Of a stretch of 64,000 nucleotides of DNA, positions 1-64,000 are shown one piece after another. Both the position numbers and the translations under genes were made by a program. The stretch spans positions 4,464,001 to 4,528,000 of the forward strand of contig NZ_CP116942.1 of the NCBI RefSeq assembly GCF_028532485.1. Direction: 5' to 3'. The DNA comes from Iamia majanohamensis. Its GTDB lineage: Bacteria > Actinomycetota > Acidimicrobiia > Acidimicrobiales > Iamiaceae. The notes beneath the pieces were generated by a model that was not told the origin of the DNA, did not search any database, and saw only the letters and a list, made by a program, of their open reading frames with translations. Position 1 is the first letter of the stretch; every line of letters starts with the position of its first letter.

Positions 1-1
1 G

Positions 2-307
2 CTGGTGGAGGAGGACCAGGAGGCGCTCGACCCCCGGGTGCGCGACGTGCTCGCCCGCACCGGCGGCTACGAGGTCTACGCCCTGCTGGCCGAGCGGATG
101 GCGCCGGTCGGCGATGCCGTGCGCGCCGAGCGCTTCGCCCTGGTCACCTCGTTCATCCTGCGGGCCGTGGCCGACCGGGCCCGGGCCGAGGAGCGCCCCG
201 CCCCCGGGCGCCCGCAGCTCCCGCTCGACGCCTTCACCGACGAGCTGGTGACGCTCGTGACGGCCATGGTGTCGGCCCCCTCCGACCTCACCGTCCCGAC
301 CCCGTGA
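2..307 (+). CDS. TetR-family regulator, C-terminal fragment (5' end outside window)
   Basis: The reading frame is open from the first bases of the window and ends at TGA 305-307, so this is the 3' end of a larger gene. The visible ~100 residues are helical and Ala/Arg/Leu-rich, with no catalytic motif. Their style (a run like LLAERMAPVGDAV, then a long C-terminal helix) resembles the ligand-binding end of TetR-type regulators, whose N-terminal HTH would lie upstream. The stop overlaps the GTG start of the PhyH-like gene (GTGA), so the two are probably co-transcribed. The TetR assignment is inferred from the C-terminus alone and is weak. Confidence 0.4.
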   Translation: MVEEDQEALDPRVRDVLARTGGYEVYALLAERMAPVGDAVRAERFALVTSFILRAVADRARAEERPAPGRPQLPLDAFTDELVTLVTAMVSAPSDLTVPTP

Positions 308-1107
308 GCGCCCCGACCCCCGCCCCGTCGGGCCCGGCGGCGGGTCCGTCGGCGGACCACGACACGGTCGTCGCCGCCCTCGCCGACGACGGCTGCGCGG
401 TGGTGCCCGACCTCCTCGGCCCCGACGAGGTGGCCCGGGCGACCGCGGCGCTGGAGGAGGTCTTCGCCTCGGAGGCCGACGTGGCCGGCGAGCGGGGCTG
501 GCGCACCGACGCCTACCGGGTGGCCTACGCCCTGCCGGCCAAGGACCCGACGTTCCTCGACCTGTGCACCCACTCGGGCCTGGGGGGCCTGGCCGACGCC
601 GTGCTCGGGCCCGACTGCGTGGTCGCCGGCTTCAACGGCCAGACCATGGTCCCGGGCGGGACGGGCCAGCGCCTCCACCGCGACCACCCGGTGCCCACGC
701 CGGGCACGACGCTCTTCCTCCACCTGGTGTGCGCCCTCGACGCCTTCACCCCGTCCAACGGGGCCACGCGGGTCGTGCCCGGCACGCACCGGGAGCCGCC
801 CGCCGACGACGCCGACCTGGCCGCGCTGGAGGACCGGGCGGTGGTGCTGGCCGCGCCCGCCGGCGCCGCGGTCGCCTTCGACGCCACCCTCGTCCACGCC
901 GCCGGGGCCAACGCCACCGGCGCGCCCCGTCGGGCGCTGCACGTCTTCTTCGCCCGTCCGTGGGTCCAGCCCCACTGGGACCTGCTCGGCTCGCTGGCGC
1001 CGGAGGTCGCGGCCGACCTCACCGCCGACCAGCGCCGCCGCCTGGGGGGCGCCACCGGGCCCCGCCGCTTCGACCGGGCCACCCGCACCGTCCTCCGCCC
1101 CCGCTGA
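304..1107 (+). CDS. Phytanoyl-CoA dioxygenase (PhyH) family protein
   Basis: A 267-residue non-haem Fe(II)/2-oxoglutarate dioxygenase of the PhyH family. The iron-binding facial triad is visible: HxD at about residues 125-127 (RLHRDHP) and a distal His at about 198 (LVHAAGAN). Arg at about 209 sits where 2-oxoglutarate is usually anchored. Length is normal for the family. The GTG start overlaps the upstream stop, which supports translational coupling to the regulator-like gene. The substrate is unknown; family members hydroxylate acyl-CoAs and many small metabolites. The ectD gene later in the window belongs to the same superfamily but is a different, recognisable subgroup. Confidence 0.85.
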   Translation: MSAPTPAPSGPAAGPSADHDTVVAALADDGCAVVPDLLGPDEVARATAALEEVFASEADVAGERGWRTDAYRVAYALPAKDPTFLDLCTHSGLGGLADAVLGPDCVVAGFNGQTMVPGGTGQRLHRDHPVPTPGTTLFLHLVCALDAFTPSNGATRVVPGTHREPPADDADLAALEDRAVVLAAPAGAAVAFDATLVHAAGANATGAPRRALHVFFARPWVQPHWDLLGSLAPEVAADLTADQRRRLGGATGPRRFDRATRTVLRPR

Positions 1108-1121
1108 GGCCTCGGCCCCAC

Positions 1122-1232
1122 CCCCGAACCGGGACGGGAACCGGTCGCCCCGACGACCACATCCCGGCCCAGGACCAGACCCACCCCGAACCGGGACGGG
1201 GACCGGTCGCCCCCACGACCACATCCCGGCCC
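1122..1232. repeat. Tandem ~49-bp intergenic repeat with short hairpin arms (two copies)
   Basis: Two near-identical 49-bp copies occupy 1122-1170 and 1184-1232 (62-bp period), between a plus-strand stop and a convergent minus-strand stop. Each begins CCCCGAACC and contains arms CCGGGA and TCCCGG (1129-1134/1162-1167 and 1191-1196/1224-1229) around a 27-base loop. The copies differ at only two or three bases. The opening matches the element at 59063-59189 and resembles those at 4382 and 39492, so it may be a dispersed intergenic repeat. It could act as a bidirectional terminator or an extragenic palindrome. Confidence 0.7.
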
Positions 1233-1261
1233 GGCTCGGGGCGGGTGGGCGGCGGAGCGCG

Positions 1262-2020
1262 TCAGCGGAAGGCGGCGGGGGCCGAGGCGCCGGCGTGGGG
1301 CACCGGGTGCGACGCCACGCCGGGGGCCGTCGGGGCGTCCCGGCCGCCCACCGCCACGAGCGGTGCGGTCGCGGCATCGGCGAGGGCGCGGCGGAGGGTG
1401 CGCACCGCGGTGCGGACCTCGGGTGGGCGGGGCTGGGCCACGGTGAAGCCGCGCGCCACGTAGGCGCCCAGCCGGTCCCACTCCCCCAGCGCGGCCCGCA
1501 CGGTGCGGGGCGTCGCCGCCCACACCTCGTCGGGGTGGGCCAGGGCGGGGGCGGAGGCGACGGTGACGGTCGGGTGGTGGCGGGCCACGGTGGCCCGGCA
1601 CCGGCGGGCGACCAGGGGCCAGGACACCGCGGTGATGCGTCGCAGGCGGACGTGGACCTCCAGGCCCCGCACCCCGAAGGTGACGTTCTCGCCGGTGTTG
1701 CGGGACACCCGCTCGCGGACGATCTGCTCCGGGGGCACGCCCCGGGCCCCGAGGTCCTCGGCGAAGACGTCGGCCTCGGTCCGGTGCCCGTCGATGAGCC
1801 CGCCCCCCGACACCATCACGAGCGGGGCGACGCCGGCGGCGTGGAGCTCGGCGGCCCGGGCCGGCACGGCCCGGTCGCGGCTGCCGAAGCAGAAGATGGC
1901 GTCGCTGGGACCGGTCGGGTCGGCCACGACGAGGTGGCGCCACAGGGCCCGGAAGGCGACGTCGACCTCGCTGTCCACGGGCCAGGCGGCGCGGGACGCG
2001 TCGCTCCCCTCCTCGGTCAT
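1262..2020 (-). CDS. YdcF-like DUF218 domain protein
   Basis: The 252-residue product carries the DUF218/YdcF core: an N-terminal DAIFCFGSRDRAVPARAAEL segment, then VMVSGGG, the acidic TEADVFAEDL stretch, and SRNTGENVTFG, the SxNTxEN signature of the family. DUF218 proteins are mostly uncharacterised; some act in envelope (vancomycin high-temperature exclusion, SanA-like) processes. The start at 2020 is preceded on the coding strand by GAGGAGGGGG; a longer frame to 2212 has no family similarity and was rejected. It is divergent from the MDR gene, and its 3' end faces the 1122-1232 repeat. Confidence 0.75.
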   Translation of the reverse strand: MTEEGSDASRAAWPVDSEVDVAFRALWRHLVVADPTGPSDAIFCFGSRDRAVPARAAELHAAGVAPLVMVSGGGLIDGHRTEADVFAEDLGARGVPPEQIVRERVSRNTGENVTFGVRGLEVHVRLRRITAVSWPLVARRCRATVARHHPTVTVASAPALAHPDEVWAATPRTVRAALGEWDRLGAYVARGFTVAQPRPPEVRTAVRTLRRALADAATAPLVAVGGRDAPTAPGVASHPVPHAGASAPAAFR

Positions 2021-2095
2021 GGTGGCGCGCCCCCTCCTCGATCCGGTCCCGAGAGGGTAGGCGGCGGCCGCCCGCGGTGCGCAGGGGCGAGGTCG

Positions 2096-2124
2096 TTGAC
2101 GTAAGCACCCATGCTCACTACGGT
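2096..2124 (+). promoter_or_regulatory. Sigma-70-type promoter of the MDR gene
   Basis: TTGACG at 2096-2101 and TACGGT at 2119-2124 are separated by exactly 17 bases, an excellent match to the actinobacterial vegetative consensus (TTGACN-17-TANNNT). The expected transcript would start near 2131, upstream of GGCAGGAGG at 2147-2155. Confidence 0.7.
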
Positions 2125-2157
2125 CCGCCGCCGGGAGGCCCGACGGGCAGGAGGCCG

Positions 2158-2178
2158 ATGAGCGAGGCGTCGACGTGA
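2158..2178 (+). CDS. Possible 6-codon leader peptide (MSEAST) coupled to the MDR gene
   Basis: The strong Shine-Dalgarno at 2147-2155 is placed for ATG 2158, not for the MDR GTG at 2175, which is about 19 bases away. ATG 2158 opens a six-codon frame whose TGA (2176-2178) overlaps the MDR start as GTGA. This arrangement allows termination-reinitiation coupling. It could be fortuitous; the evidence is purely positional. Confidence 0.35.
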   Translation: MSEAST

Positions 2179-3206
2179 GGGCGGTGCGGGTGCTGCGCCA
2201 CGGCGCGCCCACCGAGGTGATCGAGGTGGGCGAGGTGCCCGAGCCCGAGCCCGGCCCGGGTCAGGTCCGGGTGGCCGTGTCCGCCGCGTCGGTGAACTTC
2301 GGCGACATCGCCCGCTGCCGGGGCGGGGTCGCCACGGTCGTGGGCGAGCCCCCCTTCACCCTCGGCATGGACGTGGCCGGCACCGTCGACGCCGCCGGCG
2401 AGGGCGCCGAGGCCTGGGTCGGGCGCCGGGTGGTGGCCATGGCCGAGCAGTCCCTCGGCGGCATGGCCGACCGGGCCCTGTGCCGCACGGTGTTCGACGC
2501 CGCGCCCGAGCTCGACGACGTGGAGGCGGCGGCCTTCACCCTGCCGTTCCACCTCGGGTGGCTGGCCCTGCACGAGCGGGCCGGGCTGCAGCGCGGGGAG
2601 ACGGTGCTGGTCCGCTCCGGGGCCAGCGCGGTGGGCACCGCCGCCGTCCAGCTGGCCGTGGCCGCGGGGGCGCACGTGGTCGCCACCGCGGGCGGGCCGG
2701 AGAAGGGCGAGGTGTGCCGGGCCCTGGGCGCCGAGCGGGTGGTCGACCACCGCACGGAGGACGTCTTCGACGCGGTGATGGACCACACCGACGGCCACGG
2801 GGCCGACGTCGTCTTCGACCCCGTCGGCGGGGACCAGACCGAGGTCATGTGGACCTGTGCCGCGACCGGCGGCCGGTACCTGCCGGTCGGGTTCAACGAC
2901 GACCCCGAGTCGGGGCTCACCGGCCGGCCGCTGCGCAAGGTGTCGATGGCCAACGTGTCGGTGGTCGGGGTGATCCTGGCCTACCTCGACGCCCCCCTCG
3001 AGTTCCGCCGCTTCGGCATCAACCCCTTCGGCCCGGAGGTGGGCGAGCGGGTCCACGCCGAGCTCCTCGCCCTGGTGGCCGACGGGCGCATCCGCCCCAC
3101 CATCGGCCGCCGCATCGGCCTGGGCGAGGTGGCCGCCGCCCTGGAGGACCACGAGGCCCGCCGCACGTCGGGGCGCACCGTGGTCGACCTGGCCCTGGCC
3201 CCCTGA
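2175..3206 (+). CDS. Zinc-independent MDR oxidoreductase (NADPH:quinone reductase-like)
   Basis: A 343-residue medium-chain dehydrogenase/reductase. The N-terminal GroES-like domain (residues 1-130) lacks the Cys/His zinc ligands of alcohol dehydrogenases, as expected for quinone reductase/enoyl reductase-like members. The NAD(P) fold follows, with VRSGASAVGTAAVQLAVAAG as the glycine motif and FDPVGGDQTEVM further on. The GTG start gives the canonical MRAVRVLRHGAP opening; a good promoter and a possible leader peptide precede it. The sulfotransferase start lies 8 bases after the stop, so the two form an operon. Substrate unknown. Confidence 0.85.
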   Translation: MRAVRVLRHGAPTEVIEVGEVPEPEPGPGQVRVAVSAASVNFGDIARCRGGVATVVGEPPFTLGMDVAGTVDAAGEGAEAWVGRRVVAMAEQSLGGMADRALCRTVFDAAPELDDVEAAAFTLPFHLGWLALHERAGLQRGETVLVRSGASAVGTAAVQLAVAAGAHVVATAGGPEKGEVCRALGAERVVDHRTEDVFDAVMDHTDGHGADVVFDPVGGDQTEVMWTCAATGGRYLPVGFNDDPESGLTGRPLRKVSMANVSVVGVILAYLDAPLEFRRFGINPFGPEVGERVHAELLALVADGRIRPTIGRRIGLGEVAAALEDHEARRTSGRTVVDLALAP

Positions 3207-3214
3207 GGAGCACC

Positions 3215-4378
3215 GTGGACGCACTCGACCCCGAGGTGCTGCTGGCCCAGGCCATCGACCTGACCGGCCTCGACGACCTCGGGGCCGACGGCGTGCGCGA
3301 GGGCCTCGCCGTCTACACCGCCTCGCTGCGCGAGGAGGCCCGCCTGAGCGAGCTGGGCGAGGCCGCCCTCGCCTCCACCCTCGTCACCGCCCTGGCCAAC
3401 CGCCTGCGGGTGGTGGCGTGGCACCGCGACCACCCCGAGGTGGCCGAGGAGCACGTCGAGGCACCGCTCGTGGTCGTGGGCATGTTCCGCGCCGGCACCA
3501 CCCTGCTCTCGAACCTGCTCGACCGGGACCCCGCCAACCGGAGCCTGCTGCGGTGGGAGTCGCTCGACAGCGTCCCGCCCTCGACGCCCGCCGACCACCG
3601 GGAGGGCCCCCGGGTCGATGCGGCGCGGGCCGGCGGCGAGATGCTGGAGGCGCTCAACCCGGCCATGCGGGCCATCCACCACGAGGACGCCGACGGCCCC
3701 ACCGAGTGCGTGGCGGTGATGAGCCAGGACATGCGCAGCCTGTCGTGGGAGGCCATCGCCAACGTGTGGTCCTACGGCGCCTGGCTGCGCGACGCGGACA
3801 TGGAGGCGACCTACCGCTACCACCGCCAGGTCCTCCAGGTCCTCCAGAGCGGCGGCGTCCGGGGCCGGTGGGCGCTCAAGAGCCCGCACCACGCCCTGGC
3901 CCTCGACACCCTCACGGTCGTCTACCCCGACGCCCGGCTGGTCATGCTCCACCGCGACCCCGTGGTGCTGGCCGCGTCGGTGTGCAGCCTCGTCTCGACC
4001 CTCACGGGCACCTTCTCCGACGCCGACCACACCGCCTACATCGCCGAGCACTGGACCCGGATGCTGGAGGACTGCGTGGCCCGCACCGACGCCTTCCGCG
4101 CCGCCCACCCCGAGCACCCCATCGTCGACGTGCGCTACGCCGACCTGGTGGCCGACCCGGTCGGCACCGTCGCCGCCCTCTACCGCGCCGTGGGCGACGA
4201 GCTGTCCGGCCCCGCCGCCGACGCCATGGCCGCCTTGGTGGCCGAGCGGCCCAAGGGCGCCCTGGGCACCCACGGCTACGACCTCGCCTCCCACGGCCTC
4301 GACGAGGGCGCCCTGCGGGAGCGCTTCGCCGGCTACGTCGAGCGCCAGGCCATCCCGCCCGAGCCGGTGCCGGGCTGA
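3215..4378 (+). CDS. P-loop sulfotransferase family protein
   Basis: A 387-residue sulfotransferase-3 type protein. The 5'-phosphosulfate loop VVGMFRAGTTLLSNLL is near residue 87-102. The 3'-phosphate-binding stretch ALKSPHHALALDTL...MLHRDPVVLAASV lies near 228-255, with the KSPHH and HRDP landmarks of PAPS-dependent bacterial sulfotransferases. GTG 3215 has GAGGAG five bases upstream, directly after the MDR stop. The acceptor is unknown; relatives modify lipids, glycans or xenobiotics. A longer in-frame extension upstream is an MDR shadow and was ignored. Confidence 0.85.
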   Translation: MDALDPEVLLAQAIDLTGLDDLGADGVREGLAVYTASLREEARLSELGEAALASTLVTALANRLRVVAWHRDHPEVAEEHVEAPLVVVGMFRAGTTLLSNLLDRDPANRSLLRWESLDSVPPSTPADHREGPRVDAARAGGEMLEALNPAMRAIHHEDADGPTECVAVMSQDMRSLSWEAIANVWSYGAWLRDADMEATYRYHRQVLQVLQSGGVRGRWALKSPHHALALDTLTVVYPDARLVMLHRDPVVLAASVCSLVSTLTGTFSDADHTAYIAEHWTRMLEDCVARTDAFRAAHPEHPIVDVRYADLVADPVGTVAALYRAVGDELSGPAADAMAALVAERPKGALGTHGYDLASHGLDEGALRERFAGYVERQAIPPEPVPG

Positions 4379-5302
4379 CACACCGAACCGGTGACGGCTG
4401 CCCGTCGCCGGCGACGGGGGACCTTCACCGGTACGAGGTGGTCACGGTCAGCCGCCGCGGTGGTGAGGTCCTCGCCCACGGTGATGGTCCCGCCGTAGCC
4501 GCCGTCGCGGAGGTCCTGGGCGAAGCCCTCGGCCTGCTCGGGGGTGTCGGGCGGCGGGATGAGGTGGGTGAGGACCACGTGGGGCACGCCGCTGCGCTGG
4601 GCGAGGGCCCCGAGGGGGACGGTGTCGGCGTGGTAGCTGAAGATGGTCTCGTAGGTCGTGCCGGCGATGGCCTCGGCCAGCGCGGTGGTGCGGCAGGCCT
4701 CGTGGACCAGCACGTCGGCGCCGACGGCGAGGTCGCCCACCTCCGAGCACACCCGGGTGTCGCCCGAGATGACCACGACGCCGTCGGGGGTCTCCACCCG
4801 GTAGGCCACGCAGTCCGGCACCGGCTCGTGGTGCACGCCCACGGCCAGGACCCGGACGGCGCCGTCGGCGCTGGCCCACACCTGGGTCGGGGTGGACGGC
4901 ACCGCGAAGGCGGTGAGGGCGACCTCGGGCGGCGCCGAGCCGGTGGCCGGTGCGCCAGGAGATGTCGTCGTCGTAGGGCTCGAGCATCCGGGCCACGAAC
5001 CGGGCCGGGCCGCCCTCGGGGGCGACGATCGGCAGGGGCCCGGTGGCGACCAGCTGCTGCTGGACCCAGCGGGTCATGGCCACGTCGGCCAGGTCGACCA
5101 CGTGGTCGCTGTGGGCGTGGGTGACGAAGAGGGCGCTCAGCGCGTGCGGGGGCGCGCCGGCCTCCATGAGCCGGACGACGGTGGCCCGGCCGGCGTCGAA
5201 CTGGAGGGCCACGTCGCCGCAGCGGACCAGGCACCCCGGACCGGCGCGCCCGGGACGGGGGTGGGGCACGCCGGTGCCGGTGAGGACGACCTCGGTGGTC
5301 AC
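4333..5302 (-). pseudogene. Metallo-beta-lactamase-fold hydrolase (RNase Z-like), frameshifted
   Basis: The gene reads in two frames. From ATG 5302 to about 4940 the frame encodes MTTEVVLTGTGVPHPRPGRA and the metal motif THAHSDH. The other frame, to 4333, encodes the rest: ISGDTRVC, VLVHEA, FSYHAD and VVLTHLIPP, all typical of the RNase Z/arylsulfatase-like MBL family. Joining them needs a one-base change near 4926-4942, so the intact protein would be about 320 residues. The Arg-rich tail runs over the 3' end of the convergent sulfotransferase gene, which is also suspicious. Either a recent pseudogene or a sequencing indel. It follows the extradiol dioxygenase on the same strand. Confidence 0.7.
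4382..4432. terminator. Nested hairpin between convergent genes (CCGAACC-type element)
   Basis: After the sulfotransferase stop, arms ACCGGTGA (4387-4394) and TCACCGGT (4425-4432) enclose a second perfect palindrome CCGTCGCCGGCGACGG (4402-4417). The element is introduced by ACCGAACC like the other intergenic hairpins in this window. There is no U-tract, so a factor-independent terminator is not proven. It lies inside the C-terminal tail of the minus-strand frameshifted MBL gene as read here. Confidence 0.5.
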
Positions 5303-5309
5303 GGTGGCC

Positions 5310-6206
5310 TCAGCCGGCCGGCGCCACGGGGTGGTGGCCCCAGGCGCTGATGCGGTCGTAGAGCCGGTCGTCGGTCCACGGCTCGGTGATGCGCCGGGCG
5401 CCGTGGCCCACCTCGACCTGGAAGCCCACCGGGCTGGCCACGTAGAAGGAGAACATCCCGTCGTTGTCGTGGCGGCCCAGGCCGTTGGGCAGGGGCAGCC
5501 CGGCCGCCACGGCCCGGTCGTAGGCCCGGCCCACGTCGTCGCGCTCGTTGGTCTCGACCATGACGTGGTGGAGGGCCTGGGGCAGCTCGAAGGGGGCCCG
5601 GGCCAGGGCCAGGGTGTGGTGGCGGGCGTTGCAGTGGAGGAAGTGGACCTCCAGGGCGATGCCCGGGGCGACCTCGGTCTCCAGGCGGTCCGAGCGCACC
5701 ATCCCGAGGCCCTCGGTGGCGAAGCGCACGGCCTCGTCGAAGGCGGTGGTGCCGACCACGGCGTGGCCCATGCCCATGCCGGCGGTGAGGAAGCCGCCCG
5801 GCACCAGCGGGGTGGGGGCGGGCTCGTCGTCGCGGGCCAGGCCGAGGACGACCTCGACCGTCGAGCCCCACGGGGCCTCGACCGCGGCCAGCCGGGCGAC
5901 CCGACGGGCGGCGACGGTGGCGGCGTCGCCCTCGGTGGTGGGGAACCCGGCGTCGGCCAGGCGCTCGACGGTGGCGTCGAAGGCGACCGCGTCGACGGCC
6001 TCGAATCCGAGCCCGGCCAGGTCGTCGCGGGGGCCCTCGGCGACGATCAGCCGGTGCACCGCGTCGTCGTCGGTCCAGGTCGCCTCGCCCGCGTCGGTGG
6101 CGGGCCCGGGGGCCAGGCCGACCACGTCGGTGAGGAAGCCACCGAGGGCGGCGGGGTCGGCCACCTCCAGGCGGACGTAGCCGAGCTCGAGCTGGTGGTG
6201 GCTCAT
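5310..6206 (-). CDS. Extradiol (type I, VOC-fold) aromatic-ring-cleavage dioxygenase
   Basis: 298 residues with two VOC modules, as in BphC/HsaC-type 2,3-dihydroxybiphenyl or catechol 2,3-dioxygenases that open catecholic rings by meta cleavage with Fe(II). The metal ligands are visible in the C-terminal module: His in MGMGHAVVGT, His in ALHHVMVET and Glu in GFQVEVGHG. The likely acid-base His is in LGRHDNDGMFSFY. ATG 6206 overlaps the FAA-hydrolase stop as ATGA, showing tight coupling. Downstream partners for ring-fission products (FAA hydrolase) and upstream hydroxylation (FAD monooxygenase) are in the same operon, so a phenolic or phenylpropionate-like substrate is inferred. Confidence 0.88.
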   Translation of the reverse strand: MSHHQLELGYVRLEVADPAALGGFLTDVVGLAPGPATDAGEATWTDDDAVHRLIVAEGPRDDLAGLGFEAVDAVAFDATVERLADAGFPTTEGDAATVAARRVARLAAVEAPWGSTVEVVLGLARDDEPAPTPLVPGGFLTAGMGMGHAVVGTTAFDEAVRFATEGLGMVRSDRLETEVAPGIALEVHFLHCNARHHTLALARAPFELPQALHHVMVETNERDDVGRAYDRAVAAGLPLPNGLGRHDNDGMFSFYVASPVGFQVEVGHGARRITEPWTDDRLYDRISAWGHHPVAPAG

Positions 6207-7045
6207 GCCGCACCTCCGGCGACGACCTGGTTGCGGATGGCGCCGATGCCCTCGATCCAGCTCTCCAGGACCTGGCCCGGGGCGAGGAACCGCGGCGGCG
6301 TACGGCCGATGCCGACCCCGGCGGGGGTGCCGGTGAAGATCAGGTCGCCGGGCAGCAGCGGGCACACGGCGGACAGCTCGGCCACCAGGCGGGGCACGGT
6401 GAAGACCAGCCCCGCGGTCCGGTCGTCCTGGACCACCTCGCCGTCGAGCGAGCAGCCCAGGGCGAGGTCGTCGCGGTCGGCCACCTCGTCGGGGGTGACG
6501 AGCCACGGCCCGGTGGGCCCGTAGGAGCGGAAGGACTTGCCCAGGGAGAACTGGCCGCCCGCCGCGAACTGCACGTGGCGGTCCGAGACGTCCTGGCCCA
6601 CGGTGAGCCCGGCCACGTGGTCCCAGCCGTCGGCCTCGGCGACCCGGTCGGCCTCCCGGCCGATGACGGCCACCAGCTCGACCTCCCAGTCGACCATCTC
6701 GCCCGAGAGCTCGATGGGTGCGAAGGGCCCGGTGAGGCCGGCCGGGTACTTGGTGAACACGGCAGGCACGGCGGGCAGGTCCATGCCGGACTCCTCGGCG
6801 TGGCTGGCGTAGTTGAGGCCGATGGCGAACACCTGGCGGGGGGTGGGCGAGGGGGCACCGAGGGCGTCCTCGTCGAGCGGGAGGACCTCGCCGGTGGCGT
6901 CGTCGGCCCAGGCGCGCAGGTCGTCCCACCGGGCGTAGGCGTCGGCCGGGTCGGGCCCGAAGCGCCCGTCGGAGGCGTCGTGGACGTCGACCACGCCGTC
7001 GTCGACGACGAGGACGAGGCGGCCGTGGTGGTTGGCGATCTTCAT
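6203..7045 (-). CDS. Fumarylacetoacetate hydrolase (FAH) family protein
   Basis: 280 residues: a small N-terminal domain (1-70), then the FAH catalytic domain. Signatures include FAIGLNYASHAEESG, the metal-binding DWEVELVAVIGR (acidic ligands) and the closing LLPGDLIFTGTPAGVGIGR. Relatives hydrolyse or decarboxylate acylpyruvates and 2-hydroxydienoates formed after meta cleavage. ATG 7045 and the stop at 6203 overlap both operon neighbours by four bases. Its place between the hydroxylase and the dioxygenase supports a role on the ring-fission product. Confidence 0.88.
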   Translation of the reverse strand: MKIANHHGRLVLVVDDGVVDVHDASDGRFGPDPADAYARWDDLRAWADDATGEVLPLDEDALGAPSPTPRQVFAIGLNYASHAEESGMDLPAVPAVFTKYPAGLTGPFAPIELSGEMVDWEVELVAVIGREADRVAEADGWDHVAGLTVGQDVSDRHVQFAAGGQFSLGKSFRSYGPTGPWLVTPDEVADRDDLALGCSLDGEVVQDDRTAGLVFTVPRLVAELSAVCPLLPGDLIFTGTPAGVGIGRTPPRFLAPGQVLESWIEGIGAIRNQVVAGGAA

Positions 7046-8399
7046 GCGGGGTCTCCGTGGGGGGTGGGGACGGGGTGGGCGAGGGCGGCGCGCAGACCGG
7101 CGAGGAGGGCGGCTGCGCCGGCGGGGTCGGCGGCCGCGCCGTAGAGGTGGAGGTCGGGGCGCTGGAGGGCGGCGGTGGCCCCGTGGTCGGCGAACCAGCG
7201 GCCGTAGGTGCCGTCGACGTCGACCAGGGCGCTGCCGTCGACGGCCACGACCCGGCCGCCCACCGCCGCGAACCAGGCCAGGTCGTCGTCGGCCAGGGCG
7301 TCGGCCACGGCGGGGTCGGTGGTGACCAGGTGCCAACCCGCGCCGACCACGTCGTCGAGCAGGGCGGTGCGCCCGTCGGCCGCGACCCGGCCCTGGACGA
7401 AGAGGTGGCCGGCGACGGGGTCCCCGGCGCGGATCACGCCCTCGGTGACGCCGGGCAGGGCCGGCTGGGGCTGGGCCCCGAGGGCGGCGGCCGCGGCCAG
7501 CCCTGCCCGGCGAAGGGCGGCATCTGGTGGGCCGCGTCGCCGGCCAGCAGCACCCGGCCGGTGCGCCAGCGGTCGGCCCAGCGGGCCTGGAACCGGTAGA
7601 CGGCGTGGCGTTCGAGGGTGGCGTCGCCGGGGGTGACGTCCCACGGCTCGAGGAGGGCCCAGGCCCGCCCCTCGTCGTCGAGCTCCTCGACGGTCTCGTG
7701 GGGGAGGCGCATGAACTCCCAGCGCCGGCGTCCGGGTCCGCCGGACACCACCGTGGTGGGCCGGGTGGGCTCGCACACCTGGACGTTGATCGGGTCGAAG
7801 ACCCGGGGCTCGTCGAGGACCACGTCGACGATGAGCCAGTCGTAGAAGAACCCGAGGTCGGTGACCCCGGCGTCGACGAGGTCGCGCACGGTGCTGCCGG
7901 CCCCGTCGCAGCCGACGACCCAGCCCGCCCGCAGGTCGGCCTCGGTGCCGTCCGCGGCGCGCAGCCCGAGGGTGACGCCGTCGTCGTCCTGGTCGAGGTC
8001 GACGACCGACACGCCGCGCCGGACCTCGACGGTGCGCTGGGCCGTGGCCGCGGCCTCGATGCGGCGCTCGAGGGCGGGCTGCCAGAACATGTTGGAGTCG
8101 GGCCAGCCCGAGGGCCCGACGGGGCGGCCGCCGAAGCGGAGCAGCACCTGGCCGGCGCCGTTGCGCCACTCGTACTCGCTGCCCGGCTCGGAGATGGCGC
8201 CCAGGGCCTCGCCCAGGCCGAGGCCCTGCAGGAGGCGGGCCACCTCGTGGTCGAAGTGCACGGCGCGGGGCAGGGCGTAGGGGGCGGGGTGGCCCTCGAC
8301 CACGGCGACCGTGTGGCCCCGGCGGCCGAGGAGGGCGGCCAGCACCCCGCCGACGGGGCCGCAGCCCACGATGGCGACGTCGACCTCGGGCGTGGTCAC
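7042..8399 (-). pseudogene. FAD-dependent aromatic hydroxylase (MhpA-like), internal deletion and frameshift
   Basis: The N-terminal half, from GTG 8399, shows the FAD motif VDVAIVGCGPVGGVLAALLG, the DG fingerprint VVGCDGAGSTVRDL and GDAAHQMPPFAGQG. Just after AGQG (near 7505) the frame changes. Homologues continue with a conserved segment of about 60 residues (CSGLRDAANLAWKL and beyond) that is absent here. The other frame resumes at ALPGVTEGVIRAGDPVAGHL and runs to 7042. So a ~180-base deletion plus frame shift has occurred, or an assembly collapse. The family (3-(3-hydroxyphenyl)propionate hydroxylase type, ~520-570 residues) would supply the catechol for the downstream dioxygenase. Confidence 0.75.
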
Positions 8400-8440
8400 G
8401 GTGCGCACCGCGCCCGGTGGAGGGGCCCCCTGGCGTCCAT
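8396..8440 (-). CDS. Possible 14-codon leader peptide before the FAD hydroxylase
   Basis: On the minus strand a TACGGT box (8454-8449) precedes ATG 8440 by 8 bases. This ATG opens MDARGPLHRARCAP, whose TGA overlaps the hydroxylase GTG as GTGA (8399-8396). The hydroxylase start has no Shine-Dalgarno of its own, so reinitiation from this leader ORF is plausible. The arrangement repeats that seen at 2158-2178. Confidence 0.35.
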   Translation of the reverse strand: MDARGPLHRARCAP

Positions 8441-8456
8441 GTCCGCACACCGTAGT

Positions 8457-8494
8457 CTGATCGGACGATCAGGGAAACCCCTCGTTCCCTGATC
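8457..8494. promoter_or_regulatory. Palindromic TetR-type operators in the divergent promoter
   Basis: Two overlapping perfect inverted repeats lie between the hydroxylase operon and the tetR gene. The first is CTGATCG-GA-CGATCAG (8457-8472). The second has 10-base arms GATCAGGGAA (8467-8476) and TTCCCTGATC (8485-8494) around 8 bases. They cover the -35 regions of both divergent promoters (TACGGT at 8454-8449 on the minus strand; TAGCCT at 8502-8507 on the plus strand). This is the layout expected for autorepression plus operon control by the adjacent TetR protein. Confidence 0.75.
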
Positions 8495-8513
8495 GGCGGA
8501 GTAGCCTGCCGCC

Positions 8514-9161
8514 ATGGCCGCCACCGCCCCCGACCGCGCCGAGGGGCGGGCGACGCGCCCGTCGGCCGACGCCACCCGCGACCGCATCCTCACCGCCGCC
8601 CTCGACCTCTTCGCCGACCGCTCCTTCGAGGGCGCCACCACCCGGGAGATCGCCGCCCGGGCGGGGGTGTCGCAGCCCTCGCTCGCCTACCACTTCCGCT
8701 CCAAGGACGAGCTGTGGCGGGCCGCGGTGGGCCGCCTCTTCGAGGAGCTGGGCGCCACCATGCGGGCCCGCATCGACGGGCTGCGGGGCGTCGAGCTGGT
8801 GCCCCTGGCCAAGCTGGTCGTGCGCGACTTCATCGCCTTCTCGGCCGCCCACCCGCAGCTGCACCGCATCATCACCCAGGAGAGCAAGGCCGACGGCGAG
8901 CGCATCGACTGGCTGGTCGAGACCCACGTGCGCCCCCTCTACGAGGTCACCACCGACATGTTCCGCCGCCTGGTCGAGGTGGGCGCGGTGCCCGACCTCC
9001 CGCCCGCGCACCTCTACTACCTGCTCACCGGGGCGGGGCCGACGATCTTCGTGCTCGCCCCCGAGTGCCGGCGCCTGGCCGGCTTCGACCCCCAGGCCCC
9101 CGAGGCGGTGCAGACCCACGCCGACGCGGTGGTCGACCTCCTCTTCGGCCCCGAGGCCTGA
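8514..9161 (+). CDS. TetR-family transcriptional regulator of the aromatic-degradation operon
   Basis: 215 residues. The N-terminal HTH is intact: TRDRILTAALDLFADRSFEG, then TTREIAARAGVSQPSLAYHF and SKDELW, the classic TetR pattern. The C-terminal ligand-binding half (70-215) is helical. TAGCCT at positions -12 to -7 suggests a leaderless transcript starting at or next to ATG 8514. Divergent orientation with the hydroxylase/FAH/dioxygenase operon and the palindromes at 8457-8494 argue that it controls that operon; the inducer is probably an aromatic pathway intermediate. Confidence 0.9.
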   Translation: MAATAPDRAEGRATRPSADATRDRILTAALDLFADRSFEGATTREIAARAGVSQPSLAYHFRSKDELWRAAVGRLFEELGATMRARIDGLRGVELVPLAKLVVRDFIAFSAAHPQLHRIITQESKADGERIDWLVETHVRPLYEVTTDMFRRLVEVGAVPDLPPAHLYYLLTGAGPTIFVLAPECRRLAGFDPQAPEAVQTHADAVVDLLFGPEA

Positions 9162-9185
9162 GGCCCCTCGGGCGACCGACCGGCG

Positions 9186-9695
9186 TCAGCCGCGGTCGAA
9201 GCGGTCGCGGAGGGCGTCGGCCGCGGCGGGGGCCATGAGCGAGAGGTCGGGCACGTTCTCCATCAGCTCGATGCGGGTGCCGTCGGGATCGGTGACGTAG
9301 AGCAAGCGGGTCGGTGGGGTGCCGTCGCCGGGGTCGAGGACCGACAGGGTGTGGTCGTGGACCGCGCCACCCGCGGCGCGGACCGCGTCGGACAGCTCGT
9401 CGATGGCGTCGACCCGGAACGACAGGTGGGTGAACCCCAGACCGGTCATGGGCTTGCGCGCCCCCGACCCGGTCGTGGGCACGTCGACCCACTGCAGCAG
9501 CTCGATGCGCAGGTCGTCGCGCAGGAGCATGGCCGAGCGGAAGGTCCCGGCCTGCTCCATGGTGGCGGCGACCTCGTCGTCGGTGAGGTCGAGGGCGTAG
9601 AGCGGGGTGAAGCCGAGCACGTCGACGTAGAACCGACGGGACCGCTCGATGTCGGTCACGCAGATCCCGATGTGGGAGAAGCCCTGCAGGGCCAC
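9186..9695 (-). CDS. VOC-family (glyoxalase/bleomycin-resistance fold) protein
   Basis: 169 residues with two beta-alpha-beta-beta-beta modules: FSHIGICVTDIERSRRFY at the start and LGFTHLSFRVDAIDEL in the second half, ending YVTDPDGTRIELME. His and Glu residues fit a metal-dependent VOC enzyme. GTG 9695 is chosen because CCGGAGG lies just upstream and the first VOC strand starts a few residues later; an upstream extension to 9785 has no VOC similarity. It is convergent with the tetR gene and divergent from the MBL hydrolase. Substrate unknown. Confidence 0.8.
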   Translation of the reverse strand: MALQGFSHIGICVTDIERSRRFYVDVLGFTPLYALDLTDDEVAATMEQAGTFRSAMLLRDDLRIELLQWVDVPTTGSGARKPMTGLGFTHLSFRVDAIDELSDAVRAAGGAVHDHTLSVLDPGDGTPPTRLLYVTDPDGTRIELMENVPDLSLMAPAAADALRDRFDRG

Positions 9696-9770
9696 GGTGC
9701 CTCCGGGGGGTGGGGTGGGCGGCCCGAGCCTCGCGCGGCGCGGCCCGGCGCGCCGGTGGCCCGGAGGAAC

Positions 9771-9793
9771 TGACCGCCCGGTCAAGTTAGGGT
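9771..9793 (+). promoter_or_regulatory. Operator palindrome and leaderless-type promoter of the MBL hydrolase
   Basis: A perfect TGACCG-CC-CGGTCA palindrome (9771-9784) sits immediately upstream of TAGGGT (9788-9793). TAGGGT occupies exactly -12 to -7 of ATG 9800, as in leaderless transcripts. A repressor bound there would block the polymerase. The motif differs from the operators at 8457-8494, so the neighbouring TetR is not the obvious regulator. Confidence 0.65.
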
Positions 9794-9799
9794 CGGCCC

Positions 9800-10870
9800 A
9801 TGGACACCTCCCCGCCTCCCGTGCGCCCGCACAAGCAGGAGAAGGAGGACGCCTCGGAGGAGATCACCGAGGTCGCGCCGGGCATCCGGCGCCTCCAGCT
9901 GCCCATCGACTTCACCGGCCTGGGCCACGTCAACTGCTACGCCATGGAGGACGGCCGGGGCGTGACCCTGGTCGACCCCGGCCTGCCGGGCGAGGCGTCC
10001 TGGAACGCGCTCCTGGCCCGCCTGGCCGCGGCCGAGGTGCCCCTCGAGCGGGTCCACACCGTCGTGGTCACCCACTCCCACCCCGACCACTTCGGCAACG
10101 CCGGGCTGCTGGCCCAGGAGACCGGCGCCGACATCGTCGCCTTCGAGCGCTTCCGGACCTTCTTCGACCAGATGGAGACCGACGAGAGCGAGCTGGAGGT
10201 GCGCGACTCGGTGGCCGAGGAGGACGCGCCCCCCGGGGCCGCGTGGCGGCGCCCCACGCCGTGGGGGGGCGAGCCCATGGGCCCGCCGCCGGAGCGGGTG
10301 CGGGAGATGCGGGCCCGGGCCGGGGAGTTCTTCCGCTGGATGAAGGTGCCGCGCCCGAGCGTCCGCGTCGCCGACCGGGGCCGGCTCACCCTCGGCGGGC
10401 GCGAGTGGCTGGGCGTCTTCACCCCGGGCCACACCGACGACCACCTGTGCCTCTTCTCCGAGGAGGACGGCGTCCTGCTGGCCGGCGACCAGGTGCTGCC
10501 CACCATCACGCCGCACATCTCCGGCATGCTCCCCGACGACTCCCTCGGTCGCTACGTGGACTCCCTCGACGACCTGGTCGGCCTGCCCGACGTGGCCGTG
10601 GTGCTGCCCGCCCACGGCCACCCGTTCACCGACCTGGGACGGCGGGTGGACGAGATCAAGGTCCACCACGTCGAGCGCCTGGCCGAGCTGCAGGCCATCG
10701 GCGACGACCTGGGCTGGGCCAGCGTCACCGACTACTCCCGCCGCCTCTTCGCCGAGCGGTCCTGGGGCGCCATGGCCGAGGACGAGACCTACGCCCACCT
10801 CGAGCACCTGCGGATGCAGGGCCGGGCCCGCCAGCGCGAGGAGTCCGGGGTGCTGCTCTACCGGCTCTGA
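9800..10870 (+). CDS. MBL-fold metallo-hydrolase
   Basis: 356 residues of the glyoxalase-II-like MBL superfamily. The HxHxDH motif is present (VVVTHSHPDHFGNAG, residues ~93-107), followed by FTPGHTDDHLCLF, LLAGDQVLP and LPAHGHPFTDL, which supply the later metal ligands. The C-terminal ~60 residues (VERLAELQAIGDDLGW onward) form a helical extension seen in actinobacterial MBL proteins of unknown substrate. The start is fixed by the TAGGGT leaderless-type promoter. The DUF1801 gene follows 53 bases downstream. Confidence 0.88.
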   Translation: MDTSPPPVRPHKQEKEDASEEITEVAPGIRRLQLPIDFTGLGHVNCYAMEDGRGVTLVDPGLPGEASWNALLARLAAAEVPLERVHTVVVTHSHPDHFGNAGLLAQETGADIVAFERFRTFFDQMETDESELEVRDSVAEEDAPPGAAWRRPTPWGGEPMGPPPERVREMRARAGEFFRWMKVPRPSVRVADRGRLTLGGREWLGVFTPGHTDDHLCLFSEEDGVLLAGDQVLPTITPHISGMLPDDSLGRYVDSLDDLVGLPDVAVVLPAHGHPFTDLGRRVDEIKVHHVERLAELQAIGDDLGWASVTDYSRRLFAERSWGAMAEDETYAHLEHLRMQGRARQREESGVLLYRL

Positions 10871-10923
10871 CCCCGGCGCCACCGCTGCGGGCGGGTGATC
10901 AGCGGCCGTGCCACCATGGCTCG

Positions 10924-11370
10924 ATGGCCGGGTCCGACGCGACCACACCGGAGGAGTACCTCGCCGCCCTCCCCGACGACCGCCGGGCTCTGGTCGGGTC
11001 GATCCGGGCGACCATCCTCGAGAACCTGCCCGCCGGGATCGAGGAGCAGGTCACCCACGGGATGCTCGGCTACGTCGTCCCGCTCGAGGTCTTCCCCGAC
11101 ACCTACAACGGCCAGCCGCTCAGCCTGCTGGCCGTCGCCAGCCAGAAGAACCACGTCGCCGTCTACCTCATGGGGGTGTACGGCGACGACGCCGAGCGGG
11201 ATCGCTTCGTCGACGCATGGCGGGCCACGGGCCGGAAGCTCGACATGGGCCGGTCGTGCGTCAGGGTCAAGAGCCTCGACGACGTGGCCTTCGGGGTCCT
11301 GGGCGACGCCGTCGCCCGGGTCGAGGCCGACGACCTCATCGCCGGCCACGAGGCAGCCCACGGCCGCTGA
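10924..11370 (+). CDS. DUF1801 (YdhG-like) domain protein
   Basis: 148 residues with the DUF1801 features: TPEEYLAALPDDRRALVGSI, an IEEQVTHGMLGYVVPL core, then SLLAVASQKNHVAVYLMG and GKSC-like GRSCVRVKSLDDV. The fold occurs in YdhG/iron-chaperone-like proteins; function is not established. ATG 10924 has CACCAT at -12 to -7, a weak leaderless-type box. The window has a second DUF1801 protein at 46961, from a different subfamily. Confidence 0.75.
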   Translation: MAGSDATTPEEYLAALPDDRRALVGSIRATILENLPAGIEEQVTHGMLGYVVPLEVFPDTYNGQPLSLLAVASQKNHVAVYLMGVYGDDAERDRFVDAWRATGRKLDMGRSCVRVKSLDDVAFGVLGDAVARVEADDLIAGHEAAHGR

Positions 11371-11397
11371 CCCCCACCGGTGCGGGGCGCGCCGCCG

Positions 11398-11745
11398 TCA
11401 GACATCGGCCCCCGGCGACGCCCCGTTGGCCACCTCGAGGAGCACCTCTGCGTGGCAGGGGCCGTCGAGGGGGCACCAGCAGGCCAGGTCGCGCCCGGCC
11501 AGGGCGGCCCGGACCTCCTCCCGGCTCGGGTAGGCCACGTCGGGGCGTCGACCCTCCACCAGGTCGCGGAAGGCGGCGACGGTGCGGGCCCGCAGCTCGT
11601 CCTCGCTCGCACCGGGGTGGTCCACGGCGGCGGCGGCCGTGCTGAACGGGTTGCCCCAGCGCGACGGCCGGGCCACGACCACGGCCCCCTCGGGCTTGCG
11701 CCAGCCCGCCGTCCGCCGGAGCCGGATGCGCCGGGGCGGGGTCAC
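11398..11745 (-). CDS. DUF4326 domain protein
   Basis: 115 residues matching the DUF4326 pattern: RRIRLRRTAGWRKPEGAVVV, RPSRWGNPF near the middle and a Cys-rich DLACWCPLDGPCHAEVLLEV at the end. Such proteins are common in phages and actinobacteria; the conserved WGNPF and CWCxxxxxCH segments suggest a metal- or nucleotide-binding role, which is unproven. GTG 11745 overlaps the stop of the upstream thioesterase gene (GTGA). Confidence 0.8.
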   Translation of the reverse strand: MTPPRRIRLRRTAGWRKPEGAVVVARPSRWGNPFSTAAAAVDHPGASEDELRARTVAAFRDLVEGRRPDVAYPSREEVRAALAGRDLACWCPLDGPCHAEVLLEVANGASPGADV

Positions 11746-12539
11746 CGGCGGGCCTGGACCAGCTGGGAGACCGACACCACCGCGAACACCCCCTCGGCGT
11801 CGCTCAGCATGGCCGTGGAGAGGCCCCGGCCGCCGCCGGGCGCGAACCGGGTGTCGCCGGTGACGGCGATCCACCCCTCGACCGGCGAGCGCAGGACGTG
11901 ACCGGTCACGTCCGGGTTGATCATGGTCACGCCCTCGGGGTGGTCGTCGACGCCGACCAGGTTGGCGAAGTCGAAGCCCACCACCGCCCGGGCCGTGGCC
12001 CGCACCTCCTCCCCCGCCACCACCGGGACCTGCAGTCGCAGCCAGGCCCCGACGCCGGCCCCGTCGGTGCGCGGGGCCCGGCGCAGGTCGATGCCCCGGA
12101 GGAAGCCGGGCGCGTCGGGCATGGCCGAGAACGACCACGCCCCCTCGGGGTCGACCAGGGCGTCGGCGGGGCGGGCGTCGGTGGTGCTGCGGGGTGTCGG
12201 CGCGCCCGCGTCGGCGGCGTCGCGGAGGCGGAGGGCGGTGGCCCGGACGTGCACCACGTCGTCGACGGCGACGCGCTGCTCGACCACCTGGATCTTCTTG
12301 CCCTCGCGCACGACCTCGGCGGTCACCTGCAGCCGGGGGCCCAGGGGGACGGGACGCACCAGGTCCACGGTGAGGCGGCTGAGGGTCATGGGGACGAGCG
12401 TGGGCACGTCCTCCAGGCAGTGCCCGAGGAGGGCCAGCACCGCGGCGCCGTTGGCGTGGCGGGGGTCCCAGCCACCCTGGGTCAGGTCGGTGGAGACGAA
12501 GGCGTCGCCGTCGGGCCGGAAGAGGGCGGCTGCGTCCAC
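11742..12539 (-). CDS. Acyl-CoA thioesterase (TesB-like, double hot-dog) family protein
   Basis: About 265 residues with two hot-dog halves. The first has VSTDLTQGGWDPRHANGAAVLALLGHCLE and LSRLTVDLVRPVPLGP; the second has the FDFANLVGVDDHPEGVTMINPDVTGH strand set. The pattern matches actinobacterial thioesterase-family proteins that hydrolyse acyl-CoA. The start is uncertain: GTG 12539 begins just before the conserved FRPDGDAFVSTDLT; ATG 12590 would add 17 residues and is closer to a GAGGAGG-like stretch. Divergent from the DUF6629 membrane gene. Confidence 0.78.
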   Translation of the reverse strand: MDAAALFRPDGDAFVSTDLTQGGWDPRHANGAAVLALLGHCLEDVPTLVPMTLSRLTVDLVRPVPLGPRLQVTAEVVREGKKIQVVEQRVAVDDVVHVRATALRLRDAADAGAPTPRSTTDARPADALVDPEGAWSFSAMPDAPGFLRGIDLRRAPRTDGAGVGAWLRLQVPVVAGEEVRATARAVVGFDFANLVGVDDHPEGVTMINPDVTGHVLRSPVEGWIAVTGDTRFAPGGGRGLSTAMLSDAEGVFAVVSVSQLVQARR

Positions 12540-12627
12540 GCCCCACCATGGCCGCGTCCGCCCTCCTCGGGCCAGACCGGCTCGCACCATCCGCGGGGCG
12601 GTGCCGGGTGCCCGCCATGCTGGCCCG

Positions 12628-13311
12628 ATGTGCTTCAGCGCCGAGGCCAGCTTCGCGGGGGCGGCCGTCATCACCGCGGCGGGGGTCGGCGCCCTGGCGC
12701 TGGTCGAGGAGAGGCGCCAGGTGCCCTTCGCCGCCCTCCCCCTCCTGTTCGGCATCCACCAGGCCCTCGAGGGGTGGACCTGGCTCGAGCTCGACGGCCG
12801 CACCGAGGCCGCCCTCTCGGGCGTCGGCGTGCACTCCTGGGTGATGTTCGCCTGGGCCCTGCTGCCCATCTACGTGCCGTGGGCGGTGTGGCTCATGGAG
12901 GACGACCCGAGGCGACGGCGGTGGATGGCCGGCCTCATGGCGGTGGGCGGGGCGCTCGCCGTGTTCATGTTCGTCCAGGCCGTCCAGCCCGAGGTCAGCG
13001 TGCGGGTGGTGGCCGACAACCTCGACTACCGCCTCGGCGTCGGCTTCTCCGCGGTGTACCTGGCCGTGCCCTACGTCGCCGCGACCTGCCTCACGCCCGC
13101 CCTCAGCACCCGGGGCTGGGTCCGGGCCTTCGGCATCGCCAACTTCCTCGCCATGGGCACCGCGGCGATCATCGAGGCCAAGGACTACTCCTCGATCTGG
13201 TGCACCCTGGCCGCGTTCCTGAGCCTCATGATCCTGGGCCACTTCCTCGCCCAGCGCCGGGCCGCGGGCACCCGCGCCGGCGGAGCCGGCGCCCGGGTCG
13301 CGGGCGCCTGA
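12628..13311 (+). CDS. DUF6629-like multi-pass membrane protein
   Basis: 227 residues opening with MCFSAEASF, the hallmark of a family of actinobacterial membrane proteins (DUF6629). About six to seven hydrophobic segments are visible: AGAAVITAAGVGALAL, PFAALPLLFGIHQALEG, SWVMFAWALLPIYVPWAVWL, MAGLMAVGGALAVFMFV, VYLAVPYVAATCL, IANFLAMGTAAII and SIWCTLAAFLSLMILGHFL. Function unknown; Glu/Trp-rich loops are conserved in relatives. ATG 12628 starts exactly at the MCFSA motif. Confidence 0.78.
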   Translation: MCFSAEASFAGAAVITAAGVGALALVEERRQVPFAALPLLFGIHQALEGWTWLELDGRTEAALSGVGVHSWVMFAWALLPIYVPWAVWLMEDDPRRRRWMAGLMAVGGALAVFMFVQAVQPEVSVRVVADNLDYRLGVGFSAVYLAVPYVAATCLTPALSTRGWVRAFGIANFLAMGTAAIIEAKDYSSIWCTLAAFLSLMILGHFLAQRRAAGTRAGGAGARVAGA

Positions 13312-13442
13312 CACGACCGACGAGGGCCACGCGCTCCCGTCCCGGTGGAGGTCACCCGCCCCGGGCGACGGGCAGGCGTCACCACCTCGGCGACGGGGGC
13401 TCCGGATCGGGCCTTGCCCGCCCCGGAGGAGGCGTCGATGCT

Positions 13443-16193
13443 GTGGCAGTGGGCGTCACGTTGCTGGGTCGCGAGCAGGAGCGGCGACAGATCGAGCGCC
13501 TGCTCGGCGCGGCCCGGAACCGGCGCGGGGCGGCCCTCCTCGTCACGGGGGAACCGGGCATCGGGAAGTCGACGCTGCTCGGGTCCGCGACCGCCGGGAT
13601 GACCTCCGCCACGCGACTCGCGATCGACGGGTACGAGGCCGAGTCGTCCATCCCCTTCGCCGGCATCGACCGACTCCTCATCCCCGTCCGCCCCCTGGTG
13701 GGCGCGCTGCCCGCGCGGCTCCGCACCGCGGTGGGGATCGCGATCGGGAGCGCCAGCGGCGCACCCCCCGACCGCTCCCTCGTCGGGTTGGGCGTGCTCG
13801 GCCTGCTCTCGGCCGCGGCGGAGGGCGCGACCGTCCTGTGCGTCGTCGACGACGCCCACCTGCTGGACAGCGAGTCGCTCGAGGTCCTGGCCTTCGTCGC
13901 CCGCCGCCTGGAGGCCGAGCCCATCGCCCTCGTGCTGGCCGGCCGCAGCGACGAGTCCCTCGAGTCCCGCCTCGCCGGCATCCCCACCCTGGAGCTGGGC
14001 GGCCTCCCGCCCGACGCCGGCGTCCGGCTCCTCGTGGCCTCGTCGCCCGTCGACGTCGATCCGGTCGCCGCCGCCCAGATCGTGGCCGCCACCGGCGGCA
14101 ACCCTCTGGCCCTCACCGACCTGGCCCACGAGCTCACGGCCAAGCAGCTGGCGGAGACCACCTTCGCCGTCGAGCCCATCCCCATCGGCCACCACCTCGA
14201 AGCGCACTACCTCCGCCACATCCGGCAGCTCTCGGCCGAGGCCCAGCAGTGGCTCGTGGTGGCGGCGGCCGACTCCACGGCGGACCTGACGCTCGTCCGG
14301 GCGGCCATGGCCGCCCTCGGACAGACCGGTACGGCCGACCACCTGGCCGACGAGGCCGAGGCCGCAGGCCTCATCGAGCTGCGCACCGCCTCCCTGGCCT
14401 TCCGCCACCCGCTCGTGCGCTCCGCGGCCTACAACGCCGCCCACGGCCCGCAGCGCCGCCGGGTCCACCGGGCCCTCGCCACCGCCGCCGAGGACATGGG
14501 GCTGGTGGAGCTGGAGGCCTGGCACGCGGCCCGCGCCACCCTCGGCACCGACCCCGTGGTGGCCGAGCGCCTCGAGCGGGTGGCCGACCGGGCCGGCGAG
14601 CGGGGCGGGTTCGCATCCCGTGCTCGGGTCCTCCACCAAGCCGCCCACCTGACCCCCGCCGGCGCGCTCCGCAGCACCCGCCTGGTCGGCGCGGCGGAGG
14701 CCGCGCTGGCCGCCGGAGCGGCGCGCCTGGCCAGCACGCTCCTCGACGAGGTCGACGAGGACGAGGCCGACCGGGTCACCATCGGCCGTCTCGTCACCAC
14801 GCGCGCCAGCATCAGCATCTTCGTGGGTGACCCCGACCTCACCACCTCGGCCGCAGAGATGCTGCGGGCCGCCGAGCTGTTCCACGGCATCGACCCCGAC
14901 CTCGAGCAGCAGGCCCTCATCCGGGCCTTCGACTTCGTCCTCCCGCCCGAGCGGGCGACCCGGGGCACCACCCTCCCCGAGCTGGGGCACCGGCTGGCGG
15001 CCGGCGCCGAGCTGCAGGAGGGTGTGGCCTCCACCATCCTGCGGGGTCTCAGCGCCCTCGTGCTCCTGCCCCGGGACCAGGCGGTGCCTGCGCTCCGGTG
15101 CGCCCTCGACGTCTTCGACGCGATGGGCCCCGAGGACCTGCTCCGGTACGGGGCGACGAGCGTGGCCCTGGCCTCGGCCCTCTGGGACCAGGACGCCCGC
15201 CGCACCCACGTCCGCCGCATCGCCGACGCGGCACGGGATGCGGGGTCGCTCCAGCAGATGGACAACGCCCTCTGGACGCTGTCGCTCGCCGAGGTCACCG
15301 GCGGGAGCCCGCGCCGGGGCGCGGCGGCCATGGAGCAGGTCCGCGAGCTGCGCCGGGCCAACGGCCACGACGCCGAGCACGTCATCAACGTGTCCCTGCT
15401 GGCGTGGGCCGGTGCGCCCGTCGACCAGGTCGCGGCCATCGCCGAGGGCGCCGCCGCCATGGGCTACGACGGCGTCCGCTCCGCCGGCCACGCCGCCCTG
15501 GCGGCGCGCCACCTGTCCGAGGGTCGGCCGGCCGAGGCCTACGCCCTGCTGCACCCCCTCGCCGCCGACCCCTTCCTCCACGTCACGTCGCTCTACGACG
15601 CCGACCTCGTCGAGGCGGCCGTGCGCTGCGGCCGCACGGACGCAGCCCGGGAGGGGGTCGAGCGCCTCGACGGCGTGGCCGCGGCGACCGGGTCGCGATG
15701 GGCACGCGGGCTCGCGGCGCGGGCTCGGGGCCTGCTGGACGAGGACGATGCCGAGGACGCGTTCCGTCGGAGCATCGCCGAGCTCGAGGCCACACCCCTG
15801 GAGGCGGAGCGGGCCCGCAGCCACCTGGTCTACGGGGAGTGGCTGCGACGGCGTCGGCGGCGACGGGAGGCGAGGGAGCAGCTCGAGGCGGCGCGGCGCC
15901 TGTTCGCGCAGATCGACGCCCCCACCTTCGCCGCCCGGGCGACGACCGAGCTGCAGGCCCTCGGCGAGCGGGCGGCCGGGGCGGAGAGCGGGCGGGCCGT
16001 CGGGCCGTCCGACACCCTGACCGCCCAGGAGCTGGTGGTCGCCCGCTTCGCCGCCGACGGCCACACCAACGCCGAGATCGCGGCGTCGATGTTCCTCAGC
16101 GCCAACACGATCGACTACCACCTGCGGAAGGTCTTCCAGAAGCTGGGGATCTCGTCGCGCCGCCAGCTCCGGGACCACCTCGGCCCGACCTGA
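13443..16193 (+). CDS. LuxR-family regulator with N-terminal AAA ATPase (LAL type)
   Basis: 916 residues. An NTPase domain lies at 1-300 with Walker A LLVTGEPGIGKSTLLG (residues ~33-48) and Walker B LCVVDDAHLLDSE (~132). A long helical/TPR-like middle follows (~330-830). A C-terminal LuxR HTH ends the protein: LTAQELVVARFAADGHTNAE, then NTIDYHLRKVFQKLGISSRR. LAL regulators sense ligands and activate catabolic or secondary-metabolic genes. GTG 13443 is chosen for the GGAGGAGG at 13425-13432. The two alpha/beta hydrolases downstream on the same strand are likely targets; two hairpins separate them from this gene. Confidence 0.9.
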   Translation: MAVGVTLLGREQERRQIERLLGAARNRRGAALLVTGEPGIGKSTLLGSATAGMTSATRLAIDGYEAESSIPFAGIDRLLIPVRPLVGALPARLRTAVGIAIGSASGAPPDRSLVGLGVLGLLSAAAEGATVLCVVDDAHLLDSESLEVLAFVARRLEAEPIALVLAGRSDESLESRLAGIPTLELGGLPPDAGVRLLVASSPVDVDPVAAAQIVAATGGNPLALTDLAHELTAKQLAETTFAVEPIPIGHHLEAHYLRHIRQLSAEAQQWLVVAAADSTADLTLVRAAMAALGQTGTADHLADEAEAAGLIELRTASLAFRHPLVRSAAYNAAHGPQRRRVHRALATAAEDMGLVELEAWHAARATLGTDPVVAERLERVADRAGERGGFASRARVLHQAAHLTPAGALRSTRLVGAAEAALAAGAARLASTLLDEVDEDEADRVTIGRLVTTRASISIFVGDPDLTTSAAEMLRAAELFHGIDPDLEQQALIRAFDFVLPPERATRGTTLPELGHRLAAGAELQEGVASTILRGLSALVLLPRDQAVPALRCALDVFDAMGPEDLLRYGATSVALASALWDQDARRTHVRRIADAARDAGSLQQMDNALWTLSLAEVTGGSPRRGAAAMEQVRELRRANGHDAEHVINVSLLAWAGAPVDQVAAIAEGAAAMGYDGVRSAGHAALAARHLSEGRPAEAYALLHPLAADPFLHVTSLYDADLVEAAVRCGRTDAAREGVERLDGVAAATGSRWARGLAARARGLLDEDDAEDAFRRSIAELEATPLEAERARSHLVYGEWLRRRRRRREAREQLEAARRLFAQIDAPTFAARATTELQALGERAAGAESGRAVGPSDTLTAQELVVARFAADGHTNAEIAASMFLSANTIDYHLRKVFQKLGISSRRQLRDHLGPT

Positions 16194-16205
16194 CGCCACT
16201 CTGAC

Positions 16206-16226
16206 GCCCCGCCTTCGGCGCGGGGC
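16206..16226 (+). terminator. GC-rich UUCG-loop hairpin after the LuxR gene
   Basis: Thirteen bases after the LuxR stop, GCCCCGC and GCGGGGC arms close over a CTTCGGC-type loop (16206-16226). This is a very stable hairpin suited to transcription termination or attenuation, although no T-run follows. Confidence 0.55.
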
Positions 16227-16240
16227 CGCCACCCGCCGGA

Positions 16241-16263
16241 GGACCACGCGCCACGCGTGGTCC
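16241..16263. promoter_or_regulatory. Perfect 10-bp inverted repeat upstream of the hydrolase pair
   Basis: GGACCACGCG (16241-16250) and CGCGTGGTCC (16254-16263) form a perfect inverted repeat with a 3-base centre, 57 bases before ATG 16320. It could be a second terminator hairpin or a dyad operator for the adjacent LuxR-type regulator. Confidence 0.5.
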
Positions 16264-16319
16264 GCCCCGGCCCGGCCTGTCGGACACTCACCTCCCGACG
16301 AGCTGCGGAGGTGGTTGCG

Positions 16320-17144
16320 ATGCCCTACGTCACGGCCGACGACGGCGCCGAGATCGCGTACCGGGACTGGGACGGCGGAGGCAGCCCCGTGCTCCTCAGC
16401 CACGGCTGGCCCCTGAACGGCGACGCCTGGGAGGCCACCGCTCGCGTCCTCGCCGAGCACGGCCACCGGGCCGTCGCCCACGACCGACGGGGCCACGGCC
16501 GCTCCTCGCGCACGTGGCACGGCAACGAGATGGACACCTACGCCGACGACCTGGCCTGCCTCGTCGAGGCCCTCGACCTCACCGAGCTCACCCTCGTCGG
16601 CCACTCGACCGGCGGCGGTGAGGTCGTGCGCTACCTCGGGCGCCACGGCAGCGACCGGGTGGCGCGCCTGGTGCTCGTCGCGGCCGTCCCACCGCTCATG
16701 GTGCGCACCGACGACAACCCCGAGGGCCTCCCCCTCGAGACCTTCGACGAGATCCGGGCCGGGGAGGCGGCCGACCGGGCCCAGCTCTACCGCGACCTGG
16801 CCGACGGCCCCTTCTTCGGGCACAACCGCACCGGCGGCGTGTCCCAGGGCCTGCGGGACGCCTTCTGGCTGCAGAGCATGGCCTGCGGCCACCGGGCCGC
16901 CTACGAGTGCATCGCCGCCTTCTCGGCCACGGACTTCCGCCCCGACCTGGCCGCCGTCGACGTCCCGACCCTGGTGATCCACGGCGACGACGACCAGATC
17001 GTGCCCTTCGAGGTCGGCGGTCGGCGGTCCGCCGCCCTCGTCGAAGGCGCCCGGCTCGAGGTCTACGAGGGCAGCGGCCACGCCCTGCCCGACACCGACC
17101 GGGACCGGCTCCACGCCGACCTCCTCGCCTTCATCGGGTCCTGA
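16320..17144 (+). CDS. Alpha/beta hydrolase (non-haem haloperoxidase/arylesterase-like)
   Basis: 274 residues very close in pattern to cofactor-free chloroperoxidases/arylesterases. The oxyanion segment is [13 protein letters not shown], the nucleophile elbow GHSTGGG (Ser ~100), the acid Asp in [11 protein letters not shown] and the catalytic His in [29 protein letters not shown] is the family's typical N-terminus. GCGGAGGTGG precedes ATG 16320. A second hydrolase follows after 36 bases, and the LuxR regulator upstream probably controls both. Natural substrate unknown. Confidence 0.88.
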
Positions 17145-17180
17145 ACCCCCCGGCCACCACACCACAGGAGAACCACCACC

Positions 17181-18017
17181 ATGAGCAGCACCGCCCCCGA
17201 CACCGTCGTCCTCGTCCACGGGCTGTGGGTCACCCCCCGCAGCTGGGAGGAGTGGGTCCCGCACTACGAAGCCAGGGGGATGCGGGTCCTGACCCCCGCC
17301 TACCCGGGCTTCGACGTCGAGGTCGAGGCCCTGCGGGAGGACCCGCAGGTGATCGCCGACCTCACCGTTCCCGACGTGCTCGACCACCTCGCCTCGGTGG
17401 TCGAGACGGTGGACACGCCGCCGATCATCATGGGGCACTCCTTCGGCGGCGCCCTCACCCAGCTGCTCCTGGCGCGCGGGCTCGGGGCCGCCGGCGTGGT
17501 CATCGACTCCGCGCCGACCGAGGGCGTGCGGGTGACCCCGCCGTCACAGTTCCGCTCGCTCTTCCCGGCGCTCAAGAACCCGGCCAACCGCCACCGTGCC
17601 GTCGGCTTCACCCCCGAGCAGTTCCACTACGCCTTCACCAACACCCTCACCGAGGAGGAGTCGCAGGCGGTCTGGGACCGCTACGCCATCGCCGCCCCGG
17701 GGCACTGGGTGTGGGAGTACGGGGTGTTCGCCAACCTGAAGCCCGGCCACCAGGAGACCTGGGTGGACTACAAGGCCGATCGCGCCCCCCTGCTCTTCCT
17801 CGCCGGGAGCGAGGACCACATCATGCCGCCGTCGGTGAACCGGTCGAACGCCAAGCACTACAAGCACTCGCCGGCGATCACCGAGTACGAGGAGCTCGAG
17901 GGCCGCGACCACTGGACGTGCGGGGCGCCGGGCTGGGAGGCCGTGGCCGACCGGGCCCTGGACTGGGCCCTCGAGCACGCCCGCACCGATGAGGTCGCCT
18001 CCCCCGCCGAGGCCTGA
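17181..18017 (+). CDS. Alpha/beta hydrolase
   Basis: 278 residues with VVLVHGLWVTPRSWEEW (oxyanion HG), the GHSFGGALTQLL nucleophile elbow (Ser ~93), Asp in LFLAGSEDHIMPPS and His in GRDHWTC. It is unrelated at the motif level to its neighbour at 16320, so the pair is not a simple duplication. ATG 17181 has AGGAGAA upstream and the gene shares the 16320 transcript. It ends at a strong hairpin. Substrate unknown. Confidence 0.85.
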   Translation: MSSTAPDTVVLVHGLWVTPRSWEEWVPHYEARGMRVLTPAYPGFDVEVEALREDPQVIADLTVPDVLDHLASVVETVDTPPIIMGHSFGGALTQLLLARGLGAAGVVIDSAPTEGVRVTPPSQFRSLFPALKNPANRHRAVGFTPEQFHYAFTNTLTEEESQAVWDRYAIAAPGHWVWEYGVFANLKPGHQETWVDYKADRAPLLFLAGSEDHIMPPSVNRSNAKHYKHSPAITEYEELEGRDHWTCGAPGWEAVADRALDWALEHARTDEVASPAEA

Positions 18018-18028
18018 GGGACGCGATC

Positions 18029-18056
18029 GGCCGCCACCGGCGACCCGGTGGCGGCC
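18029..18056. terminator. 12-bp perfect hairpin between convergent genes
   Basis: GGCCGCCACCGG (18029-18040), loop CGAC and CCGGTGGCGGCC (18045-18056) form an unbroken 12-bp stem, placed 12 bases after the hydrolase stop and facing the LLM gene stop. It probably terminates transcription from both sides. Confidence 0.7.
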
Positions 18057-18128
18057 GGCGCGACCACCCCCCGCCCGATGCCCTGACCGCAGTGGTCGGG
18101 CCCCGGGCCGGGTGTCACCGGCGCCCGG

Positions 18129-19075
18129 TCACCCCGACCAGGACCGGCGGAGCAGGGGGAGCACCTCGGTCCCCAGGCGCCGGACCTGGTCCCGGGCCAT
18201 GGCCGCCGACACGCCGGGCACGTGGATGCGGAGGTTGAGGACGTCGGCCCCGGCGGCGGAGACGGTCGCGGCCAGCTCGGACGCGAGGGCGGCCGGGTCG
18301 TCGTGGCAGAGGAAGCCGTCGTCGCGCCAGTGCTGCTGGGCCGCCACGGCGAGTAGGTGCGGTAGAGGTCCTGCTGGCGGGCGAAGGCGGCCCGGGGCGG
18401 GTCCCCGAGCCACACCCGGCGGATGAGCACCTGGGGCCCCGTGCCGCCCGCCTCCCGGTAGGCGTCGGCCAGCGACCGCACCCGCTCGGCGGTGCTGGCC
18501 CCGTCGTAGACGACACCCGACCCGACCCGGGCGGCCCGTCGGGTGGCCGGCAGCCCCATGGCCGTGCTGATCACCGTCACCGGGCGCTCGGCGCAGGCGG
18601 CCAGGGCCCGGTCGCCGGCCAGGTCGCCCAGGTCCTCGCCCCGCAGCAGGGCGGCGAGCGTGGGCAGGGCCACCCGGAACCGGTCCTGCTTCTCCTCCAC
18701 CGGGACGTCCATCACCGCGAAGTCGAGCGGCAGGGCGCCGGGGGCCACGCCCACGGCGACGCGACCGGGGAAGCGGGCCGCCAGCCAGGCCACCTCCTCG
18801 GCCACCAGGGCCACCGGTCGGAGCGGGAGCAGCAGCGGGCACGGTGCGCACCACCCCGAGGGCATGGCCTCGAGCAGCCAGCCCGCCAACTGGAGCGGGT
18901 TGGGCAGGTACCCGCCGAAGCCGCCGTGGTGCTCGCTGGTCATCACCCCGTCGAAGCCGACCTCCGCGGCCAGGGCGGCCTGGGCCCGCAGCTCGGCGAC
19001 GACCGCGACGGGGTCGTCGATCTCGTCGTGGGGGTAGAGCCGCAGGGAGACGGCGCCCGCCTCCGGGACCGGCAT
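18129..19075 (-). pseudogene. LLM-class flavin-dependent oxidoreductase, frameshifted near the C-terminus
   Basis: From ATG 19075 the product is a luciferase-like monooxygenase: VGFDGVMTSEHHGGFGGYLP, PFGRVAVGVAPG-type segments, VISTAMGLPATRRAARVGSG and a TIM-barrel length of about 315 residues. After DLYRTYSP (near 18348) the frame goes wrong. The continuation AAQQHWRDDGFLCHDDPAAL...RRSWSG lies in the neighbouring frame and ends at 18129. A single missing base (or two extra) near 18340-18352 explains it. Either a very recent pseudogene or a sequencing indel. F420 or FMN use cannot be decided. Confidence 0.75.
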
Positions 19076-19114
19076 CGGGCCATCCTGGCCGACCGGCCGG
19101 GCCGGCGCCCGGGG

Positions 19115-19918
19115 TCAGCGGCGGTTGGCCCGCTTGTAGCGCCGGACCGACAGGGGGGCGAACACGGCCACGATGACCACGATCCAGATCAGCGTGTAGA
19201 GGACCGGGTTCTGCAGCGACCAGGCCGTGGGCTCGGGGGTGCCGGGTGGGATGTTGCCGAACAGCTCCCGGCTGGCCTGGGTCACCGTCGAGACCGGGTT
19301 CCACTCGGCGAAGGCGCGCAGCGGCCCCGGCAGGTTCTCGGAGGGGACGAACGTGTTGGCCACGAAGGTCAGCGGGAAGATGACCATGAACGAGGCGTTG
19401 TTGATCACCTCGGGGCTGGGGACCAGCAGGGCGATGTAGGCCATCATCCACGAGAAGGCGTAGGCGAAGAGCAGCAGGAGCAGGAAGCCGGCCACGGTGT
19501 CGAGCACCGAGCCGTTGATCCGCCACCCCACCAGCAGGCCGGTGATGGCCATGATGATGAGCGACAGCACGTTGTAGATGACGTCGCTCGCGGTGCGCCC
19601 GGCCAGCACGGCCGACCGGGACATGGGCAGCGACCGGAAGCGGTCGATGATGCCCTTCTGCATGTCCTCGGCGATGCCGGCGCCGGTGAAGGTGGCCCCG
19701 AACATGACGGTCTGGGCGAAGATCCCGGCGATGAGGAACTCGCGGTAGCTGCTGCCGGGGATGTCGATGGAGTCGCCGAAGACGTAGGCGAAGAGCAGCA
19801 CGAACATGATCGGCGACAGCAGGACGAAGACCAGGACCTCCGGCACCCGGTAGATCTTGATGACGTTGCGCTTGGCGACGACGAAGATGTCGCCCACGGC
19901 GAGGGAGAGCTGGCTCAC
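19115..19918 (-). CDS. ABC-2 type transporter permease (DrrB-like)
   Basis: 267 residues with six hydrophobic segments: VLVFVLLSPIMFVLLFAYVF, FLIAGIFAQTVMFGATFTG, VLSLIIMAITGLLVGW, VAGFLLLLLFAYAFSWMMAY, SFMVIFPLTFVANTFVP and VLYTLIWIVVIVAVFAPL. The cytoplasmic IAEDMQKGIIDRFRSLPM loop is the ABC-2 signature that contacts the ATPase. ATG 19918 overlaps the stop of the ATPase gene (ATGA), so the pair is a single exporter. Substrates of DrrB relatives are hydrophobic drugs or lipids; none is indicated here. Confidence 0.9.
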   Translation of the reverse strand: MSQLSLAVGDIFVVAKRNVIKIYRVPEVLVFVLLSPIMFVLLFAYVFGDSIDIPGSSYREFLIAGIFAQTVMFGATFTGAGIAEDMQKGIIDRFRSLPMSRSAVLAGRTASDVIYNVLSLIIMAITGLLVGWRINGSVLDTVAGFLLLLLFAYAFSWMMAYIALLVPSPEVINNASFMVIFPLTFVANTFVPSENLPGPLRAFAEWNPVSTVTQASRELFGNIPPGTPEPTAWSLQNPVLYTLIWIVVIVAVFAPLSVRRYKRANRR

Positions 19919-20928
19919 GAGGCGACCTCCGCGGTCTCGTCGGCGTCGGGTCTGCGGCGTCCGTCGTCGGGCCCGTCGCGCTCGGCCTCCTCGGCGCCGT
20001 GGCCGGTGAGGGCGAAGAACACGTCGTCGAGCGTGGGGCGGCGGAGGCCGACGTCGGTGACCTCGAGGCTGGCCTCCTCCAGGTCGCGGAGCACGCCCCG
20101 CAGCACCGGCGGGCCGCCGGAGATGGGGGCGAGCAGGGTGCGGGTCCCCTCGTTGACCTCGACCTCGCCCACCGCGGCCCGGGCCAGCACGTCGCGGGCG
20201 GCGCCGAGGTCGCCGGCGCCGTCGAGGCGGACCTCGATGCGCTCCCCGCCGACCTGGGCCTTGAGCTCGTCCGCGGTGCCCTGGGCCAGCTCCCGGCCTT
20301 TGTCGATGACCACGATGCGGTCGGCCAGCTGGTCGGCCTCCTCCAGGTACTGGGTGGTGAGCAGCAGGGTGGAGCCCTTGGCCACCAGCTCCCGGATGAC
20401 GCCCCAGAGCTCGACCCGGCTGCGGGGGTCGAGCCCGGTGGTGGGCTCGTCGAGGAAGAGCACCGGCGGCTCGGCCACCAGCGCGCCGGCCAGGTCGAGG
20501 CGCCGCCGCATGCCGCCCGAGTAGGTCTTGACCATGCGGTCGCCGGCGTGGCCCAGGTCGAAGCGCTCCAGCAGCTCCTCGGCCCGGGCCCGCGACCGGG
20601 ACCGGCCCAGGCGGTAGAGGCGACCGATCATGTCGAGGTTCTGGTAGCCGGTGAGGACCTCGTCGACCGCGGCGTACTGGCCCGAGAGGCCGATGCGCTC
20701 CCGGACCCGCTGCGGCTCGGTGCGCACGTCGGCCCCGGCGACGGTGGCCGAGCCCGAGTCGGGCTCGAGCAACGTCGTGAGGATCGACACGGCCGTGGTC
20801 TTGCCGGCCCCGTTGGGCCCGAGCACGCCGAGCACCGAGCCCTCGGGCACCGATAGGTCGAAGTCGTCGAGGGCGGCGACGTCGCCGAAGTGCTTGGTGA
20901 GGCCGGTGGCCTCGATGGTGGGGGGCAC
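19915..20928 (-). CDS. ABC exporter ATP-binding protein (DrrA-like)
   Basis: 337 residues: Walker A GVLGPNGAGKTTAVSI, the Q-loop in GLSGQYAAVDEVLTG, signature YSGGMRRRLDLAGAL, Walker B VLFLDEPTTGLD and the DrrA-type LLLTTQYLEEADQLAD switch region. A C-terminal DUF4162-like domain (~240-310) is typical of DrrA. GTG 20928 is chosen because GGAGGAG stands five bases upstream and the ATPase fold begins immediately; an upstream extension is low-complexity. Overlaps and drives the permease at 19115. Confidence 0.9.
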   Translation of the reverse strand: MPPTIEATGLTKHFGDVAALDDFDLSVPEGSVLGVLGPNGAGKTTAVSILTTLLEPDSGSATVAGADVRTEPQRVRERIGLSGQYAAVDEVLTGYQNLDMIGRLYRLGRSRSRARAEELLERFDLGHAGDRMVKTYSGGMRRRLDLAGALVAEPPVLFLDEPTTGLDPRSRVELWGVIRELVAKGSTLLLTTQYLEEADQLADRIVVIDKGRELAQGTADELKAQVGGERIEVRLDGAGDLGAARDVLARAAVGEVEVNEGTRTLLAPISGGPPVLRGVLRDLEEASLEVTDVGLRRPTLDDVFFALTGHGAEEAERDGPDDGRRRPDADETAEVAS

Positions 20929-21121
20929 GGCTCCTCCGAGCGGGGCGGCGGTCACGGACGTCGACGGAGGGGGACCGTAGGACTCATCGCGGCCACGAGG
21001 TGGCCGCGTTCCGCCGTCGGGGCCGACGCGCCGCACCATCGGCCGGGGTCGCCGGGGGCCGGCCACGCTCCCGGCGGCACCATCGGTCGACGGTGGTCGC
21101 CCCGGCGCGGTAGGGACGGGG

Positions 21122-22054
21122 ATGACCTACACGATCATCGGCCGTGACCCCAGCTGCGGGGAGATGGGCATCGCCACCCAGTCCCACGCCTTCGCCGTGG
21201 GCAGCAGCGTGCCCTGGTCCGAGGCCGGCATCGGGGTGATCGCCAGCCAGTCGGTGGGCGAACCCCTCTACGGCGAGCTCGGCCTCGACCTGCTGCGCGG
21301 GGGCCTGGCGGCCGACGAGGCCCTCGTCGCCCTCCGCAGCGTCGACCCCCACCCGGAGCGCCGCCAGGTCGCCATGCTCGACGCCGACGGGGGCATCGCC
21401 GTCTACACCGGCGAGGGGTGCGTGGAGGCCGCCGGCCACGAGTCCGGGGAGGACTGGTGCGTCCTCGCCAACCTGGTGGCCAGCAGCCGAGTGTGGACGT
21501 CGATGGCCGAGGCCTTCACCTCCACCGGCGGCGCCCTCGGTGGGCGCCTCGTCGCCGCCCTCCAAGCCGCCGAGGAGGAGGGCGGCGACCTCAGGGGCGC
21601 CCGGTCGGCGGTGGTCAGCGTGGTGCGCTCGACCCGCACCGGGCGCCCCTGGCAGGACCGGGTGCTCGACCTGCGGGTCGACGACCACCGCGACCCGGTG
21701 GGCGAGATGGCCCGGCTGATGGAGGTCTCGGACCGCCACCACCGCGGGGTGCGGGCCTTCGAGCTGGCCCTCGACGGGGAGGCCGAGCGGGCCCTCGCCC
21801 ACCTCCGGGAGCTGGGGGAGCCCGACCGAGAGGGCGGCGACCTCGTGCTCTGGCACGCCCTCGCCCTGGCCATCGCGGGGCGGGAGGACGAGGCCGCCGG
21901 TGTGCTGGCCGACGCGGCCGAGGCCGACCCCGACGTCCTCGAGGTGTTCGCCCGCTACGGCCCGGCCGACCTGCCCACCGACACCGAGGCGACCCAGCGG
22001 ATCGTGGGGCGGGCGGAGGCTCGCCTGTCCGACGCCGGCGGCGACCGGGACTGA
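21122..22054 (+). CDS. DUF1028 (Ntn-hydrolase-like) protein
   Basis: 310 residues. The N-terminal ~210 residues match DUF1028: TYTIIGRDPSCGEMGIATQS, VPWSEAGIGVIASQSV, LLRGGLAADEALVAL, RRQVAMLDADGGIAVYTG and EGCVEAAGHESGEDWCVLAN. The C-terminal ~90 residues form a TPR-like helical tail common in this family. Members resemble Ntn hydrolases and often sit beside hydantoin or peptide catabolism genes, but no such neighbours are present. TAGGGA lies at -11 to -6 of ATG 21122. Confidence 0.82.
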   Translation: MTYTIIGRDPSCGEMGIATQSHAFAVGSSVPWSEAGIGVIASQSVGEPLYGELGLDLLRGGLAADEALVALRSVDPHPERRQVAMLDADGGIAVYTGEGCVEAAGHESGEDWCVLANLVASSRVWTSMAEAFTSTGGALGGRLVAALQAAEEEGGDLRGARSAVVSVVRSTRTGRPWQDRVLDLRVDDHRDPVGEMARLMEVSDRHHRGVRAFELALDGEAERALAHLRELGEPDREGGDLVLWHALALAIAGREDEAAGVLADAAEADPDVLEVFARYGPADLPTDTEATQRIVGRAEARLSDAGGDRD

Positions 22055-22235
22055 GCCGCCGCGAGGCCGCAGGCCACGGGCGTCGTGGGCGCGGTGGTCG
22101 GTGCGCCCCAGCCGGCCGGCGACCACCCTGCCCGCACGGTCCGACCCGTGGCCGGCTCCGCACCGGCACCGGGCGCGAGACGGCCGGCACCCGTCGGCGC
22201 ACGCCGTCGCCGACGGCGGGCCCGTCCGCGACGGC

Positions 22236-22808
22236 TCACGCCGGGACCGCCAGGTCCGGGTCCTGCCCCGGCCCGCGGGGCGGTCGGAGGTGGACGACCG
22301 CGCCGGGGTCGTCAACGACGTCCGGACCGGGGGCGAAGGCGGCCAGGGCGTGCAGCGGCGCCAGCTGGGCCGCAAGCGGAACCGACCGTGCGGGGTCGGC
22401 CGCCGCCACCGCCGAGCTGACCAGGGCCGGCAGGCGCAGGCATGCCGGGTCGAGCGCGAGGAGGCTGCGGACGTGGTCGACCAGCCAGTCGGACCGGTCG
22501 TCCACCGGGGCGGGGAGCCAGCCGTGCTCGATCTGGCCCCACTCCCGCCGGATCACACCCGCCACGATGTCGACGAGGTGGCCGAACCCGTGCAGCGGCG
22601 TCGACGGCGAGGTGTGGCCCGTGGCGGCGGCGATCTGGCGCACGGTCGGGGGCCTGAGGTCGCGGCACCAGAGGATGGCGGTGACGTCGAGGAGCCGGGC
22701 CCGCCGGGGACTGGGCTCGGGTGGGCGTTCGGTGAGGGCCCGTCGCGCCGCGTCGACGATGCCGGGCGCCCTCGTCGGCGCGGGTGGGCTGGTGGGGGTC
22801 GCACCCAT
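22236..22808 (-). CDS. Divergent TetR-like regulator
   Basis: 190 residues. The N-terminal part (RARLLDVTAILWCRDLRPPT, then VRQIAAATGHTSPSTPLHGF) follows the TetR HTH layout with the recognition helix in the usual place but a weak consensus. The C-terminal part is helical. It is on the same strand as and downstream of the SARP regulator gene (135-bp gap). I regard the TetR call as probable, not certain. Confidence 0.6.
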   Translation of the reverse strand: MGATPTSPPAPTRAPGIVDAARRALTERPPEPSPRRARLLDVTAILWCRDLRPPTVRQIAAATGHTSPSTPLHGFGHLVDIVAGVIRREWGQIEHGWLPAPVDDRSDWLVDHVRSLLALDPACLRLPALVSSAVAAADPARSVPLAAQLAPLHALAAFAPGPDVVDDPGAVVHLRPPRGPGQDPDLAVPA

Positions 22809-22943
22809 GGGTGCCTCCTCGAGGGACGGTGCTCGCGGTCTCCGAGGAGACGAGGGGCCACTGCGGGGCCCGGGCGGAAGCGGTGCGCTTCGAGGCGGTC
22901 CGGGCCTACCCCGGGAGGGCGACGTCCATGCCTGCGCTCCGGG

Positions 22944-25900
22944 TCAGGCCGACACGGCGTCGCTCGGCCCCGTCGCGCCCGCCGGGCGCAGGTCCAGGTG
23001 CGTGCCGACCTCGGACGCGACGGCCTCGGCCTCGGCCCGGACCCGGCGGGCCTCGGCGGCGTCGCCCGGCCCGTCCCGCCGGGCCAGCACCGCGGCCCGA
23101 CCGGCCAGCGCCCTCGCCTGCCAGGGCCGGAAGCCGACCTCGCCCATGCGGGCCGCCGCCCGGGCCAGCTCCTGCTCGCCCCGGTCGAGGTCACCGGCGC
23201 CGGCCAGGGCCAGGCCGAACGGCCGGCGCAGGTGGCCGAGGCTGGCGGCGCCCAGCCCGGTGACCGACACCCTGTCGGCCATGGGCTCGAGCGCCTCGGC
23301 GGCCGCAGCGCAGGCGTCGACGTCGTCGAGCAGCCAGGCGACCTCGGCCAGCTGGCTGAGCGTCGTGTACCAACCCGGGCTCGTGGTCGGCAACGTCAGG
23401 TGCCGGCCGGCGACGAGGGGGGCGTAGGCGGTGCGCGCACCGGCGTCGTCGCCCGCCGCCACCAGGCAGACGGCCAGGGCGGCGCGCCACACGCCCATGG
23501 TGGGGAACTCCTCGGAGATCGACCGCACCTGGTCCAGGTGGACGGTGACCTCACCCCGCTCCCACGACAGGAGGTACTGGTGGCCGGCCCAGGCGTGGAG
23601 CGCGCTCGGGCCCAGGGAACCGACGCCGTCGCGCACGGCCTCGTCGGAGCGCCGGGCGGCCAGGTCGAGGTCGCCGCGGACGAGCGCCTGGCAGGCGTCG
23701 ACGACCCCGACGTAGGCGTCGAAGCCGGGGCGGGCGTAGGCGGCGGCGGTGGTGCGGAGCTGCGCGGCCACCTGCTCGGACCCCGCGATGTCGTCGGCCT
23801 CCATCCGGTCGACGGTGTCGAGGCACAGGCCGATCACCTCCATCTCGGCCCAGCCCCGGCCCACCTCGGCCATGGCCGCGCCGAGGGCGAGGCGCCTGTC
23901 GAGGCCGTCGGCTCCGAGGTGGGCGATGCGCTGCGCCAACAGGGCCAGGGCGCGCACGTGGGGGCGGCCGGACAGCTCGGCGGAGAGCCCGTCGGCCTCC
24001 GCCGCGAGGGCGCGGGCCTCGACCAGGTGGGCGTCCTGGCCCCCGCGGGCCAGGGACGCCCAGGCCAGGAGCTGGGCCCTCTCCGCGGGGTGGTGATCGC
24101 CGAGGGCGGCGAGGGCCTCGTCGAGCCGGGCCACCAGCGCCTCGTCGTAGGACCCGAACCCGAAGCCCACCCCGGCCTCGAGCAGGGCCGCCTCCTGGGC
24201 GGCCTGGGCCAGCACCAGCGGGAGGGCGTGGGCCCGGGCCACCTCCAGGGCCCGGGCCCCGGCGGCCTCGGCATCGGCCCGGCGGCCGAGGTGCCGGGAG
24301 GCGGTGGCCCGCAGGAGCTCCACGTCGGCGAGCAGCTCGGGGGGCGGTGCGTCGGCGGCGGCGAGGAGGTCGCTCGCCCGCTGGGCCCAGGTCGCAGCCT
24401 CCTGGTCGGCGCGGGCGCCGAGGGCCCGGCGGCCCGCCTCGAGGGCGGCGGCGGCGGTGCGGTCCGGGGGGCTGAGCCGTCCGGCGGCGAGGAGGTGCTG
24501 GGCCCGGGTCGGGGCGTCCCCCCAGTCCGGCCGGACGTCGAGGGCGTCCGCGATGCGGAGGTGGAGCCGGGCCTCCCGGTTGCGGGTGGTCCGGGACAGG
24601 AGGGCCTGGCGCACGAGGGCGTGGGGGAAGGTGACCGACCCGACCTCCTCGTCCTCCACCAGCAGGCCGGCGTCCACCGCTGCGTCCACCACGTCGAGCA
24701 GGGCGTCGGGGCTGGTGTCGGTGATGTGGCCCAGGAGGCCGAGGTCGACGCGCTGGCCGATGATCGCCGCCGCCCCCAGCACCCCGAGGGCGTCGTCGCC
24801 GAGGGCCATGAGCCGTTGGTCCAGGACGTCCCGCACCGTGTCGGGCAGCGCCCCGACGCGCCCGGGGGCCAGGTCGCCCTGCTCGGCCAGGGCCTCGAGG
24901 AACAGGGGGTTGCCGGCGGTGTGGCGGCGCAGGCCCTCGGACGCCTCGCCGTCGAGGCGCACGCCGCGGTGGTCGAGCAGGGTGCTCACCTCGTCCGCGT
25001 CCAGCCCGGCGAGGGCGTGGACCTCGGCGGTGCCGTCGCGGCGCTGCTCGGCGAGGGCGCGGTCGAGGTCGGGGGTGGCGCGGCCGGCCGGGCGCCGCAG
25101 GGTGGCCAGCAGGAGCAGGCGGCCCGGGTCGGACGACCGCAGGAGGTGCTCGACCAGGCTCAGCGTGGCGGCGTCGGCCCACTGGAGGTCGTCGACCACC
25201 AGCAGCACGGGTCGCGCCGCGGAGACGTCGCCGAGGAGGGCGAGGAGGGCCTCCAAGAGGGCGTAGCGCTCGATGGATGCCGGCTCGGACGGCGACCGCG
25301 CCTCGTCCTCGCGGGCCAGGTCCGGCACGAGCAGGCCGACCACCGGGTGGGCGGCCACGAGGGCGCGGCTGGCGTCGGGCCCCAGGGCCCGACCGGCGGT
25401 GCGGAGGGCCTCGACGACGGGTTGGTAGGGGGCGAGGACCTCCGCGGTGCAGCGGCCCCACAGCACGTGGGCCCCGTCCCGGTGGGCCTCGGCGGCCAGC
25501 TGCTGGGCCAGGCGGGTCTTCCCCATGCCGGGCTCGCCGGCCACCACCGCCATTCGTCGGGACCCGTCGACGACGCTCGCCCAGTCCCGACGCAGGTCGG
25601 CGAGGACGTCGCTGCGCCCGACGAACTCGGTGCGGGCCCGACGCTCGTCCACCGCCAGGGGCAGCGGCAGGTGCCCGTCGGGCGCTCGGCGGGGGGCGAT
25701 CTCGGGACGGGGCGCCTGCGGGGCCGAGGTCGACGGCGCGTCGGTGGCGGCCGGCCGCTCGGCGACCGTCGGCGCCCGGCCGAGGGGGGCGGCCGGGAGG
25801 GCGAGGTCGGGGTCGTGGGCGAGGACCTGCGCGGCGAGGCGGGCCAGCTCGGGGCTGGGGTCGAGGCCGAGCGCCTCGGCGAGGTGGGCACGGGTCCGTT

Positions 25901-26540
25901 CGTAGGCGCGCAGGGCGTCGGGCTGGCGACCGCACCGGTGGAGGGCGAGCACGAGCTGGGCGGTGAGGCGCTCGCGCAGCGGGTGCTCCTGGGCGGCGGC
26001 GTCGAGGGCGCCGACGACCACCGAGTGCTCCCCCGCCTCGAGGCGCAGGTCGAAGCGGGCCTCGACGGCGGTCAGGCGCAGCTCCTCCAGGCGCGCGGCA
26101 TCGCCCCGGGCCCAGGGCTCGTCGCAGACGTCGGCCAGGGCGGGGCCCTCCCAGAGCCCCAACGCCTCGTCGAGGAGGGCGAGGCGCTCGCCGAGCGGCG
26201 CGGCCGAGCGCGTGGCCTCGTCGACCAGGCGCTCGAAGCGCACCGAGGTGAGGGCGTCGGCGTCCACGTCGAGCCGGTAGCCCCCGCCGCTGCGGGCAAG
26301 GACCGGCCCGCCGAGCGCCCGGCGCAGGTTCGACACGTAGCTCTGGAGGGTGTTGGTCGCGGAGCGAGGTGGGTCGCCGTCCCAGAGCTCGTCGACCAGG
26401 CGCTCGGCGACGACGGAGCGTCCGCCGGCGAGGGCCAGGCGGGCCAGCACCGCACGCTGGCGGGGCCCGCCGAGGGCCAGGTCCTCGCCCCCGCGACGCG
26501 CTCGGACGGGCCCGAGGACGGTCACCTCGAGGTCACTCAC
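22944..26540 (-). CDS. SARP/BTAD-type regulator with AAA ATPase and TPR region (AfsR-like)
   Basis: 1,198 residues. An OmpR-type winged-helix DNA-binding domain occupies 1-95 (LGPVRARRGGEDLALGGPRQ, ATNTLQSYVSNLRRALG). A BTAD domain follows at ~100-250 (DEALGLWEGPALADV, LVLALHRCGRQPDALRAYER). The NTPase has Walker A VVAGEPGMGKTRLAQ (~330) and Walker B LLVVDDLQWADAA (~445). A long TPR-like repeat region runs from ~720 to the end; there is no C-terminal LuxR HTH. GTG 26540 has GGGGGAGG five bases upstream. Divergent from a truncated LuxR-type gene. SARP regulators usually activate secondary metabolism, but no biosynthetic cluster is in this window. Confidence 0.88.
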   Translation of the reverse strand: MSDLEVTVLGPVRARRGGEDLALGGPRQRAVLARLALAGGRSVVAERLVDELWDGDPPRSATNTLQSYVSNLRRALGGPVLARSGGGYRLDVDADALTSVRFERLVDEATRSAAPLGERLALLDEALGLWEGPALADVCDEPWARGDAARLEELRLTAVEARFDLRLEAGEHSVVVGALDAAAQEHPLRERLTAQLVLALHRCGRQPDALRAYERTRAHLAEALGLDPSPELARLAAQVLAHDPDLALPAAPLGRAPTVAERPAATDAPSTSAPQAPRPEIAPRRAPDGHLPLPLAVDERRARTEFVGRSDVLADLRRDWASVVDGSRRMAVVAGEPGMGKTRLAQQLAAEAHRDGAHVLWGRCTAEVLAPYQPVVEALRTAGRALGPDASRALVAAHPVVGLLVPDLAREDEARSPSEPASIERYALLEALLALLGDVSAARPVLLVVDDLQWADAATLSLVEHLLRSSDPGRLLLLATLRRPAGRATPDLDRALAEQRRDGTAEVHALAGLDADEVSTLLDHRGVRLDGEASEGLRRHTAGNPLFLEALAEQGDLAPGRVGALPDTVRDVLDQRLMALGDDALGVLGAAAIIGQRVDLGLLGHITDTSPDALLDVVDAAVDAGLLVEDEEVGSVTFPHALVRQALLSRTTRNREARLHLRIADALDVRPDWGDAPTRAQHLLAAGRLSPPDRTAAAALEAGRRALGARADQEAATWAQRASDLLAAADAPPPELLADVELLRATASRHLGRRADAEAAGARALEVARAHALPLVLAQAAQEAALLEAGVGFGFGSYDEALVARLDEALAALGDHHPAERAQLLAWASLARGGQDAHLVEARALAAEADGLSAELSGRPHVRALALLAQRIAHLGADGLDRRLALGAAMAEVGRGWAEMEVIGLCLDTVDRMEADDIAGSEQVAAQLRTTAAAYARPGFDAYVGVVDACQALVRGDLDLAARRSDEAVRDGVGSLGPSALHAWAGHQYLLSWERGEVTVHLDQVRSISEEFPTMGVWRAALAVCLVAAGDDAGARTAYAPLVAGRHLTLPTTSPGWYTTLSQLAEVAWLLDDVDACAAAAEALEPMADRVSVTGLGAASLGHLRRPFGLALAGAGDLDRGEQELARAAARMGEVGFRPWQARALAGRAAVLARRDGPGDAAEARRVRAEAEAVASEVGTHLDLRPAGATGPSDAVSA

Positions 26541-26597
26541 CGCCACCTCCCCCGGTGCCCCCCAGCAGGGCCTGGTCCGGACGGGCAGAAGATACCT

Positions 26598-26633
26598 GGG
26601 CCCCGGAACCGACCTCAACCGTCCCCGGGGCCC
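26598..26633. promoter_or_regulatory. Inverted repeat in the SARP/LuxR-fragment divergent region
   Basis: GGGCCCCGG (26598-26606) and CCGGGGCCC (26625-26633) are perfect 9-base arms around 18 bases. They lie midway between the divergent starts at 26540 and 26676, a position suited to an operator; the GGAACC next to the left arm recalls the intergenic hairpin elements. Confidence 0.45.
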
Positions 26634-26675
26634 CGACCGCCGACCTCGGGGCGGACCGACCCGTACCATCAGGCC

Positions 26676-27047
26676 GTGCTGTGCCCGGAGCTGATCGGAC
26701 GGGGCTCGGAGGTCGACCGGTTGCGGGCCCGCGTCGCCGGGCTGGCGACCCGTCAGGGGGGCGTGGTGGTGCTGTCGGGCGACGGCGGCGCCGGGAAGTC
26801 GCGGCTGGTGAGGGAGGTCGTCCTCGGCGTCGACGGGCTGGTGCTGTCGGGACGGGCGGTACCCGGGGTCAGCCCCGTCCCGTTCCGTCCGCTCACCGAG
26901 TTGTTCCTCGGTGCGTTCCGGGGCCGGCCGATGCCGACCGACCCGTCGCTCGTCGGGTTCGACGGCCAGCTGGCCCGGCTGATGCCGGGGTGGGGCGCAG
27001 GCACACCCGTCGACGACCGCCCGACCGGCCGGGAGGCCTCCCCATGA
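26676..27047 (+). pseudogene. Truncated LuxR/ATPase regulator (N-terminal 123 residues only)
   Basis: The product starts VLCPELIGRGSEVDRLRARV and has an intact Walker A (VVVLSGDGGAGKSRLVREVV) followed by GRAVPGVSPVPFRPLTELFL. This is exactly the N-terminus of LAL-type regulators of ~900 residues, but the frame stops at residue 123 with no Walker B, TPR or HTH. The promoter survives: TACCAT at -12 to -7 of GTG 26676. The stop overlaps the ATG of another truncated gene (ATGA), so a deletion has removed more than 2 kb of coding sequence here. Confidence 0.7.
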
Positions 27048-27280
27048 AGCTCTCCTTCGACGACCCCGGCCTGGGCGGCCAGCTCCAGAGGACCGTGGGC
27101 AAGTGCGACTCCGGGATGGCCAACGTCGGGGAGTGCCTCTACGTCGCCTCGCAGATCACCCCCGGTGACCGCGACAGCTGGTACCGGGAGTGGTCGGCCT
27201 TCGAGCTTCCGCGCCGGGGGTCGTCGCCACTCGCGAGATGCGCGCTCACGACAGGCGTTCGCGGTACTCGGCCCGGGTGA
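27044..27280 (+). pseudogene. Truncated alpha/beta hydrolase remnant
   Basis: MKLSFDDPGLGGQLQRTVGK and the following NVGECLYVASQITPGDRDSW, YREWSAF match the N-terminal helices of a dipeptidyl-peptidase-like alpha/beta hydrolase subfamily (about 350-400 residues). Similarity ends at about 27206, and the remaining ~25 residues to 27280 are unrelated. The catalytic domain is absent. The 3' end runs over the stop of the convergent DUF4214 gene. Together with the truncated LuxR gene this marks a recombination scar. Confidence 0.65.
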
Positions 27281-29186
27281 GGTAGTGGAGGGCGACGCCC
27301 TCAACGTTGCCGCCGATGTTGACCTCGTCGACGGTCGGAGCCCGGTCGAGCATGCCCGCGGCCAGCAGCGTCACCGCGACCAGCGGGGCGCGACGGGCCC
27401 GGTTCTCTGATGCCTCCGAGAAGGCGAGTAGCACAGCGCCGCGAGGGGTGCCCGAGCCGAGGCGGTCCGTCCAGTAGGCGAACCCCCCGGGGTCGGGGCC
27501 ACGTCCGAGGACGTTGCGGTAGATCCGGTCGACGAAGTCAGAGTCGGAGAGGGTGCCGTAGCGGGTGCGGAACTCAGGAGACCCGGCGAACCCTTGAGCG
27601 ATCGCGGACAGCGAGGTACCGGTACGGCGCCGCTCGGACCAGTAGTCGAGTCCGTCGTCGTCGACGGTCCGCACGAAGGCCGCAGTGTAGAGGCGGATGA
27701 TCGGCGCTCGTCGTCCACCCCACTCGGGGCGGGTGGACAGGCCGGCGATCCAACTCGCTGGGGTCAACCGGCCCGACCCGATCTGGGCGACGGCGTCTCG
27801 CACCTCGGTCGCGGTCGGCGGCCGGCCCAGGAAGTCCCGGTACTGCTGGGCGACCAGTGCCTCCAAGGTGGCGAAGGGGCCGAGATCCAACGGGGGCGCC
27901 CCGACGGGCGCCGTCGCCGACGACCGAAGGCCGGTGCCCGCAGCGTTGATCGCTGCCACCTTGAACGTCCACCGGTGACCTGGCGTGATCGGCACCTGCG
28001 TACTGGTTGCCCCCGCTGCGGTGCTGGTCGTGGGCCCGACGGCGGTGCCGTCGCGGTAGGCGATCACCTCGTAGCCGGTGACGGGCCCGGCACCGGTGGT
28101 CGACGGGGGGATCCACCGGACCGTCGCCGTGGCCCCGGCGTCCTCGGCGGTGACCCCGGCCGGGGGACCGACCGTGCCGGGCGCGACCGGCTCCTGCCAC
28201 ACCGCCTGGCCCCGCAACGCCGGCGTCTCGTGCTCGCAGTGCTGCTCGAACCGGAGGGCGATGTCGGTGAGGGTCCCACCTCGGGCGTCGACCTCATCGA
28301 CCACGACGTCGGAGGTGGACTTGTTGCATCCCCGGGCCTCGCCTCCGACGGAGAACCCGCCCCGGGCCGGGTTGGGGAATGCGTCGCGCAGCAGATGAGG
28401 GTAGAAGCCTGCCTCGACACCCTGGGCCGCCCGGTTCGACGGACGCAACGCCACGTGCCAGGAGAGGTCGCGGTGGTGAAGGGTGAGCGCCCCCTGGAAG
28501 AGTTGGGCGTCGAACCCCGTGTAGGCGTGGGTCCGACCCTGGCCGACGAAGTCGCCCCGGTCACTCTCCATCACGAGGTGGTTGCGCTCGGCGCCGGCCG
28601 GAACGGCCGCAGCCGGGGGACGCCAGAACGACGCAGGGGGAGGTCCGACCGGCGTCGGCGCCCCGGGGGTCGGCGCCGAGGCGTCGTAGCGCACCTCACC
28701 GTGCAGCGCGCTCGTCTCGTCCTCGTGGGCGCACCACTGGGCGAAGCGCACCGCCAGCAGCACCAGCTCGCCACCCTCGTAGGCGACCTCGTCGACCTCG
28801 TACCACCCGCGGGTGTGCTCCTCGCCGCAGCCCCGCCCATCACCGCTGACGACAGCACGCGCCGTGCCCTCGTGACGGCCTGGGGTGACCGACTCCTGGG
28901 GGCTCGTCGGACGTAGGACCACGTCCCACCAGGTGTCACCGTCGACGTGGACATCGATGTCGCCGCCGGACGCCGTCACCGAGATGTCGGCCTCGGCCGG
29001 GACGTAGGTCCACATCCGCCCGCCGCCCAGGCCGACGCTGTCGTCGCCCGAGCTCACCATGTGCAGGTACGTCGGGGTGCTGGGCGCAGAGCCCGAGGGG
29101 CCGCCCGGTGTCGGCTCGCACGCCACCAGAGCCCCGAGGGCCACCAGGACCCCGACCACCGCAGCCAGTCTCCGCACCGCCGTCAT
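27246..29186 (-). CDS. Lipoprotein with duplicated domain, fibronectin III and DUF4214 domains
   Basis: 646 residues. A signal peptide ends in a lipobox, LGALVACEP (Cys ~23), so the protein should be anchored outside the membrane. Two related ~130-residue units follow (~40-170 and ~205-335), each ending with VDEV, an RF-Q-C-HE motif and a GEVRY/GQAVW strand. A fibronectin type III domain is at ~345-440, including TVRWIPPSTTGAGPVTGYEV. A C-terminal DUF4214 domain follows: YRDFLGRPPTATEVRDAV, YRNVLGRGPDPGGFAYW. DUF4214 occurs in secreted or glycan-related proteins. Its neighbours (integrase remnant, truncated genes) suggest an acquired segment. TATCGT at 29224-29219 is a possible -10. Confidence 0.75.
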   Translation of the reverse strand: MTAVRRLAAVVGVLVALGALVACEPTPGGPSGSAPSTPTYLHMVSSGDDSVGLGGGRMWTYVPAEADISVTASGGDIDVHVDGDTWWDVVLRPTSPQESVTPGRHEGTARAVVSGDGRGCGEEHTRGWYEVDEVAYEGGELVLLAVRFAQWCAHEDETSALHGEVRYDASAPTPGAPTPVGPPPASFWRPPAAAVPAGAERNHLVMESDRGDFVGQGRTHAYTGFDAQLFQGALTLHHRDLSWHVALRPSNRAAQGVEAGFYPHLLRDAFPNPARGGFSVGGEARGCNKSTSDVVVDEVDARGGTLTDIALRFEQHCEHETPALRGQAVWQEPVAPGTVGPPAGVTAEDAGATATVRWIPPSTTGAGPVTGYEVIAYRDGTAVGPTTSTAAGATSTQVPITPGHRWTFKVAAINAAGTGLRSSATAPVGAPPLDLGPFATLEALVAQQYRDFLGRPPTATEVRDAVAQIGSGRLTPASWIAGLSTRPEWGGRRAPIIRLYTAAFVRTVDDDGLDYWSERRRTGTSLSAIAQGFAGSPEFRTRYGTLSDSDFVDRIYRNVLGRGPDPGGFAYWTDRLGSGTPRGAVLLAFSEASENRARRAPLVAVTLLAAGMLDRAPTVDEVNIGGNVEGVALHYLTRAEYRERLS

Positions 29187-29296
29187 TCCCCGAATCCGTC
29201 CTGACCCCGTCCCGCCGGACGATACACGTCTCAACGGAGAGACGCAGTGCCGCCACGCTGTGAGGCGGGCGCGCCGGCGGCGCGCCACGGCCCGAT

Positions 29297-29785
29297 TCAT
29301 GGGGGATGGCCGCCGGCCGCCTTGTACGACCTCGTCGCAAGGTGCCGTGGCACCCGTTGCGGGCCGGAACAGAAGCTGGCAACGGCCCTCGGGGTCACGG
29401 CCGCACTGCGTCGCTGTCTGGCGCGCTCGCAGAGCGTGTCGAGCTCCATGGGTCGCAGGGCGGCCATCTTCCGGTCGGCCAACGCCGGGCGCAAGTAGGT
29501 GTGGGCCACCCACCCGTAGCCCTCCAGCGTCTTGGGCTCGACGGCCAACGCCTTCACCTTGAGCCACCGGTCCAGCAGCTCGCCGAAGGTCATGGGCGCA
29601 GCGGCGGCGTGGCGGCCCTGGTCGACCTCGACCACCAGGCGGGCCAGCTCCCGCTCGGCGTCAGGCCTTCGGCCGTGGATGGTGCGCTCCACGTCGCGCT
29701 TGGTCCCGTCGGTCGATCTGCCGCCGTCGACCTTGATCCGCCAGCTGTCGCCTCGGGCCTGCAGGTGTCCTCGGACGGTGGCCTC
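29297..29785 (-). pseudogene. Tyrosine recombinase (phage integrase) N-terminal remnant
   Basis: Frame from just after a TAG at about 29786 to the stop at 29297. It carries an AP2-like arm-binding segment (GDSWRIKVDGGRSTDGTKRD, then VERTIHGRRPDAERELARLV) and the SAM-like core-binding domain (TFGELLDRWLKVKALAVEPK, YLRPALADRKMAAL). Similarity ends near 29390; the catalytic R-H-R-Y domain is missing and no good start codon exists upstream. It lies about 100 bases from the 3' end of tRNA-Arg, pointing away from it, the usual place for an integrase at an attachment site. Remnant of an integrated element. Confidence 0.75.
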
Positions 29786-29883
29786 CTCGGCCTACCAAGG
29801 CCGTCGGGAGGGCCAAGGGATTGCCAAGAGGGGCGAAGCTCCTGCAAGGAGTTCGGTCACGACGCTGTGACCAGGGACCTCAG

Positions 29884-29957
29884 CGCGCTTGCAGGGACTC
29901 GAACCCCGAACCTTCTGATCCGTAGTCAGATGCTCTATCCAATTGAGCTACAAGCGC
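29884..29957 (-). tRNA. tRNA-Arg (anticodon ACG)
   Basis: Complete cloverleaf on the minus strand: acceptor GCGCTTG/CAAGCGC, D-arm GCTC/GAGC, anticodon stem TCTGA/TCAGA with loop CTACGGA (ACG), and T-loop TTCGAGT. The discriminator is at 29884; CCA is not encoded. Its 3' half is the probable former attachment site of the adjacent integrase remnant. Confidence 0.95.
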
Positions 29958-30005
29958 AGGGGGCGCACCCTACCCGCGGCCCGGCTCGCCCCTCCAGCCC
30001 GTTGT

Positions 30006-30269
30006 TCAGCCGGGCGGGCGGGGCCGGGGGCCCCACTGGCGGTCGTGCTCGCGCTGCTCTGCGGCCCGTCGCTTCACCGCGACCAGGGCCATGATGATCC
30101 CGCCGAAGAACACGATGAACGCCAGGGCGGCCAGCCCTCCCCGGGTGCTGCCCGAGGACGCGGCGGCCAGCGCCCCGAACACGGCGGGCAGCACGAGCAG
30201 GGAGGCGATGAGCACCGCCCCCACCCGCAGCGGCAGGCTGAGCGACCGGGAGCTCTCCTCGGGGGCCAT
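30006..30269 (-). CDS. Small two-TM membrane protein
   Basis: 87 residues. Two hydrophobic helices are visible, LRVGAVLIASLLVLPAVFGAL and LAALAFIVFFGGIIMALVAV, followed by an Arg-rich, Pro-ending cytoplasmic tail. ATG 30269 is the first in-frame start with matching codon bias. Divergent from ectA, with about 105 bases between starts. No recognisable family; function unknown. Confidence 0.6.
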   Translation of the reverse strand: MAPEESSRSLSLPLRVGAVLIASLLVLPAVFGALAAASSGSTRGGLAALAFIVFFGGIIMALVAVKRRAAEQREHDRQWGPRPRPPG

Positions 30270-30374
30270 GGCCCCGCACACTAGGGAACGGCGGGGTGAC
30301 GAGAGCCCGTGACCCATCCCACCAGGCGTCATGTTGTGGCAAGTCGGGGCGGCCTGCCTACCGTAGAGGGAGCC

Positions 30375-30893
30375 GTGACGACCACGACACCGACATCCGC
30401 CGCAGGCCCTGCCGGCGCCACCGGACCCACGTTCCGAGCGCCGACCGCCAGCGACGGCCCGGCGATGTGGGACCTGGCGCGGGCCTCCGGGCTCGACGAG
30501 AACTCGCCCTACGCCTACGTGATGTGGGGCGAGTACCACGCCGGGACCAGCGTCGTCGCCGTCGACGACGACGGTGACCTGGTCGGCTTCGTCATGGGCT
30601 TCCGCGTCCCTGCCGCACCGGAGACGGTGTTCGTCTGGCAGGTCGCCACGTCGGAGGCCTGTCGCGGCCAGGGCATCGCCGCCCGTCTGCTCGACTCCCT
30701 CGTGGAGCGCACCGGGGCGGAGGCCGTCGAGGCCACCGTCACGCCGGGGAACGACCCCTCGGCCGCCCTCTTCCGGGGCTTGGGTAAGCGACACGGGAAA
30801 CGGGTAGAGGAGACACCGCTGTTCGCCGAGGACCTGTTCCCCGGTGACCACGAGGCCGAGGTCCGCTTCCGGATCCCGGTGGGGACACCCTGA
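30375..30893 (+). CDS. ectA: L-2,4-diaminobutyrate N-acetyltransferase (EctA)
   Basis: 172-residue GNAT acetyltransferase, the second step of ectoine synthesis: acetyl-CoA plus L-2,4-diaminobutyrate gives N-gamma-acetyl-diaminobutyrate. The EctA features are [20 protein letters not shown] and the acetyl-CoA loop [37 protein letters not shown] segment and an [11 protein letters not shown] ending follow. GTG 30375 is preferred because GAGGGAG stands just upstream and the GNAT fold follows; ATG 30309 would add an unrelated leader. First gene of ectABCD. Confidence 0.93.
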
Positions 30894-31033
30894 CCTGACT
30901 CGTCGGCCGTCGACCTGCCTCCCCGGGCGGGCCGTGCGGCACGAGCACCACTGCGGGCCCGCGACGCCACGTCGCGACCGGTCCGGACCCGGGGGAACCG
31001 AGACCAACGCAACACCCAGAGGACTGATCACAC

Positions 31034-32326
31034 ATGGAGACCTTCGAACGCCTCGAATCCGAGGTGCGCGGCTACTGCCGATCCTGGCCGGCCGTGTTCG
31101 CCTCCGCCGAGGGCTGCCACCTCGTCGACGAGGACGGCCGCCGCTACCTGGACTTCTTCGCCGGGGCCGGCGCCCTGAACTACGGCCACAACCCACCCGC
31201 CCTCATGGAGGCCCTCTCCGCCCACATCGCGGGCAACGGCATCATCCACGGCCTCGACATGGCCACCACCACCAAGCGCGACTTCCTGCAGCGCTTCGAG
31301 GAGGTCGTCCTCACCCCTCGGAGCCTCGAGTACAAGGTCCAGTTCCCCGGCCCCACCGGCACCAACGCCGTCGAGTCCGCCCTCAAGCTGGCCCGCAAGG
31401 TCACCGGCCGCGAGCGCATCGTCGGCTTCACCAACGCCTTCCACGGCATGACCCTGGGCAGCCTCGCCGTCACCGGCAACAGCATGAAGCGCAAGGGGGC
31501 CGGCGTCCCGCTGCACATGGCCGACTCCATGCCCTACGACGGCTTCCTCGACGACGACGCCGACTCCCTCGGCTACCTCGAGGCCATGCTCGACGACGAC
31601 GGCAGCGGCCTCGACAAGCCCGCCGCCGTGATCCTCGAGACCATCCAGGCCGAGGGCGGCATCAACGTGGCCACCACCGAGTGGCTCCGGGGCCTCCAGG
31701 ACCTGTGCCGCCGCCACGACATCCTCTTCATCATCGACGACATCCAGGTCGGCTGCGGCCGCACCGGGCCGTTCTTCAGCTGGGAGGAGATGGGCCTCGA
31801 CCCCGACATCATCTGCCTGTCGAAGTCCCTCTCCGGCTCCGGGCTCCCCTTCGCCCTCGTGCTCATGAAGCCCGAGCACGACGTGTGGGAGCCGGGCGAG
31901 CACAACGGCACCTTCCGCGGCAACAACGCCGCCTTCGTCACCGCCACCGCCGCGCTCGAGACCTTCTGGACCGACGACGCCCTCACCAAGGAGACGCTGC
32001 GGAAGGCCGACAAGATCACCAGCGGGCTCAAGCAGCTGGCGACCGACCACCCCGGCCTGGTCGACGACCTGCGGGGCCGTGGCCTCATCCAGGGCTTCGG
32101 CACGACCGACCCCGAGGTGGCCGACTCCATCACCTCCGAGGCCTTCGACCGCGGCCTCATCATCGAGACCGCGGGCCCGGCCGACGAGGTCGTGAAGCTG
32201 CTGCCGCCCCTCATCGTGGGCGACGAGCACATCGACACGGCCATGGCCATCATCGCCGAGTCGATGGAGGCCACCATCGACCGCCTGGGCGACCAGCTGG
32301 TGAGCTCGGAGGTGGACGCGTCGTGA
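31034..32326 (+). CDS. ectB: Diaminobutyrate--2-oxoglutarate transaminase (EctB)
   Basis: 430-residue class III aminotransferase that converts aspartate semialdehyde and glutamate to L-2,4-diaminobutyrate, committing carbon to ectoine. Signatures: [38 protein letters not shown], the PLP-phosphate region [20 protein letters not shown] and the catalytic Lys in [13 protein letters not shown] (~264). The 140-bp gap after ectA holds no recognisable gene; AGAGGA precedes ATG 31034. The stop overlaps the ectC start (GTGA). Confidence 0.96.
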
Positions 32327-32736
32327 TCGTCCGCACCCTGAACGACATCGTCGGCACCGAGCGCGACGTCAAGGCCGAGACCTGGAGCTCGCGCCGGCTG
32401 CTGCTGGCCGACGACCGGGTCGGCTTCTCCCTGCACGACACGCTCATCGGCGCCGGCACCGAGACCACCATGTGGTACCGGAACCACATCGAGGCCGTGT
32501 ACTGCATCGAGGGTGACGGCACCCTCACCGACACCGCCACCGGCGACGTCCACGAGATCGGCCCCGGCACCGTCTACCTGCTGAACGAGCACGACCACCA
32601 CGTGCTGCGGGCCCGGACCCAGATGCGCATGGTGTGCGTGTTCAACCCGCCCTGCACCGGGGCCGAGACCCACGACGAGGACGGGGTCTACCCGCTCATC
32701 GAGCTGGACGACCTCGAGGAAGGAATGCCCGCGTGA
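32323..32736 (+). CDS. ectC: L-ectoine synthase (EctC)
   Basis: 137-residue cupin-fold enzyme that cyclises N-gamma-acetyl-diaminobutyrate to ectoine. Matches the EctC pattern throughout: [76 protein letters not shown] and [13 protein letters not shown]. The metal-binding Glu/Tyr/His of the cupin are in [10 protein letters not shown] and EHDHHVL. GTG 32323 overlaps the ectB stop by four bases; the ectC stop overlaps ectD likewise. Confidence 0.96.
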
Positions 32737-33632
32737 CCACGCTCACGCCCACCGAACCCCGCGTCGACGCCTACCCCACCCGCGGCGTCGAGGCCGCCAC
32801 CATCACCCCCCGCCTGGACCCGGTCGTCCACGGTGACCTCCGCGGCCCGCTTGAGCCCGAGCACCTCCGCACCTTCGAGGACACCGGCGTGCTGGTGATC
32901 CCCAACCTGCTGTCCAACAAGCTGGTCGCGGCCCTCGACGACGAGGTCAGCGCCCTGGCCGAGGACGACGACGTCCGCTCCCGCGAGGAGGCCGTGCTCG
33001 AGCCCGGCGGCGGGGCCCTGCGGTCCCTGTTCGCGGTGCACGAGCTCGACGGGCTGCTGGGGGCCTTCACCAAGGACCACCAGCTGGTGCGCATCGCCCG
33101 CCAGCTGCTCGGCAGCGACGTCTACATCCACCAGAGCCGCATCAACCTGAAGCCCGGGTTCCGGGGCAAGGAGTTCTACTGGCACTCCGACTTCGAGACC
33201 TGGCACGCGGAGGACGGCATGCCCCGCATGCGCGCCGTCAGCGCGTCGGTGCTGCTCACCCCGAACAACCCGTGGAACGGGCCGCTGCTCACCATGGCCG
33301 GCTCCCACAAGTGGTTCACGTCGTGCGTGGGCGAGACCCCGCCCGAGCACTTCCGCGAGTCGCTGCGCAAGCAGGAGATCGGCGTGCCCGACGACGACAG
33401 CCTCCGCGAGCTGGCCCGCCGGGGCCAGATCCAGCAGGCCCTCGGGCCGGCCGGCACCGTCGTGTTCTTCGAGTGCAACGTGATGCACGGCTCCAACGGC
33501 AACATCAGCCCGGACCCCCGGCGCAACGTGTTCCTCGTGTTCAACAGCGTCGAGAACGCGCTGGAGGAGCCGTTCGCGGCGCCCGCACCCCGTCCGGAGC
33601 ACATCGCCAGCCGCACCTTCGACCCGGTCTGA
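32733..33632 (+). CDS. ectD: Ectoine 5-hydroxylase (EctD)
   Basis: 299-residue Fe(II)/2-oxoglutarate dioxygenase that converts ectoine to 5-hydroxyectoine. The EctD signature [17 protein letters not shown] (~148-165) supplies the first His and Asp ligands (H151, D153); the distal His is in [17 protein letters not shown] (~251). [15 protein letters not shown] is also characteristic. The GTG start overlaps the ectC stop, so translation is coupled. The organism should therefore be able to make both ectoine and hydroxyectoine under salt or temperature stress. No ask_ect or transporter gene is in this cluster. Confidence 0.95.
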
Positions 33633-33675
33633 TCCGGGGCCGCCCGGCGCTCGACGCCGCCGGCGACCACACTGG

Positions 33676-33697
33676 GCACCAGGAGGTCTCCTGGTGC
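33676..33697 (+). promoter_or_regulatory. Palindrome enclosing the RBS and GTG start of the lipoprotein hydrolase
   Basis: Perfect 10-base arms GCACCAGGAG (33676-33685) and CTCCTGGTGC (33688-33697) surround GT. The Shine-Dalgarno AGGAGG (33681-33686) and the start codon GTG (33694-33696) both lie inside it. Folded as RNA the hairpin would hide the ribosome site; as DNA it would be a dyad operator. Confidence 0.65.
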
Positions 33698-34743
33698 ACC
33701 GCTCGTCCCCCCGCCCCGCAGCCCGCCCTGCGGGGCGGTGGCGCGCCCGGGCCGCGCTCACCGTCGTCGCCCTGGTCGGCCTGGTGGCGGCGTGCAGCGC
33801 GCCGGCCGACGCCCCCGGGGCCGAGGGCCCGACACCGCCCGACGCGACGCCGACCACCGACGGGGCGGGCCCCGACCGAGAGTGCCCATCGGGCGCGGCC
33901 TCGACCCGCACGGTGGCCTACCGCGACCCCGTCCCCGCCGGCGTCGACCCGGACCTGGTGTCGCTCGACCTCACCCTCCCCGAGCGATCGGACCCCTGCG
34001 CGCCGGTGCCGGTGCTCGTCTACGTCCACGGCGGCGCCTTCGCCCTCGGCGACAAGGCCAACGGGGTGGCCGACAAGGAGCGCCTGGCCCGCCAGGAGGG
34101 CTGGGCCTTCGCCAGCGTCAACCACCGCCTCTCACCGAACCCGCCGTCGTCGGAGCCCGACCGGGTCAGGCACCCGACCCACGTGGAGGACGTCGCCGCG
34201 GCCGTGGCCTGGCTGGCCGACGAGGGCCCGGCGCTGGGGGTGGACGGCGACCGCATCGTGCTCATGGGCCACTCCGCCGGCGCCTTCCTCGTCACCCTGG
34301 CCGGCGTCGACCTGACCTACCTGCACGACGCCGGCGTGAGCGAGGCCCAGGTGCCGTGCGTGGTCTCCCTCGACACGCGCTACGACCCCCGCACCGAGGC
34401 CGCCGACGGCGGCCTGGCCGAGGTGATGTACCGCAACGCGTTCGGCGACGACCCGGCGGCCTGGGACGCGGTGTCGCCGCTGCGCCTGGTGCGGCCCAAG
34501 CAGGGCACGCCGGACATGTTCCTCGTCACCCGGGGCACCGCCGCGCGCCGGGCCGCCACCGAGGACTTCGCCGACGCCCTCCGGGACGCACGGGTGCCGG
34601 TGGAGGTGCTCGACGCCCGCCCGCTCGACCACGAGGGGGTCAACGCCGCGGTGGGGGCGCCGGGGGACACCGTCGTGACCCCGCCGCTGGTCGCCTTCCT
34701 ACGCCGCTGCGTGGCCACCGACGTCCCTCGCCCCAAGGGCTGA
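33694..34743 (+). CDS. Lipoprotein alpha/beta hydrolase (esterase/BD-FAE-like)
   Basis: 349 residues. A signal peptide with lipobox VALVGLVAACSAPA (Cys ~34) is followed by a Pro/Thr-rich linker and then a hormone-sensitive-lipase-like hydrolase: VLVYVHGGAFALGDK (oxyanion HGGAF) and nucleophile elbow IVLMGHSAGAFLV. A late DHEG segment in RPLDHEGVN supplies the likely catalytic His. It should be anchored on the outer face of the membrane. It lies 61 bases after ectD on the same strand, but the RBS-masking palindrome suggests separate control. GTG 33694 is the only start with an RBS before the signal peptide. Confidence 0.82.
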   Translation: MHRSSPRPAARPAGRWRARAALTVVALVGLVAACSAPADAPGAEGPTPPDATPTTDGAGPDRECPSGAASTRTVAYRDPVPAGVDPDLVSLDLTLPERSDPCAPVPVLVYVHGGAFALGDKANGVADKERLARQEGWAFASVNHRLSPNPPSSEPDRVRHPTHVEDVAAAVAWLADEGPALGVDGDRIVLMGHSAGAFLVTLAGVDLTYLHDAGVSEAQVPCVVSLDTRYDPRTEAADGGLAEVMYRNAFGDDPAAWDAVSPLRLVRPKQGTPDMFLVTRGTAARRAATEDFADALRDARVPVEVLDARPLDHEGVNAAVGAPGDTVVTPPLVAFLRRCVATDVPRPKG

Positions 34744-34756
34744 GGGACCGCCGACC

Positions 34757-35692
34757 TCAGGCCGGGACGGGCACCCGCTCGGCGTCGGTCCGGGCCCCGG
34801 ACTCGACCCAGCGCTGGGCCAGGCGGCGCCCGGCCTTGCCGACCCGCTCGACCCGGCGAACGAGGCGGGCCCGGGCCTCCTCGGCCGCGGGGGTCAGGCC
34901 CTCGAGGTCCTCGACGGCCCAGTGGCGGAGCACCACGGGGACGAGGATCTGGTCGTGGTGGACCTCGAGGTCGTAGATGCCGGCCTTGGCGATGGCCATG
35001 GCGTGGGCCTCGAAGTCGACGATGCCGGTGCCGGGCATCTCGAAGTCGGTGACCTGGCGCTCGATGGCCTCGACGGTGCCCGAGGGGTCGATCTCGAGCG
35101 CCGCGCTCACCAGGTCGCGGTAGAGCAGGTGGTGGAGGTTCTCGTCGGCCGCCACCCGGGCCATGACCTGGTAGCCGGCCCGGTCGTCGAGCAGCTTGCC
35201 CGTGGCCCGGTGGGCGATGCGGGTGGCCAGCTCCTGGAGGGCCACGTAGACGAGGGCGTCGAGGGGGGTGGCGGGCTCGGGCACCACGCCGTGGGAGACC
35301 TGGTGCATGCGGGCCCGCTCCAGGGCCACGGGGTCGACCAGCCCGGCCACGGTCAGGTAGTCGCGGATGACGATGGAGTGGCGCCCCTCCTCGGCCGTCC
35401 AGCGCCGGGCCCAGGTGCCCCAGGCGTCGCCCGCGCCGAACACCCCGTCGATGGTCGAGAAGTAGTACGGCAGGTTGTCCTCGGTGAGGAGGTTCACGAA
35501 CAGCGAGGAGCGCACCGCGGCGGGCAGGGGGTGGGCGTCCTCGTCCCAGTCCCGGCCGGCGGTGGCCGCGTCGCCGCGCTCCCAGGGCACCAGCTCGTGG
35601 GGGAACCACTCCTTGCTGGTCTCGAGGTGCCGGTCGACCAGCCGCTCGAGGGTGGGGGTGAGCTCGGCGAGCAGGGCGGTGTCGGAGGGCAT
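34757..35692 (-). CDS. Acyl-[ACP] desaturase (soluble di-iron, DesA/FA_desaturase_2 type)
   Basis: 311 residues. The ferritin-like di-iron motifs are visible as EEGRHS (EExxH, in RRWTAEEGRHSIVIRDY) and DENLHH (DExxH-type, in ARVAADENLHHLLYRD). Further Glu ligands are in LLTEDNLPYYF and ALQELATRI. These enzymes introduce double bonds into acyl-ACP with ferredoxin as electron donor. ATG 35692 is fixed by TAGGGT at -12 to -7, a leaderless promoter overlapped by two operator repeats. It should contribute to membrane fluidity or mycolate-like lipid supply; no redox partner is adjacent. Confidence 0.9.
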   Translation of the reverse strand: MPSDTALLAELTPTLERLVDRHLETSKEWFPHELVPWERGDAATAGRDWDEDAHPLPAAVRSSLFVNLLTEDNLPYYFSTIDGVFGAGDAWGTWARRWTAEEGRHSIVIRDYLTVAGLVDPVALERARMHQVSHGVVPEPATPLDALVYVALQELATRIAHRATGKLLDDRAGYQVMARVAADENLHHLLYRDLVSAALEIDPSGTVEAIERQVTDFEMPGTGIVDFEAHAMAIAKAGIYDLEVHHDQILVPVVLRHWAVEDLEGLTPAAEEARARLVRRVERVGKAGRRLAQRWVESGARTDAERVPVPA

Positions 35693-35698
35693 GGCCCC

Positions 35699-35744
35699 AC
35701 CCTACCTACCGGTCGGTAGGGAGGCTACCTACCGGTCGGTAGGG
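35699..35744 (-). promoter_or_regulatory. Leaderless promoter with twin TetR-type operators for the desaturase
   Basis: Two identical 20-bp direct repeats (35702-35721 and 35725-35744, 23-bp period) each contain the dyad CCTACC-GGTC-GGTAGG. The first overlaps the minus-strand -10 box TAGGGT (35704-35699), six bases from ATG 35692; the second covers the -35 region. No TetR gene is adjacent, so the repressor must be encoded elsewhere. Confidence 0.75.
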
Positions 35745-35756
35745 ATTGCTCCGGCC

Positions 35757-36143
35757 TCAGGCGCCCCGGCAGCTCCAGGGCTGCCAGCTGTTGCCCGCCA
35801 GCTGGTAGATCTTCAGCGCCACCCGGGAGTTGATGTAGGGGTCGAACATCTGGTTCCAGGTGTAGCCCCAGCCCTTGACCGTCTTCTCCCAGGTCACCTT
35901 GTTGATCTGGAACAGGCCGTAGTCCCCCGAGCGGCTGACGGCGTCGGGGGTGTAGCGGGACTCGCAGTGGGCGACTCGCATGGCCTTGTCGACCACCGAG
36001 GCCGGGAAGGTCTGGCGGATGGCCTGCTTGGAGGTCTCCTCCGGGGTGCACCCGGTGGTGCCGAGGAGGAGGGCGAGGGCGATGACCGCGGCGAGGGCCA
36101 CGGCCACCGGCCGGCGCCGGGGTGGGGTGGTCTGCGTGCTCAT
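35757..36143 (-). CDS. Lysozyme-like (SLT/transglycosylase-like) small lipoprotein, copy 1
   Basis: 128 residues. A signal peptide AVALAAVIALALLLGTTGCTP ends with a lipobox-like Cys (~32). The mature domain has the lytic-transglycosylase features: VAHCESRYTPDAVS (catalytic Glu in CES), SGDYGLFQIN and a Trp/Tyr-rich GWGYTWNQMFDPYINSRVAL. It closes with a WxPWSCRG Cys that may pair with the CES Cys. Likely acts on peptidoglycan during wall growth. It is a tandem paralogue of the next gene upstream, which has its own terminator between them. Confidence 0.82.
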   Translation of the reverse strand: MSTQTTPPRRRPVAVALAAVIALALLLGTTGCTPEETSKQAIRQTFPASVVDKAMRVAHCESRYTPDAVSRSGDYGLFQINKVTWEKTVKGWGYTWNQMFDPYINSRVALKIYQLAGNSWQPWSCRGA

Positions 36144-36232
36144 GGCCTTCTCATCGACCCCTGCGGGGCGGTCGTGAGGGCGGGGCCCTGTGGCGTGGGT
36201 CCCGCTGCCGCGCCCGGGGCCGGACGCGACCC

Positions 36233-36256
36233 GGGGCGGCGCCGTGGCGCCGCCCC
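36233..36256 (-). terminator. Hairpin terminator between the two lysozyme-like genes
   Basis: GGGGCGGCGC (36233-36242), loop CGTG and GCGCCGCCCC (36247-36256) form a perfect 10-bp stem just beyond the stop of the 36284 gene on the minus strand. It should separate the two paralogues transcriptionally. Confidence 0.6.
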
Positions 36257-36283
36257 GAGGTCGAGGATCAGGTCTGGGCCCGG

Positions 36284-36637
36284 TCAGGCGTGGCGACAGC
36301 CCCACGGCTGCCAGCTGTTGCCGGCGACCTTGAAGATGTGCAACGCCACCTTGGAGTTGATGTAGGCGTCCTTCATCTGGCTCCAGTCGTAGCCCATGTT
36401 GTTGACCGTCCGCTCCCAGGAGGCGCGGTTGATCTGGAACAGGCCCCAGTTGCCGCCGCCGGGGCTGACGGCGTCGGGCTGGAGGCGGGACTCGCAGTGG
36501 GCGACCCGGATGGCCTTGTCCTCGGCCCAGTCCGGGAACCACTTCTGGATGGCGTCCCGGGAGATGTCCTCCGGGCTGCAGGCGGTGGCCCCGAGGAGCA
36601 TGCCAGCGACGAGGAGGAGGGGGAGGAAGCGCTTCAC
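36284..36637 (-). CDS. Lysozyme-like (SLT/transglycosylase-like) small lipoprotein, copy 2
   Basis: 117 residues: signal peptide with lipobox PLLLVAGMLLGATACSPED (Cys ~20), then VAHCESRLQPDAVSPGGGNW (catalytic Glu), GLFQIN, YDWSQMKDAYINSKVALHIF and WQPWGCRHA. It aligns along its whole mature length with the 35757 product, so the pair arose by tandem duplication and has since diverged in signal peptide and surface residues. Preceded by a ~120-nt leader and a TTGCCT/TATCTT promoter, so it may be regulated at the RNA level. Confidence 0.82.
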   Translation of the reverse strand: MKRFLPLLLVAGMLLGATACSPEDISRDAIQKWFPDWAEDKAIRVAHCESRLQPDAVSPGGGNWGLFQINRASWERTVNNMGYDWSQMKDAYINSKVALHIFKVAGNSWQPWGCRHA

Positions 36638-37036
36638 TTGGGAGGAGGTCCTTGGTCGACGGTCCGCGACCCGACACGGCCCCGGCGGGGCGGCGGGGGA
36701 GGTGGCCCGGTGAGCGGCACTGCTCGGAGAAGGGGGAGGGCACCCCGCTGGCGGCTGAGTCGCAAAGATATGACGAAGCGGTTACGAAAGGCAAGAACCG
36801 ATGACGTGAAGGGCGTCACAGGGGCTGCGAGCGGTGCCGTCGGGGGCGCGACGACGGGCCGAGGATGCCGCCCTCGCCTGGGACGACGGCCTGCGCCGGG
36901 CCCGAGCCGCCGCCGGCGCGCCCGTCACGGAGTGGTCACACGACGGCCCACCATCCCGACCGAGGCTGGGCGTCAGGGTGGGGGCCGACGCCCGCAGGTC
37001 ACCCGTCGGACCCGGCCCGCTCTGCGCCGGGCGGCC
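36638..37036 (-). promoter_or_regulatory. 399-bp gap: promoter and long leader of the lysozyme-like gene
   Basis: No gene is visible here. On the minus strand TTGCCT (36794-36789) and TATCTT (36770-36765) with an 18-base spacer make a plausible promoter, leaving a GC-rich ~120-nt 5' leader before ATG 36637, with GGAGGAGG-type sequence near the start. Such leaders before cell-wall hydrolases in actinobacteria often hold a c-di-AMP riboswitch; I could not confirm its conserved core. 36840-37036 shows nothing recognisable. Confidence 0.45.
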
Positions 37037-37474
37037 TCAGGGGTCGGTGACGAGCAGGGCCTGGAAGCCCTCGTCGCGGCTGTGCTCCCAGGTGACCTCG
37101 ACGCGGTCGGTGCGCTCGACCTGCTCGCCGTCGGCCGCGGTGGTGGCGGCCATGCGGTCGGCCAGGTCCGGCGGGAGGTCGAGCTCGGCGCCCAGCTCGC
37201 GCAGCCAGACCACCGCGGCCGGGGTGAGCACCGGGGCCTCGACCTCGAGGGTCGAGGGGTCACCTCGGAACCAGACGTCGTCGTCGTCGGCCCGGACCAG
37301 CTCGGCCCGGGTGGCGAGGTCGGGGCGCGGGGACGCCTGCTCGTCGGAGCCGGCCACGCGGGCCAGGCCGACGCACCCACCGAGGAGCGCGAGGGCGAGC
37401 GCGTAGGCGACCACGAGCCGGGGGGTCATGGAGCGGACCACGCCGATGGCGCCGCCGGCCGCGGCCCGCTCCAT
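37037..37474 (-). CDS. Membrane-anchored hypothetical protein
   Basis: 145 residues. One N-terminal hydrophobic helix, TPRLVVAYALALALLGGCVG, may be a signal anchor or a lipoprotein signal (Cys ~34). The rest is acidic and extracytoplasmic, with VRADDDDVWFRGDPSTLEVE and LDLPPDLADRMAATTA. ATG 37474 has GAGGAG nine bases upstream; ATG 37429 is an alternative start. No family recognised. It lies just downstream of tRNA-Ser(GCT) on the same strand. Confidence 0.6.
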   Translation of the reverse strand: MERAAAGGAIGVVRSMTPRLVVAYALALALLGGCVGLARVAGSDEQASPRPDLATRAELVRADDDDVWFRGDPSTLEVEAPVLTPAAVVWLRELGAELDLPPDLADRMAATTAADGEQVERTDRVEVTWEHSRDEGFQALLVTDP

Positions 37475-37587
37475 CGCCGTCGGCTCCTCGTGTCCCACGT
37501 GTGCGCCCTCCTGGCCGGCCACGGCCGAGGGTACCGGTGGGCCCGGGCGCGACGAGGGCCGGGCCCTGGTGGGCCCGGCCCGGTCGG

Positions 37588-37676
37588 CGGAGAGGGTGGG
37601 ATTTGAACCCACGGTGGGTGTGAACCCACACCTCCTTAGCAGGGAGGCCCGATCGGCCTGACTCCGGCACCTCTCC
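37588..37676 (-). tRNA. tRNA-Ser (anticodon GCT)
   Basis: Minus-strand class II tRNA: acceptor GGAGAGG/CCTCTCC, anticodon stem CCTCC/GGAGG with loop CTGCTAA (GCT). It has a long variable arm (TGTGGGT/ACCCACA type) and T-loop TTCAAAT. The discriminator is at 37588; CCA is not encoded. It reads AGC/AGT codons. Confidence 0.95.
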
Positions 37677-37839
37677 TCGCGGCCCGATGGTACAGGTCAG
37701 CCGGGGGCGGTCCCGCGGGCGATGCCCGTGTCCGCCCCGCGGAACCGGCGCAGGCCGCGTGGGGGCGGACCGGTACGGTCGGCCCGATGGCCGGGGCTGG
37801 ACCGATCGACGGGCACCCCGCCGCCCGGCCCGGCGCCCG

Positions 37840-38787
37840 GTGACGGCCCGCCCCCGTCCGCTCGTCCTGGCCGTGGTCGTCGGCACCGGCGTGGTCGCGG
37901 TGTCCACCGGGGCCCTCTTCACCCGGGCCGCCTACCAGGCCGCGGGGGCGGGCACCCTCGGCGGTGGGCTCCTCCTCGCCCTGTCGCGCATGGGGGTGAC
38001 GTGCCTGCTCTCGAGCGGGGCCTGGGCCCGGCGGGCCAGCCGACCGGGGCCCCTGCCGCCCGGCACCCGACGCCGCACGGTGGTCGCCGGCCTCCTCCTC
38101 GGGCTCCACTTCGCCACCTGGCTGCCGTCGCTCGCCTTCACGTCCATCGCCGCCAGCGTGACCCTGGTGACCACCGTCCCGATCTGGGTGGCCCTGATGA
38201 TGTGGCTGCGCGGCGAGCGGCCCTCGGCCCGCAGCGCCGCCGGCATCGCCATCGCCGTGGCGGGGGGCGCCCTGGTGGCCTTCGGCGACGCCGGCGGGGC
38301 CGACGCCGGCAGCAACCCGCTCCTGGGCGACGCCCTCGCCCTCGTGGCCGCCATCACCTTCGCCGCCCACCTGATGCTGAGCCGGTCCGTGCAGCAGCGG
38401 GGCCTCGGGCTGTGGCAGTGGACCTCGGTGGTCACCGCCATCGGCTTCCTCACCGTGCTGCCCCTGGGCCTGCTCGTCGCCCCCGGCGACGGCCCCTACC
38501 CCCTGGGCTTCTGGCTCGCCGCCGTCGGCCTCGCCCTGGTGCCCCAGATGGTGGGCCACTCCTCGTTCACCTGGTCGGTGCGGTGGCTGAGCCCCACCCT
38601 CGTGTCGGTGGCCATCCTCCTCGAGCCGCTGCTCTCCAGCCTGGGCGGCATCGTGCTCTTCGACGAGGTGCCAGGACCCCTGGTGGCGGTGGGCGCCGTC
38701 GTCCTCGTGGCCGGCGTCGCCGTGACGACGGTGGCCGAGTCCGGCACCGCCCCGACGCCCGCCGAGGAGGCCGTGATCCCCACCTGA
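37840..38787 (+). CDS. EamA/DMT-family transporter
   Basis: About 315 residues with ten hydrophobic helices arranged as two EamA repeats. Examples are LVLAVVVGTGVVAVSTGALF, LAFTSIAASVTLVTTVPIWV and AGIAIAVAGGALVAFGDAGG in the first half. FTWSVRWLSPTLVSVAILLE, PLLSSLGGIVLFDEVPGPLV and AVVLVAGVAVTTVAES are in the second. LLEPLLSSLGG is the EamA signature. GTG 37840 is the first start consistent with the first helix; it may begin slightly upstream. Substrate unknown; relatives export amino acids or metabolites. Confidence 0.85.
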   Translation: MTARPRPLVLAVVVGTGVVAVSTGALFTRAAYQAAGAGTLGGGLLLALSRMGVTCLLSSGAWARRASRPGPLPPGTRRRTVVAGLLLGLHFATWLPSLAFTSIAASVTLVTTVPIWVALMMWLRGERPSARSAAGIAIAVAGGALVAFGDAGGADAGSNPLLGDALALVAAITFAAHLMLSRSVQQRGLGLWQWTSVVTAIGFLTVLPLGLLVAPGDGPYPLGFWLAAVGLALVPQMVGHSSFTWSVRWLSPTLVSVAILLEPLLSSLGGIVLFDEVPGPLVAVGAVVLVAGVAVTTVAESGTAPTPAEEAVIPT

Positions 38788-38841
38788 GCAGGGCGGCCGT
38801 AGGTTGGGAGGGTCCCGTCCGCGACCGGTGAGGAGGCTGCG

Positions 38842-39459
38842 ATGGCGGTGTGGTTCACCTCGGACCTCCACTTCGGCCATCGCAACATCAGCCGCTACTG
38901 CGGTCGCCCCTTCCCGGACACCGACGCGGGCGTGCACGAGATGGACGAGGCCCTCGTGGCCCGGTGGAACGAGGTCGTCGCGCCCGACGACGTGGTGTGG
39001 GTCCTGGGCGACGTGGCCATGGGCCTCATCGACCGGTCGCTGCCCCACGTCGCCCGCCTGGCCGGCACCAAGCACCTCGTCGCCGGCAACCACGACCGCT
39101 GCTGGGACGGCCACGACGACGCGACCGCGGTGGCCCGCTGGCGCGAGCGCTACGCGGAGGTCGGCTTCGCCACCATCGACGACGGGGCCGAGCTCGAGGT
39201 CCACGGCCGCACCGTGCGCCTGTCGCACTTCCCCCACCGAGGCGACAGCCACGCCGAGGACCGCTTCGAGGAGCACCGCCCCGTCGACGACGGGACCTGG
39301 CTGCTCCACGGCCACGTCCACGACACCTGGCGCCAGCACGGCCGCCAGGTCAACGTGGGCGTCGACGCCTGGGCCGGCCGCCCGGTGGCCGCGACCGAGG
39401 TGGTCGCCCTGCTCGACGCCGGGCCCCGCGACCTCGACCCGCTGCCCTGGACGGCCTGA
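38842..39459 (+). CDS. Calcineurin-like metallophosphoesterase
   Basis: 205 residues: VWFTSDLHFGHRNISRYCGR (DxH), VVWVLGDVAMG (GD), KHLVAGNHDRCW (GNHD), LSHFPHRGD and LLHGHVHDTW (GHxH), a complete metallophosphoesterase set. Close in pattern to small phage- and plasmid-like phosphoesterases that cleave phosphodiesters. A -10 TAGGTT near 38801 and GAGGAGG before ATG 38842 are visible. Follows the EamA gene after 54 bases. Substrate unknown. Confidence 0.88.
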   Translation: MAVWFTSDLHFGHRNISRYCGRPFPDTDAGVHEMDEALVARWNEVVAPDDVVWVLGDVAMGLIDRSLPHVARLAGTKHLVAGNHDRCWDGHDDATAVARWRERYAEVGFATIDDGAELEVHGRTVRLSHFPHRGDSHAEDRFEEHRPVDDGTWLLHGHVHDTWRQHGRQVNVGVDAWAGRPVAATEVVALLDAGPRDLDPLPWTA

Positions 39460-39491
39460 GCCCCTCGGGGGTGCTCGACGGGCGACATCGA

Positions 39492-39540
39492 CCCGAACCG
39501 GCACGCGTCCACCACCGGGGACCGTCGTGGTCGCGTGCCA
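39492..39540. repeat. CCGAACC-type intergenic hairpin, single copy
   Basis: CCCGAACC (39492-39499) is followed by perfect arms GGCACGCG (39500-39507) and CGCGTGCC (39532-39539) with a 24-base loop. It sits between the convergent phosphoesterase and trmB stops. Its order (CCGAACC, arm, 23-30-base loop, arm) is that of the elements at 1122, 4382 and 59063. May be a terminator. Confidence 0.6.
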
Positions 39541-39616
39541 CCTCGGAGCTGGGATCGACGGCGCCGGGGACGCAGACCGGAGGACGGCCGCACCACGACG
39601 TGGCCGGGCAGTGCCC

Positions 39617-40231
39617 TCAGCGGCGGACGGCCACCAGGTCGGTGGCGGCGCGCCCGGCGGCGACGCCGGCCCGCTCGTAGGCGGTGACCGGGCGGGACGG
39701 CGGGGGCCCGTCGACCAGGGCGAGGCGGTCGTCGGCCTCGAGCAGGGCCCGGACGGCCGCCGCGTAGTCGGGCCAGTCGGTCGCCAGGTGGAAGGTGGCA
39801 CCGGAGGCCAGGACCTCGGCGGCCCGGGCCACGAAGGCGGCGTCGACCAGCCGGCGGTGGTGGTGGCGGCGCTTGGGCCACGGGTCGGGGAAGAGCAGCC
39901 GCAGCTGCGCCAGGTCACCGGGGGCGGCGACGTCGAGCACCGCCCGGGCGTCGGCGTCGGCCACCCGGACGGTGGCCAGGCCGGCCTCGTCGACGGCCCG
40001 CAGGGCGGCCACGATGCTGGGGCGGTGGAGCTCGACGGCGAGCACGTGGTGGTCCGGGTGGTCCCGGGCCCAGGCCACCGTGGCCTCGCCCGACCCCACC
40101 CCCACGTCGAGCAGGGTGGGGGCCCCGTCGCCGAAGGCGTCGGCCAGCTGGTCGTCGAGCGGGCGGGCGTCGAGCACCAGGCCGAGCCGGGCGCCGAGGC
40201 GGGCCAGGTCGCGCCGCTTGCCCTCGGTCAT
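39617..40231 (-). CDS. trmB: tRNA (guanine46-N7)-methyltransferase (TrmB)
   Basis: 204 residues of a Rossmann-fold SAM methyltransferase. LLDVGVGSGEATVAWA binds SAM, VLAVELHRPSIVAAL follows, and LLFPDPWPKRRHHHRR is the diagnostic TrmB substrate-binding motif. FHLATDWPDYAAAV completes the fold. It makes m7G46 in tRNA variable loops. In-frame coding similarity may extend upstream (STKHRGR precedes the chosen Met), so the true start could be a rare codon upstream of ATG 40231. Confidence 0.9.
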   Translation of the reverse strand: MTEGKRRDLARLGARLGLVLDARPLDDQLADAFGDGAPTLLDVGVGSGEATVAWARDHPDHHVLAVELHRPSIVAALRAVDEAGLATVRVADADARAVLDVAAPGDLAQLRLLFPDPWPKRRHHHRRLVDAAFVARAAEVLASGATFHLATDWPDYAAAVRALLEADDRLALVDGPPPSRPVTAYERAGVAAGRAATDLVAVRR

Positions 40232-40345
40232 CCGGCCCCGGTGCTTGGTCGAGGCGACCCGGCGGCCGGGGTCGGGGGGAGGGACCGGCGCGTCGATCGC
40301 CCCAGCCTGGCAGGGCCGTCGGCGTCGACCGTCCCCGACGCCCGG

Positions 40346-41218
40346 TCAGCGCACGGGGTGGCCGACCGCAGCGAGGACCTCGGCCCACTGGGTGACCACC
40401 AGCATGTGGCCGATGCCGGAGGTCGTGTGCACCGTGGTGTCGACCATGGTGTCGGCCCACCAGGCCAGGTGGCTCGGCGTGATGAAGTCGTCCTCGCTGG
40501 AGAACACGTGGGCGGGGGCGCCGATGGCCGCCGGGTCGTAGCCCCAGTCGGCGACCTGGTCGGCGACGATGTCGGCCGCGATGCCGACCGGCCCCTGGCG
40601 CAGGGCCTCGGCGTGCATGGCGAGGACGCGAGCCCGGACGTCGGGGTCTCCCAGCAGGGCGGCGTCGGCGTCGCCGGTGTTGGCGGCCAGCGCCCCCTCG
40701 GGGTCGTCCCCCATGAACTGGGCGAGGATGGCGGTGAGGGCGGCGGTGGCCGACGCCGGGTCGTCCCGCAGCGGGTCGAGCATGGCGTGGTGCTCGGGCG
40801 GGATCCACGAGCCGTCGGCCGGCGACGGCGTGCCCACCAGGGCCAGGGCCCGCACCCAGTCGGGGTGGCGGGCGGCGACGCCGGCGGCCACCCGCCCCCC
40901 GGCCGACCAGCCGACGACGGCGGCGTCGGCCGCGCCGAGGAGGTCGAGGGCGGCGGCCACGTCGTCGGCGCACCCGGCGACGGTGGGCACCGTGCCCTCG
41001 GGCCACGGGCCGGAGGCGCCGTAGCCCGGGCGGTCGAGGGTGACGAGGCGGACCGCAGCGGACGCGGTCACCGCGGGGTCGGGGTCGAAGCGCCGGGAGC
41101 CGGGCGAGGAGTGGAGGAACACGACGACGGGCGCGTCGTCGGGCCCGGCCACGTCGACGGCCACGGTGCGGCCGTCGGGGCGGGTGAGGAGGTGGGTGGG
41201 GGCCTGAGCATCGGTCAT
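40346..41218 (-). CDS. Alpha/beta hydrolase
   Basis: 290 residues: VVVFLHSSPGSRRF (oxyanion loop), LVTLDRPGYGAS, nucleophile elbow VVGWSAGGRVAAG (Ser ~109), acid in AHVFSSEDDFITP and His in GIGHMLVVTQW. The pattern is that of small alpha/beta hydrolases from actinobacteria; substrate unknown. ATG 41218 is divergent from the WYL regulator at 41294, with only 75 bases between starts, so shared control is likely. Confidence 0.85.
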   Translation of the reverse strand: MTDAQAPTHLLTRPDGRTVAVDVAGPDDAPVVVFLHSSPGSRRFDPDPAVTASAAVRLVTLDRPGYGASGPWPEGTVPTVAGCADDVAAALDLLGAADAAVVGWSAGGRVAAGVAARHPDWVRALALVGTPSPADGSWIPPEHHAMLDPLRDDPASATAALTAILAQFMGDDPEGALAANTGDADAALLGDPDVRARVLAMHAEALRQGPVGIAADIVADQVADWGYDPAAIGAPAHVFSSEDDFITPSHLAWWADTMVDTTVHTTSGIGHMLVVTQWAEVLAAVGHPVR

Positions 41219-41293
41219 GGGCGTACTGTGCGACCGCCCTGGTGACACCGTCCTGTCACCGTCTCGCGAGAGATCACGAGGGAGCCGACGTCC

Positions 41294-42028
41294 GTGAACC
41301 GCACCGACCGCCTCTACGCCCTCACCGAGGAGCTGCGCCGGGCCGGACCCGCGGGGCGGACCAGTGCCCAGCTGGCGGACCGCTTCGAGGTGGCGGCCCG
41401 GACGATCAAGCGCGACGTCACCGCCCTCCAGGAGGCGGGCGTCCCCATCTGGGCCACGGCCGGCCCGGGAGGCGGTTACGCCCTCGACCCCGCGGCCACG
41501 CTGCCGCCGCTCACCTTCTCGGCCCGCGAGGCCACCGCCCTGGCCGTGGCCCTGGCCCTGTCGCGGGACCTGCCCTTCGCCCCCGACGGCCGCACCGCCC
41601 TCACCAAGCTGCTGGGCGCCATGCGCCCCGAGGACCGCGAGGCCGCGGCGGCGCTGGGCGGACGGGTCCTGTACCGCAGCGCCCACGGCGCCGAGGCCGA
41701 CGGCAGCCCCCTGCGCCCCCCGAGGCCGGCGGCGGCCCGGGTGGTGGACGAGGCCATCCGCGACCAGGTGGTCGTGGTGCTCGACTACACCGACGCCGAC
41801 GGGCGCAGCACGGAGCGCCGCCCGGTGGAGCCGCTCACCTACGCCCTCACCGGTGAGCGCTGGTACCTCCTCGGGTGGTGCCGTCGACGTCGGGGCGGCC
41901 GTTGGTTCCGCCTCGACCGCATCGACCGGGCCGTGCTCACCACCGAGCGCGTCGCACCCCGCGACCTCGAGGAGGTCTTCGGTCCCGTCCCGGCCGGCGT
42001 GGGACCGGTGGTGCTCGACCCGGCCTGA
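41294..42028 (+). CDS. DeoR-type HTH/WYL-domain transcriptional regulator
   Basis: 244 residues. The HTH_11 winged helix is at 1-60 (MNRTDRLYALTEELRRAGPA, then TSAQLADRFEVAARTIKRDV). The regulatory domain follows with LVALAL-type helices, and the WYL region is at ~145-230: VVLDYTDADGRSTERRPVEP and GERWYLLGWCRRRRGG. WYL proteins sense small ligands or nucleic-acid products. GTG 41294 starts the canonical NRTDRLYAL. It may regulate the divergent hydrolase or the following NTF2-like gene. A paralogue lies at 50726. Confidence 0.88.
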   Translation: MNRTDRLYALTEELRRAGPAGRTSAQLADRFEVAARTIKRDVTALQEAGVPIWATAGPGGGYALDPAATLPPLTFSAREATALAVALALSRDLPFAPDGRTALTKLLGAMRPEDREAAAALGGRVLYRSAHGAEADGSPLRPPRPAAARVVDEAIRDQVVVVLDYTDADGRSTERRPVEPLTYALTGERWYLLGWCRRRRGGRWFRLDRIDRAVLTTERVAPRDLEEVFGPVPAGVGPVVLDPA

Positions 42029-42111
42029 CCGACCCCGCCGTCGGGCCGTGCCGGGCGCGGGCCGCCCGGGGGTCTGGTAGGACCGGCGCCACCCGAGCCC
42101 CCGGAGGGACC

Positions 42112-42603
42112 ATGAGCCACAGCCGCGAGGAGGTCGAGGCCGCCGTCCTCGCCTACATCGCCACCCGCGACCGCATCGACGCCGGCGAGGGCACCTGGGC
42201 CGACCTGGCCGTCCACTTCACCGACGACGCCGTGTTCATCGACCCGGCCTGGGGTCGCTGCGAGGGGCTGGAGGAGATGCGCCGGACCGTGTTCGGCGCA
42301 GCCATGGACGGCCTCGAGGGGTGGACCTTCCCCACCGACTTCTTCGTCATCGACGGCGACACCGTGGTGGTGAAGTGGCGCCAGGTGATCCCGGGCACCG
42401 ACGGGCGCAGCCACGAGCAGTCCGGCATCTCGACCCTCCTCTACGCGGGCGACGGCCGCTTCCGCTACGAGGAGGACCTCCTCAACATGGCCCACGTCAT
42501 GGAGGGCATCGTGGCCAGCGGCTACCAGCCCCCCGAGGGCAAGGCCTGGCCCGTGCCCCCGGCGGAGATCGACCGCGACTTCTCGGTGCCCGGGTCCGCC
42601 TGA
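42112..42603 (+). CDS. SnoaL/NTF2-like protein
   Basis: 163 residues with the cone-shaped SnoaL/NTF2 pattern: VLAYIATRDRIDAGEGTWAD, LAVHFTDDAVFIDPAWGRCE, VIDGDTVVVKWRQVIPGTDG and an LLYAGDGRFRYEEDLLNM closing strand. Such proteins are isomerases, dehydratases or ligand binders; nothing shows which. CCGGAGGGACC precedes ATG 42112. It follows the WYL gene by 83 bases. The other WYL gene of the window (50726) also has an NTF2-like gene next to it. Confidence 0.75.
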   Translation: MSHSREEVEAAVLAYIATRDRIDAGEGTWADLAVHFTDDAVFIDPAWGRCEGLEEMRRTVFGAAMDGLEGWTFPTDFFVIDGDTVVVKWRQVIPGTDGRSHEQSGISTLLYAGDGRFRYEEDLLNMAHVMEGIVASGYQPPEGKAWPVPPAEIDRDFSVPGSA

Positions 42604-42610
42604 CCCTTCC

Positions 42611-42669
42611 TCAACCGTTCGGTTGACAACACCTCGGCGCCGGCGTACCTTCCTCAACCGAACGGTTGA
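42611..42669. promoter_or_regulatory. Twin 16-bp palindromic operators of the ArsR gene
   Basis: Two perfect palindromes flank the probable promoter: TCAACCGTTCGGTTGA (42611-42626) and TCAACCGAACGGTTGA (42654-42669). Their starts are 43 bp apart, about four helical turns, so both lie on the same DNA face. The second is 19 bases before the ArsR ATG. This is the layout of a negatively autoregulated ArsR operon. Confidence 0.85.
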
Positions 42670-42688
42670 TCACGAGAGAGGGACCCCC

Positions 42689-43051
42689 ATGACCGCCGAC
42701 CCGCTCGACCGGGTGTTCTCGGCCCTGGCCGACCCCACCCGGCGCGACATGGTGGCCCGCCTCACCGAGGGCGACGCCACCGTCGGCGAGCTGGCGGAGC
42801 CCTACGCCGTGAGCCTCCAGGCCGTGTCCAAGCACCTCCGCGTGCTGGAGGACGCCGGCCTGGTCAGCCGCTCCCGGGAGGCGCAGCGCCGCCCGGTCCA
42901 CCTGGAGGCGGAGGTGCTCGACCTGATGACCGCATGGATCGAGCGCCACCGCCGCCGGGCCGAGGAGCGCTACCGGCGCCTCGACGACGTCCTCCGGGAC
43001 CTGCCCGACGACGTCGACCCCACCCCCCCACCACCCGGAGACGAGCCATGA
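42689..43051 (+). CDS. ArsR-family (GntR-like winged helix) regulator
   Basis: 120 residues: LDRVFSALADPTRRDMVARL, TVGELAEPYAVSLQAVSKHL and VLEDAGLVSRSREAQRRPVH give a complete ArsR winged helix. No metal-binding Cys is present, so it is a non-metal-sensing member of the subfamily that is regularly coupled to SRPBCC genes. ATG 42689 follows AGAGAGGGACC. Its stop overlaps the SRPBCC start (ATGA). The palindromes at 42611-42669 are its likely operators. Confidence 0.9.
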   Translation: MTADPLDRVFSALADPTRRDMVARLTEGDATVGELAEPYAVSLQAVSKHLRVLEDAGLVSRSREAQRRPVHLEAEVLDLMTAWIERHRRRAEERYRRLDDVLRDLPDDVDPTPPPPGDEP

Positions 43052-43530
43052 CCACCACCTCCCACCCCGAGACCACCCTGACCCTCGACGACGACCTGCC
43101 CGTGGTCCGCATCACCCGGGAGTTCGACGCCCCGCCGGCCCAGGTGTTCCGGGCCCACGTCGACCCCGACCTGGTCGTGCGGTGGATGGGCCCCCGCGAC
43201 CTCGAGATGCACATCGAGACCTGGGAGTGCCGCACCGGCGGCGCCTACCGCTTCCTCCACGCGCGCGAGGGCGAGGAGCACTGGTTCCACGGCTCGTTCC
43301 ACGACGTCCGCCCCGACGAGGTCATCATCCAGACCTTCACCTACGAGGGCATGCCCGACTCCGTGTCGCTCGAGCGCCTGGAGCTGGAGGACATCGGCGG
43401 GGGCCGCACCCGCCTGGTCACCACCTCGATGGCCGACTCCTTCGAGGCCCGCGACGCCATGGTCAGCAGCGGCATGGAGCACGGCGTGCGAGAGGGCTAC
43501 GAGCGCCTCGACGAGGTCCTCGCCGGCTGA
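43048..43530 (+). CDS. SRPBCC-domain (AHSA1-like) protein
   Basis: 160 residues of the START/SRPBCC fold: VVRITREFDAPPAQVFRAHV, VVRWMGPRDLEMHIETWECR and YRFLHAREGEEHWFHGSFHD. It ends with the helix MVSSGMEHGVREGYERLDEV, as in AHSA1-like proteins. They bind hydrophobic ligands; the paired ArsR regulator probably responds to the same or a related ligand. Translationally coupled by the ATGA overlap. Function of this pair is unknown in most bacteria. Confidence 0.88.
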   Translation: MTTTSHPETTLTLDDDLPVVRITREFDAPPAQVFRAHVDPDLVVRWMGPRDLEMHIETWECRTGGAYRFLHAREGEEHWFHGSFHDVRPDEVIIQTFTYEGMPDSVSLERLELEDIGGGRTRLVTTSMADSFEARDAMVSSGMEHGVREGYERLDEVLAG

Positions 43531-43554
43531 GCCCGCGACGAGGCCGACGGCACC

Positions 43555-45402
43555 TCAGGGACCGGTGCCCACCACCTCGTGGAGGGCCCAGCCGTGGTCC
43601 GCGGCGACCATCTCGGCCGCCTTCTCGCCGATCATGATGCAGGCTGCGTTGGTGTTGCCGCTGACCACGTTCGGCATCACGCTGGCGTCGGCCACCCGCA
43701 GGTGCGCCACCCCGTGCACCCGGAGGCGGGCGTCCACCACATCGCCCATCCGGCACGTGCTGGTGGGGTGGTACACGGTGAAGGAGTAGTGGCGGGCCAT
43801 GTCCTCGAGGAGGGCGTCGGTCGGCTCGTCGCCCTCGGCGTGGCCGTGGGCCTCGGCCAGCACCCGGGGGACGAGCAGCGGCCCGAGGCGGTCGCCGGGC
43901 CAGCGGTCCGCCACCTCCAGCGCCTTGCGCAGCACCGCCACCATCACCCGCATGTCGTGGGGGTCGTCGTAGTAGCCCATGCGGATGTCGGGGTGGGCGG
44001 TGGGGTCGTCGCTGGCCAGCACCACCTCGCCCTCGCTGCGGGGCTGGACCGGGTTGGCCAGCACGATCACCGACTCGGCCTCGGGGCCGAGCCGGGTGGC
44101 GGGGTCGTCGAAGTACTCGGCCGGGTCCACCCGGAGGACGGCCTCCCAGATCTGGGGGTCGTAGCCGCAGACGAAGACCCCGAGCTGGGCGTCGTGGGTG
44201 TGGTCGTCGCCGAGGCCGGTCGAGTACCAGGCGCAGGCGTCGTAGAGCGACGAGGAGGCCAGGCCGGTGCCGGTGGCGACCCACTCCCCCACCTGGCGCT
44301 CGGCCTCGGCCCGCAGGGCGGCGAGGGGCTCGGGCAGCCCGGCGTCGTCGGCCGGGTCGGCGGGCAGGGGCCCGGCCGGGGCCCGCAGGGCGTCGGGGCC
44401 GAAGGCCACGCCGAGGGCGCTCATCGAGACGCCCCCGCCCGGCGCCGGGAAGAACAGCCCCACCTGGAGGTGGTCCTTCAGGTGCTTGCCCACGTCGGGG
44501 GCGTCGAGCCGGCAGTCGACCCCGACGGCCTCGAGCTCGGCGCGGGGGCCGATGCCCGAGAGGAGGAGCACCTGGGGCGAGCCGATGGCCCCGGCGCAGA
44601 GCACCACCTCCTCGGTGGCCCGCACGGTGGCCTCGCCGCCGTCGGCCCCGCGGTAGGTGACGCCCCGGGCCACCGGGCCGTCGTCGCCGTCGTCCAGCAC
44701 GAGCCCGGTGACCTGGGCGTGGGTGATGATCGTGAGGTTGTCCCGCGCCTCGGGCTCGCCCTCGAGGAAGGCGTGGTAGGTGGAGGACCGCTTGCCGTCG
44801 CGGGTGGTGGTCTGCAGCAGCGACACCACCCCCTCGGGGCGGGTGCGGTCGCGCCCGTTGTAGTCACCGGCGGGGATCCCGGCCGCCACCGCGGCCTCGA
44901 CGAACTCGCGGGCGCCGGTGATGACGGGGGCGCGGACCGACACGCCGAGCGGTCCGTCGGTGCTGTGGGCGTCGGCGTCGACGGCGATGTCGCCGCTCGG
45001 GGCCAGGCCCTCGCTCTTCTTGAAGTAGGGCAGGACCTCGTCGTGGCTCCACCCCTCGGCCCCCTGCTCGGCCCAGGCGTCGAAGTCGCCGGGGTGGCCC
45101 CGCACGTAGGCCATGTAGTTGAGGCCCGAGGAGCCGCCCAGCATCTTCCCGCGGGGCACCATCATGCGGCCGCCGGTGAGGCCCCTCCCGGTGCCGCCCG
45201 CGTCCGCGGTGTACATCCAGTCCACCTCGGGGTCGAGCTGGAGCGAGGCGCAGGCGGCGGGCACCAGCTCCTTGGCCGGCGGGCGCCCGCCCGCCTCGAC
45301 CAGGGCGACCCGGCAGGTCGGGTCCTCGCTCAGGCGGGCCGCGACCACGGCCCCGGCCGAGCCCCCTCCCACCACGACCACGTCGAAGGTCTCGTCGGCC
45401 AC
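43555..45402 (-). CDS. GMC-family FAD-dependent oxidoreductase
   Basis: 615 residues. FAD-binding Rossmann motif FDVVVVGGGSAGAVVAARLS at the N-terminus, GMC signature GKMLGGSSGLNYMAYVRGHP, second signature VVLCAGAIGSPQVLLLSGIG and the C-terminal catalytic region TVYHPTSTCRMGD...RVHGVAHLRVADASVMP (His and Asn of the active site). The family oxidises alcohols such as choline, glucose or aryl alcohols; an N-terminal segment of normal length and no signal peptide indicate a cytoplasmic enzyme. GTG 45402 has AGGGGA six bases upstream. Choline is possible but no betaine-aldehyde dehydrogenase is nearby. Confidence 0.9.
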   Translation of the reverse strand: MADETFDVVVVGGGSAGAVVAARLSEDPTCRVALVEAGGRPPAKELVPAACASLQLDPEVDWMYTADAGGTGRGLTGGRMMVPRGKMLGGSSGLNYMAYVRGHPGDFDAWAEQGAEGWSHDEVLPYFKKSEGLAPSGDIAVDADAHSTDGPLGVSVRAPVITGAREFVEAAVAAGIPAGDYNGRDRTRPEGVVSLLQTTTRDGKRSSTYHAFLEGEPEARDNLTIITHAQVTGLVLDDGDDGPVARGVTYRGADGGEATVRATEEVVLCAGAIGSPQVLLLSGIGPRAELEAVGVDCRLDAPDVGKHLKDHLQVGLFFPAPGGGVSMSALGVAFGPDALRAPAGPLPADPADDAGLPEPLAALRAEAERQVGEWVATGTGLASSSLYDACAWYSTGLGDDHTHDAQLGVFVCGYDPQIWEAVLRVDPAEYFDDPATRLGPEAESVIVLANPVQPRSEGEVVLASDDPTAHPDIRMGYYDDPHDMRVMVAVLRKALEVADRWPGDRLGPLLVPRVLAEAHGHAEGDEPTDALLEDMARHYSFTVYHPTSTCRMGDVVDARLRVHGVAHLRVADASVMPNVVSGNTNAACIMIGEKAAEMVAADHGWALHEVVGTGP

Positions 45403-45417
45403 GTCGATCCCCTGTCC

Positions 45418-45446
45418 GCACCCCGACGGGGTGCTCGGACCGGTCC
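45418..45446 (-). promoter_or_regulatory. Two palindromes in the GMC gene leader
   Basis: GCACCCC-GAC-GGGGTGC (45418-45434) and the 10-bp palindrome GGACCGGTCC (45437-45446) stand 16-44 bases upstream of GTG 45402, next to a TAGGAC -10-like box. They are suited to repressor binding or a leader hairpin. Confidence 0.45.
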
Positions 45447-45489
45447 TACCACCCGCTCCGTGGCCCTGCCCGGGGACCGCGCCGGGCGC

Positions 45490-46863
45490 TCAGGACCCGG
45501 CCACGGTGACGAGGAGCTCGTCCAGGGCGTCCATGGCCGGCGCCGCGCCGTCGCCCTCGACCAGGACGGAGAAGAACGCGGTGCGACCGCCGGCGGTGTC
45601 CACCACACCGGTCAGCGAGGCCCCGCCGATGATGGTGCCGGTCTTGGCCGCGACGCGGCCCTCGGCCGCGGTGCCGTGGAAGCGGCCCGACAGGGTGCCG
45701 CTGCGGGCCGCCACCGGCAGGCGTGACCGCAGCTCGTCCCACCAGGGGCGGGTGCGGGCGTGCTGCAGCAGCCGGCGCAGCTCGCGGGGCGAGCGCTGGT
45801 CGGCCCGGCTCATCCCGGAGCCGTCGCCCCACCCCCCGGGGTCGAGGGGCGCGCAGGTGCCCTCCAGCACCTCGGCCAGGGCGGCGGTGCCGCCGGGGGT
45901 CGAGCCGTCGCCGGTGAGCAGGGCGCCCGCCTCGCGGGTGAGCGACTCGGCCACCTCGTTGTCGCTGCGCAGCAGCATCCGGTCGAGCAGCTCGCCGAGC
46001 GGGGCCGAGTCCAGGCCGGCCACCGGCGTCGCCCCCGCCGGCGCCGGCCCCGCCCGCACCGGCCCGGCCACCGCGACCCCGACGGCTGCGAGCCGGTCGC
46101 GCAGGTCCTCGGCGTGCTCGAGCGCCGGCTCGGCGAGGAAGGCGGGGTCGGCCCGGCCCCGGTTGTCGTCGACCACGAGGGGCGACAGCGGACCGGTGTA
46201 GGTGGGGATGTGCCAGTCCTGCCACCCCGGCGCCGACCGGGCCGTGCCGTAGCGGGACTCGTCGACCACCAGGGCGCCCCGGACCTCGGTGACGCCTGCG
46301 TCGCGCACGGCGGCGGCGAGGGACGCCAGGGAGTGGTCGCCGTCGAGGCTCAGGGTCGGGTCGCCGCCGGCCACCAGGACGAGGTCGCCGTCGACCACGC
46401 CGGTCGCCGGGTCCGGGGCCCGCGTCGCCACCACCTGGGTGCGGAGCGTGGTGGCGAGGGGCAGGGCCTCCAGGACCCCGGCGGCGGTGAGCAGCTTCTG
46501 GTTCGAGGCCGGGAGCAGCCGCTCGTCGGCGTGGTGGGCCAGCACCTCCCCCCACCCCTCGACCCAGACCGACACACCCACCCGCGCCCCGGCCAGGCGG
46601 GGGTCGTCGAGGTGGCCCCGGAGGGCGGCGGTGAGCCCGGCCGACTCGGGTGCGACGGGCCCGTCGTCCCACGGGCGGCACCCCGGGGCCATCAGCTGCT
46701 GGGGTGCGGTCGTGGTGGGGGCCGCCGTCGTCGGCGGGGACGGTGCAGGGGTGGGCGCAGCCGTCGTCGGCGCGGCCTCGACCGGCTGGCGGTCCTCGGT
46801 CGCGGTGGCGCAGGCGGCCAGCAGCGACGCCAGCAGGACCACGGCGAGCAGCGGGGTGCGCAC
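45490..46863 (-). CDS. dacB: D-alanyl-D-alanine carboxypeptidase/endopeptidase (PBP4, peptidase S13)
   Basis: 457 residues. A signal peptide with LASLLAACATATE (lipobox-like, Cys ~18) and a long Pro/Thr/Ala linker precede the PBP4 domain. All three active-site motifs are visible: SxxK as SNQK in LLPASNQKLLTAAG (~120), SxN as SDN in MLLRSDNEVAESL, and KTG in VAAKTGTIIGGASL. PBP4 enzymes trim peptidoglycan stem peptides or cross-links outside the membrane. GTG 46863 has a TAGCCT box 8 bases upstream, near-leaderless. Confidence 0.9.
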   Translation of the reverse strand: MRTPLLAVVLLASLLAACATATEDRQPVEAAPTTAAPTPAPSPPTTAAPTTTAPQQLMAPGCRPWDDGPVAPESAGLTAALRGHLDDPRLAGARVGVSVWVEGWGEVLAHHADERLLPASNQKLLTAAGVLEALPLATTLRTQVVATRAPDPATGVVDGDLVLVAGGDPTLSLDGDHSLASLAAAVRDAGVTEVRGALVVDESRYGTARSAPGWQDWHIPTYTGPLSPLVVDDNRGRADPAFLAEPALEHAEDLRDRLAAVGVAVAGPVRAGPAPAGATPVAGLDSAPLGELLDRMLLRSDNEVAESLTREAGALLTGDGSTPGGTAALAEVLEGTCAPLDPGGWGDGSGMSRADQRSPRELRRLLQHARTRPWWDELRSRLPVAARSGTLSGRFHGTAAEGRVAAKTGTIIGGASLTGVVDTAGGRTAFFSVLVEGDGAAPAMDALDELLVTVAGS

Positions 46864-46960
46864 GCCCCGCGAGGCTACGGGCGCCGGGTCCGCCGACGGG
46901 GTCGGGGGGCAGGGCGGAGCGCCGAGGGGTACCGCCCCGGCCCGGCGGCCGCGCCCGCTG

Positions 46961-47341
46961 TCAGCGCGCCGGGTCGAGGGCCCCGCGCACGAGGCGCCGG
47001 AGCTCGTCGTCGGACACGTCGTCGGCGGCGGCGTAGGTGAGCCGGAGGGTGCCCCGGCCCGAGGAGAGCTTCGGGTGGCGGGCGAGGATCGTGGCCGCGT
47101 CGGTCTCGCGCCAGCCGTAGAGCGAGAGGCCGTGGCTCCAGGCCGCCACGTGCAGGCGCCGGTCGCCGACGACGTAGGTGGGCATGTCGTAGGCGATGGT
47201 CACCGAGGCCGAGGGCACCTCCTCGCCCACCAGGTGGTGGACGCGGTCGAAGAGGGCCCGTGGCTCGGGCGCCAGGGCCTCGATGTAGGCCCGGGCGGCC
47301 TCGTCGACCGGAGGGGCCGCCGGGGTGTCGGCGTCAGGCAC
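46961..47341 (-). CDS. DUF1801 (YdhG/iron-chaperone-like) protein
   Basis: 126 residues: ARAYIEALAPEPRALFDRVH, the core VTIAYDMPTYVVGDRRLHVA, SHGLSLYGW and LSSGRGTLRLTYAAADDVSD, ELRRLVRGAL. This matches the DUF1801 subfamily related to the YdhG/frataxin-like fold. It overlaps the stop of the DUF4287 gene upstream by eight bases. Function not established. Confidence 0.8.
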   Translation of the reverse strand: MPDADTPAAPPVDEAARAYIEALAPEPRALFDRVHHLVGEEVPSASVTIAYDMPTYVVGDRRLHVAAWSHGLSLYGWRETDAATILARHPKLSSGRGTLRLTYAAADDVSDDELRRLVRGALDPAR

Positions 47342-47564
47342 CGGGGGCCTCGGCCCGCACGTGGGCGACCAGGGCGTTGGCGTGGCCGTGGCCCAGGCCG
47401 TGCTCGGCCTTCAGCCAGCTGACCGTGGCCATGTGGGCCTCCGGTCCCCGGGCCCGCACGAGGTCGAGCCACTCCTCCACCGGCCGCCCGTAGGTGCGCT
47501 CGATCGAGGGGAAGTACGACGCCGGGCCCTTGGCCTTCGGGGTGGGGGACGGGTCTGCGGCCAC
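47334..47564 (-). CDS. DUF4287 domain protein
   Basis: 76 residues. The whole domain is visible: ASYFPSIERTYGRPVEEWLD, LVRARGPEAHMATVSWLKAE, HGLGHGHANALVAHVRAE. The family is widespread in actinobacteria and proteobacteria, often beside DUF1801 or SRPBCC genes as here; function unknown, though a DNA- or ligand-binding helical fold is likely. GTG 47564 has GGAGGT upstream. The stop overlaps the DUF1801 start. Confidence 0.82.
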   Translation of the reverse strand: MAADPSPTPKAKGPASYFPSIERTYGRPVEEWLDLVRARGPEAHMATVSWLKAEHGLGHGHANALVAHVRAEAPGA

Positions 47565-47671
47565 GGGGGACCTCCTGTCGGTCGACCGCCCCGGTGGCGG
47601 TCGGTCGCCCATCAGACGGGGGCGCGGCCCCGGACTCATCGCGCCCCCCGCCCTCTCCGACCCGGAGCCGC

Positions 47672-48403
47672 TCAGGTCGACCACGGGGCGACGGCCAGGC
47701 CGGCCTCCTCCACCAGGGCCGTGACGAGGCCCTCGTCGGCGGGGCGCGCCAGGAGGAGCAGGCCCCGGCCGGGCGGGTCGGCGACGGCGGCGGCCAGGCG
47801 GGCGGCCGGCACCCACCGGCACCCGGGGGGCGCGCCGGGGGCGCCGAGCTCGGGGTAGGTGTCGGCCACCGCGACCTGCGGCCCGTCGGGCGCCTCGGGG
47901 TCGACCGCCCACAGGGCGACGAAGTGCCCGACGTCCCACCCCGCACCGGGGTCGAGGACGCCGGTGCGGACGTTGGCCACCACGCCGACCGGGGCGGCGG
48001 CGCGGGCGAGGGCCACCAGCAGGTGCGTCACGGCGGGCCCGTCCGCCCCCACCCCGGAGGCGGGGACCACCACCACCCGTCCGTCGGTGGCGGTGGCGAC
48101 GCCCCGGGTCAGGCCGGCGGCGTCGGTCCCGCTCGACCCCGCGTCGGGGGCGGCGGGCAGGGCCTCCCAGCCGGTGCGGTCGAGCAGCGCCCCGGGCGGG
48201 CGGCCGGCGGGGTCGTCGTGGGGCCAGATGGCCGTGCCCGAGGCCCGGGCCAGGGCGGTCAGGCCCGGGACCTCGTCGCCCTCCAGCACCGCGTGGAGGG
48301 CCGAACGGGCCGACACGGGACCGCACACCTGGTCGGGCTGGGGCAGGGCGGCGGCCTGGGCGGCCAGCACCGCGTCGGCGCCCGGGAGGGTCAGTACTGC
48401 CAT
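47672..48403 (-). CDS. Papain-like Cys/His/Asp protein (DUF6885-like) coupled to a GS-like ligase
   Basis: 243 residues. The N-terminal DQVCGPVSARSALHAVLEGD places a Cys at a helix start as in C39/papain-like enzymes; DVGHFVALWAVDP and VAVADTYPELG supply the matching His and Asp. This Cys-His-Asp order, with a Gln before the Cys, suggests a peptidase or amidase; the family is an uncharacterised DUF (tentatively DUF6885). It overlaps the glutamine-synthetase-like gene by 13 bases, so translation is coupled. Inferred role: hydrolysis or transfer on a gamma-glutamyl or related amide made by the ligase. Confidence 0.65.
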   Translation of the reverse strand: MAVLTLPGADAVLAAQAAALPQPDQVCGPVSARSALHAVLEGDEVPGLTALARASGTAIWPHDDPAGRPPGALLDRTGWEALPAAPDAGSSGTDAAGLTRGVATATDGRVVVVPASGVGADGPAVTHLLVALARAAAPVGVVANVRTGVLDPGAGWDVGHFVALWAVDPEAPDGPQVAVADTYPELGAPGAPPGCRWVPAARLAAAVADPPGRGLLLLARPADEGLVTALVEEAGLAVAPWST

Positions 48404-49752
48404 CGCAGGGAGGCCACGACCTCCTCGACGTCCTTGCCCTCGGCCCAGGCGGCGTCGGCGTCGCGGCAGGCCACGAAGGCGCCCAGCAGGTCCGGGCCCA
48501 GCACGTCGCGCACCAGCTCGCTGCCCAGGAGGTGGGCCCGCTGCTCCTCGTGGGTGGTGGAGAGGGCGGCGACGCCGGCGGCCTCGCGGCGGGCGTCGTC
48601 CCAGGTGCCGACGTCCTCCTGGATGGGCTCCGGCAGCGGGGCGCCGTCGGCCACACCGGCCAGCCCGGCCGCGATGACGACGGCCAGGGCCAGGTAGGGG
48701 TTGGCCGAGGCGTCACTGGCCTTGAGCTCGACGTTGGTGTTCTCCGGGCCCATGAGCGCGGAGGCCGGCACCAGGCGCAGGGCGGCCTCCCGGTTCTCGA
48801 CGCCCCAGAACCCGTAGGCGCCGGCCCAGAACCCGGGGCGGCGCCGCAGCAGCGACCCGGTGCTGGGGGCGGTGACGGCCACGATGCCGGGCAGCTCCCG
48901 CAGGAGCCCGGCCAGGTACCCCCGACCGACCTCCGAGAGCCCGTGGGGCCCGTCGCCGGTCAGGGCGTTGCGCCCGTCGCGCGACAGCGAGGTGTGGAGG
49001 TGCCAGCCGTTGCCGGCCCCGGCCGCGGTGGTGACGGGGGCGAAGCTGGCCCGCAGCCCGTGGGCCCGGGCCGCGGCGTGCACGGTCTGGCGGGCCCGCA
49101 CCTGGGTGTCGCAGAGGGCGACCGGGTCCTGGGCCACCAGCGTCAGCTCGATCTGGGCCTCGCCGTACTCGGCGTGCAGCTGGCCCACCTCCACCCCGTC
49201 GGCGTCGAGGTCGACGAGGAGCTGGTGGACGACCTCGTGGACGTCGCCGAGGGCGTTGGCCGAGTAGGCCGGCCCCCGGTGGGCGGGGGCGTACTCCTCG
49301 CCCTCCCGGGAGAGGACCACCTCCATCTCCTGGCCCGCCCGCACCGTGAACCCGGCGTCGGCGGCCGCCGCCACCTGCCGCTCCAGCACGGAGCGCTGGT
49401 CGTAGGGCCAGGGCGAGCCGTCCGCCGCGACCTGGCGGCCCGGCACCCAGGCCGTGCCGGGCCGGCCCGCCAGGGCCCGCACCGAGGCGGGGCCGTCGAC
49501 CACGGGGAGGAGGCGGACGTCGCCGCTCGGCGTGGCCAGGCCCTCGTGGGCGAAGGTGATGCCGTCGTGGGAGTCGAACACCGCGAACGCAGTGGTCACC
49601 CCCACGCCCCGCTCGATGGCCGCCGGGAGGCCCGCCAGGGGCACCATGCGGCTCCGCACGATGCCGTTGTTGTCGACCCAGGCGATGCTGACGCCCACCA
49701 CCTGCTGGGCCCGGAGCCCGTCGACCAGGTCCCCCACCGCGTGCTCGTCCAC
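48391..49752 (-). CDS. Glutamine synthetase family protein (GlnA-like ligase)
   Basis: 453 residues with GS architecture: beta-grasp domain (1-105, VSIAWVDNNGIVRSRMVPLA), ATP-grasp catalytic barrel with AGQEMEVVL, QLHAEYGEAQIEL, ATP-site NGWHLHTSL, FWGVENREAALRLVPA and NTNVELKASDASANPYLALA. Residues of the Tyr-adenylylation loop of housekeeping GlnA are not seen and the length is short of GSI-beta, so it is more like the GSI-alpha/PuuA-type ligases that amidate amines. Start GTG 49752 has a near-leaderless TAGCGT box. Coupled to the Cys/His/Asp gene downstream. Confidence 0.82.
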   Translation of the reverse strand: MDEHAVGDLVDGLRAQQVVGVSIAWVDNNGIVRSRMVPLAGLPAAIERGVGVTTAFAVFDSHDGITFAHEGLATPSGDVRLLPVVDGPASVRALAGRPGTAWVPGRQVAADGSPWPYDQRSVLERQVAAAADAGFTVRAGQEMEVVLSREGEEYAPAHRGPAYSANALGDVHEVVHQLLVDLDADGVEVGQLHAEYGEAQIELTLVAQDPVALCDTQVRARQTVHAAARAHGLRASFAPVTTAAGAGNGWHLHTSLSRDGRNALTGDGPHGLSEVGRGYLAGLLRELPGIVAVTAPSTGSLLRRRPGFWAGAYGFWGVENREAALRLVPASALMGPENTNVELKASDASANPYLALAVVIAAGLAGVADGAPLPEPIQEDVGTWDDARREAAGVAALSTTHEEQRAHLLGSELVRDVLGPDLLGAFVACRDADAAWAEGKDVEEVVASLRWQY

Positions 49753-49816
49753 GTCCGGGACGCTACCGGCACCGCACACCGGCGACCCGGAGGGCGCGCT
49801 CGCTACCGTGGCCGCC

Positions 49817-50086
49817 ATGAGCGCTCCCGAGCTACCCGGAGGCGTGGTCCACGAGCTCCCGGGCGACCTGGGCGAAGGCCTGGCGACCAGCCCGGTCGCC
49901 CTCGAGGCCTGGCACGACATCACCCCGCTGGCCCGCAACGAGTTCATCTGCTGGGTCGAGGACGCAAAGAAGGCGGCCACCCGGGAGCGCCGCATCCGCC
50001 GGACCCGCGAGGAGCTGGAGGAGGGCATGCGCCGCCCCTGCTGCTGGCCCGGCTGCAGCCACCGCGAGCGCACCGGACGGCCGTAG
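49817..50086 (+). CDS. YdeI/OmpD-associated family small protein
   Basis: 89 residues: VVHELPGDLGEGLATSPVAL, EAWHDITPLARNEFICWVED, AKKAATRERRIRRTREELEE, then a Cys-rich tail RRPCCWPGCSH. The core is the bacteriocin-protection YdeI/OmdA-like domain, usually found at the end of ~150-200-residue proteins; here it stands alone. TACCGT near -13 to -8 of ATG 49817. Divergent from the GS-like gene. Role unknown. Confidence 0.75.
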   Translation: MSAPELPGGVVHELPGDLGEGLATSPVALEAWHDITPLARNEFICWVEDAKKAATRERRIRRTREELEEGMRRPCCWPGCSHRERTGRP

Positions 50087-50266
50087 CGGCGGCCGGGCGA
50101 CGCCGGGCCGGACTCGAGGGACCGCCCGGCATCGTCGACGGATCCTCCCCGGACGGGGGAGATGTCGGACGGCGATGTCAAGGATCGGGGCCCGGCGCCG
50201 TCCCCGGGGTGGAGCCGGCCACACGGCCGCCCGACGCGAGGGGACCACGATGGCCTCGTACCTAGG

Positions 50267-50647
50267 TCAGCCGGCGAACCCCCAGAACGCCGAGATCCGG
50301 TCGCCGGAGGACTGGAAGACGGCGACGACCGCAGTGCTGGGCGCGTCGTCCTCTCCGGCGAAGGCGCTCCGGTTGAGCGAGACCACGAGGTCGCCGTGCT
50401 CGACCACCCGCTCCGACGTCTCTCGCAGGCCGAAGGCCTGGCGCGCCTCGACCATGAAGCGCTCGATCGACTCGCGTCCGTGGAGCTCGAGCTGCAGGGG
50501 CTGGAAGTGGAGCACCGTGTCGTCGTCCAGCAACGCCGAGGAGGCGGCCAGCTCCGGGATGTCAGCGGGCATCGTCCCGGCGACGAGCTGGTCGTGGGCA
50601 TCGAGGTACCCCTGGTACATCTGCGTGATGGCACGTGTTCGATCCAT
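50267..50647 (-). CDS. NTF2/SnoaL-like protein
   Basis: 126 residues with the cone fold pattern: RTRAITQMYQGYLDAHDQLV, TVLHFQPLQLELHGRESIER, FMVEARQAF, VVEHGDLVVSLNRSAFAGED and VVAVFQSSGDRISAFWGFAG. It lies 78 bases downstream of the WYL regulator on the same strand, repeating the WYL-then-NTF2 pairing of the 41.3-42.6 kb region. Ligand unknown. Confidence 0.72.
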   Translation of the reverse strand: MDRTRAITQMYQGYLDAHDQLVAGTMPADIPELAASSALLDDDTVLHFQPLQLELHGRESIERFMVEARQAFGLRETSERVVEHGDLVVSLNRSAFAGEDDAPSTAVVAVFQSSGDRISAFWGFAG

Positions 50648-50725
50648 GGCCGGGATCGTGTGCTCGTCCGACGACGACGTGGTGTCGGTGTTTCGCGATT
50701 CCCCCCGACCCCGGACCCGAGGGGG

Positions 50726-51424
50726 TCAGGTCCCGAGGATCCCCCGACCGACCAGCTCGGCCAGCTCGAGTTCGGCCGGGTCGAGGCCGCGATCGGGCGC
50801 GGGCTCGTCGGTCATCGTCGCCGCACCGATGCGGTCCAGGCGGAAGGAACGAGGCTCCTGGCGCAGGCGGCACCACCCCCACAGGTACCAGTGCGGGCGG
50901 ACGCCCAGCACGGCGACCGGCTCCACGGCGCGCCGGGTCGACGTGCCCGCCTTGTCGCAGTAGGTGAGGTCGAGGACCTGCCGGGCGACGATCGCTCGCT
51001 CCACGACCGCCGAGGGGGCGGGCCTGTCCTCTGCATCGTCGAACAGGCGGACGCGGGAGGCCAGCTCCCGCACCCCCTGGGCGTCGACGTCACCGAGCAC
51101 GGCCACGATCTTCTGGAGCGCGCTACGGCCTGCGTGGGTGAACGGCGCCGCCGTGTCGGCGGCCAACGCGGTGGCGACGGCCGCCGCCTCGGCCGCCGAG
51201 AGGTTGAGGGGTGGCAGGGTGTGCTGGACGTCGATGGCGTAGCCGCCCCGTCGTCCCGGGGTGGCGTAGATCGGGACGCCCGCCTGCTGCAGCGCCGACA
51301 GGTCCCTCTCGATGGTCCGGCTGCTGACCTCGAAGCGCGCCGCGAACCACGCTGCGGAGCGCCACTCGGGCGCGACCGCCCGCAGCTCCTCCACCAGGGC
51401 GTACAACCTGTCGGTCCGGTTCAC
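50726..51424 (-). CDS. DeoR-type HTH/WYL-domain transcriptional regulator
   Basis: 232 residues, close paralogue of the 41294 product: NRTDRLYALVEELRAVAPEW, then WFAARFEVSSRTIERDLSAL (HTH), GGYAIDVQHTLPPLNLSAAE and the WYL segment LDLTYCDKAGTSTRRAVEPV, HWYLWGWCRLRQ. GTG 51424 begins the conserved NRTDRLYAL; an upstream extension is unrelated. It probably controls the NTF2-like gene downstream. It marks the edge of ordinary-looking sequence before the accessory region. Confidence 0.88.
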   Translation of the reverse strand: MNRTDRLYALVEELRAVAPEWRSAAWFAARFEVSSRTIERDLSALQQAGVPIYATPGRRGGYAIDVQHTLPPLNLSAAEAAAVATALAADTAAPFTHAGRSALQKIVAVLGDVDAQGVRELASRVRLFDDAEDRPAPSAVVERAIVARQVLDLTYCDKAGTSTRRAVEPVAVLGVRPHWYLWGWCRLRQEPRSFRLDRIGAATMTDEPAPDRGLDPAELELAELVGRGILGT

Positions 51425-51571
51425 GGCGACAGAGTGGCGACCGCTGCGCGCCCGCACCAGTCGGTGCCGTCCGAGCGGAGAGCCTGCGACAAGGTTGGAA
51501 CACCGAGAGCTGGAAGCGGGTGGAGCGGCTGCTAGAAAAGCGCTGGAGTGAGCCCCCAACTGTCTCAATGG

Positions 51572-51858
51572 CTACAGCTCGCAGGCCACCTTGAGGTGCT
51601 TGTCGCCAGGCTTGTACCTGGGAGGGTGATCAATGAAGGTCTCGTCAAGCACGACCAGGTCGTGGATCTTCGCTGCCAGGAAAAGGTCCCAAAATAGCGG
51701 CGTTCAAGTGCTGCTTGACCCGTCGACTGATACGCACGCAGAACATCGTTGCCAGTGCTGACATGGGTTCCGTACGCAGCCGGTTGCACCACTCGTGGAT
51801 GACCGTCATAGGTGAAGCTCAGGGGTCGACGGGCGGTATTTGCGTCGCAGATGGACAT
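51572..51858 (-). pseudogene. Broken WYL-like small protein
   Basis: From ATG 51858 the frame reads MSICDANTARRPLSFTYDGH, then PRVVQPAAYGTHVSTGNDVLRAYQ. This is the start of a ~100-residue WYL-like family whose members continue to a conserved LVVLDETFID-type end. That end is present in another frame: FLAAKIHDLVVLDETFIDHP, then YKPGDKHLKVACEL, stopping at TAG 51572. Between them a frameshift and an in-frame TGA (SSST-stop-TP) are needed, so this is a true pseudogene, not a single error. Confidence 0.7.
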
Positions 51859-51963
51859 CGGAGGTTCCTCCCCGTTGTTGACTGCGGTCATTCTGCCTAG
51901 AGCCGAGGTGTACCGCTCCGGCGGTCCAAGGCGGTACTGACACCATGGCGAATGGCGTATCCA

Positions 51964-52392
51964 CTAGGCACCCTCGCCCTTGATTCGGCGCCCCTTCTCA
52001 TCCCGCTCAGCCCTCGTTGCATCCTGCACCAGACCGAAGGCTCCGAGCGCAAGGCAGAACACTCCGGAGATCCACCAGGTCCACTCCCACCCTCGAGCGT
52101 TCCAGCCCACGTAGACCAAGAGCCCTCCGCCGATCAGGAACATGGCTGCCAGCGTCATGCCCGACGGGTTCCGGCGTTTGGTCGTCTCGTCGAGGGTCAG
52201 CTGGATCACCGACCGTTCGATGTGGTCGAGCAAGACCTTCCGCGCCGAACTGGACTCTGGGAGACGGTCGAAGAGGTCGAGGTCACGCAGGATCACCTCC
52301 CGCCGACGACCACCAACGGCACGGCCAGGCAACAGCCTGCCGAACACAGCGGCAGCAGCCGTGGCGATTCCCGCGAGGGGGGCGAGATCCAA
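51964..52392 (-). CDS. Hypothetical membrane protein
   Basis: About 142 residues from TTG 52392. N-terminal LAPLAGIATAAAAVFGRLLP is weakly hydrophobic. A charged region (GRRREVILRDLDLFDRLPES, ARKVLLDHIERSVIQLTLDE) is followed by two clear helices, GMTLAAMFLIGGGLLVYVGW and WISGVFCLALGAFGLVQDA, and an Arg/Lys-rich tail. Codon bias is coherent. No family recognised; possibly DUF-type membrane protein of the island. Start uncertain because no Shine-Dalgarno is obvious. Confidence 0.6.
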   Translation of the reverse strand: MDLAPLAGIATAAAAVFGRLLPGRAVGGRRREVILRDLDLFDRLPESSSARKVLLDHIERSVIQLTLDETTKRRNPSGMTLAAMFLIGGGLLVYVGWNARGWEWTWWISGVFCLALGAFGLVQDATRAERDEKGRRIKGEGA

Positions 52393-52511
52393 CGGACGGC
52401 TCTAGCGAGACTGCCAGCGGGCTAGACCGCTCGATGTACCGGTTGCGCGGTCGAGCATGGGCGTCTGATCAGGTCGGATAGGCCGTGAAGCGCGCGGAAT
52501 GTCTGTAGTCT

Positions 52512-52769
52512 TCACCGTCGGCCACGGCCAAGGCCGGTGCGCTGCGTCAGGGCGCTCCCGGCAGCAAACTTGGAGGCTTTCGAGGCGGAGGAAGACCGCA
52601 GAGTGCGAGAGGCTGCGGAAGCAGCGCCCCGTCCCGTGACTTTGCTGGTGTTGGACTGGGCCAGGGCGCTGGCGGCAGACGAGCGGGCTGCCCTCGACGC
52701 CCCCTTGGATCCAAGTGTGCGTCCCGCAGTGCTGGCGGCTGCTCGACCGGTTCGTTCCGACTTGGCCAC
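52512..52769 (-). CDS. Small Ala/Ser-rich basic protein with an internal duplication
   Basis: 85 residues. Two ~28-residue units are visible: AAASTAGRTLGSKGASRAAR...SALAQ (residues ~10-37) and AASAASRTLRSSSASKASKF...SALTQ (~49-76), joined by a short linker, with a basic tail. Similar short Ala/Ser/Lys proteins, annotated only as hypothetical, recur in bacterial islands and may bind DNA. The plus-strand frame over the same bases is judged a shadow because it lacks the repeat logic. Confidence 0.55.
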   Translation of the reverse strand: MAKSERTGRAAASTAGRTLGSKGASRAARSSAASALAQSNTSKVTGRGAASAASRTLRSSSASKASKFAAGSALTQRTGLGRGRR

Positions 52770-52962
52770 CTGACTGTCCTCTCAGTGTCCACACCACGAT
52801 CGGTGGCGGTCAGTCTACTCGCTGGGAACGCTCGTTCGTGAGCGAGACGGCGTCGCGTCGGTATTCGCATCTGTGGCGGTCGAACGCTGAACTGACCAGG
52901 TGGGGTGGGGCTGGAACTGCCGGGAACCCACTGACTCAGGAGGTCGGTGACTGTTCGGGCCG

Positions 52963-53157
52963 TTACGACGCTCTGGTGAGGCGGAGCTCGTCCGCAGGGA
53001 CGAGGTTGTCGAGGAACTCCTCGAGTGCCTTTACCGCCAGGTAGTTGGCGGAGAGGTCCCGGTCGGCTGCCGCCTCGTGCAGCCGGGCATGGAGATCCTT
53101 GGGCACACGGAACGCCGTTGTGATCCGCTGTTCGTGATGAACCTTGGGTCGGGCCAT
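52963..53157 (-). CDS. Ribbon-helix-helix DNA-binding protein (CopG/Arc-like)
   Basis: 64 residues: basic MARPKVHHEQRIT, beta strand TTAFRVPKDLHARLHEAA and helix DRDLSANYLAVKALEEFLDN fit the RHH fold, with a short C-terminal extension ending LTRAS. ATG 53157 begins the canonical strand. Such proteins are often antitoxins or copy-number repressors; no toxin partner gene is adjacent. The GCGC-rich inverted-repeat region upstream (53208-53285) could be its operator. Confidence 0.7.
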   Translation of the reverse strand: MARPKVHHEQRITTAFRVPKDLHARLHEAAADRDLSANYLAVKALEEFLDNLVPADELRLTRAS

Positions 53158-53702
53158 GCGGCAGACAGTACCGAGCACAAACGCGTCGATGGTGGATGGT
53201 GCGCTGGGATTGCCGCGCGCGTCTACGCGCGAATCGCGCGCAATGGCCATGGCCAGGCACTTTGCACGCGCGCGCCCTGTCCAGAAGCTGGGACTCGATA
53301 CCGTTCGGTACGGCGAACCTGTCCATCGCCAGGAGGTGACGCCATGGCGGATTTGCCAGGGCCGAGGGCCGCCTACATGGTTGGGGATGGTGCCATGGCC
53401 TGTCCCCGGGTAGGGTCGGGGTCGGTTTCTGCTCGCGGACCGCGCGCTGATGTGCGTGAGCGTGAGCGCTCAAGGAACACCTGCGTCGGCATGGGGCCGA
53501 CCTCCAGGAGAGAAGGCACCTCAATGACTTTCGGTACGTCACGCGCCAGGATGTGGTGTTCTGGTACTGAACGGAGCCTTGGCTCTGCCGACGGGTGCCG
53601 AGTGGCGCAACCTGGCTCAGCTCCGTCCTTCGACGGCGGACCCGAGAACGCTAGCGGACGATCTTCAGCAGTTCTGCAGCGGATGGGTGGAGTGAGTTTC
53701 AG
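53158..53702. other. 545-bp gap with GCGC palindrome cluster and a possible decayed tRNA
   Basis: No convincing gene. 53208-53285 is rich in GCGCGC: TTGCcGCGCGCG and CGCGCGCAA arms (about 53210-53242) and a further CACGCGCGCGCC near 53275. Around 53590-53650 the sequence GAGTGGCGCAACCTGGCTCAGC recalls a tRNA D-arm, but the anticodon and T-arm do not form, so only a decayed tRNA fragment is conceivable. Confidence 0.4.
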
Positions 53703-53957
53703 GTGAGTGAACGAATCGCACTGGACTATACAAATGGGGCTGCCGAACCCATCCCTTGCGACACTTGGACCAACATTAACCCCACAACCCTTGTCGAGTT
53801 GGCGCGCAAGCATATTAGTGATCCAGCTAAGATTACGTCCGAAACAACTCTCAGGGGCCTTGCGAGTCTCGTCGAGATAGAACTATCCGATGAACTCCGA
53901 GCCCAGATCCAAGAAGCAACAGGCCAACGCAACCTAGCAGTAGACACAGAGCCATGA
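53703..53957 (+). CDS. Hypothetical small protein (overlaps the membrane-protein gene antisense)
   Basis: 84 residues from GTG 53703 in lower-GC sequence: a polar N-terminus, ALDYTNGAAEPIPCDTWTNI, then helices NPTTLVELARKHISDPAKIT and LRGLASLVEIELSDELRAQI. The composition looks coding, but the last 107 bases run antisense to the C-terminal end of the 53851 membrane gene and the RBS (GGTGGAG) is 12-13 bases away. No family recognised. One of the two overlapping ends may be mis-called. Confidence 0.35.
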   Translation: MSERIALDYTNGAAEPIPCDTWTNINPTTLVELARKHISDPAKITSETTLRGLASLVEIELSDELRAQIQEATGQRNLAVDTEP

Positions 53958-55683
53958 GGGGAAGCGTCAGAATTCCGTAGACCTGACTCGCCCAATGGGA
54001 CAACCCATACCACGCGTAGCCCACCACGGACCAAGGGCTGCGGAGTTGGCCCGAAGTTGGATTAAATAGAGCGATTGACCAAATCCAAGTCGCCCATAGA
54101 ATTCCGCACAGTGTGAACAACGCACGCCGGCGTTCCTCGTACCGAGTCAGGTCGGCCGATTTCCAAAGCGTGCTCTGTTGGTCCATTCGACCCTCGACCA
54201 ATCCCCGGTGGGGCAACAGATGGATAGCGGTCAATAGGGCGGCGGCGAGAAAGCTCACTACACTTGCCGTCCAGGCCACCGCTCGGTAACTCGCTGTTTC
54301 CGATTCTTGAAAGAGGGCCAGCGAGAGGCCCGTGGCCAGCGCTGATAGCGCCCCCAAGGACCCAAGCAACCTAATTCCCCGGCTCAGGTACGAGCCCATC
54401 TCTGAATTGGCCACGCCGACGAGGGCTAGAACGGCGCTAGGCAGTCCGGCCGCCAACGCTGCCACAGCTATCGTAATCTGCTGTTGAGTTGGATCGTCTA
54501 CTGGAGCATAGTTGCGGTAGAGGTAGCCGCATAGGAGGGCACACATCCATGCAATCAACGCTGCCGCCCGCGTCACCTTTCCTCTACTTAGCCGAAGTTC
54601 GGCAATGCAATCCCAGTTTCGCCGGCGGTCTTCCCGCTTCAACCAAGCCGAACTCAACACCGGTGCCGCTGTAGCTACGGGTGGCGAAGACCGGTCTACC
54701 GGGACATGTTCAAGTTGTCTCCAATAGAGCCGATCACACCTAACGTCGGGTGGGAGGTCCAGCAGCAAGTAGTAAGATTTGCAATGGTCAATATTGTGCT
54801 TTCGAAAGTGGATTGGCGTTCCGACCATGGTCAGCGTTGCCAGTAGCTTGACCGTGACGTCGACCGTCCAGAGCGCCAAGGGTCCCAATAAGAAGTCGCT
54901 CAGTGGGGGTCGCACGGTTGCGTACCACCGTTCGTTGCGTCTTTCAAAATAGGCGATCAATCGTGACACCTCCTCGTGGGACGGGTAGCCAATGGGACGC
55001 TCGATAACTCGGAAGCCAGAGTTTGACGAATCGGTGTACTCGATGTCGAGGTCGATCAAGTGACCAGCCTCGTCGATCGGCAACTCGGCCAACACATGGA
55101 CCGTTCTACACATTGGGCGCAGCTGAATCCACGGTTGCAGAGACCTTAAAAGGCTATAGACGGACCTTCGCGAGTTTCGAGCCATGTCCCAAGGAACTGT
55201 TCTCTGCTTGCTGAAATACGTGACAGCTTGCTTCAGCTCAGCTAGAATCGCGTCACCCTCGCTGGGCTGAGAGCGTAGAATCGCAACCGCGTACTTGAAG
55301 ATGACTTCTCTCGCCTCGTCAAGCGCATCAGCGAAAACGGAGGCCCTTGCGAGTTTGAGAACCCGAGGCGAGTTGAACAGATGATCCGTATAGCAGAGTC
55401 CCAGAATCATCGAGGTGTCACTGGAGTTTAGAAGGGAGACCGGCTTCCCTTGTGAGGTAACAACCAGATCAGGGTGTCGCTCCTTCAAGAATAGTCCGAT
55501 CGAGACGCACAAGGGCTTATGCTTGCCAGCCTCATTCGGGGGCTCGATCAGTAGCGTTGCGCGCTCATGCCAGGACTCTCTATATGGGGCCGAGAGACTG
55601 ACCTTCTCGACTCTCCGATAGAAGTGATCTGGGGCGTACTGCAACAACTGACTTAGGACTCCAATCTCCACGTCATGGTGCAT
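53851..55683 (-). CDS. Large unrecognised membrane protein of the island
   Basis: About 610 residues from ATG 55683 (ATG 55701 is also possible; a longer frame to 55878 only reads the antisense of the recombinase remnant). Residues 1-380 are mainly soluble, with LLNSSDTSMILGLCYTDHLF, DALDEAREVIFKYAVAILRS and a weak hydrophobic hairpin near 260-280. Residues ~385-600 hold about six helices: AALIAWMCALLCGYLYRNYA, LAAGLPSAVLALVGVA, LLGSLGALSALATGLSLALF, WTASVVSFLAAALLTAIHLL, LFTLCGILWATWIWSIALF and ILTLPLMALCLLLGCVGLLL. GC is clearly lower than neighbours, suggesting acquisition. Function unknown. Confidence 0.6.
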   Translation of the reverse strand: MHHDVEIGVLSQLLQYAPDHFYRRVEKVSLSAPYRESWHERATLLIEPPNEAGKHKPLCVSIGLFLKERHPDLVVTSQGKPVSLLNSSDTSMILGLCYTDHLFNSPRVLKLARASVFADALDEAREVIFKYAVAILRSQPSEGDAILAELKQAVTYFSKQRTVPWDMARNSRRSVYSLLRSLQPWIQLRPMCRTVHVLAELPIDEAGHLIDLDIEYTDSSNSGFRVIERPIGYPSHEEVSRLIAYFERRNERWYATVRPPLSDFLLGPLALWTVDVTVKLLATLTMVGTPIHFRKHNIDHCKSYYLLLDLPPDVRCDRLYWRQLEHVPVDRSSPPVATAAPVLSSAWLKREDRRRNWDCIAELRLSRGKVTRAAALIAWMCALLCGYLYRNYAPVDDPTQQQITIAVAALAAGLPSAVLALVGVANSEMGSYLSRGIRLLGSLGALSALATGLSLALFQESETASYRAVAWTASVVSFLAAALLTAIHLLPHRGLVEGRMDQQSTLWKSADLTRYEERRRALFTLCGILWATWIWSIALFNPTSGQLRSPWSVVGYAWYGLSHWASQVYGILTLPLMALCLLLGCVGLLLLGSGLGVHRIVLSRRDSQGP

Positions 55684-55689
55684 CACGCC

Positions 55690-56640
55690 GATTGGTCGCA
55701 TTTGGTGGACTATAGACGGCACGAGCCGCTGGTGGACGAGGGGCTGTTCCAGCAGGTGCAGAACCAGTTGGCTGGGCGCAAGGTTGCGGGCGATCGGGCC
55801 TGCAAGCGACAGCAGTACCTGAAAGGGAGCGTCTTCTGCCACCGCTGCGGGGAGCGGTTGGGGTTTGGAACACAACACCGACGAGGCCGGTGTTGCCTAT
55901 CCATAGTTCTTCTGTCTCGGACGGCACCGCAAGCGGACCGACCGCGACCTGCCGTACCTGCCGGCAGCCAAGGTGGAGCAGGCCGTGGTGGATGAGTGGC
56001 ATACCGTCACCCTGAGCAAAGCCGTCATCTCGGACGTCCGCTCGAACGTGGAAGAGGAGTTCGACAAGATGCTTCGCCGAGACCGCTTGGTCGTGAGCGA
56101 GCAGGAGATCGGGGTGGCCGGGCTGGAGGCCAAGCGGACCCAGCGGCTCGATGGGATCATCGACAAGGAGGACTTCGTTGAGCGGCAAGGGCAGATGGAC
56201 CGAGAACTGCGGCAGGCCCGCACGGTTATCGCTGGTGCCTCACGGATCCACGAGACGCTGCGAGACCGTGTCGAGGTGAACCTGCGATTGCTCCGCCGAG
56301 CTGGAGGATTCTACGAGCTCCTGCCCGACGTCGGACGACCGACCCTCAACCAGGTGCGCTACCACGCGCTGTACCTGGACATCGACGAGGACGAGGACGG
56401 GGACGTGTTCGTGGCGGCGCCAGAGCTGACGGGAGTGGCTGATGCTGTCGAGGCGGTCACCGAGGACGTACAGCGAGCCACGGGTGGCGCGAAACATGAC
56501 GAGCTGAGCGGGAACGGGACGCACGATCCACAGCGAACGCGGGAGGCCCACCGCCGCAGGTCAGGACTTCGAGCCGGGAGCAGGCATGCCCAAGACGTGG
56601 CGCCGCGTCGCCGTCGCCAGCGGTGGGCTGGAACGAAGAA
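55690..56640 (+). pseudogene. Large serine recombinase, C-terminal remnant with frameshift and nonsense codon
   Basis: The frame at 55718 encodes RHEPLVDEGLFQQVQNQLAG and the zinc-ribbon half YLKGSVFCHRCGERLGFG. Near 55870 a frameshift occurs; the continuation NTDEAGVAYP-stop-FFCLGRHRKRTDRDLPYLPA has TAG at 55915-55917 and Arg in place of the last zinc Cys. The coiled-coil region VISDVRSNVEEEFDKMLRRD, EIGVAGLEAKRTQRL follows to about 56290. The N-terminal catalytic domain is gone. It runs towards tRNA-Ser(TGA). This is a dead integrase of a mobile element, probably the source of the island. Confidence 0.75.
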
Positions 56641-56684
56641 AATCGCCCGCCCCAGGGGCGACCGCTGTTCCAACTTGACCAACC

Positions 56685-56772
56685 TGGCGGAGCGGGGGGG
56701 ATTCGAACCCCCGGGCCCGTGAGGGCCGGTCGCTTTCAAGGCGACTGCAATCGTCCACTCTGCCACCGCTCC
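56685..56772 (-). tRNA. tRNA-Ser (anticodon TGA)
   Basis: Minus-strand class II tRNA: acceptor GGAGCGG/CCGCTCC, anticodon loop CTTGAAA (TGA), long variable arm and T-loop TTCGAAT. The 3' CCA is encoded (56687-56685), unlike the two other tRNAs of the window. It forms the right edge of the island holding the recombinase remnant. Confidence 0.95.
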
Positions 56773-56815
56773 GCCGGGCACCGTAGTGCTCGCCCGCGGC
56801 GGGCGGCCCGGGGGA

Positions 56816-57805
56816 TCAGGAGGCGGGCGCCACCTCGGCCGACGGCTCCGGGCGGGAGCCGAGGGCCCGCCAGAGGGCGGGGTAGGAGCGGTGCTCGAGG
56901 CCCTCGGGCACCCAGCCGCTGGCCCGCAGCTCGCGGTGCATCTGCGGGAGGTGCTTCCACGGCACGCCCATGTCGACGTGGTGGGAGAGGTGCCAGCCGA
57001 TGTTGTAGGGCACGAGGAAGAACCGGGCCGGCAGGTGCTGGCGCACCGAGTGGGTGGTGAGGCGGCGGTCCTTGGCGCGCTCCATGCCGCCGTGCTCGGC
57101 GATGGCCCGGAGGCGGTTGATGACCCGCCACTCGGTCATCCACGGGACGAACCAGAGCAGGTACAGCCAGGGCCTCCCGAAGGCGGTGGCCACGGCGATG
57201 AAGGCGGCCTGGAAGTAGAGGATGCGCCGGGCGTGGTGGCCGAACTCCTTCATCCGGGCGCCGCGCAGGATGCTGCGCAGGTTCTTCCAGCCGCTCCTGC
57301 CCAGGGCGTCGCGGGTGAGCTTGCGGCGCAGCGAGGACCGGCTCACCGGGTAGCCCACGTAGAGGTTCATGTCCGGCTCCTTGGGGCCGAACTCGTCCTT
57401 GTGGTGGGCCATGTGGCCCCGCCGGTAGAGGTCGGTGGAGATGAAGCCGGGGTAGCCCACGACCCAGCGGCCCACCCAGTCGTTGACCCTCTTGTTCGGG
57501 AAGAGCAGGCGATGGGCGGCCTCGTGGGAGAGGGCGGCGAAGGCGGCGTGGGTGCGGCCCATCCAGAGGAAGGCGAGGACGTAGACCAGCGGGTTGCGGG
57601 TCCAGGCCGCAGCCACGATGGGGAGGATGGCCTGGGCCCAGACGCTGACGATGGCCGCCACGTTGCGGGCCACGGGGATGCGACGCAGCTCGGCCCGCAC
57701 CTCCGGGACGGCCTTGCCCGAGACGAGCAGCCGGTCGGTGGGCAGGACGTCGGGCAGCACGTCGTCGGACGGGCGCATCGTCGTACGGGTGAGGGTGGTG
57801 GCCAC
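56816..57805 (-). CDS. Membrane fatty acid desaturase family protein
   Basis: 329 residues with the three histidine boxes of integral-membrane desaturases: HEAAH (SHEAAHRLLFP), HMAHH (RGHMAHHKDEFGPKEPDM) and HLSHH (GWHLSHHVDMGVPWKHLPQM). Hydrophobic segments flank them, e.g. AQAILPIVAAAW, VYVLAFLWMGR, LYLLWFVPWM. It would use iron and oxygen to desaturate or hydroxylate an acyl substrate in the membrane, unlike the soluble acyl-ACP enzyme at 34757. GTG 57805 has AAGGTGG five bases upstream. Regiospecificity unknown. Confidence 0.88.
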   Translation of the reverse strand: MATTLTRTTMRPSDDVLPDVLPTDRLLVSGKAVPEVRAELRRIPVARNVAAIVSVWAQAILPIVAAAWTRNPLVYVLAFLWMGRTHAAFAALSHEAAHRLLFPNKRVNDWVGRWVVGYPGFISTDLYRRGHMAHHKDEFGPKEPDMNLYVGYPVSRSSLRRKLTRDALGRSGWKNLRSILRGARMKEFGHHARRILYFQAAFIAVATAFGRPWLYLLWFVPWMTEWRVINRLRAIAEHGGMERAKDRRLTTHSVRQHLPARFFLVPYNIGWHLSHHVDMGVPWKHLPQMHRELRASGWVPEGLEHRSYPALWRALGSRPEPSAEVAPAS

Positions 57806-57868
57806 GAGTGCCACCTTACAGTCCGACGCCACGTGTTGCCACCTCGTAACAGCCCGGCGGCGTCCCGG

Positions 57869-57874
57869 TAGGCT
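57869..57874 (+). promoter_or_regulatory. Leaderless-type -10 box of the ferredoxin-like gene
   Basis: TAGGCT occupies -12 to -7 of GTG 57881 with no Shine-Dalgarno between, so the transcript should begin at or next to the start codon. Confidence 0.55.
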
Positions 57875-57880
57875 GCCGCC

Positions 57881-58195
57881 GTGACCGACCCCGACGCCCC
57901 CCGCCCCGTGCGCCTGCCGTGGCGCGACGCCGTGGTCCTGGTGTGCCGGGAGTGCGACGGGCGCGGCGGGCTCAGCCCGAAGAAGGTGCGCAAGGCGCTG
58001 AAGGGCCGGGTCGGCGCCACCCTCCCCCGCCGCTCGGTGCGGGTCCTGGCCGCCTCCTGCCTCGACGCCTGCCCCAAGCAGGGCGTCACCGTGGCCACCG
58101 CCGGCGCGTCCGAGCGGGCGGTGGTGGTCCGCACCCGCGCCCAGTGCGACGGCGTCGTCGACGCCCTGGCCGCCGACCTCCCCACCGCCTCGTGA
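57881..58195 (+). CDS. (2Fe-2S) ferredoxin domain protein
   Basis: 104 residues with four cysteines in the thioredoxin-like ferredoxin pattern: VLVCRECDGRGGLSPKKVRK (CxxC) and ASCLDACPKQGVTVATA (CxxxC). These could hold a 2Fe-2S cluster as in the small NuoE-like/Azotobacter-type ferredoxins. GTG 57881 has TAGGCT at -12 to -7. The membrane desaturase is divergent only 75 bases away and needs an electron donor, so a redox partnership is possible but unproven. Confidence 0.75.
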   Translation: MTDPDAPRPVRLPWRDAVVLVCRECDGRGGLSPKKVRKALKGRVGATLPRRSVRVLAASCLDACPKQGVTVATAGASERAVVVRTRAQCDGVVDALAADLPTAS

Positions 58196-58232
58196 CCCCG
58201 GACGCCGTGGGCCCCGCCACCCCGGTCCCGGC

Positions 58233-59051
58233 GTGAGCGAGCCGAGCGGCCCCTGGCGCCCGGAGGAGGAGCCGGCCCTGCCGGCCCGGTCGGTGGTGGC
58301 CTCCACCCTGCTCGGCGTGCGCCCGCCGCGGCTGCCGACGGCGATCCTCGTCCGCTCCTGCGGGCTCTTCGGCATCCGCCCCGGCACGGCCCGGGTGGCC
58401 ATCTCCCGCATGGCGGCGGCGGGCGAGCTGGTGGCCGACGACGACGGCTACGCCCTGGGGCCCGACCTGCGGGCCCGCCAGGCCCGCCAGGACCTCAGCC
58501 GCCAGGGGACCACGACGGCCTGGGACCCGGACCGCGACGGGTGGCACCAGCTGGTGGTCACCGGCGAGGCCCGGGCCGCAGCCGACCGCACCGCGCTGCG
58601 GCGCGCGGCGCGCGCCCTCCGCCTGGCCGAGCTCCGCGAGGGGGTGTGGCTGCGGCCCGCCAACCTCGACCTGACCGACCAGCCCGACGCCCTGGCCGTG
58701 GCCGAGGCCCAGTGCCTCCGGCTGCGGGCCCACCCCGACGGCGACGGGGCCGCGCTCGCCGGGCGCCTGTGGGACCTGGCCGGCTGGGCCCGTCGGGCCC
58801 GTCGCCTGGTGGCCGCCCTGGACGCCTCGCGGCCGGCCCTGGAGGGCCACGACCTCGACGCCCTCCCCCACGGCTTCGTCCTCTCCGCCGCGTCGCTGCG
58901 CCACCTCCAGTCCGACCCGCTGCTGCCGGCGGCCCTGCTCCCGTCGGGCTGGCCCGGGCCCGACCTGCGCCGCACCTGGGAGGGCTGGAACCGGGCCTTC
59001 CTCGGGGTGTGGGCCGACTGGTACCGCGCCGAGCAGGCCGACTCGGCCTGA
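58233..59051 (+). CDS. PaaX-like transcriptional regulator
   Basis: 272 residues. N-terminal winged-helix: VVASTLLGVRPPRLPTAILV, LFGIRPGTARVAISRMAAAG, the PaaX HTH layout. The central and C-terminal PaaX domains follow with GWHQLVVTGEARAAADRTALRR, LRLAELREGVWLRPANLDL and HGFVLSAASLRHLQSDPLLP, then LRRTWEGWNRAFLG. PaaX proteins repress aromatic or amino-acid catabolism via acyl-CoA effectors; no phenylacetate genes are adjacent. Starts 37 bases after the ferredoxin-like gene. Confidence 0.85.
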   Translation: MSEPSGPWRPEEEPALPARSVVASTLLGVRPPRLPTAILVRSCGLFGIRPGTARVAISRMAAAGELVADDDGYALGPDLRARQARQDLSRQGTTTAWDPDRDGWHQLVVTGEARAAADRTALRRAARALRLAELREGVWLRPANLDLTDQPDALAVAEAQCLRLRAHPDGDGAALAGRLWDLAGWARRARRLVAALDASRPALEGHDLDALPHGFVLSAASLRHLQSDPLLPAALLPSGWPGPDLRRTWEGWNRAFLGVWADWYRAEQADSA

Positions 59052-59062
59052 CTGCCTGACTT

Positions 59063-59189
59063 CCCCAACCTTGGACGGTTGATCGCGCCAGGCAACGACA
59101 CCCGTCCAACGTCCGCGGCCCCGGTCCGAGTCACCCCCGAACCTTGGACGGTTGATCGCGCCAGAGAACGACACCCGTCCAAGGTCCGC
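59063..59189. repeat. Tandem intergenic hairpin repeat (two ~54-bp copies)
   Basis: Copies at 59063-59116 and 59135-59189 share CCTTGGACGGTTGATCGCGC and then GACACCCGTCCAA. In copy 1 the arms are TTGGACGG (59071-59078) and CCGTCCAA (59102-59109); in copy 2 CCTTGGACGG (59142-59151) and CCGTCCAAGG (59175-59184); both loops are 23 bases. Copy 2 opens CACCCCCGAACC, identical to the opening of the 1122 repeat. Located between the PaaX and MBL genes, both plus-strand, so not only a convergent terminator. Confidence 0.75.
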
Positions 59190-59227
59190 TCGCCCGCCCG
59201 GTGGGACGGGCGGCGAGGCGTGCCAGC

Positions 59228-59956
59228 ATGGGAGCCATGGCCGACGACGACCGCTTCTACTTCCGCCAGCTGCTCGCCGGGATGGACGTGGCCGCCGACG
59301 ACGTCATCGCCCAGCAGATGGTCAACTTCGTCTACCTGCTCGGCGACCGCGAGACCGGCGAGGCCGTCGCCGTCGACCTGGCCTACGACGTCCCGGGCGT
59401 GCTCGACGTCCTCGCCGCCGACGACATGCGCCTGGTCGGGACCCTCGCCACCCACTACCACCCCGACCACGTGGGCGGCAGCCTGATGGGCCACCCCATC
59501 GCCGGGCTGACCGAGCTGCTCGAGGCCACCGAGGTGCCGGTGCACGTGCAGGCCGACGAGGTCGAGTGGGTCACCAAGGCCACCGGCGTCGGGGCCGAGC
59601 ACCTGGTCGCCCACGCCAGCGGCGACACCGTCATGGTGGGCGAGATCCCCATCACCCTCATCCACACGCCGGGCCACACGCCGGGCAGCCAGTGCTTCCT
59701 CGTCGAGGGCCGGCTGGTCGCGGGCGACACGCTGTTCCTCGACGGCTGCGGGCGCACCGACCTGCCCGGCAGCGACCCCGAGCAGATGTACCTGTCGCTC
59801 ACCCAGCGCCTCAGCCAGGTGCCCGACGACGTGGTCCTCCACCCCGGCCACCTCTACTCCGAGAAGCCCAAGGCCCCCATGGGCGAGGTGCGCCAGCGCA
59901 ACGTGGTGTTCCGGCCCGAGACCCAGGAGCAGTGGATGATGATGTTCGCCCGCTGA
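59228..59956 (+). CDS. MBL-fold hydrolase (glyoxalase II/persulfide dioxygenase-like)
   Basis: 242 residues: VNFVYLLGDRETGEAVAVDL, metal motif ATHYHPDHVGGS, IHTPGHTPGSQCFLVEGRLV, AGDTLFLDGCGRTDLPGSDP and VVLHPGHLYSEKPKAPMGEV. The last segment and LFLDGCGRTDL resemble persulfide dioxygenases and glyoxalase II-like enzymes. ATG 59228 (GCGAGG upstream) or ATG 59237 (RBS too close) are the two starts; the former is preferred. The dienelactone hydrolase starts 29 bases downstream. Confidence 0.85.
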   Translation: MGAMADDDRFYFRQLLAGMDVAADDVIAQQMVNFVYLLGDRETGEAVAVDLAYDVPGVLDVLAADDMRLVGTLATHYHPDHVGGSLMGHPIAGLTELLEATEVPVHVQADEVEWVTKATGVGAEHLVAHASGDTVMVGEIPITLIHTPGHTPGSQCFLVEGRLVAGDTLFLDGCGRTDLPGSDPEQMYLSLTQRLSQVPDDVVLHPGHLYSEKPKAPMGEVRQRNVVFRPETQEQWMMMFAR

Positions 59957-59985
59957 GGGCGGACACCCCCACCCCGAGGAGCACC

Positions 59986-60708
59986 GTGACCGATCCCGTC
60001 GAGCCCACCACCACCCTGTCCGTCGCCCGCGACGGCGACGGCGCCATGGACATGCCCGTGTGGCTGCCCGACGGCGGCTCCGGGCCGGCCCTGGTGCTGG
60101 TCCAGGAGATCTTCGGGGTGGGCGAGTGGATCCGGGCCGTGGCCACCGAGCTGGCCGTCGAGGGCTACGTCGTCGGCGCCCCCGACCTCTACTGGCGCCT
60201 GGAGCCCGGCTTCGTCGCCAGCGGCGACGAGGAGGGCATGCAGGCCGCCTTCGCCCTGGCCGGCCGCCTCGACCTGCCGGCCGCGGTGGGCGACGTGGTC
60301 GCGGCCCTCGACGCGCTCGACGGCCACGAGGCCGTGGTCGGCTACCCGGGCGTGCTCGGCTACTGCCTGGGCGGCACCCTCGCCTGGATGGCGGCCGCGG
60401 CCGGCAACCCGGCCGTGTGCGTCTCCTACTACGGCTCGGGCGTGCCCGACGCCCTCGACGAGCTCGAGGCCGTGCACTGCCCGACCCTGCTGCACTTCGG
60501 CGGCGACGACCCCTACATCGCCCGCGAGGGGGTCGACCGGGTCGCCGGCGCCGTGGAGGGCCAGGAGCGCATCGAGGTCCACGTGCACGAGGGCGCGGGC
60601 CACGCCTTCGAGAACGACCGGGCCCCGCAGTTCCACGACCCCGACGCCGCGACCCGGTCGCGACGGCTCACCCTCGACTTCCTGGGCCGCCACCACACCG
60701 GCGGCTGA
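59986..60708 (+). CDS. Dienelactone hydrolase family protein
   Basis: 240 residues of the alpha/beta hydrolase DLH family with a cysteine nucleophile: LVLVQEIFGVGEWIRAVATE (Glu near 36-37 that activates the Cys), YLGYCLGGTLAW-type elbow GVLGYCLGGTLAW, Asp in HFGGDDPYIAREG and His in HEGAGHAFENDRAPQ. Members hydrolyse dienelactones or related carbonyl-esters in aromatic breakdown. GTG 59986 has GAGGAG five bases upstream. Operon with the MBL gene. Confidence 0.88.
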   Translation: MTDPVEPTTTLSVARDGDGAMDMPVWLPDGGSGPALVLVQEIFGVGEWIRAVATELAVEGYVVGAPDLYWRLEPGFVASGDEEGMQAAFALAGRLDLPAAVGDVVAALDALDGHEAVVGYPGVLGYCLGGTLAWMAAAAGNPAVCVSYYGSGVPDALDELEAVHCPTLLHFGGDDPYIAREGVDRVAGAVEGQERIEVHVHEGAGHAFENDRAPQFHDPDAATRSRRLTLDFLGRHHTGG

Positions 60709-60726
60709 CCCGGCCCGTCGCCCCGC

Positions 60727-62043
60727 TCAGGTGAGCACGGGGGCGGCGACCGGAGGGTGCACCCCGACCCGGTCCAGGCGTGCCACCACCGCGGGCCGCA
60801 CCGGCCCCGGGGGCGCGGCCCGGGTGGCCGCCCGCTCGACCCGGCCGAGGGGGCCGACCTCCTCGAAGCCCACCACCAGGGCCGCCTCCAGCGACGCACC
60901 GGCGACGAGCTCGACCCACGAGACGTGGCGGGCGGCCACGAAGGCGTCCGGCAGCGGACCCCGCCCGGGGCGACGGTGCAGCACCGACCCCCCGCAGCCG
61001 GCGTTGGCGTAGAGCACCCCGCCGGCGACGCCCAGCTCGGGGATGTGGGTGTGGCCGGTCACGTAGGCGGCGACGCCGGTGGCGCCGAGGGCGGCGGCCC
61101 GGCCCCGCGCCGCGCCGTTGCCCGGGTCGGCCAGGGCCGACACGTCGAGGTCCACCTCGCCCAGCCAGCGGCGGAGCAGCCCGCCCCAGAACAGGGCGCC
61201 CCCGACGACGGCCACGGCGACGACGACGGCCACGGCCAGGGCGACGAGGGCGGCGCCGCCGAGCGGGGCCCCGGCCGCGGCGGCCAGGCCCAGGGCGACG
61301 GCGGCGACCGCCGGCAGCGCGGCCACCGCCAGGGCGGGGACGAGGCGGCGGTAGAGCAGGCGCGAGGTGACCAGGGCGGGCACGTCGAGGGGGTCGGCGA
61401 CCAGCTCCAGGCCCTGGGCCCAGCCCCGCCGCACCGACCCGCCCAGCAGCGGCAGGAGCTCCTGCACCACGTGGTGGCCGATCGGGGTCTCGGCCGGGTC
61501 GCGGGGGTCGACGAAGGCGTTGGCCGGGTCGACCTGGTGGCCGTGCTCCACCCGCACCCGCCGGGGGCCCTGCCCGGTCTCGAGGTCGAGGTCGGCGGCC
61601 AGGGCCACGGTCGCCCCCAGCCGTCGCTGCACGGTGGCCACGGCGTCGCCGTCCCAGGCGAGGGCGCCGTCGTGGTTGCCCGGCAGCACCACCACCGACC
61701 GGTCGGGCCGGGCCGCCCACGCCGCCACCGCCCCGGTCAGGGCGGGGTGGGCGTCGAGGGCCAGGCCGGGGTCGACCTGGGCGCCGACGAGCATCTCGAA
61801 GCAGTCCCCGGCCAGGACCAGCACACCGGGTCCGGTGGTGGCGGCCAGGGCGGCGGCGACGGCCTCGGCGGCCGCGGTCGAGGCGGTCCCGGCCCGGGCT
61901 GAGAGGTGGAGGTCGCTGACGACCAGGGCCCGTCCGCCCCGGGGCACGGCCACGGCGGTCACGTCGGCCACGAGGGGCGCGTCGGTGCCGGTCGGCCCCG
62001 GCGCGACGAGGCGCGCCCCGATCTCCCCCCTGTCCCCCAGCAA
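60727..62043 (-). CDS. LpxH-like metallophosphoesterase with internal membrane hairpin
   Basis: About 438 residues from TTG 62043; GTG 61971 is the next candidate. Phosphoesterase motifs: LVVSDLHLSARAG, VLVLAGDCFEML, VVVLPGNHDGALAW, RVRVEHGHQVDPANAF and VTGHTHIPELG. Between the last two, ~250-310, two hydrophobic helices (VPALAVAALPAVAAVALGLA and ALVALAVAVVVAVAVVGGAL) are inserted in the catalytic domain. UDP-diacylglucosamine hydrolase LpxH has a helical insertion at the same place, but LPS is not expected here; a lipid-linked substrate is inferred. A TACGCT box stands 7 bases before the TTG. Confidence 0.72.
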   Translation of the reverse strand: MLGDRGEIGARLVAPGPTGTDAPLVADVTAVAVPRGGRALVVSDLHLSARAGTASTAAAEAVAAALAATTGPGVLVLAGDCFEMLVGAQVDPGLALDAHPALTGAVAAWAARPDRSVVVLPGNHDGALAWDGDAVATVQRRLGATVALAADLDLETGQGPRRVRVEHGHQVDPANAFVDPRDPAETPIGHHVVQELLPLLGGSVRRGWAQGLELVADPLDVPALVTSRLLYRRLVPALAVAALPAVAAVALGLAAAAGAPLGGAALVALAVAVVVAVAVVGGALFWGGLLRRWLGEVDLDVSALADPGNGAARGRAAALGATGVAAYVTGHTHIPELGVAGGVLYANAGCGGSVLHRRPGRGPLPDAFVAARHVSWVELVAGASLEAALVVGFEEVGPLGRVERAATRAAPPGPVRPAVVARLDRVGVHPPVAAPVLT

Positions 62044-62195
62044 GGGGGCGAGCGTACCCCGACCCCGGGTCCCCGCCCAGAGGGCAGGTGTCACGTCCCG
62101 GCGGAGGCGCGCGCTCGCGCCGCGCCCCGAGCACCTCGGCCCCCGACCCGCGCGGGCCACGTCGCCCTCGCCGGACGGCCTCCGCCGGGAGGGGC

Positions 62196-63149
62196 TCAGG
62201 CGAGGCGGTCCGCCAGGAGCTCGAGCACCGGAGGCCACGCCGGCCCGTCGGGGTCGATCACCACGAAGTGGTCGCCGCCGTCGACGGGCTCGAGGCGGAC
62301 CTCGTCGCCGGCGTCGGCCGCCCGGGCCGCGTAGGTCTCGGACTGGACGATGGGGACGATGGCGTCGTCGGTCCCGTGGACGAGCAGCTGGTGCACGGCG
62401 GAGCCGAGGGGCAGGCGCTCGATGGGCGAGGCGTACAGGTAGGCCTCGCCGGCCTCGCCGGTGGGCTGGCCGCCCATCAGGTCCGCGGCCGCGCCCTGGC
62501 CCAGGCCGTCGATGGCGGCGGCCGCCAGGTTGGCCACGCCGGCCTGGGACACCACCGCCACGGGCCGCACCGCGGGGTCGGCGCCGGGGACGCCCGCCGG
62601 CAGACCGGCCCGGGCCCCGGACCACAGGGCCAGGGTCCCGCCCGCGGAGTGGCCCACGACCGCGACGCGATCGCGGTCGAGGATGAGGTCGTCGGCGATG
62701 GTGTCGAGGTGGTCGACGGCTGCGGCCACGTCGGAGAACGTCGTGGGCCAGCCGCCGCCCTCACCGATGGGCCGGTAGTCGATGTTCCAGGCGGCCCATC
62801 CCTGCGCGGCCACGGAGCGGGCCAGGGGGTCCATGAGGGAGCGGTCGTAGCCCGCTCGCCAGAACCCGCCGTGCACAAGGACCACGACCGGAAGCCCCTC
62901 GAACGCCGAACCCTCCAGGTCCTCGGCCGTCGGGGCGTCGGCCGGGAGGGTGAGCGCTCCGACCTGGAGGGGGCTCTCGTCGCCGTAGGCCAGGACCTCC
63001 GTCGACCCGGGCTCGGCCTCGGGGCCGTCGCCGTCGGCGTCGTCGTCGTCGCGCCCGGAGCAGCCCACCACGGCCAGCGCCGCCGCCGCGCCCAGGGCCC
63101 CGAGCACGGCCCGTCGGGACACGGGGTGGGAGACCGACGGCGCGCTCAC
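62196..63149 (-). CDS. Tat-exported lipoprotein alpha/beta hydrolase (BD-FAE-like)
   Basis: 317 residues. HPVSRRAVLGALGAAAALAV followed by VGCSGRDDDD is a twin-arginine signal with lipobox (Cys ~30). After an acidic linker, the hydrolase has VVVLVHGGFWRAGYDRSLMD (oxyanion HGGFW), WAAWNIDYRP, nucleophile elbow VAVVGHSAGGTLALW, acid in LLVHGTDDAIVPI and His in VDGGDHFVVID. The BD-FAE family includes feruloyl esterases and kynurenine formamidase-like enzymes. GTG 63149 starts the Tat peptide; the upstream extension is non-coding in appearance. Probably surface-anchored. Confidence 0.87.
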   Translation of the reverse strand: MSAPSVSHPVSRRAVLGALGAAAALAVVGCSGRDDDDADGDGPEAEPGSTEVLAYGDESPLQVGALTLPADAPTAEDLEGSAFEGLPVVVLVHGGFWRAGYDRSLMDPLARSVAAQGWAAWNIDYRPIGEGGGWPTTFSDVAAAVDHLDTIADDLILDRDRVAVVGHSAGGTLALWSGARAGLPAGVPGADPAVRPVAVVSQAGVANLAAAAIDGLGQGAAADLMGGQPTGEAGEAYLYASPIERLPLGSAVHQLLVHGTDDAIVPIVQSETYAARAADAGDEVRLEPVDGGDHFVVIDPDGPAWPPVLELLADRLA

Positions 63150-63298
63150 GGCTCCACCACGCCGCCGGGCGGCGACCCGCCCACGACGCGTCCGGCGCCC
63201 CGGCGGGACCGCAGGGCGCCCGTCTCGCGCCGTGCCAGGGACCGGCCCACCGGCCGCGTGCAGACCGACGCCACGTCTCACCTCTCCCGGGCCCGAGT

Positions 63299-63321
63299 CG
63301 AACCGATCGGTTCGCAGCCTA
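63299..63321 (-). promoter_or_regulatory. 16-bp palindromic operator and -10 box upstream of the Tat hydrolase
   Basis: CGAACCGATCGGTTCG (63299-63314) is a perfect palindrome next to TAGGCT (63321-63316, minus strand). The promoter would give a ~150-nt leader to GTG 63149. No regulator gene is adjacent. The sequence overlaps the permease stop at 63319. Confidence 0.6.
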
Positions 63322-64000
63322 CGTCGGCCCGTCAGCGCCCTCGGCCGAGCCGCGGATCTCGACCCCACCGCCGCTCAGGTGGAACGGCACGGAGGTGACG
63401 ACCGTGTTGGGCCGGGTGCGGAGGCGGCTGCGCAGCACCAGCGCGCTCTGGTTGTGGAGCAGCTGGGCGTACCAGTGGTCGAGCACGAACTCGGGCAGGA
63501 CCACGGTCATGAAGTCGTCCTCCACCTCCTCGTCGTACTCGTCGACGAAGCGCATGATCGGGCGGGACAGCTCCCGGTACGGGGAGTAGAGGGTGCGGAG
63601 CTCGGCCTGGACCCCGTGGCGCTCCCAGTCGGCGATGATCGCCTCCTGCTGCTCCCGTGAGGCCACCACGGACACGGCCAGCAGCCGGTCGGGGCGGAGG
63701 GAGCGGGCGTACCCGATCGCCTCCAGGGACCCCTTGGTCACCCGCCCCACGAGGACCACGACGGTGTGGGTGCGGCGGCGGACCCGGTAGCCGTCGGGCA
63801 CCGCCAGGGCCCGGTCGACGCGGGCGTAGTGGCGGTGGATGGCCCGGAACAGCAGGACGATCAGGGGGATCACCACCGCCGGGATCCAGGCCCCGCTCGT
63901 GAACTTCGAGACCACGACCACCAGGAGCACGACGCCGGTGGCCACGCAGCCGACCATGTTGATGGCCAGGCCCCGCTGCCAGTGCGGCTCGCGCAGCCGG
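63319..64000 (-). CDS. APC-superfamily amino acid permease, C-terminal part (5' end outside window)
   Basis: The frame is open to the window edge (RLREPHWQRGLAINMVGC at the start). A final helix pair TGVVLLVVVVSKFTSGAWIP, AVVIPLIVLLFRAIHRHYAR is followed by a ~150-residue cytoplasmic domain with a Rossmann-like pattern: VVVLVGRVTKGSLEAIGYAR, LAVSVVASREQQEAIIADWE and LPEFVLDHWYAQLLHNQSAL. This is the arrangement of large actinobacterial APC permeases with a UspA-like C-terminal domain. Substrate unknown. The first ~450 residues lie beyond position 64000. Confidence 0.85.
   Translation of the reverse strand, partial: RLREPHWQRGLAINMVGCVATGVVLLVVVVSKFTSGAWIPAVVIPLIVLLFRAIHRHYARVDRALAVPDGYRVRRRTHTVVVLVGRVTKGSLEAIGYARSLRPDRLLAVSVVASREQQEAIIADWERHGVQAELRTLYSPYRELSRPIMRFVDEYDEEVEDDFMTVVLPEFVLDHWYAQLLHNQSALVLRSRLRTRPNTVVTSVPFHLSGGGVEIRGSAEGADGPT

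Follow-up and report, generated by a model that had tools for sequence, protein, structure and literature searches.

The window analysed here, a stretch of 64,000 nucleotides from Iamia majanohamensis (contig NZ_CP116942.1, positions 4,464,001 to 4,528,000), forms part of a 4.58 Mb genome assembled as one contig. It contains an island in which the gene for a membrane protein lies among small open reading frames (ORFs) and the remains of a serine recombinase:

52963..53250, minus strand: small flanking HicB/RHH-like ORF (PF05534, 24.4 bits against a cutoff of 21)
53703..53957, plus strand: 84-codon antisense ORF of chance-level length and overlapping the 3' end of the membrane-protein gene by 107 bp
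53854..55683, minus strand: membrane-protein gene of 610 codons with an ATG start and its stop codon at 53851-53853 (ORF list, topology and family match)
53854..54220, minus strand, borders approximate: the part of that gene that encodes the two additional helices of a C-terminal extension (about residues 488-610), which is absent from the relatives L036, L037, L038 and L046 (topology)
55717..55870, plus strand, right border approximate: first piece of the serine-recombinase remnant, comprising the end of the recombinase domain and a zinc ribbon, with the N-terminal part missing (NCBIfam and relative loci)
55973..56500, plus strand, right border approximate: second piece of the remnant, in another frame (aligning to one of eight relative loci, E 7e-6)

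The 610-codon frame is uninterrupted on the minus strand from its ATG at 55683, and is a genuine gene. Hydropathy divides the product into a soluble part ending at about residue 345 and six C-terminal hydrophobic helices at residues 370-388, 403-421, 439-457, 469-487, 522-540 and 571-589; an additional segment at 269-287 (1.59), within the soluble part, also passes the threshold. This agrees with the first-pass annotation as regards a protein of some 610 residues ending in six helices. The soluble part, put there at about 380 residues of unknown fold, does belong to no curated family, and the structure check that had been proposed yielded two models of the window protein too poor to use (mean pLDDT 36.6 and 33.7). 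Lysine and arginine are more frequent ahead of helix 1, in the loop joining helices 4 and 5, and at the C-terminal end than in the remaining loops. This arrangement of charges beside the helices would place the soluble part and the C-terminus in the cytosol, and thus suggests that both ends of the protein are cytosolic. The N-terminus looks complete despite the adjoining break in the recombinase, because the alignment to the family described below starts at residue 4.

The gene had been picked out for its distinctly lower GC content, and this is confirmed: at 56.3%, against 74.5% for the window, it has a composition as low as that of 3 out of 622 windows of equal length (mean 74.4%). GC by codon position is 60/46/63%, compared with 80/52/99% in a nearby glutamine-synthetase gene, and the membrane-protein gene is therefore unadapted to the composition of the genome. 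Promoter- and terminator-like sites occur in close to chance numbers.

A dead serine recombinase on one side of this gene and an RHH gene on the other were both recognised on first reading, and both identifications hold. The ATG of the membrane-protein gene is separated by 34 bp from the earliest recombinase residues that align clearly (RHEPLV, at 55717). The first recombinase piece has matches in 15 of 61 genomes, its own included, and its zinc-ribbon region aligns to seven of the eight relative loci with E values of 3e-9 or better; six of these alignments start at residues 10-16, and that to L029 starts at residue 1, with a gap. Because the piece begins at model positions 254 and 266 of sub-cutoff NCBIfam matches, about 250 N-terminal residues are missing. 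Compared with serine recombinases, the remnant has the zinc ribbon but lacks the N-terminal part and has undergone a change of frame, and it is separate from the membrane protein. No DNA match to the recombinase piece was found in phages, nor any to the island in plasmids. No convincing direct or attachment repeat stood out around the island, and so its ends are not established.

Several further features were observed in and around the island. To the left of the membrane-protein gene, the order is the 84-codon ORF, a two-frame ORF judged by eye to be decayed, and the HicB/RHH-like ORF. The decayed ORF consists of two overlapping out-of-frame pieces at 53469-53692 on the plus strand, with no Pfam match. 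Further left, on the minus strand, are a 142-aa protein with hydrophobic stretches (51964-52392), which has sub-cutoff Pfam matches only, and a 108-aa ORF (51565-51891), for which Pfam gives nothing at E up to 0.001. By eye, the first half of the latter resembles a small protein of the WYL type or a related one; the second half seems out of frame. At the right edge of the island a predicted tRNA-Pro(ggg) overlaps a tRNA-Ser(tga) by 5 nt (56613-56772, minus strand); one of the two may be spurious or a remnant of integration.

The 84-codon antisense ORF had also been singled out as a possible companion of the membrane-protein gene. Its 107 bp overlap with the 3' end of the gene is real, but its length is no more than expected by chance: among 2000 random 1-kb sequences with a similar dinucleotide composition, 94% contain an ORF of at least 84 aa on one or other strand (mean 2.3), and 920 of 1000 codon shuffles attain the 89 codons of the longest open stretch antisense to the membrane-protein gene. 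Relatives of the ORF were found neither in viral contigs or plasmids nor in the relative loci examined. It is probably not a gene, and given its chance-level length and the failure to find a relative, it is not counted as a partner gene. Hence no conserved small partner indicative of a toxin-antitoxin pairing was found.

Consistent with the earlier statement that no known effector domain is visible, neither the membrane protein nor any of the family members tested has a match above cutoff in Pfam, NCBIfam, PHROGs or PADLOC. A comparison of the window protein with the PDB gave nothing significant (best E 0.61), and profile matches to Mis18 (E 0.015) and AMPK gamma (E 0.1) in the same database were taken as chance. 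One homologue of the window protein is encoded in another Acidimicrobiia genome, with a BLASTP score of 49.7 bits (E 1e-10) and identity at 63 of 267 columns (24%). This protein was found twice, in the metagenome-assembled contig JAGNEX010000052.1, as L024:9605-10912 and as L005:595-1902. Such residue-level conservation at 24% identity, together with 610 stop-free codons, makes it highly improbable that the gene is a functionless open frame, arisen by chance or in decay. That explanation draws on the broken state of everything around the gene, and on the lack of any promoter-like site on its strand in a sigma-70 consensus scan, although scans of this kind say little in this organism.

More distant relatives were reached with a 58-residue probe modelled on a type of actinobacterial protein. 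It matched three of 216 genomes of the phylum with E values of 4e-9 or better. The three proteins, L036, L037 and L038, are about 420-460 residues long, carry their conserved stretches in the same order and end in four helices. A profile built from them gives the L005 protein 35.9 bits and the window protein 12.4 bits; for comparison, 7.5 is the highest score among 2000 block shuffles, and 5.1 the highest among 337 six-frame open stretches of at least 200 residues. When L005 and a further member, L046, are added and the window protein is left out, the resulting five-relative profile matches residues 4-487 of the window protein with 49.2 bits; none of 2000 shuffles exceeds 9.3 bits, and none of the 337 open stretches 9.0. 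A profile-profile comparison, extending over 341 columns, has an E value of 3.8e-6 and a probability of 87%, and the three-protein profile matches the L024 protein alone with an E value of 4.6e-8 (probability 95%). Compared on its own with the three-protein profile in hhalign, the window protein gives a weak match (E 0.053, probability 1%), implying that the family link passes mainly through one relative. The window protein combines a significant match to a family profile built without it with the characteristic order of a soluble N-terminal part and a four-helix core (helices 1-4, residues 370-487). Its membership of a sparse, uncurated family of Actinomycetota membrane proteins is well supported by these sequence comparisons.

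The window protein is nonetheless a divergent member of this family, with 16-20% identity to L036, L037, L038 and L046 in a joint alignment. In common with them it has paired arginines near the N-terminus, a strand-like stretch before a D/E-G-P region, an SY stretch before the helices and the C-terminal core of four helices. It differs in its long inserts in the soluble part, in its two additional C-terminal helices, in the low GC content of its gene and in the position of that gene next to a dead recombinase. It also lacks the RPGEH stretch found between helices 2 and 3 of L036-L038, which is replaced rather than conserved; because just three to four sequences define this stretch, it is treated as a feature of the L036-L038 branch. 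The Acidimicrobiia protein differs from the window protein in having a longer N-terminus, and since the end of its contig cuts through it, the membrane parts of the two are not comparable. Across all six proteins the identical positions are only R23, R24, S303, P311, P328 and L433, most of them in the soluble part.

The distribution of the family was studied through searches at several taxonomic levels. On its own, the window protein recovered no relatives from genome_contigs, viral contigs, plasmids and phages; within the genus it was present in one of four genomes, its own. At E up to 1, matches were present in three of 24 genomes of the family Iamiaceae, among them the unread candidates L003 and L004 (E about 0.05). 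In a sample of the class, 28 of 395 genomes matched at E up to 0.1, in 30 places. Of these, the protein itself and L005 are true, L006, L007 and L011 were rejected on reading by eye, and L008-L010 and 22 places without a locus number (E 0.017 to 0.095) were not read. By this single-protein search, then, a family member is present in two of the 395 genomes. A search of the same number of class genomes with the L005 protein produced ten matches, of which those in the window's genome and in that of L005 are true; L015, L017, L018 and L020-L023 were rejected on reading, and L019 was not read. The L005 protein was alone in the genus (one of one) and the order (one of 58) of its own genome, as was L038 in its order (one of three).

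Searches with profiles enlarged the family only slightly. In 396 genomes of the phylum, profile A1 matched the window protein and L013, and the latter was rejected on reading. Profile A2 matched 83 pattern stretches in genome_contigs, a single one of which, L024, is a relative. Profile A5 had nine matches in the 396 phylum genomes, and five were kept after four from genus g292 were dropped. Three of the four, L047, L048 and L050, were read and taken for APC-type amino acid permeases; the fourth, L049, itself unread, was dropped because it agrees with them in genus, match position and open-frame length. As the window protein, L036, L037 and L038 were in the profile by construction, L046 is the only new member. 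Viral contigs contained no relative of the window protein, of profile A2 or of profile A4; plasmids contained no match to the window protein, L005, L036, L037 or L038, and phages none to the window protein or L036. The family looks sparse on this evidence, with searches that were shallow for one so divergent. Literature searches showed nothing on it, which is weak evidence, since the family has no name to search by.

The first-pass annotation had hinted at a role in defence or conflict, and this hint is not sustained by the distribution of matches or by the neighbourhoods of the relatives. Such a gene would be carried as island cargo, and its product would sense infection through the soluble part and damage the membrane with its helices. 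A soluble part joined to membrane helices is a layout seen in defence membrane effectors, and the low GC content and the location beside a dead recombinase would also fit. Against this, five family members are without a match in PHROGs or PADLOC at E up to 0.1, the window protein has no PADLOC match even at E up to 1, the members tried have no match in plasmids or phages, and the antisense ORF does not exceed chance length. Only three contexts are readable, two of them from congeners, and the neighbours in them are metabolic and regulatory genes, which is close to the housekeeping picture that the annotation had itself set against its hint. L036 and L046, which are 82% identical and come from two genomes of a single genus, share their setting: a PALP enzyme on one side and a PLP decarboxylase on the other, the decarboxylase being partial and below cutoff in the contig of L046. 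L037 has a metallo-beta-lactamase/rhodanese gene on one side and, on the other, genes of the MerR and UbiE types. L038, on a 4.4-kb contig, and L024, whose contig ends inside the homologue, had one neighbour each tested, with no Pfam match; the L024 contig otherwise carries ordinary chromosomal-looking genes. The genes of the relatives are 0 to 6.6 points lower in GC than their own contig stretches (6.6 in the case of L037), as against 18 points for the window gene. A defence role is hence possible but unsupported, and as an explanation of the locus we regard it as highly unlikely.

Three of nine neighbours of family members do match PADLOC models, namely SspA/DndA, mad1 and mad2. Pfam, however, assigns the SspA/DndA match to the PLP decarboxylases, the mad1 match to the MerR regulators and the mad2 match to the UbiE methyltransferases. 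The mad1 and mad2 matches, at L041:9907-11375 beside a family member, therefore indicate that these PADLOC models match generic superfamilies.

Another explanation is that the protein is a transporter or channel, in which a solute would be moved by the helix bundle, here of six helices, under the control of the soluble part. The six helices with a regulatory-looking soluble part, and a membrane core common to the relatives, are compatible with this. However, no transporter family in Pfam or NCBIfam is matched, the relatives have only four helices and the conserved residues are mostly in the soluble part, so that such an activity seems unlikely.

The explanation to which we give somewhat better than even chances is that the gene encodes a divergent but intact family member, horizontally acquired as cargo and lying by a dead recombinase. 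As its most likely way of working, though one that taken alone is less likely than not, the product would be a cytosolic sensor or adaptor built on the four-helix core plus two helices. Points that weigh against the explanation are the dependence of the family link on mainly one relative, the missing RPGEH stretch, the lack of a convincing repeat or island end, and the GC deficit of L037, one of the relatives. The gene would have arrived with or beside the recombinase element and outlived the recombinase. In the cytosol, the soluble part may bind a ligand or a partner protein, and could be coupled to the helix bundle or held by it at the membrane. Operation as a sensor or adaptor rather than as an enzyme is a tentative suggestion, preferred because the six invariant residues form no evident catalytic set. 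A bolder version, in which the soluble part is a new fold acting as a ligand- or stress-responsive switch on the helix bundle, and this branch of the family gained its two-helix extension and became mobile cargo, possibly protective against mobile elements, is distinctly improbable.

Overall, the gene is genuine and its setting is of an ordinary kind; its product is a divergent representative of an uncurated family of membrane proteins. It had been put forward as the best candidate in the window for something undescribed; this remains true in the weak sense that the sparse family to which it belongs has no curated model, but the protein has relatives and is no orphan. What had looked like an orphan with a suggested part in defence can be struck from the list of candidates. 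In its place is a sparse Actinomycetota family of soluble-plus-membrane proteins, absent as a model from the copies of Pfam, NCBIfam, PHROGs and PADLOC that were searched. A model constructed from the six proteins would let annotation pipelines detect the family and its neighbourhoods be counted properly and, should the soluble part prove to be a new fold, the family would merit a structure.
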